Source of the DNA: Cyclostephanos tholiformis
Lineage: Eukaryota > Bacillariophyta > Thalassiosirophyceae > Thalassiosirales > Thalassiosiraceae
Direction: 5' to 3'
Assembly: GCA_036939975.1 (NCBI GenBank)
Contig: JALLPB010000164.1
Coordinates: 1-21,455 of the forward strand
Length of the DNA stretch: 21,455 nt
The notes under the pieces were generated by a model, which was given only the letters and a program-made list of their open reading frames with translations, was not told the DNA's origin and did no database searches. Of the stretch, positions 1 through 21,455 are shown in pieces. The translations under genes and the position numbers were made by a program. Numbering within the stretch: position 1 is the stretch's first letter; each line of letters begins with the position of its first letter.

Positions 1-515
1 GAATAAAAATGAGAAGTCAGCGAAAAAACTGAGACAACAGATGCACACATGTGTAGATGCACACGCGGACAACCACATGCACAACAAAATCAGGCAAAAA
101 AACAGGAAACAAAAGAGACCACCATCCAAAAAAAAAAGACAGGAACATCCAGACTGTTCCAATGTCTACACGTCTACATGCGTATGGTACTTGCTCAAAG
201 AAATCACAGCCTTAAGGTTAAGTATGGGTGCCCTGGTAACCAGTGTGTTTATTACTACACATTGTTCCACATGTAGCCTTCCCCTCAGCTGGCCGCTCGA
301 ATCGGCGTCAGCAAGGCAGGCTAGAGAATCAAGAGAGAACAACCCATCACTTTGTCCGTCCCCCTCACTCCTCCAGGTGAAGTGGTGTTCAGTTCCGCTT
401 CAGTTACGTTGACACCATCAATTTCTTTCGCTTGCGCCACGTCTCAAAACATCACCACACGAACCGTCATCCACGAGTGCAAGTGAAATAACGGGTGATA
501 TAATATATATGACAC
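1..515. other. 5' flanking region without a supported gene
   Basis: A purine-rich, low-complexity stretch with A-runs near 105-140 and CA-rich segments. Short open frames exist on both strands, but none resembles a protein family or shows a convincing start or splice context. It may contain the end of a gene lying to the left, and it supplies the upstream region of the ABC transporter gene. Confidence 0.5.
497..511 (+). promoter_or_regulatory. TATA-like element upstream of ABC transporter gene
   Basis: The AT-only stretch gatataatatatatg stands out just before strongly GC-rich coding DNA. If it is a TATA box, transcription would start near 525-540. That is downstream of the in-frame ATG at 516 and upstream of the tandem ATGs at 636 and 639, which is one reason for preferring 636 as the start. 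This is motif recognition only. Confidence 0.35.
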
Positions 516-635
516 ATGACGGCCGCGAATCGACATCAACATCGTCGTCGCCTACGTCGTCGCGTCGAGTCCGCCACCCCCCGTGGCAATTCGCGATCCC
601 ACGGTCGCCGAGGGTGCGCGATAGGCGGCGGCGCG

Positions 636-3198
636 ATGATGCCCCTCCTGCTGCTGGGGGCGGCGGCGTTCGGTCAGGCCTTCCCCCCCGCGTCGACGAT
701 GGCGACGGCAATGCCAACGTCATCGACGACGATCGCCGGGCGACCTCCCCCCTTCCATCCATCACGTTCTGCTCGCCGCCGTCGTCGTCGTCGTGTTCAT
801 CATCGGGGTGTGCCGAACGTGAGGGGTGGCGATGCGGGAACGTCGACGACGACCCCGATGTCGACGACGACCGGCGAAGGTGACGTCGTCGTCGCCCCCC
901 CCCCCCCCCCCGTCACCGTCCGCACTCCCCCCCCCGCTACCGGTCGCGTCGTTGACGATACCGCCGCTTTTGCATTAGGAGGGACAACGCGACATCGATA
1001 TTGGAGGATCGCGAGGGAGCTCGGGAATCACATTTGGCCGTCGTTACCACCGCGACCGTCCTCGAGGGGAGAGGTCGCGTGGAGCGACGATGGCGGGAAC
1101 GGCGCGGCGGCGACATTGGCGGCGGCGGCGCGCGCCTCTGCGATAACTGTCCGGGCTCGCGTCGTGGCATCGATGTGCCTAATGCTCGCCGGGAAGGCAG
1201 TTACTATATCGACGCCCTTCCTCTTCAAGATGCTCGTGGACGTCGTCGGGGATGGTGGGAGCGGAGGAGGCCGACGCGACATCGGGGTTGTACGATCCGC
1301 CCTCCTCCTGTCCGATTCGACGTTAAATCTCCCCGTACTGCTGTTGCTTGCGTACGGCATATGCCGATCGCTATCGTCGCTGCTGCGCGAGTATACCAAC
1401 GTCGTCTTCTCCCACGTGGCCCAATCTGCGATACGCAACTTCGGACGATCGACGTTCGATCACGTGCACACCCTCGATCTGAGGTATCACCTCGATCGCA
1501 ATACCGGCATGCTGAGTCGCGTCCTGGAGCGCGGGAGTCGATCGATATCGTTCGCGTTGAACGCCATGGTATTCAACACCTTACCGACATTGGTAGAGGT
1601 GCTCGTCGTTTCGACGTTGATGATGCGCAGGTTCGGGACGTTGCACGCCATGACGGTGCTTGCGACCATTATCGCTTATTCGGCGTACACTATACGCATC
1701 ACGAGGTGGAGGTCATCCATGAGGAAGGATATGATATCCTCGGAAAATGCCGCCGCGGGACGCGTGTCGGACTCGTTGTTGAATTACGAGACGGTGAAGT
1801 ACTTCAACAACGAGAATCACGAGGGTAGCGTGTACGAGCGCACGTTGGGGGAGTATCAGGGTCTGGCGTTGAGGGCGACGTCGTCGTTATCGGCGTTGAA
1901 CTTCGGTCAGAACGCGATATTCTCCGTCGGACTGACCTTGGTCATGTATCTGACGTTGCGCGACGTAGGCATGGGACGCGCGACCGTAGGCGACCTCGTG
2001 CTCGTGAACGGCCTGCTCTTCCAGCTAAGCGTACCGCTAAATTTCATCGGCTGGGTGTATCAGGAGGTAAGACAGGCGTTCGTGGACATGGAGGCGATGT
2101 TCCAACTTCGCGATACGAGGCCGGAGGTCGTGGACCGTCCGCATGCCGTGGTGTACGATCCGTATTCGAGTGGGACCACTATCGAGTTCGACGGCGTCGT
2201 GTTCGGTTACGAGACTTCATCGCCATCGGCGTCGTCCTCCTCCTCCGCCGAGGGGACGGCGACGACGACCGCGCGGCCGATACTAAGGGAGACGACGTTC
2301 GCGATCCCGCAGGGGAAGACGATCGCGATCGTCGGCAGGTGAGAAATTCGATGGATGCCGCGTTTTTGGCAGTTTTTCCAACTCGCTCGGTTGTTCTTTC
2401 CTTCGTATTGATACGTACCCGACGATTGAATCGTTTTTAATTCCCCCACCCTTTTTTTCATTTCTTCTCCAAATCTCGCTTAATAGCTCCGGTTGCGGAA
2501 AGTCAACGCTCCTTCGACTTCTGTATCGCTTCTACGATCCTCAGGGGGGGTCCGTGCGCATCGGCGGTAGGGACATGCGTGATTACACGACGGAATCGAT
2601 ACGCAGGTCCATCGCCGTCGTGCCGCAGGACGTAGTCCTCTTCAACGACTCCATCGGGTACAACATACACTATGGCAACCTGGCCGCTTCGTGGGAGGAG
2701 GTCATCGAGGCATCGCGCAAGGCGCACCTCCACGACATTATCATGCGCCTCCCGAACGGGTACGACACTGTCGTCGGCGAGCGCGGGCTCAAGATGTCCG
2801 GGGGGGAGAAGCAGCGAGTGTCGATCGCTCGCGCTATTCTGAAACGCGCGCCAATACTCCTGTGCGATGAGCCAACGTCGAGCCTCGACTCGAGGACCGA
2901 ATCGGATATAATGAACAATCTTAAGGAGATAGGGAACGACGAGAATGTCACGTGCGTGATCGTCGCGCACAGGCTGAGCACAATCGTCGATTGTGACCTG
3001 ATCGTGGTCATGGACGGGGGCAGGGTTATTGAACAGGGCAGTCACGACGAGCTGATGAAAGCTGGAGGAAGATATAGCGAACTGGTGGCATTCCAGAGGA
3101 GTCACGGCTCGACGAGCGACGAGGAGGACGTGATAGTCTTGGGTGATGAAGACAAGCTAAAAGAAATGAACGTTGGCGATGAGGCGGTGTTATCATGA
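636..3198 (+). CDS. ATM1/ABCB7-type half ABC transporter, possibly plastid targeted
   Basis: Two exons, 636-2338 and 2487-3198, with a 148-bp GT-AG intron; spliced product 804 aa. An N-terminal six-helix membrane domain is followed by one nucleotide-binding domain. Seen: the ATM1-like stretch RGSRSISFALNAMVFN, then ETVKYFNNE. The NBD has Walker A GSSGCGKST (567-575), Q-loop Q615, signature MSGGEKQR (671-678), Walker B LLCDEPTSSLD with D695 and E696, and H-loop H729. ATM1-family proteins export a glutathione-linked sulfur or Fe-S precursor from mitochondria. Here the leader from Met636 is MMPLLLLGAAAFGQAFPP followed by a Ser/Thr/Arg-rich stretch, which resembles a diatom bipartite plastid signal (cleavage before Phe). 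An in-frame ATG at 516 would add 40 Arg-rich residues and give 844 aa. Family call is firm; compartment is inferred. Confidence 0.88.
895..911 (+). repeat. C17 homopolymer inside coding sequence
   Basis: Seventeen consecutive C bases encode the Ala-Pro5 stretch in the low-complexity part between the leader and the membrane domain of the ABC transporter. A one-base change in length would shift the frame upstream of every functional domain. Confidence 0.9.
2339..2486 (+). other. Intron interrupting the Walker A codon of the ABC transporter
   Basis: The donor is GGCAG|GTGAGA and the acceptor is TTAATAG|CTCC, in phase 2. Splicing rebuilds GSSGCGKST. Reading through the donor instead gives Arg-stop at once (TGA at 2340-2342), so unspliced RNA would end at the P-loop. 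Confidence 0.9.
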
Positions 3199-3672
3199 AA
3201 AAGATTGATCATCATGTCCGCCACCTCCCTTCAAATGTGAATGGGCACTACGAGAGACTGATCGGTTTGGATGGCTTTTGTCCGGTGTCAAACTCATTTC
3301 ACTCCTTCTAAACGAGCTGTAGACTCCGACCTCAGAAATTGCATTCCAGATATCGTGGGAGATAATGGATTTGATAACAAAAAACAGAAGTGACTAAAAA
3401 AGACCACAATCGCTGGTTAAATTTACTGTGCTAATTAATCATTGTGCTCTAAATTAAAAAAATACATATAATTATTTGTGAACCAAACTCCAGCCAACAG
3501 CCTTCCAGATTTGATGGATGTGTCCAGCCACCGCTGCAATACTAAAAACTACTATGAAATAAACCCATACAACATGCACACTCCAGCCTCCAGCCTTTCA
3601 GATGATTTGAGGGGGAGGTCAAGTCTGGAGTTCATGAACCGACTCTAACCTAAAAATATTAGGTATGGTAAA
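3199..3672. other. Intergenic region with an imperfect direct repeat
   Basis: AT-rich spacer of 474 bp between two genes on the same strand. It holds the 3' UTR of the ABC gene and the promoter of the next gene. ACTCCAGCC...CAGCCTTCCAGAT at 3487-3511 recurs imperfectly at 3580-3605 (CTCCAGCCTCCAGCCTTTCA), a period of about 93 bp. No open frame here is convincing. Confidence 0.5.
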
Positions 3673-6600
3673 ATGGCGGGAGCGCTTCCCCCCCGTTTCC
3701 AATACTTAAATGATTCACCATTCACCAACACCAAGAGAATGAACGAAGCCAGTAGTCCGGATGGCGATGTCATCAAGTACATCGTCACGGGAAGCGCAGC
3801 GCACGCGAGAGTAGGTCGGCTGTTTCGTGGCCTTCTTGAGGAGCTTAGGAGGGGGGATGGGGAGGAGGAGGAGGAGGGAGGTGTTAAGTCGCCTTTAGAT
3901 ACGGGTCGTCGTCCAGATCCTCACGATGCCACCGTCATTTCGTCACCCCCCCCCCGTCGACGGCGATCGACGGTTTTCTCTTGGATCGACCTCAGTCCGC
4001 ATGTCTCCGCCTCCTCCTCCTCCTCCTGCGCGGCCCGCTGCGGTGGGGTGGGGTACGCCGTCGACGACGCCGACAACGTCGACTACGACGTTGACAATCA
4101 CCGCATCGATTTCCTGTGGGAGAATGCCCGCCGGAGCGAGACCAGGAGCGTGCGCGATTTCGCCAAGTGCTATTCCCACCTGCCGTTCGGATCGATCCTC
4201 GATGACAAGTGGGCGCTGGCGCGACTGATGGGTGGTACCCGATGCAATGGCGCTGCTGCCAATGACGACGAAAGAATACCCTCTGCCCCTGGAAGCGAAT
4301 CAGCGGAATCCAGCGATAAAAATCGCCACTTGGTGACGCTCGAGAGTCACTGCTTTCGCGGGAACGATGGCTTCGTCGTCTTCGCGATGAATGTGGGCCT
4401 ACTCCCGCCTCTTGAATCATCGTCCGTGGTTGGCCCCCCTTCGTCCGCCGACGTTCTTGGCGTGACGACTGCCTCGGCTCATACGTCAATAATGACGATC
4501 GACGGACATGGTCATGGTGGTGGGCAAGGCAGCCGGAACCGCCGAAGCGAGCTCGACAATGATCACTCATCCCAATACCAATTTGAGGATTTGCTACCGA
4601 GGTCGACTTCCATAATGCATCCCTCCCTCGGTCCGCCGCCGATGCCGAGCAACCTATGGGTGATCAAGGACGCCAATAGCAACGGCGCCGGAGGTATATG
4701 GTTCGTCGACGAAAGTAATGTTCGCAATTTTGTCCCTCCCAATAACAGATCAGACCGCCATGTAATCGACGGTGTCCTTGTCGAAGCCGCCGATAATGAC
4801 GCCACGTCGTGGATTGAGGATTCTCCGACGGTGCCACCCGCACGGCCTACGCCGACGCCGCTGCTCAATCCAAATCATAGATACGTGGCTCAGCGGTATG
4901 CATGGCCCCCAACGCTTTACTCTGGTCGAAAATGCCATGTAAGGGCATACGCGCTATTGACGTGCGATGGAAGAGCGTATCTGCATCGGAGGGCATTTTT
5001 GCACGTTGCTAACGAACCATTCGCCTATGACGGTTACGGTTACGTTATTAGTAAAGAAAAAAGGACTGAGACGAAATCTGAGGATGGAAATGCAATTGCA
5101 TTCGATCCGTCGGTGCATATCACCAACTGTTGTGCTAACTCTCACGATGCGAGGAAGTTCACTGGTGAAATTTGTATCGATTTGGAATCGATGCCTTCTC
5201 CTAGACATCGCTGTGTTGACCCTAATGGTATTCATAGTAGTAGTCATCTAGACAACCACGATGATGACGATAAAAAGAACAGCGCAAATGCTTCTTTCAT
5301 TGTCGATGATTCCAAAAGCAAGGATGAACTTTCATCGTCTTGCTCGACATCGTCGTCACCACCTCTGCCGCTTGGTGAATACTTCCCCTCGATATCAGCA
5401 TCCGTCGCGTCGTTTGCGTCATCATTCGGACCCTTCCTGAGAGGAGGCGAGGCGAATTGTGGATTCGAATACTTGGGATTGGACTTTGCGTTGTCGTCGG
5501 TGGAAGAGAAAGGAGAAAGAGGCGAGACGTGTGATGACAGTGATGTCGGCAATTATCACGGCAGGATCAGCTGGAGCGACCCAAACAACGAATATAGAAA
5601 CAAGTCATCATCAACAGAACGAAGATGTTGCCAACGTCGTCCTGTTGCATATCTTCTTGAGGCAAACGCCCCTCCCTCGCAAGATACCGCCTCGGGATTG
5701 AAGCACGCGGAGGCGCTGCACGATGAGGTCATCAGAGACCTCTTGCGAATGTGGGTAGTTCCAAATGTTTTCGCTGGCACCTCACAATGGACAAGGACTG
5801 CTGAAGACGGTGATTTAGTTGCTAGTCCTTGTCATGATCATCTTGATTGCAGTGGTTGGAGATGTGTCTATGCCCCTCCGAAACCCATCAATACCAGTGC
5901 TAGCGGCTTAAGGGATAAGAGTCCCATACTTCCCTCAAAGGCGGCCATTCTAAATCGTATTCGATGGGCACTTTTCGAAAATAGATCAGCGAAAGAATAC
6001 AATATGCTAAGGAAAAAAATAAATGAGGACAAAAGCAGGTTCGATAGTCCGCTGTCGACAGGTGCTTCCACGTTGAAAACATCACATGCTTTACTGTCAG
6101 GTGATGGTGGTTTTAATACCCAAGAAGACGGCAAAAAGATTTGCCCTGCTGAACCATTCTGTGAGTCGTCGTCAAGCGGGAGGAATAAGGTTGTCTCCTT
6201 CTCATTTGGTTATCATTATACAGATGAATTTGTATCATTTGTAAGGTCTCAGTTTCCTTATTACTCCACTGATACTACTGCCAATAATATCGACAATTCC
6301 ACCAGAATAATCAGCAGCAACAGGTGCGAGAATGCAATCTTTTTCGAGTCAGGCGGCGGGGCGCAAGTTCCACAGCTTGTTGCAAACGCTGTCGTGTCAT
6401 CGTTGGGGTATCGTGATCGGAGCGTGATCGGGCGAAACGTCGAAATGGAAGCGCGACTGGCTCTTTCTTCCCTGTTGGCAAACAACATCAAAACATCCAC
6501 TGAATTGTTACCAAGGAACGTCCTTCAACCATCATGCAGAGATGATGATGTTGTTGTCAATGATGATAATAGCCACGTGGTAATTATGGGGTCGAATGCA

Positions 6601-7839
6601 TCGTCCTTACTAGAATTGCTAGCGCGACGAATGTACGCGAGCGGTTTTTTGCGTCAAGGAGACGAAATTGTGATTTCAAGTGAGAATCATCTTGCCAATG
6701 TCACTCCTTGGTTAGATCTCGCAGCACGTACCGTGGGTGGAGACAATGTCAAATGGTGGACTGTTGTTGCCAATACATCTGCTGTCAATGCAACGTCAAA
6801 GGAAAATGATAATCGTATCAAGGACCAGAGTTGCGTCGCAGAGTCATCATCATGTATATTGTCCGATCTCATCACCCATCAGACAAGAATTGTTGCCATT
6901 TCGCACGTTTCTAATGTATTAGGTATAGAACGAGATGTACCAGCTATATGCGATCTAGTGTATCATAAGACAAAAGGTAGGGGACATGTGGTTGTAGATG
7001 GCGTGGCTGCGGCACCACACTTGTTATCATCAAAAGTTATTACAACGACGAAGATTGGAGGACGACGATCGCCGGAGTGGTACATTGTATCATTGCATAA
7101 GTTATTTGGTCCGCATCATGGATTTCTCTTCGGGAAGCGCTCCGTCGTGGAACAGATGAGGAGTCACTTCGTCAACAAAGTAGCAGAATGCAGAGAGGAG
7201 ACAAAGGTGGAACCCGATCCTTCCTTGTTGTCACACGGCATGCTTGCGAAGTTGTGGGAGTCTGGAACCATGAACTACGAGGCGTGCTGTGGTGCCATTG
7301 CATTACTTAGTTATGTTGAGAAAATCGGTATCAAGGCATACGAAAGTTATAACATTATGTGTTCTTGCAATCAAAACACTTCTGAAACATATGGCGTCCC
7401 GACTTCCTCGTATGTGAATATTGCATCATTATGCATCCAGCACGTGGAAGATCGTTTGGCGCGTCGCCTCCTGGAATACTTTCAATCGTGTAAGCCACTT
7501 GTCCGTATTATTCAAGATGTTGGGGATATGAAAGTGACGAATCATCATCAAGGGAATGGTAATAATAATCTTCGAAGGATTCCGCTGGTATGTTTTACGC
7601 ATGCCAAAATTTCATCACAAGCGATTGTGGATCATTGTCGACATCACGGATTGGTGTGCAGAGCATGTAAATTTCTCTCCACAGATAGGCTTTGGAAAGA
7701 GCTGATGATTGGGGACAATGAGAATGTAGTGCGCTTTTCCTTAGCGCATTACAACACGCTGGAAGAAATTGAGGCATCAATTAGAATTTTAGAAATGTTG
7801 GAAGGTTGGCCGGCAGTAAAAACTCGTAACTTAACATAA
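3673..7839 (+). CDS. Fusion protein: TTL-type ATP-grasp ligase + PLP cysteine-desulfurase-like domain
   Basis: An uninterrupted 1388-codon frame. The N-terminal half (about 100-720) matches tubulin-tyrosine-ligase ATP-grasp features. These are VIKDANSNGAGGI (330-342, nucleotide loop), VAQRY (405-409) with GRKCHVRAY (418-426), HITN (482-485), and the metal-ligand segments FEYLGLDF (D604) and LLEANAPP (E663, N665). TTL-family enzymes add amino acids to peptide termini or side chains using ATP. The C-terminal half (about 840-1385) is a class V aminotransferase fold closest to the VC1184/TIGR01976 cysteine-desulfurase-like group. It shows ESGGGAQVPQ (892-901), SENHLANVTPW, VVVDGVAAAPH (D1109), SLHKLFGP with the presumed PLP lysine K1143, and RFSLAHYNTLEEIE near the end. 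The reactive-Cys loop of true SufS is not recognisable. Acidic, Ser-rich low-complexity segments lie between blocks. Substrate and location unknown; no clear signal peptide. Confidence 0.85.
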   Translation: MAGALPPRFQYLNDSPFTNTKRMNEASSPDGDVIKYIVTGSAAHARVGRLFRGLLEELRRGDGEEEEEGGVKSPLDTGRRPDPHDATVISSPPPRRRRSTVFSWIDLSPHVSASSSSSCAARCGGVGYAVDDADNVDYDVDNHRIDFLWENARRSETRSVRDFAKCYSHLPFGSILDDKWALARLMGGTRCNGAAANDDERIPSAPGSESAESSDKNRHLVTLESHCFRGNDGFVVFAMNVGLLPPLESSSVVGPPSSADVLGVTTASAHTSIMTIDGHGHGGGQGSRNRRSELDNDHSSQYQFEDLLPRSTSIMHPSLGPPPMPSNLWVIKDANSNGAGGIWFVDESNVRNFVPPNNRSDRHVIDGVLVEAADNDATSWIEDSPTVPPARPTPTPLLNPNHRYVAQRYAWPPTLYSGRKCHVRAYALLTCDGRAYLHRRAFLHVANEPFAYDGYGYVISKEKRTETKSEDGNAIAFDPSVHITNCCANSHDARKFTGEICIDLESMPSPRHRCVDPNGIHSSSHLDNHDDDDKKNSANASFIVDDSKSKDELSSSCSTSSSPPLPLGEYFPSISASVASFASSFGPFLRGGEANCGFEYLGLDFALSSVEEKGERGETCDDSDVGNYHGRISWSDPNNEYRNKSSSTERRCCQRRPVAYLLEANAPPSQDTASGLKHAEALHDEVIRDLLRMWVVPNVFAGTSQWTRTAEDGDLVASPCHDHLDCSGWRCVYAPPKPINTSASGLRDKSPILPSKAAILNRIRWALFENRSAKEYNMLRKKINEDKSRFDSPLSTGASTLKTSHALLSGDGGFNTQEDGKKICPAEPFCESSSSGRNKVVSFSFGYHYTDEFVSFVRSQFPYYSTDTTANNIDNSTRIISSNRCENAIFFESGGGAQVPQLVANAVVSSLGYRDRSVIGRNVEMEARLALSSLLANNIKTSTELLPRNVLQPSCRDDDVVVNDDNSHVVIMGSNASSLLELLARRMYASGFLRQGDEIVISSENHLANVTPWLDLAARTVGGDNVKWWTVVANTSAVNATSKENDNRIKDQSCVAESSSCILSDLITHQTRIVAISHVSNVLGIERDVPAICDLVYHKTKGRGHVVVDGVAAAPHLLSSKVITTTKIGGRRSPEWYIVSLHKLFGPHHGFLFGKRSVVEQMRSHFVNKVAECREETKVEPDPSLLSHGMLAKLWESGTMNYEACCGAIALLSYVEKIGIKAYESYNIMCSCNQNTSETYGVPTSSYVNIASLCIQHVEDRLARRLLEYFQSCKPLVRIIQDVGDMKVTNHHQGNGNNNLRRIPLVCFTHAKISSQAIVDHCRHHGLVCRACKFLSTDRLWKELMIGDNENVVRFSLAHYNTLEEIEASIRILEMLEGWPAVKTRNLT

Positions 7840-8070
7840 CCGATCATTCTCCCCGACGGGCAAGGACGAGACAGCAAGTCCACGTGAAAGTAGGCGAATC
7901 AGAGGCGATAACAATAGACAACAACCTAAGCTTCTCAACTTCGAGCTCAAAAGGATCAGGCGCATGTTTTTTCACAAACTTACAACTCCAGAGCCCGAAG
8001 AACAAATCTAGATCATACTTTCCACATACCACAAGAAGGGGGTGAAAGTATTGGCCCATGGAAAGGTCAT

Positions 8071-9997
8071 TTATCCGATCTTCGCACGACAGAGTCCCAA
8101 TTGTTTCCACTTTGCCTCCACTAACAAGTCAATCTCGCGCTCTCTCTGACAATTCTTTGCACCAGTACGCCAAGATTTTATTGCTATCGACAAAGTCAAC
8201 CGTGCTCCAAACCCTTTTTTTTCAGCCTTATTTACACGAACACACCGTTCGGTTTTCTCTCGGTTGGTCACGCCAAGCCATAATGTAAGAATAGATCTTC
8301 GCCGATGTGCCAAGACTCGACTTGTTGCCTCTAGTAGCAGTGATTTCGAGAAATTTACATGTTCTTCCAGAGAAGCAAAAGCCTTTGCAAGTAATCGCCG
8401 TTTGTTGAAATCGTCTGGTGATTTATTGCTGGTCAAGGATCGATCTTGGGCTGGCAAACATTGAATCAAAAAGGATACACATGTGAACAATCTTACCCAC
8501 ACGCTCCTGGTACGTCCGCATCTTTCTCTGCGCTTCCATCTTGAACAACAACCATCCCCGCCAACATTTTTCATAAGTTGTGTCACTCCATGCAATAGAA
8601 GACTTGCGTTCTCGGAAATCCTGTATCCGGAATACTTGCTTCCACTGAATGAGCATGCGTTTCTGCAAGGACATTCGGTAGTGTAGCGCGGCTAACCGAC
8701 ACGCTCGTTTCATATGCTCATCGGCCATTTTCTTCATTTGCGCCTCATGTTTTCTATGCTGAACAAACTCTCTGTGTACCTTCATCTCTCTCTCTTCCCT
8801 TCGATGTTTCTGTTCCTCAAGCCACTTTTGTTTCGCAGTGGATTTTTGCTCATACCTCTGCCGAAGCATTGCGCGCCTTTTTTCGCGCTCCATTTTCCTT
8901 TGGTTCATTGTTAACACGATGTTTGAGGTACGTGATGAAATTCCAGCCTTTCCGCGTTGAGAATTAGCAGGAATCAACTGAATCTTTTCCATGATTCGTT
9001 TTGCTGATGTATCCTTCGCCTCGGAGTGTGCCAGAATGACTTTTTCTGGGGTTATAGGTTGTCCAGGATTAGTTGGGCTGACAACGCAACGGGTTCCACT
9101 TACGTCATGTTCACCGTTCTCCCTCGTGCTGGTAAGCCATCCAATGAAGGATAAGCGTGTCAGCGTTGTGTTGCGAAAGTTGTCAGCCGAATTTATCTTG
9201 CGGATGTGCGCTGCACTCCGTGACTTTTTGCCCCGAGACAGCTCATTCCATGCGATCAAGATTTCTCGACTCATTTTCCTAACGCGGATTTGTACTGCAC
9301 TTTTCACAATATCACGTGCAATTACCGCCAAATTTAACCATGACGAAAAAAGGCGCCTGATGTGTCGACATTTGTGATGTTTTCGAAACTTACTGATCAA
9401 TACGTCGTCGCCCCCCCTGGCGATTATTGCAACTCGTTCCCAACCGGCAAAAACACGACATCGCAGCAGCCTGTTCTCTTTCGTATGCTTCAGTAGATAG
9501 AAGAAGCACTTTTTGGTCAACTTTTCATCGTGACTTCGACGGAAGAGAATTGCCATGCTTTCACCAGTAAAGGCTTCCTCGTGGGATCCGATTAAAGTTT
9601 CTCTCGTGTCCTGCAAGTAGCTGGTAAATTTGGTGTCAAAAGCATCGGCAGTGTCGAAGCTAGGTTTTTCGTGGATGTCAACGTCGTGGGTATCGAAATT
9701 GGTGTACCTGCTTGGCAACACGCCATCGAGCAATTTATTCATCTGTGAGATTACATCGGCGACATCTTCGTCGGTAGATGCACCATCTGTTGCGAGGGAT
9801 TCAAAGTACGTTTTTGATATTGGAGCTCCTATTTTGCTGTTATCACGCATAGTTGCTATCCAATCAGTAACAGAGGAGTCTATGGTAGCGCACGATGTTG
9901 AGCCGTACTTCTCGCGCCACTGCGACGGTCTATCGGCAGAGTCTGCTTCGAGCTTGCCGTGGACACGGCCCCCGGCTGCTTTCTGTTCTAGTGGCAT
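8071..9997 (-). CDS. Sfi1/CCDC191-like Trp-repeat coiled-coil protein
   Basis: Two exons on the minus strand, 9997-8497 and 8450-8071, with a 46-bp GT-AG intron (GTG|G then GTAAGATT; acceptor TTTGCCAG); spliced product 626 aa. The first ~150 residues are not recognised. The rest repeats a pattern of basic helices carrying one Trp, for example CRVFAGWERVA, LFSSWLNLAV, ILIAWNELSR, LSFIGWLTST, MLIQWKQVF, CWRGWLLFK, ILTLWLGVT and AIKSWRTGA. A strongly charged single coiled coil lies at about 365-440, followed by AALHYRMSLQKRML. Spaced Trp helices are typical of Sfi1-type centrin-binding repeats, and the layout recalls animal CCDC191. A centrosome or basal-body role is inferred. Without splicing, the first exon's frame would end at 8423. 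It shares an upstream region with the divergent dynein docking gene. Confidence 0.65.
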
Positions 9998-10216
9998 ATT
10001 GATCTCCTCTTTTCAGTCGCGGATCCTCCTCATCGCATCAAAGACAGGTGTCGCCGACCTCTTCCCATACCCAAGCTCGCAGTCTTTAGCACGCCTTCGT
10101 TGAGTTTAAGCTTTACTTTTTCAGCTTTAATGGGCTCGTAAGCTCGGGTTGTATTTAAAAATTCAATTTTCATCCGGTCGATTTTTCTTCTCCTCACAAA
10201 CTACCTCAACAATACA
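9998..10216. promoter_or_regulatory. Shared divergent promoter region of two cytoskeletal genes
   Basis: 219 bp separate the two start codons (9997 minus, 10217 plus). The sequence tatttaaaa at 10152-10160 could be a TATA element for the plus-strand gene. I did not find a clear RFX X-box or other named motif by eye. Confidence 0.5.
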
Positions 10217-11936
10217 ATGGAGCATCATGATAGAAACCGCACTAAGAAATCAATTGACGAGCTGCAGGCGAGGGGAGATCACTTTACTCGCCTATTGATA
10301 AAGGAGAAACAACGAACTGCTACACTGCAAGCGAAACTGGACGAGGTCAATGAAAAAATCGCGAACCTCCGCGATTCGAACAAGCAAAAGGCGACGAGCC
10401 TCCTCAATAACAACATAACAACGCCGAACAATGCATGTGCGATGATAGCCGAAGAAAATCAGAAGAAGATCGTCAAGAAATTAGAGAGCAGGCGAGGTAC
10501 GGCATTGCTCAGGCGAAGCGAAGTAGAGAATGAAAACGATGCAATCAAAGGAAAGATTGACAAGCTTCGATGGAAGGTATACAATGACAGCAAAAGCAAA
10601 GAGTGTATGGAGAAAGAGTTGGTCGATGTGGACGATGACGTGAACAAAATATTGAAGCGGGCAGCAGCCGTTGCTGCTGAAAGAGAGCGCCTCATCGAGA
10701 GGAGGAATCAAGTCCTACAGCAGGACAGTGAAAAGCAAGCCGTCTTCGAAAAAGAGTATAACGAGCTGTGTCTCTATATTGCAGATCAAGCAAAGTCAAT
10801 CGAAGAATCCATTGTCAAGGCTGCAGACAGCGTCACGGCACAATTGAGCATTGTCTGTGGAGGTCAAGGATTAAACTTGACGAGCGTTTCGGATTCTGTC
10901 GACGATATAAAGCATCTCGAGGATAGGGTCGTAGCTCTTGATATTGAATACGAATTAACGCAAAACAATTTGCGGGAGAATCAGTTGAAGATTCATCATT
11001 TCGAGGAAAAGTTCAAAGAGTTGCGCGAGGTTAGTGGGCTTTCATCAACGGAAGACATAATAAACAGCTTCGTTAAGAGCGAAGACGAGTGTTTCTCGGT
11101 TTTCAATTACATCCAAGCTGTGAATCACGAGTGTGATAAGACTATTGAACAGACGGCTCAATTGAAAGAAGATATTAATAAGTACAGACAGAGGCAAATG
11201 GAAGAAGAGAGTGCACGGTCGGCCACCATGAATACCTTCAAAGAAAGTCTGCAGGAGGTAGAACTAGAGAGGAAAAAGTTGTGTGAAACTGCCATCGAAG
11301 GCAGAAGGACGATTGAAATCATTGCGCATAGGGTGACTGCTCTTTACTTCAAGTTGAAATGCAACGAACTGAAAGGGGATGAGCCCGCATCAAAAGATAG
11401 GTCGTTACAGCTCGAAAATGACAGAAAATTGACAACTATCGGAGGTGGAGAGGTGTCACAACGAAACATTCTTAATCCGATGGAGTTGATAGAAACACGA
11501 TCAATCCAAATTGTCGAAGAATTCCAGAATCAAATGGACGCATCAAAGAGGTCGTCGAGAAGATCGAGTTCGATTATGGTGAGTCCTGCATGTCATTTTC
11601 TGTCAAATATAAAGAAGTAATAGCTCGCACAGCTGATTTAGAGATATCATTCCATTGCAGTCGCCAAAAATGTTCGCGCAAGCGATATCGAATGTACAAC
11701 ATAAAAATACGCCAAATACCCCGGACGAAGAAAGTGCTAAATCAGAGGCCGACCAAGAGTCATCAGATGACGACGATGGCGACGATGACGACGATGACGA
11801 CGATGAAGGTTTTGGACGTCCCATGTCGGTTAATGATATTCGACGTGAGGCAGCTGTGAGCATGCGACCATCGACTTCCTCTGACCAGCATACAGCCCTT
11901 GTGATGCAGCCACAGACCGTTCTGGCGAGATTATAG
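10217..11936 (+). CDS. Outer dynein arm docking complex protein, ODA1/CCDC63/CCDC114-like
   Basis: Two exons, 10217-11578 and 11661-11936, with an 82-bp GT-AG intron (ATTATG|GTGAGT; CATTGCAG|TCGCC); spliced product 545 aa. Almost the whole first exon is predicted coiled coil from about residue 8 to 375. The most diagnostic piece is the segment around 279-300, EDIINSFVKSEDECFSVFNY, which matches the conserved ...F(I/V)..E.ENF.LFNY.. block of ODA1/CCDC63/ODAD1 proteins. These long coiled coils anchor outer dynein arms to doublet microtubules of motile flagella. The second exon adds an Asp-rich tract (about 490-503) and a short tail ending in QTVLARL. The acidic tail is unusual compared with my recollection of the family. 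A generic coiled-coil protein is the alternative. Confidence 0.68.
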
Positions 11937-12235
11937 CTGGAGCTGCTAGAACATGTCTGCAAACGTTGGGCAATCAACCATATCTCGCCAAGTGCTAAAA
12001 TGCTGTTAGATCTTTAGAGAACCTCTTGCCACGAACATTAAAGAGGTTGATGAACGTTTTTGTGTACTTATCACACAATCTTAACGGAGAATTCTGCAAG
12101 ATCACTCGAATCTCTCCCGTTCTCTGCTACACAAGAGAACGATCATCCTGACGATGGTGGAGAGGTAGATTACCTCCACATCGAGTACGATTCTGAAAAC
12201 CGATCGACCCCAGTTTGTTATTGGCCACCATGAAG

Positions 12236-12256
12236 TCGTCGTCACAGAGACGACGA
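12236..12256. repeat. 8-bp stem hairpin
   Basis: TCGTCGTC at 12236-12243 pairs with GACGACGA at 12249-12256 around the loop ACAGA. It lies about 300 bp past the docking-protein stop. The motif also fits the GTC/GAC trinucleotide bias seen elsewhere in this DNA, so a functional role is uncertain. Confidence 0.4.
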
Positions 12257-12911
12257 TTTCGACATCGACACGGGTCTACCGGACCCCCTCAATATCACCA
12301 CCACCCCTTGTCCTCGTCCTCCTCTTTGCTCTCGCGACCCTACTCCCCAACTCGAGTTGCCACCATGCAGTACACTTTTCAACTTTGACGATTCCTATCG
12401 CTTCCACAACATAAATAGCTCCGTAAAAATAACTGCATCCTAGTTTCTTCATCACGAGGGTCACATCGATGGACAGCCATATCCATTTTTTTCTCATTCT
12501 ATATTTTCCTCCTTCAACTTTGTCTTCGAGTGCGACCCGCAAAGCTCTCATCCATTTTGTCTGGCGCGAATGTAGACACATAACATTTACTTTCCTCTTG
12601 CTGTGACAGACAACTTTCCATGAATTATTTCCTTATCCTTCTAGCTCTAAGGTCTTATGCTTATTTACTTCTGTAATTTTTGACGTTTTCTCTTGAGCTT
12701 GTCAAGGTGGGCTGCGATGGGATTATCATCGCGATCGGAACGATGGTGAGGCAAAGATGAAGTAATGATGACTCTGGAAAGGAGGAGGAGCCGCCAGATT
12801 GGAATGATCAACACCACGAAGACAACTAATTGAGACACTCGTCCCTTCTTCGATCATACATTTTTTTCTACAAATTCAGCAAGGAGGAGTGTTGTGGGCA
12901 CTGCCACCATG

Positions 12912-12931
12912 GGTTCAGGTTTATCTGAACC
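12912..12931. repeat. 7-bp stem hairpin
   Basis: GGTTCAG at 12912-12918 pairs perfectly with CTGAACC at 12925-12931 around a six-base loop. It sits just beyond the decayed end of the tandem-repeat gene, on its 3' side. No T-run follows, and intrinsic terminators are not expected in nuclear DNA. Confidence 0.4.
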
Positions 12932-12952
12932 TGCGGTTCTCTCGAGCGTTAC

Positions 12953-13146
12953 TCCATCAGTCACTGCCCCATCGCCAAGATTCCACCCAGACTCCACTTT
13001 CATCATGACTATCTCTTCTCTTTGCTAACCTACCACACTTTCATGGTCTTCTTCAATAGTGAGGGCATCAAGCTCTTTCTTCACATCATCACCAACGAAC
13101 GTCAGCTGACGACGCGTCTCATCATCGTCCACATTCCATGGTGAAA
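12953..13146 (-). pseudogene. Decayed extra copies of the tandem repeat beyond the stop codon
   Basis: Immediately after the stop of the repeat protein, the minus strand still encodes repeat sequence in another frame: DLISPWNVDDDET, then QLTFVGDDVKKELDAL, then EEDHESVVG. This copy carries an internal TGA where functional copies have GGA (MSG-stop-DLIS) and ends at TAG (13027-13025). Further on, REEIVMMKVESGWNLGDG matches the junction of the next copy. The frame was lost at the K-PPCQVEI end: compared with the second copy, about 19 nt are missing between the AAG codon and the ATG of the MSGG motif. Confidence 0.75.
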
Positions 13147-14169
13147 TCAAATCTCAACCTGACATGGGGGCTTTATCATGACCGTTGTCTCTTCTCTTGG
13201 CTTGTCTTCCACGCCCAGAACCAAACTTTCATGTTCTTCTTCAACTGTTAGAGCGTCGCCTTCCTTCTTCACTTCATAACCAACAAACGTCATCCGTCGA
13301 TGCGCCTTGTCATTGTCCATATACCATTGTGAAATCAAGTCTCCACCTGTCATTGAAGAATCGCCAAGTTGCCGCTCAGACTCCTCTTTCATCACGGCCG
13401 CCAACCCTTTATTTCGCTCATCTTTCTCACCCACAATCAAAATCTCGTGCTCTTTTTCAACATCGAGAGCGTCACCATCCTCCTTCATAACATAACCAAC
13501 GAACGTCGGGGGCATCTCATCATCGTCCATATTCCATGGTGAAATCAAATCTCCACCTGACATGGGGTATTTCCGCCCAGACTCCTCCTTCGCCATGACC
13601 ATCGTCTCTTCACTTCGCTCATCTTCCATGCCCACTACTAAACTTTCAAGCTCTTCTTCAACATTGAGAGCGTCACCTTCCTCCTTCCCATCATAACCAA
13701 CGAACGTAAGCCGACGAAATGTCTCATTATAGTCGACATTCAATGGCGAAATCAAGTCTCCTCCTGTCATTGTGGAACCGTCAAGTTTCCGCCCAGATTC
13801 CTCATTCGTCACGGCCGCCAGCCCTTTATTTCGCGCATCTTCCTCTACCATCGCCAACATTTCGTTGTTTTCATAATCATCATACCCAACGAATGTCAGT
13901 CGACAAGGCGTCTCGTATTCTTCACTAATTGCTGTTTCATTCTTGTCCTTGACTTCAATGATTCCACCTTCCTTCACATCGCAGGCGAACGTCACTGTCT
14001 TCTTGGCAACACTGTTAACGCGCCGCCACCCCGGCGTTAACTTCATCGTGTCCAATGCGTCGCCCTTGGTCAATGCGCATGATGCAGATAATTCGGTGGC
14101 ATCGCTTTCATTGTTATCCGTGGCGCCATCCCCACGACCCCCATCTAAAGAATCGACGTTGCTATGCAT
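13147..14169 (-). CDS. Acidic tandem-repeat protein of unknown function
   Basis: 340 aa from ATG at 14169. After a unique N-terminus (1-85) come four imperfect repeats marked by TFVGY at 92, 155, 222 and 294, so units of 63, 67 and 72 residues. Each unit has the order TFVGY - acidic EGDAL.VE.E.E.LV.G - EESGR or related - GGDLIS.W - D.DE. Two unit types alternate: copies 1 and 3 carry NKGLAAV, copies 2 and 4 carry EET.VM, which suggests duplication of a dimer. The protein is rich in Glu/Asp with no membrane segment or signal peptide. The family is not recognised. The last unit is cut short by a frameshift, and its remnants continue downstream. An upstream exon cannot be excluded. Coding status rests on the repeat frame being kept over about 1 kb. 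Confidence 0.6.
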   Translation of the reverse strand: MHSNVDSLDGGRGDGATDNNESDATELSASCALTKGDALDTMKLTPGWRRVNSVAKKTVTFACDVKEGGIIEVKDKNETAISEEYETPCRLTFVGYDDYENNEMLAMVEEDARNKGLAAVTNEESGRKLDGSTMTGGDLISPLNVDYNETFRRLTFVGYDGKEEGDALNVEEELESLVVGMEDERSEETMVMAKEESGRKYPMSGGDLISPWNMDDDEMPPTFVGYVMKEDGDALDVEKEHEILIVGEKDERNKGLAAVMKEESERQLGDSSMTGGDLISQWYMDNDKAHRRMTFVGYEVKKEGDALTVEEEHESLVLGVEDKPREETTVMIKPPCQVEI

Positions 14170-14935
14170 GGGAAACTATGATAATGACAACAATCGGCTA
14201 AACCCTGGTAATCCTGGGGATAAAAGAAGAAGCTTGGGTCTTTGCTTGTGGACTTCGTACTAACGTCTGAGGGCATCATCGGCCTTACTAAAAAAAGGTA
14301 ACCGAAAATCAGAATTTTATTTCCCTTAAAGTTTTTTTTGGAGATGATACAACAAAATATTATAGATGTGTTATTTTGGACAGTATTTTATGCTCCTTCT
14401 CTAATGTTTTTAGATCTTGAACCCCTGTAGGGCCTGGTGCGAAGGCAACAAGAAAAAGAAGAACTGGAAATCGATATTATGAGCCACAAAAAATATGATT
14501 TACAACATTCTCATATTTTATTGCACACAATGACTCAAATAATAATATGATACTACTATGAAGTCCAATTATTGTGTCTGTAAAATATTTCTCTACCAAT
14601 TTTTCTGCAGTTTCGCTTTCTCCTCCTGCCACTGATTTACTTCCTCTGTCGATGGACTACACATCAAATAATGTATAGTAAGCAATCGTGGTGATGGGGT
14701 GCGAAAAGCAAACACTGTGGAAGATGTGCAAATACCAAGGATATGTTATCATCAGGGGGAGTAGTCCAACAGGATCAATTGACTCTGTCGCTTCCATCCA
14801 ATTTATTAACTCCAGATATGGACTTTAGCCCGAATGACGACACACCCCTGACAGAGCTCTCCAATCGCAGCCCTCATTGGTCCAAGAAACGAGACCCACC
14901 ACAAAAACAACTTCTTCCACTGAAGCTAGCACGAT
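14170..14935. other. AT-rich intergenic region
   Basis: About 770 bp between two minus-strand genes. It is AT-rich around 14280-14620, and so probably carries the upstream region of the repeat gene and the 3' flank of the acetyltransferase gene. A 72-codon plus-strand frame at 14743-14961 has no recognisable features. No repeats or RNA genes seen. Confidence 0.45.
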
Positions 14936-15610
14936 CTAGATCTCCTTTTCCATCTCGATGAGAAAGTTCAACGGCGACATCGTGGAGATGGCGTCCAATC
15001 CGCCGTATACCCCCGGCGCCTTGTATCCAAGGCCCTTGTATAAATTGACCGCTGGAAGGTTCTTGCTCATGACGGTAAGCGCGAGTTTCCTCCTCCTCCT
15101 CCCATTCCCGTCATTGCCATCGTTCATCATCCCAACGTAATAGTCCTCCAAGGCCATCATCATCGATCGAGCTATCCCGCGCTTCCTCGCCTCGTCCCTC
15201 ACGTAAACGTTGTTCACGACCCCGGTCTTTGTGTTGAGGTCGGCCGTACCGAGCACCCTCCCCCCGGACCTCGATTCGGCGGCGACGACGCAGACGTACC
15301 CCTCCCTGGTTATCTGATCCGCCTCACAGAAGGATCTGGCGGCGGGAAGATTGACGGACTTTCCCGCATACGCCGAGCGACGGCAGTCGCGTATGAGGGG
15401 TAGGTCGATGGGAACGCTCGCGATGCGCACCGCGACGTCGTCGGGGCCGCGAGTAGTCGACGTCGATGTCGACGTCGTTGCCGAGACGGCATCGCGCGTC
15501 ACCGACAGTGAACTGGACGGTTCGGGGAGAACGAAAAGGGAGACGAGGGCCAGCAGTAGAGCGAACAGGTGCGCCAGCGGTAGTATATGCCTTGATCGTC
15601 GCGGCAACAT
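14936..15610 (-). CDS. GNAT-family N-acetyltransferase with N-terminal signal-like segment
   Basis: 224 aa from ATG at 15610, single exon. Residues about 9-28 (ILPLAHLFALLLALVSLFVL) form a hydrophobic stretch after a basic start, then a Ser/Thr-rich linker to about 55. This pattern is that of a secretory or organelle leader. The GNAT fold occupies about 58-224. Motif A, for acetyl-CoA, is VYVRDEARKRGIARSM (135-150), with the R-x-x-G-x-A loop at 142-147. The C-terminal strand-helix motif is NLPAVNLYKGLGY. GNAT enzymes transfer acetyl from acetyl-CoA to amines. The overall look is that of the RimI-like or plastid GNAT type, but substrate cannot be read from sequence. Met1 follows GC-rich DNA and no better in-frame start lies upstream. 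If the leader is a plastid presequence it lacks a clear Phe at the cleavage site. Confidence 0.82.
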   Translation of the reverse strand: MLPRRSRHILPLAHLFALLLALVSLFVLPEPSSSLSVTRDAVSATTSTSTSTTRGPDDVAVRIASVPIDLPLIRDCRRSAYAGKSVNLPAARSFCEADQITREGYVCVVAAESRSGGRVLGTADLNTKTGVVNNVYVRDEARKRGIARSMMMALEDYYVGMMNDGNDGNGRRRRKLALTVMSKNLPAVNLYKGLGYKAPGVYGGLDAISTMSPLNFLIEMEKEI

Positions 15611-15796
15611 TTTTAAATGCGTGTTGGCCGAATTGTGACGAATTTTACACTGATACTTACTATATATTTTTTTATTACGTGTATGGTACTTGGTATCGTA
15701 CTTTTTTTACTCTACCTATTCCCATCACAACAACATAATCTTAGCACACAATTCCTTTCCCGCCCCTTCCATCATTCTCTCCGCCTGACTGTCGCG

Positions 15797-16823
15797 ATGG
15801 AGCAACTCTCTGCATTTCAGATTTTTGGACTGGCAAGGAGTAAGTCCCTGTTCTGTGATGTTCTGTGCTTGTAAACAAAGCATTTGACGTGAAAAAGATC
15901 GCAACATGGCGCCGCTCATAACAACACGAACGCTCTTTGAGCTTCGCATCGGCTCAACCCTCACCATAGAGGTCCTTCTACAAATCAGGCCGGCTGACAT
16001 AGACTGGTGGAATTCTGACCTTGATAATCACGAAAGGCAGCTCCACAAATTGATAGGGCGTCGCGTCCTGCCGGACGAATGTCGCGAGGAGATAGAAACC
16101 TCCCGCGCGAGAAATGTCAAGGGAAAGATTATGGAGAGGGTCGGCGATGATAGCGAGAGAACAATTGGCGAAGTGATTTCGTCGAGGAGGGTGGTAGAAA
16201 ACCAGAAGAACTCCGCCGGGAGGAGGAAATGGGGAAGTACGACGAAGGAAGGGAAGACGGGGAAGAAGAAGGGCACATACGAGAAAAACGCAGTTGATGG
16301 CAATGGCAACAGTATGCACGACTTTGAATCCAAAGAAAAGAAGCGAAAACTGTTAATGGATACTGGGACATGGATAATGGGAACATCGATACAAATATGC
16401 AAGTGCCATCATGCATAATATTTGACGACTTGACGACTGTTCGGTTACATTGTACAGTCTTGTATTTTCTGTCTGATACACATTATTGACGTCATAACTT
16501 TGATTCTTTTTGTTCCAGGTTACATTATGGAAGACATTGACAGCTCCTCCACGACAACGCTAGTATTTAGGCCTCAGGAAAATGTTGCTGCCTTTACTGT
16601 GGAACCGGACGGCAAAGCTTCAACGAACCAATCCCAATCATCCAACCAGAAAGAGGTCCCTCTCGCGACGTTTCGAAAGTGGAAGAAGCTACCTAAGCGA
16701 TTGAATCTCTGGGTATTCAAGTTTGACCCTGACGATCCGATCGACTTGAGCTCATCTGAGGGAGGTGGGTTTCCGCGCCCCGAATTGCTGCCTATCGCTG
16801 ACATTTTTCAATCGGTTTCGTAA
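15797..16823 (+). CDS. Hypothetical basic protein, three inferred exons
   Basis: Exons 15797-15839, 15898-16311 and 16519-16823 sum to 762 nt, giving 253 aa. Donors are AAGGA|GTAAGT and AACA|GTATGC; acceptors are GAAAAAG|ATCGC and TTGTTCCAG|GTTAC. All junctions keep phase 1. The second exon alone has its own ATG at 15906, so the tiny first exon is the least certain part. The middle of the protein is rich in Lys/Arg/Glu/Gly (about 85-150). The ends are more ordered: FELRIGSTLTIEVLLQIRP and DIDWWNSDL near the start, FRKWKKLPKRLNLWVFKFD near the end. I do not recognise the family. It starts in the region divergent from the acetyltransferase gene. Confidence 0.5.
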
Positions 16824-16976
16824 ATGATTGGCTGTTATTTTTGGAACTGGCGAAATAGTTCATAACTTCTAGTTAACATATTATATTCGCAACGAAATGC
16901 GTAAGTGGTTTACATCTTTACCTGACGCTAGGGATCAATGCATCACCTGTTGATGATTTGTTTCACCATCTAGATA

Positions 16977-19900
16977 TTATGGATCCCTTGCTGCCAACTC
17001 CACCACACTGCACTGTAACAAAACTTTGTCTACTATACGCTCAAGATCTGCATTCTCTCTTTTTAGCGCATCCAAACCAGATCTGTGGCACTTCGCAACT
17101 AATGAATCCCTCCAAGCAACAACTGTAAATGTTCTTGGGCGCCTTAATACGAAATCCACGAATCCAAAAACAGTTCCGACGGAAAGTACACGAGATATTT
17201 GGCCGCTCTCTAACACATTGCGACGTTTTAGGTGTTTCACACCAGCACCCGATCGAATCGAACTATCGCCCACTAACTTATCATCCAGTAGAATCACCGC
17301 GGAACCACTGAGCAAAACATAAAAACCGTCTGCTTCTGCTCCAGACGAAAAAACAGTTTCTCCAGCCGTGTAAAGATCCTCTGAGTGAAATGTTTTACCC
17401 CTTTTCTCATATTCAATTAGAGAGGCAGCATCATGCGCTTCCAAGCCAAGAAAGTTAGTGAACGCAGTTGAGAGAGATATTCCTGTTGTGTCTAGTGATG
17501 CATTAAGAACCAATGACACAGTGCCAGCTGGTGCTTCAGCCACTAGCGATTTTTCAGAGAACTGTAATGCTGGAAAAAAAGATCGGGCGATGATCAATAT
17601 CAGGCACCTTAAAATAATGCATAAAGTGAAAATATAACCACACACCTTCATCTAAGTCGTTGAACAGTATGATCTTGTCATTCGATTCCACGGAACCAAT
17701 TGCCAATCCATCGGCATCAGCATGCTGAGCAGTGCCATGAGTTTGCATCATCCAATCAATTCTACTGTTGGCACCGGCAGCGCAAACGATAATCTTCCTC
17801 CTCGCACATATCCTAGCAAGTTGTAAGAAGCATCCTCTTGTTGCAGACGCATCAACGTTGGAGACTGAAGAAAGATCCAAGACTAAAAACCTAGGAGGCG
17901 CATGTGGTGCAATACGATTACTTCTTCTCTCAGGTTGCTCTGCTCTCAATCGTTCTTTTCTCCGTTCATCCAACCCTCTGCTACCCGGCGAAACAGATGC
18001 AGGAGAGAGGGATAGTGGAATACGAACACTATTGATGCGTGATTTAGGGAGAGGACTATTGACAATGCCTATCTCCGCTTTTTCTTCAACAGAGATGTTT
18101 ATTCCAATTTCCTCGAGAATGGTGCTAAGAATCTGCATGGACGATCCAAAGAAAACCGAACCCCTGCATTCAAGAGTAATAATCTTTGGAAACTGAGCAC
18201 TGTACACGTGATTTTCGATATAGGTTCTCTCGAGAGGGCTCCACAGTGCAAGAGAGCGCCTAGCCACTCGAACGACGTTGGAAACGCTTGCAGTTGTCCA
18301 TACGAAGTCGAATACAGCAACCCCAATCCCAAGAGCAATTCCTCCTGGAAATTCAAGTTAGTCCAAAATTGAAGGAAATGCAAGTTAGTCCAAATTTAAG
18401 GATGTTAGAACAAAATAACGAGAATGACTGATATCAACTTGCCATCAATCCCTATAAATTGTATTGCGAAGAAAGTTGCTAATAGTACGACATACTCAGA
18501 AAAGAGTAACTGAAAAAAAACACCACGTGTGAGTATTTCGGACTGCAACTCCTATCGAACATTTCCTCACTCATGACGAATGCACTCGCCTTGTGTCTCA
18601 CGTCCACAATCCATTCATAGAGCAGGTCAAACCCGATAAATATCAATGTACTGCCGAGGAAAAAGAGCTGGAGGCGGAAACAGCATAAAAAAAGATTAGT
18701 ATGATCGTTCTCGCGATTTCATCTACAGTTTAATATCTGTCTTACAGGTGTCACCTCGAGGAAATTGACTGAAGAGACAATTACGGCAAAGAAAGTGATG
18801 GCAACCTGCAAAGAGGTGCAGTTGGTTGGTTCTGTTCATGTTTGATATAGTATCAACAAGAATTATAAGCAAGTATGAAAACTCACCAAAGATCCAACCC
18901 ATCTCGAATGGCAGCCTGTCCTATAGGTGAAAATGGTCTGAGAAAAAATGTACGATCCCGTGAATCCTCCGAACAGCCCTGATATAACTGATGAAAAGTA
19001 TGCGGTGAGAAAAATTAAGGAGAGGTTTTCTGGATCAACCTCTTTGCGATGCCCTTACAGTTGGAGATGCCCACCGTCGTCAACTCGCTGTTTGTGTCCA
19101 AGGCTTCCCCCATGTCCATTGATATAGCCGCAACATCCAAACAAGAGGAAAATGAAACCACAAATACCATTCCTGGCCGGTGAAAAAAAATGGCATATGG
19201 ATGAGGAGGGATCAATCGATCAACATGACAACGTGCGTTTTTTCTTCCGCTCGAGCATGCTTACCGGCCCAAGTTGAAATGAGCTGTTTCGCCATACCCC
19301 AACGAACTAATCCAAAATCGACCAGATGAAATAGATCGCCAACGGGGATGGGAGGGGAAGTTTGTCCGACCCAACCTCCCTCTCTCGCATCGTCAATGCT
19401 AAGGCCAGATAGGAGAAGGACGACGTAAAATGTCGTCGGGATCACCATCATCGAGAAGGGGAGCACGGCCTCATTATCGCACTTGCGCGCGACGAGGGTT
19501 AGTATAACACCGGCGACGATGCCAGGGAATGCAAGCAAGAGATGGTGAGCATCACACAATGCCATCCAATCGGTCGGCTTCATTATTATCGTGCCTATGC
19601 AAAGGGCGACTCCCGCCTCGACGCAGAAATAGCCAATGAAAGCCAAGTACCCTTTTGGAGGGGAATATCACAAGGACAAAAAAAAGACGACGTATAGATG
19701 TAAGCCGAGACCACCCTCAATGAAATGCCGAGAGAAAAACAATGAAGTCCTCACCGCCAACGACCGGGAGGGGTAGGTACGCCACGGCATCGGCGAATCG
19801 AAACTTTCCCGCCAATATCAGTACCATCCCGAGTAGAGCCGTCGACAATCCCAATAATACGACTGTCGTCGACACAATCTCGGCGACGAGGTCGTCATCG

Positions 19901-21237
19901 ATATTGTGTTTTCCTCCAGCGTCGTTTATCATATTCGTTGCGATGCGATGACTCATGGCCGATAGGAATATCAGACCTGTCGAATAGGGATATAAAAGCA
20001 AGAGGGGGGTGGCAGGACGATAATTCGTTTTCACGGGACAAAGGAAGTGAGAGCGGAGGAGGATTACGGAACGAACGCCGATGGATTTTTCGATAGTCGC
20101 CACTCAGCCAGAGATTTTCATCGCGCGTGTTTGTTATACCTCTCACCGGCGTCCTGGACTTGCCCTATCGCGAAAGGCAACGTGGAGAAGCACGTGAAGC
20201 AAACCTGGTGCACGACCGATGAGAGTATAACGAGCTTGCTGAGCGCGTTGATGTGCGGCTGGAAAATGTCGTGAGCGAATATCACCGCGGCATAACCATA
20301 CAGGCAGGGTAAGCACATTATGGAATTCACGAATGCATATACGATGTAATATACGAAGTCTTTCCACCCCCCCATACCATCATGATGATGACGACGATGG
20401 GTTATTGTTATTGTTGTTGTTATTGTTGTTGTTGTTATTGTTGTTGTTGTTGTTGTTGATGGTGTTGATGATGATGATGATGATGATGATGTTGATGTTG
20501 TTTGTTATTGTTGTTAGAAAAAAAAAAGTTCGTTTCGGGGCAGTCGGGCAAGTGACATGGAAGAGAGGTCGATTGCGCGGTGAAGCGAGGAGGAATGCGG
20601 TACGGGAGAAACGAACGGATTCACGAACATCGTTTATAAACAACAACAAAAACACACACACACACACAACCGGAGATGCGAGTGCAAAAACACTACCATC
20701 CCTAGAATGGTCACACACGCGTGCGCAAAAAAAACACTTTCGATCGATTGGACACTCACTTTCGCCCCTTTTCGTTTCGTTTTTAATCATCATAACCGCG
20801 GTCATCACCGAGCCGGTCGTCGTCGTCGCGTCGGCATCGTCGTCCGCGTCGGATTTCGTAGCATGATCGTACTGGGTGGATCGAGGATGGGATCTGCTGC
20901 CATTCGGGATCATCATTGGGAACCACGACGAGGACTTATCGTCCCTCGACGATGAGGACGAGGACGAGGAGGAGGAGGAGGAGGAATCCCGGATAGAAAT
21001 TGAACCTTCATCGTCGCGGTGGGGGGGGGGAGTTATCGGTAGTAGGGGCGTATACTCGGTACTGGTAGTGCTCGACGTCGTCCGTGGTGGCGACGATGAA
21101 AATAGGAGGGATCGGTGATAACAGTCGACAGATTCGAGACTGGAATGAAGTCTATGAGCGCGCTTGTGCTGATCCCCCCCATTATTATTGATCGTCGGAC
21201 TTTTCGACGGCCCCCTTGCGGGAGAAGACGGCGTCAT
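16977..21237 (-). CDS. SulP/SLC26-type transporter with STAS and cNMP-binding-like domains (Vsb1/YGR125W-like)
   Basis: Eleven exons on the minus strand: 21237-20760, 20359-20147, 19976-19755, 19651-19265, 19172-19059, 18987-18887, 18805-18746, 18667-18590, 18509-18443, 18344-17646, 17569-16977; 1003 aa. Residues 1-159 are cytosolic, with Ser and Thr runs and EYTPLL (61-66). The membrane core shows CLPCLYGYAAVIF, FAIGQVQDAGLIFLSAMS, GGYLAFIGYFCVEAG, SCLDVAAI, GLFGGFTGSYIFSQT and FIGFDLLYEW, typical of the SulP branch that includes yeast YGR125W (Vsb1, vacuolar). STAS covers about 620-795 (IITLECRG; LVLDLSSVSNVDASA) with a long basic/Ser insertion. The C-terminal cyclic-nucleotide-binding fold covers about 867-990. 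Transport of an anion or amino acid across a vacuolar or plasma membrane is inferred. Exon 1/2 junction and the 18589 donor are the least certain. Confidence 0.82.
18345..18442 (-). other. GC-AG intron in SulP transporter gene
   Basis: The exon ends GATTGATG and the intron begins GCAAGTTG; the acceptor is TTTCCAG|GAGG. Only this non-canonical GC donor joins the frame to give IGIDGGIALGIGV; the nearby GT of AAGTTG is in the wrong phase. Confidence 0.7.
20402..20517. repeat. TTG/ATG trinucleotide microsatellite
   Basis: Interrupted (TTG)n with ATTG variants, followed by (ATG)n, over about 115 bp. It falls in the inferred first intron of the SulP gene. On the minus strand one open frame reads as long Asn and Ile runs ending in a stop, which is not credible as protein. 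Confidence 0.9.
20652..20669. repeat. CA dinucleotide repeat
   Basis: A short run of alternating A and C (about eight CA units) inside the inferred first intron of the SulP gene. Confidence 0.85.
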
Positions 21238-21455
21238 GATTCCGAATTTTGTCGAAGAGAACAAAACATAAAAAATATCGCGCGATGGCAATGTCTGGTA
21301 GTTCCCTTGTACTTACATTGAAATAAATATGTATGGTAGTACCTACGGGCGCAGCCGCGCCACTTAAAGTAGGTAGGTAGATAAATATTACTAGTATTTA
21401 CGGGGTTTAAGCACCACCGGGGTTTAAGCACCAGACACTAAATCTATCTAAATTA
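21238..21455 (-). promoter_or_regulatory. Upstream region of SulP gene with a 17-bp tandem repeat
   Basis: 218 bp upstream of the chosen ATG. It contains two copies of CGGGGTTTAAGCACCA (21401-21416 and 21418-21433, period 17), an interrupted GTAGGTAG run at 21369-21380, and a GC hairpin GGCGC-AGCC-GCGCC (21348-21361). No promoter element can be assigned with confidence. Confidence 0.4.
21401..21433. repeat. Two-copy 17-bp tandem repeat
   Basis: CGGGGTTTAAGCACCA occurs twice without mismatch, separated by a single C, close to the window edge. It may continue or be a regulatory duplication upstream of the SulP gene. Confidence 0.85.

Follow-up and report, generated by a model that had tools for sequence, protein, structure and literature searches.

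A TTL-type ATP-grasp ligase joined to a class-V PLP enzyme in diatoms: tentative evidence for a bifunctional amino-acid-conjugating protein

Results

Architecture and conservation of the fusion

The window, by which we mean the whole stretch of DNA analysed, comprises 21,455 nucleotides of Cyclostephanos tholiformis (assembly GCA_036939975.1, contig JALLPB010000164.1, positions 1 to 21,455, forward strand); the assembly itself is fragmented (1566 contigs). It carries a gene whose product joins a TTL-type ATP-grasp half to a class-V PLP half (Table 1). A preliminary description had read the two from one uninterrupted frame, and this was borne out, since a single ORF holds both Pfam domains above their curated cut-offs, namely TTL (PF03133, E 1.2e-9) and Aminotran_5 (PF00266, residues 962-1227, E 3.4e-22). 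The objection that the first half might lack any significant TTL match therefore falls away. No other Pfam domain was found in the window protein at E-values up to 0.1. For the window protein, profiles made from four other fusions gave 486 bits in the TTL half and 428 bits in the PLP half, against a top score of 4.2 among 400 shuffled halves. Several low-complexity inserts are poorly shared among the aligned fusions, and for this reason they may hold in-frame introns.

Table 1. Features of the fusion gene in the window, with residue counts over the aligned fusions
Feature	Position	Strand	Description
Whole fusion gene	3673..7839	+	1388 aa, ATG 3673, stop 7839, single uninterrupted frame
TTL-type ATP-grasp half	3769..5889	+	residues 33-739; whole TTL fold, long low-complexity inserts
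Pfam TTL core match	4651..5145	+	residues 327-491
K332, presumed ATP-grasp lysine	4666..4668	+	K in 117/117
H444, position of TTL R222	5002..5004	+	H in 117/117
D604, equivalent of TTL D318	5482..5484	+	D in 117/117
E663 and N665, equivalents of TTL E331 and N333	5659..5667	+	both 117/117
Conserved hinge between halves	5890..6000	+	P-S-K-A-x3-N-x3-W-x3-E, residues 754-769
Class-V PLP half, FGM3/UstD/TIGR01976-like	6220..7809	+	residues 850-1379; fold from homologue P0027
R914-x-R916, mark of fusion clade	6412..6420	+	R and R in 117/117
H1006, presumed PLP-ring histidine	6688..6690	+	117/117 fusions; 69/69 non-fused relatives
D1109, presumed PLP pyridine-N aspartate	6997..6999	+	117/117
K1143, Schiff-base lysine in S-x-H-K-x-F-G-P-H	7099..7101	+	117/117
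L1335, SufS catalytic-cysteine position	7675..7677	+	Leu in 115/116 fusions with a residue there
R1354, presumed substrate carboxylate arginine	7732..7734	+	116/116 with a residue there; 69/69 non-fused relatives

Both Pfam domains are present in 117 of the 120 listed homologues. Residue counts out of 117 refer to a separate set, the window protein plus 116 of these homologues, from which the partial sequences P0003, P0004, P0042 and P0121 were left out. The aligned fusions share 33-67% identity with the window protein and the catalytic residues of both halves are nevertheless invariant, including D604, E663, N665, D1109 and K1143, which lie where the preliminary description had placed them; neither half is therefore decaying. 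The domain order, judged by the best-scoring stretch, is TTL then PLP in all 136 length-filtered fusions, a set that counts P0208, of which only the end of the TTL half is present. The fusion occurs in many diatoms, among them the pennate genera Seminavis, Cylindrotheca and Nitzschia, and in at least one bolidophyte. The TTL-half profile matched 60 stretches in viral contigs, none of which was confirmed, and no paper recognisable as describing a TTL-PLP fusion emerged from a literature search over an incomplete open-access set.

The TTL-type half

K332 was assigned as the ATP-grasp lysine by analogy with TTL K150, to which we take it to correspond. The half was folded alone; the structural matches listed for the full-length model were all taken by the PLP half. 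The resulting predicted structure displays the whole TTL fold, N-terminal domain included, and with the PF03133 match and the equivalents of D318, E331 and N333 it places this half within the TTL/TTLL fold. Six residues critical for and common to TTL and TTLL5, R222 included, are tabulated in PMC10335831. The fusions keep five of them (R424, D604, E663, N665 and P668), the exception being R222, which is replaced by His, and the standard donor/acceptor handling of TTL therefore cannot be assumed.

TTL and TTLL6 were the best structural matches of this half, with 17-20% identity in the structural alignments, and Pby1 was not seen among the 50 structural matches listed. By sequence, Pby1-type yeast proteins came first (6y3z, E 7.7e-10, and 6y3p, E 6.5e-10, the latter taken to be the Kluyveromyces counterpart of the former), followed by 5vlq, which we take to be TTLL3, and TTLL6; TTL itself was absent from the 10 sequence matches. 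Pby1 is a partner in mRNA decapping. In printed alignments its TTL-type domain shares the K-x-H-x-R motif of the fusion and likewise lacks Arg where TTL has R222. It also joins its TTL-like domain to a second enzyme-like domain, SurE (PMC8984151), whereas the diatom protein has a PLP domain there and no SurE. A stretch following E-x-N in the fusions, P-P-S-Q-D-T-A-T-G-L, is absent from the yeast Pby1-type alignments.

The PLP half

The predicted structure of homologue P0027 contains a whole class-V fold in this half, and the Schiff-base Lys, the Asp, the ring His and the carboxylate Arg expected of PF00266 proteins are all kept. We take H1006 and R1354 to be the equivalents of SufS H123 and R379, the latter with a carboxylate-binding role, and D1109 to be the aspartate that contacts the pyridine nitrogen of PLP. 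The preliminary description had called the fold VC1184-type. The kinship held, as TIGR01976 matched the window protein at E 1.5e-39, and membership did not, the 136.5 bits obtained being below the model's cut-off of 352.35; the PLP half is thus a TIGR01976 relative that lies outside the family as NCBIfam defines it. Marks of the wider TIGR01976/UstD/FGM3 group are found, with H1148 of G-P-H in 115/117, H1359 of H-Y-N in 116/116 and Leu at position 1335. The last column aligns with the Cys of SufS-like rows, which are the 17 of 69 non-fused relatives that have Cys there, and so the earlier observation that the SufS cysteine loop is not visible was correct.

The PLP halves form a single clade (SH-aLRT 100) in a tree that leaves out FGM3 and UstD. 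Relative to non-fused proteins, the loop bearing R-x-R is short by 8 residues: of 23 fusion-clade rows, 22 have 20 residues there and one has 17, compared with 28-29 in all 69 non-fused rows. Corethron P0207 is without R-x-R. A clade of its own, with a loop deletion and R-x-R, is what would be expected if the PLP domain had acquired its own substrate.

Among solved relatives, the PLP-half profile ranked two fungal PLP enzymes of the carbon-carbon (retro-)aldolase kind first, FGM3 (2.3e-61) and UstD (1.9e-51), and then SufS (1e-40), and FGM3 and UstD also led with a whole-fusion profile. With the single window sequence as query, FGM3 was again first, followed by S. aureus SufS (7.6e-14) and UstD (1.3e-12); the top structural match was Rv3778c, and FGM3 was not seen among the structural matches listed. 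Because SufS precedes UstD in the single-sequence search and Rv3778c tops the structural matches, we regard the tie to these aldolases as moderate. FGM3 is described as a retro-aldol enzyme with Tyr225 proposed as general base (PMC10367076) and UstD as a decarboxylative aldolase (PMC11976203). The position of Tyr225 is apparently that of F1145 (Phe 114/117, Tyr 3/117), and the base Tyr thus seems absent from the fusions, subject to an uncertain offset in FGM3 numbering.

In printed alignments FGM3 and UstD, like the fusion, have no Cys at the SufS position and share the G-P-H and H-Y-N-T motifs; unlike it, they have no fused ligase, nor is the short loop with R-x-R apparent in them. The residue preceding the Schiff-base Lys is His in the fusions, as in SufS, and Tyr in FGM3 and UstD; among the non-fused rows it is Tyr in 52 of 69 and His in the other 17. 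SufS differs from the fusion in having the catalytic Cys instead of Leu, G-P-T instead of G-P-H, F-Y-N instead of H-Y-N and D-G-A-Q instead of D-G-V-A. The nearest non-fused relatives by search are bacterial TIGR01976 proteins of the VC1184 type, named 'cysteine desulfurase-like' (about 25-36% identity). They share family motifs with the fusion but are free-standing, with the longer loop and no R-x-R. The TTL-half profile found no TTL ligase (E up to 10) among 891 ORFs around the best 80 of 581 confirmed bacterial loci that hold near relatives of the PLP half. Many of the relatives at these 80 loci adjoin genes that, named by eye, are amino-acid-transporter-like and hydantoinase-like.

The hinge and single-half proteins

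The hinge between the halves is highly conserved (out of 117: P754 116, S755 116, K756 114, A757 114, N761 115, W765 114 and E769 116), and both predicted models show it as a helix that runs in the direction of the PLP half. The full-length model reached a pTM of only 0.61; the mutual placement of the two domains is therefore unsure, channelling between them is unsupported and the value is too low to argue for active sites that face each other.

Thirty-seven TTL-half-only proteins were listed. The start of the PLP half is visible at the tail of 12, and most of the remaining 25 break off within the TTL half. Many single-half proteins consequently resemble fragments of one and the same gene, with the exception of five or so (P0042, P0135, P0150, P0187 and P0196) that have most or all of the TTL half and no PLP start. 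PLP-only proteins of the fusion type, which have the PLP motif typical of the fusions but lack a TTL motif, number about two dozen; the pattern gave 25 matches, among them P0043, a fusion overlooked by the TTL pattern. Free-standing TTL or PLP halves may thus occur.

Discussion

The two folds, their catalytic residues, the constant domain order, the conserved hinge and the single PLP clade can be read from the sequences; catalysis, substrates, coupling and compartment are what we infer from them. Our tentative reading, which we hold at somewhat less than an even chance, is that this protein, shared by many diatoms and by at least one bolidophyte, is a bifunctional amino-acid-conjugating enzyme. 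It is probably cytosolic, a location favoured because P0027, P0043 and P0100 begin only a few residues ahead of the TTL domain. In the first step, the PLP domain, which is related to FGM3 and UstD and has no catalytic cysteine, would bind a free alpha-amino acid as an external aldimine involving K1143, D1109, H1006, R1354 and N1081, and would alter the side chain of that amino acid; the likeliest chemistry is the formation or cleavage of a C-C bond, or some other beta/gamma reaction. In the second, the TTL-type domain would convert a carboxylate on an acceptor, either protein or peptide, into an activated acyl phosphate and couple the amine of the PLP product to it. The PLP step is placed first because an amine locked in an amide cannot form a PLP aldimine. 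Weighing against this reading are the low pTM, the merely moderate tie to the aldolases, the apparent absence of the FGM3 base Tyr (subject to the FGM3 numbering), the His at the R222 position, the existence of single-half proteins and the absence of any TTL match around the 80 bacterial loci. A more specific version, in which the PLP half makes a non-standard amino acid from a common one and the TTL-type half receives it and fixes it to a cytosolic protein as an undescribed mark in diatoms and their sister algae, is possible but rather doubtful. The general idea that one protein alters and also attaches an amino acid, advanced in the preliminary description, is hence retained, with the coupling still conjectural.

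This conserved fusion of two catalytically intact-looking enzymes extends across a major group of marine primary producers. Coupling of the halves would suggest that diatoms make an as yet unrecognised tag or metabolite derived from an amino acid, and the protein offers a testable route into the chemistry of both Pby1-type TTL domains and the UstD/FGM3-like PLP family.

Alternatively, the ATP-grasp domain might couple the PLP-made amino acid to a small acid, yielding a free dipeptide, amide or osmolyte and modifying no protein, which we consider unlikely but a serious contender. Other ATP-grasp ligases make small peptides, and FGM3 and UstD serve peptide natural products. By sequence the TTL half matches Pby1-type proteins best, not tubulin ligases, and the transporter- and hydantoinase-like neighbours of the bacterial relatives (best 80 of 581 loci) point to free amino acids. 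Against this, the whole TTL fold is kept together with the N-terminal domain, which in TTL helps to bind protein and for which a metabolite ligase would have no obvious need.

Less probable still is an independent or regulatory PLP domain that destroys, limits or senses the amino acid of the ligase and is joined to it only for co-expression. A pTM of 0.61 is compatible with independent placement, the bacterial relatives stand alone and single-half proteins are among those listed, but the high conservation of the hinge and the fragment-like nature of many TTL-only proteins speak against it.

Modification of tubulin, raised as a possibility in the preliminary description, or of another cytoskeletal protein, with the PLP domain supplying an unusual amino acid for tubulin tails, appears quite improbable. 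The structural matches to TTL and TTLL6 and the retention of five of the six critical residues would agree with it. However, the invariant His at the R222 position and the precedence of Pby1-type proteins in sequence speak against it, as do a separate TTLL6-like gene elsewhere in the same genome and the retention of the fusion in pennate diatoms, which are not known to bear flagella. The sole Tubulin_C match in the genome of the window is beta-like by eye.

The database names 'cysteine desulfurase' and 'selenocysteine lyase', as activities fused to the ligase, are contradicted by the Leu at the catalytic cysteine position, and the genome has another gene of SufS type, located on C165 (PF00266 E 2.7e-134), that keeps the G-H-H-C loop, so that this reading is very improbable. 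An artefact in which assembly or gene calling merged two genes is scarcely credible: the fragmented assembly and the low-complexity inserts between blocks would allow it, but the 136 length-filtered fusions stem from many separate assemblies, related genomes among them, and transcript-named ORFs from two other diatoms, which bear on the notion of two separate transcripts for those species only, cross the junction in one frame: in P0161 the TTL half is followed by the opening portion of the PLP half, and in P0207 from Corethron a complete PLP half is preceded by the final portion of the TTL half.

Architecture of the fusion protein

The preliminary description placed a TTL-type ligase and a PLP-dependent enzyme in one uninterrupted frame, and this architecture was borne out by profile searches of the fusion protein. 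Pfam assigned TTL (PF03133, E 1.2e-9) and Aminotran_5 (PF00266, E 3.4e-22), both above cut-off, in a frame open from start to stop codon (Table). The third profile that had been proposed, TIGR01976, was the first NCBIfam match (E 1.5e-39), yet it fell under its cut-off. When profiles were built from four other fusions, the TTL and PLP halves of the window protein scored 486 and 428 bits, respectively, while the top score among 400 shuffled halves was 4.2 bits.

Table. Genes and open frames located on the window contig
Feature	Position	Strand	Evidence
ABC transporter transmembrane region	516-2342	+	PF00664, E 4.2e-28
TTL-PLP fusion gene, 1388 aa	3673-7839	+	open frame, ATG to stop
524-aa frame	8423-9997	-	no Pfam or NCBIfam match at E ≤0.1
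ODAD1-type outer-dynein-arm docking coiled coil	10217-11620	+	PF21773, E 3e-17
GNAT acetyltransferase	14936-15610	-	PF00583, E 8.6e-9
STAS domain	17554-18267	-	PF01740, E 1.8e-5

With regard to the other genes in the Table, the ATPase part of the ABC transporter is missing from the frame that encodes the transmembrane region; therefore, an exon boundary probably follows that frame. The presence of an ODAD1-type gene is in keeping with a centric diatom that has flagellated gametes.

Conservation of the fusion among related genomes

The assembly that includes the window contig, C164, amounts to 25 Mb in 1566 contigs, and absence of the fusion from all related genomes would have pointed to an assembly join. 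This explanation fails. When the full-length protein was searched against a database, 169 proteins were retrieved at E ≤1e-3 (7992 candidates scored, 120 listed), and both Pfam domains were called in 117 of the 120 listed homologues; the exceptions were P0003 and P0004, which had no TTL call, and P0042, which had no PLP call. Among those listed, the named diatoms with both domains included Thalassiosira, Mediolabrus, Conticribra, Stephanocyclus, Cyclotella, Seminavis, Cylindrotheca, Nitzschia and Epithemia, and the named Stephanodiscus entry (P0004) had the PLP call alone. An additional search yielded Skeletonema and Pseudo-nitzschia models in which the PLP half is only begun, and another search found both domains in the bolidophyte Triparma strigata.

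Two homologues whose organism names are shortened to 'Aulac' and 'Coret', which we read as Aulacoseira and Corethron, bear MMETSP names, which we take to denote transcriptome data. Among the MMETSP entries, P0161 contains the TTL half and continues into the PLP half, where it stops before the lysine, and P0207 contains the whole PLP half preceded by the end of the TTL half; messages therefore seem to span the TTL/PLP junction in two diatoms. The fusion is not a join.

The order of the halves was consistent. Both half-profiles were matched by 178 of 307 proteins, many of which are metagenome sequences and not all of which stand for separate species, and 136 of the 178 passed a length filter. 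In every one of these 136 fusions the best TTL stretch preceded the best PLP stretch. Under a simpler boundary rule the same order was obtained in 127; the nine exceptions were caused by extra stretches that scored no more than approximately 3 bits, and P0208, one of the nine, contains just the end of its TTL half. Some homologues carried a single half. The alignment of 117 fusions comprised the window protein plus those 116 of 120 listed homologues that remained once P0003, P0004, P0042 and P0121 had been left out as partial, and identity to the window protein ranged from 33 to 67%. Two divergent TTL-PLP fusions, P0244 and P0252, perhaps from another ochrophyte group, have Gln at the positions of both H422 and H444.

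Related genes in the same genome

A protein search against the same genome, in which the best candidates were scored, matched the fusion gene and one other gene, located on contig C165. The C165 gene matched PF00266 at E 2.7e-134 and possesses the G-H-H-C cysteine loop; judged by its sequence, it is SufS-like. A TTLL6-like gene was found on contig C296. Since the SufS-like and TTLL6-like genes are separate, the fusion replaces neither. Inspection of the translated TTLL6-like gene (L003) by eye revealed Lys at the TTL R222 position and Thr at the D200 position.

Proposed function

The fusion is real, widespread and intact-looking, and joins two known kinds of enzyme; no description of it was recognized in the literature searches made. 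In a TTL-type reaction, a carboxylate of the acceptor is activated and then attacked by the amino group of a free amino acid. Because PLP chemistry needs a free amine, the PLP step has to precede ligation if the two halves act on a single molecule: the PLP half would convert a free amino acid, and the ligase half would then attach the product. The coupling of the halves, the substrates and the acceptor are what we infer in this scheme, and a make-and-attach function is plausible but unproven. Several members of the fusion family start only a few residues ahead of the TTL domain, which suggests a cytosolic location.

The fusion gene is retained in pennate diatoms, which lack flagella. For Seminavis, the publication on the genome refers to a TTL/polyglutamylase gene that bears a pennate signature (PMC7335047) and that may or may not be the fusion gene.

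The surroundings of the bacterial stand-alone PLP relatives were surveyed in the best 80 of 581 confirmed loci (L013-L092), which are mostly from Pseudomonas. With names assigned by eye, the most frequent clusters of neighbours were genes for a solute-binding protein (34/80) and a transporter ATPase (30/80), followed by an RpiR-type regulator (27/80), a hydantoinase-like protein (25/80), a permease (20/80) and an allantoinase-like protein (19/80). These neighbours suggest a role in amino-acid breakdown.
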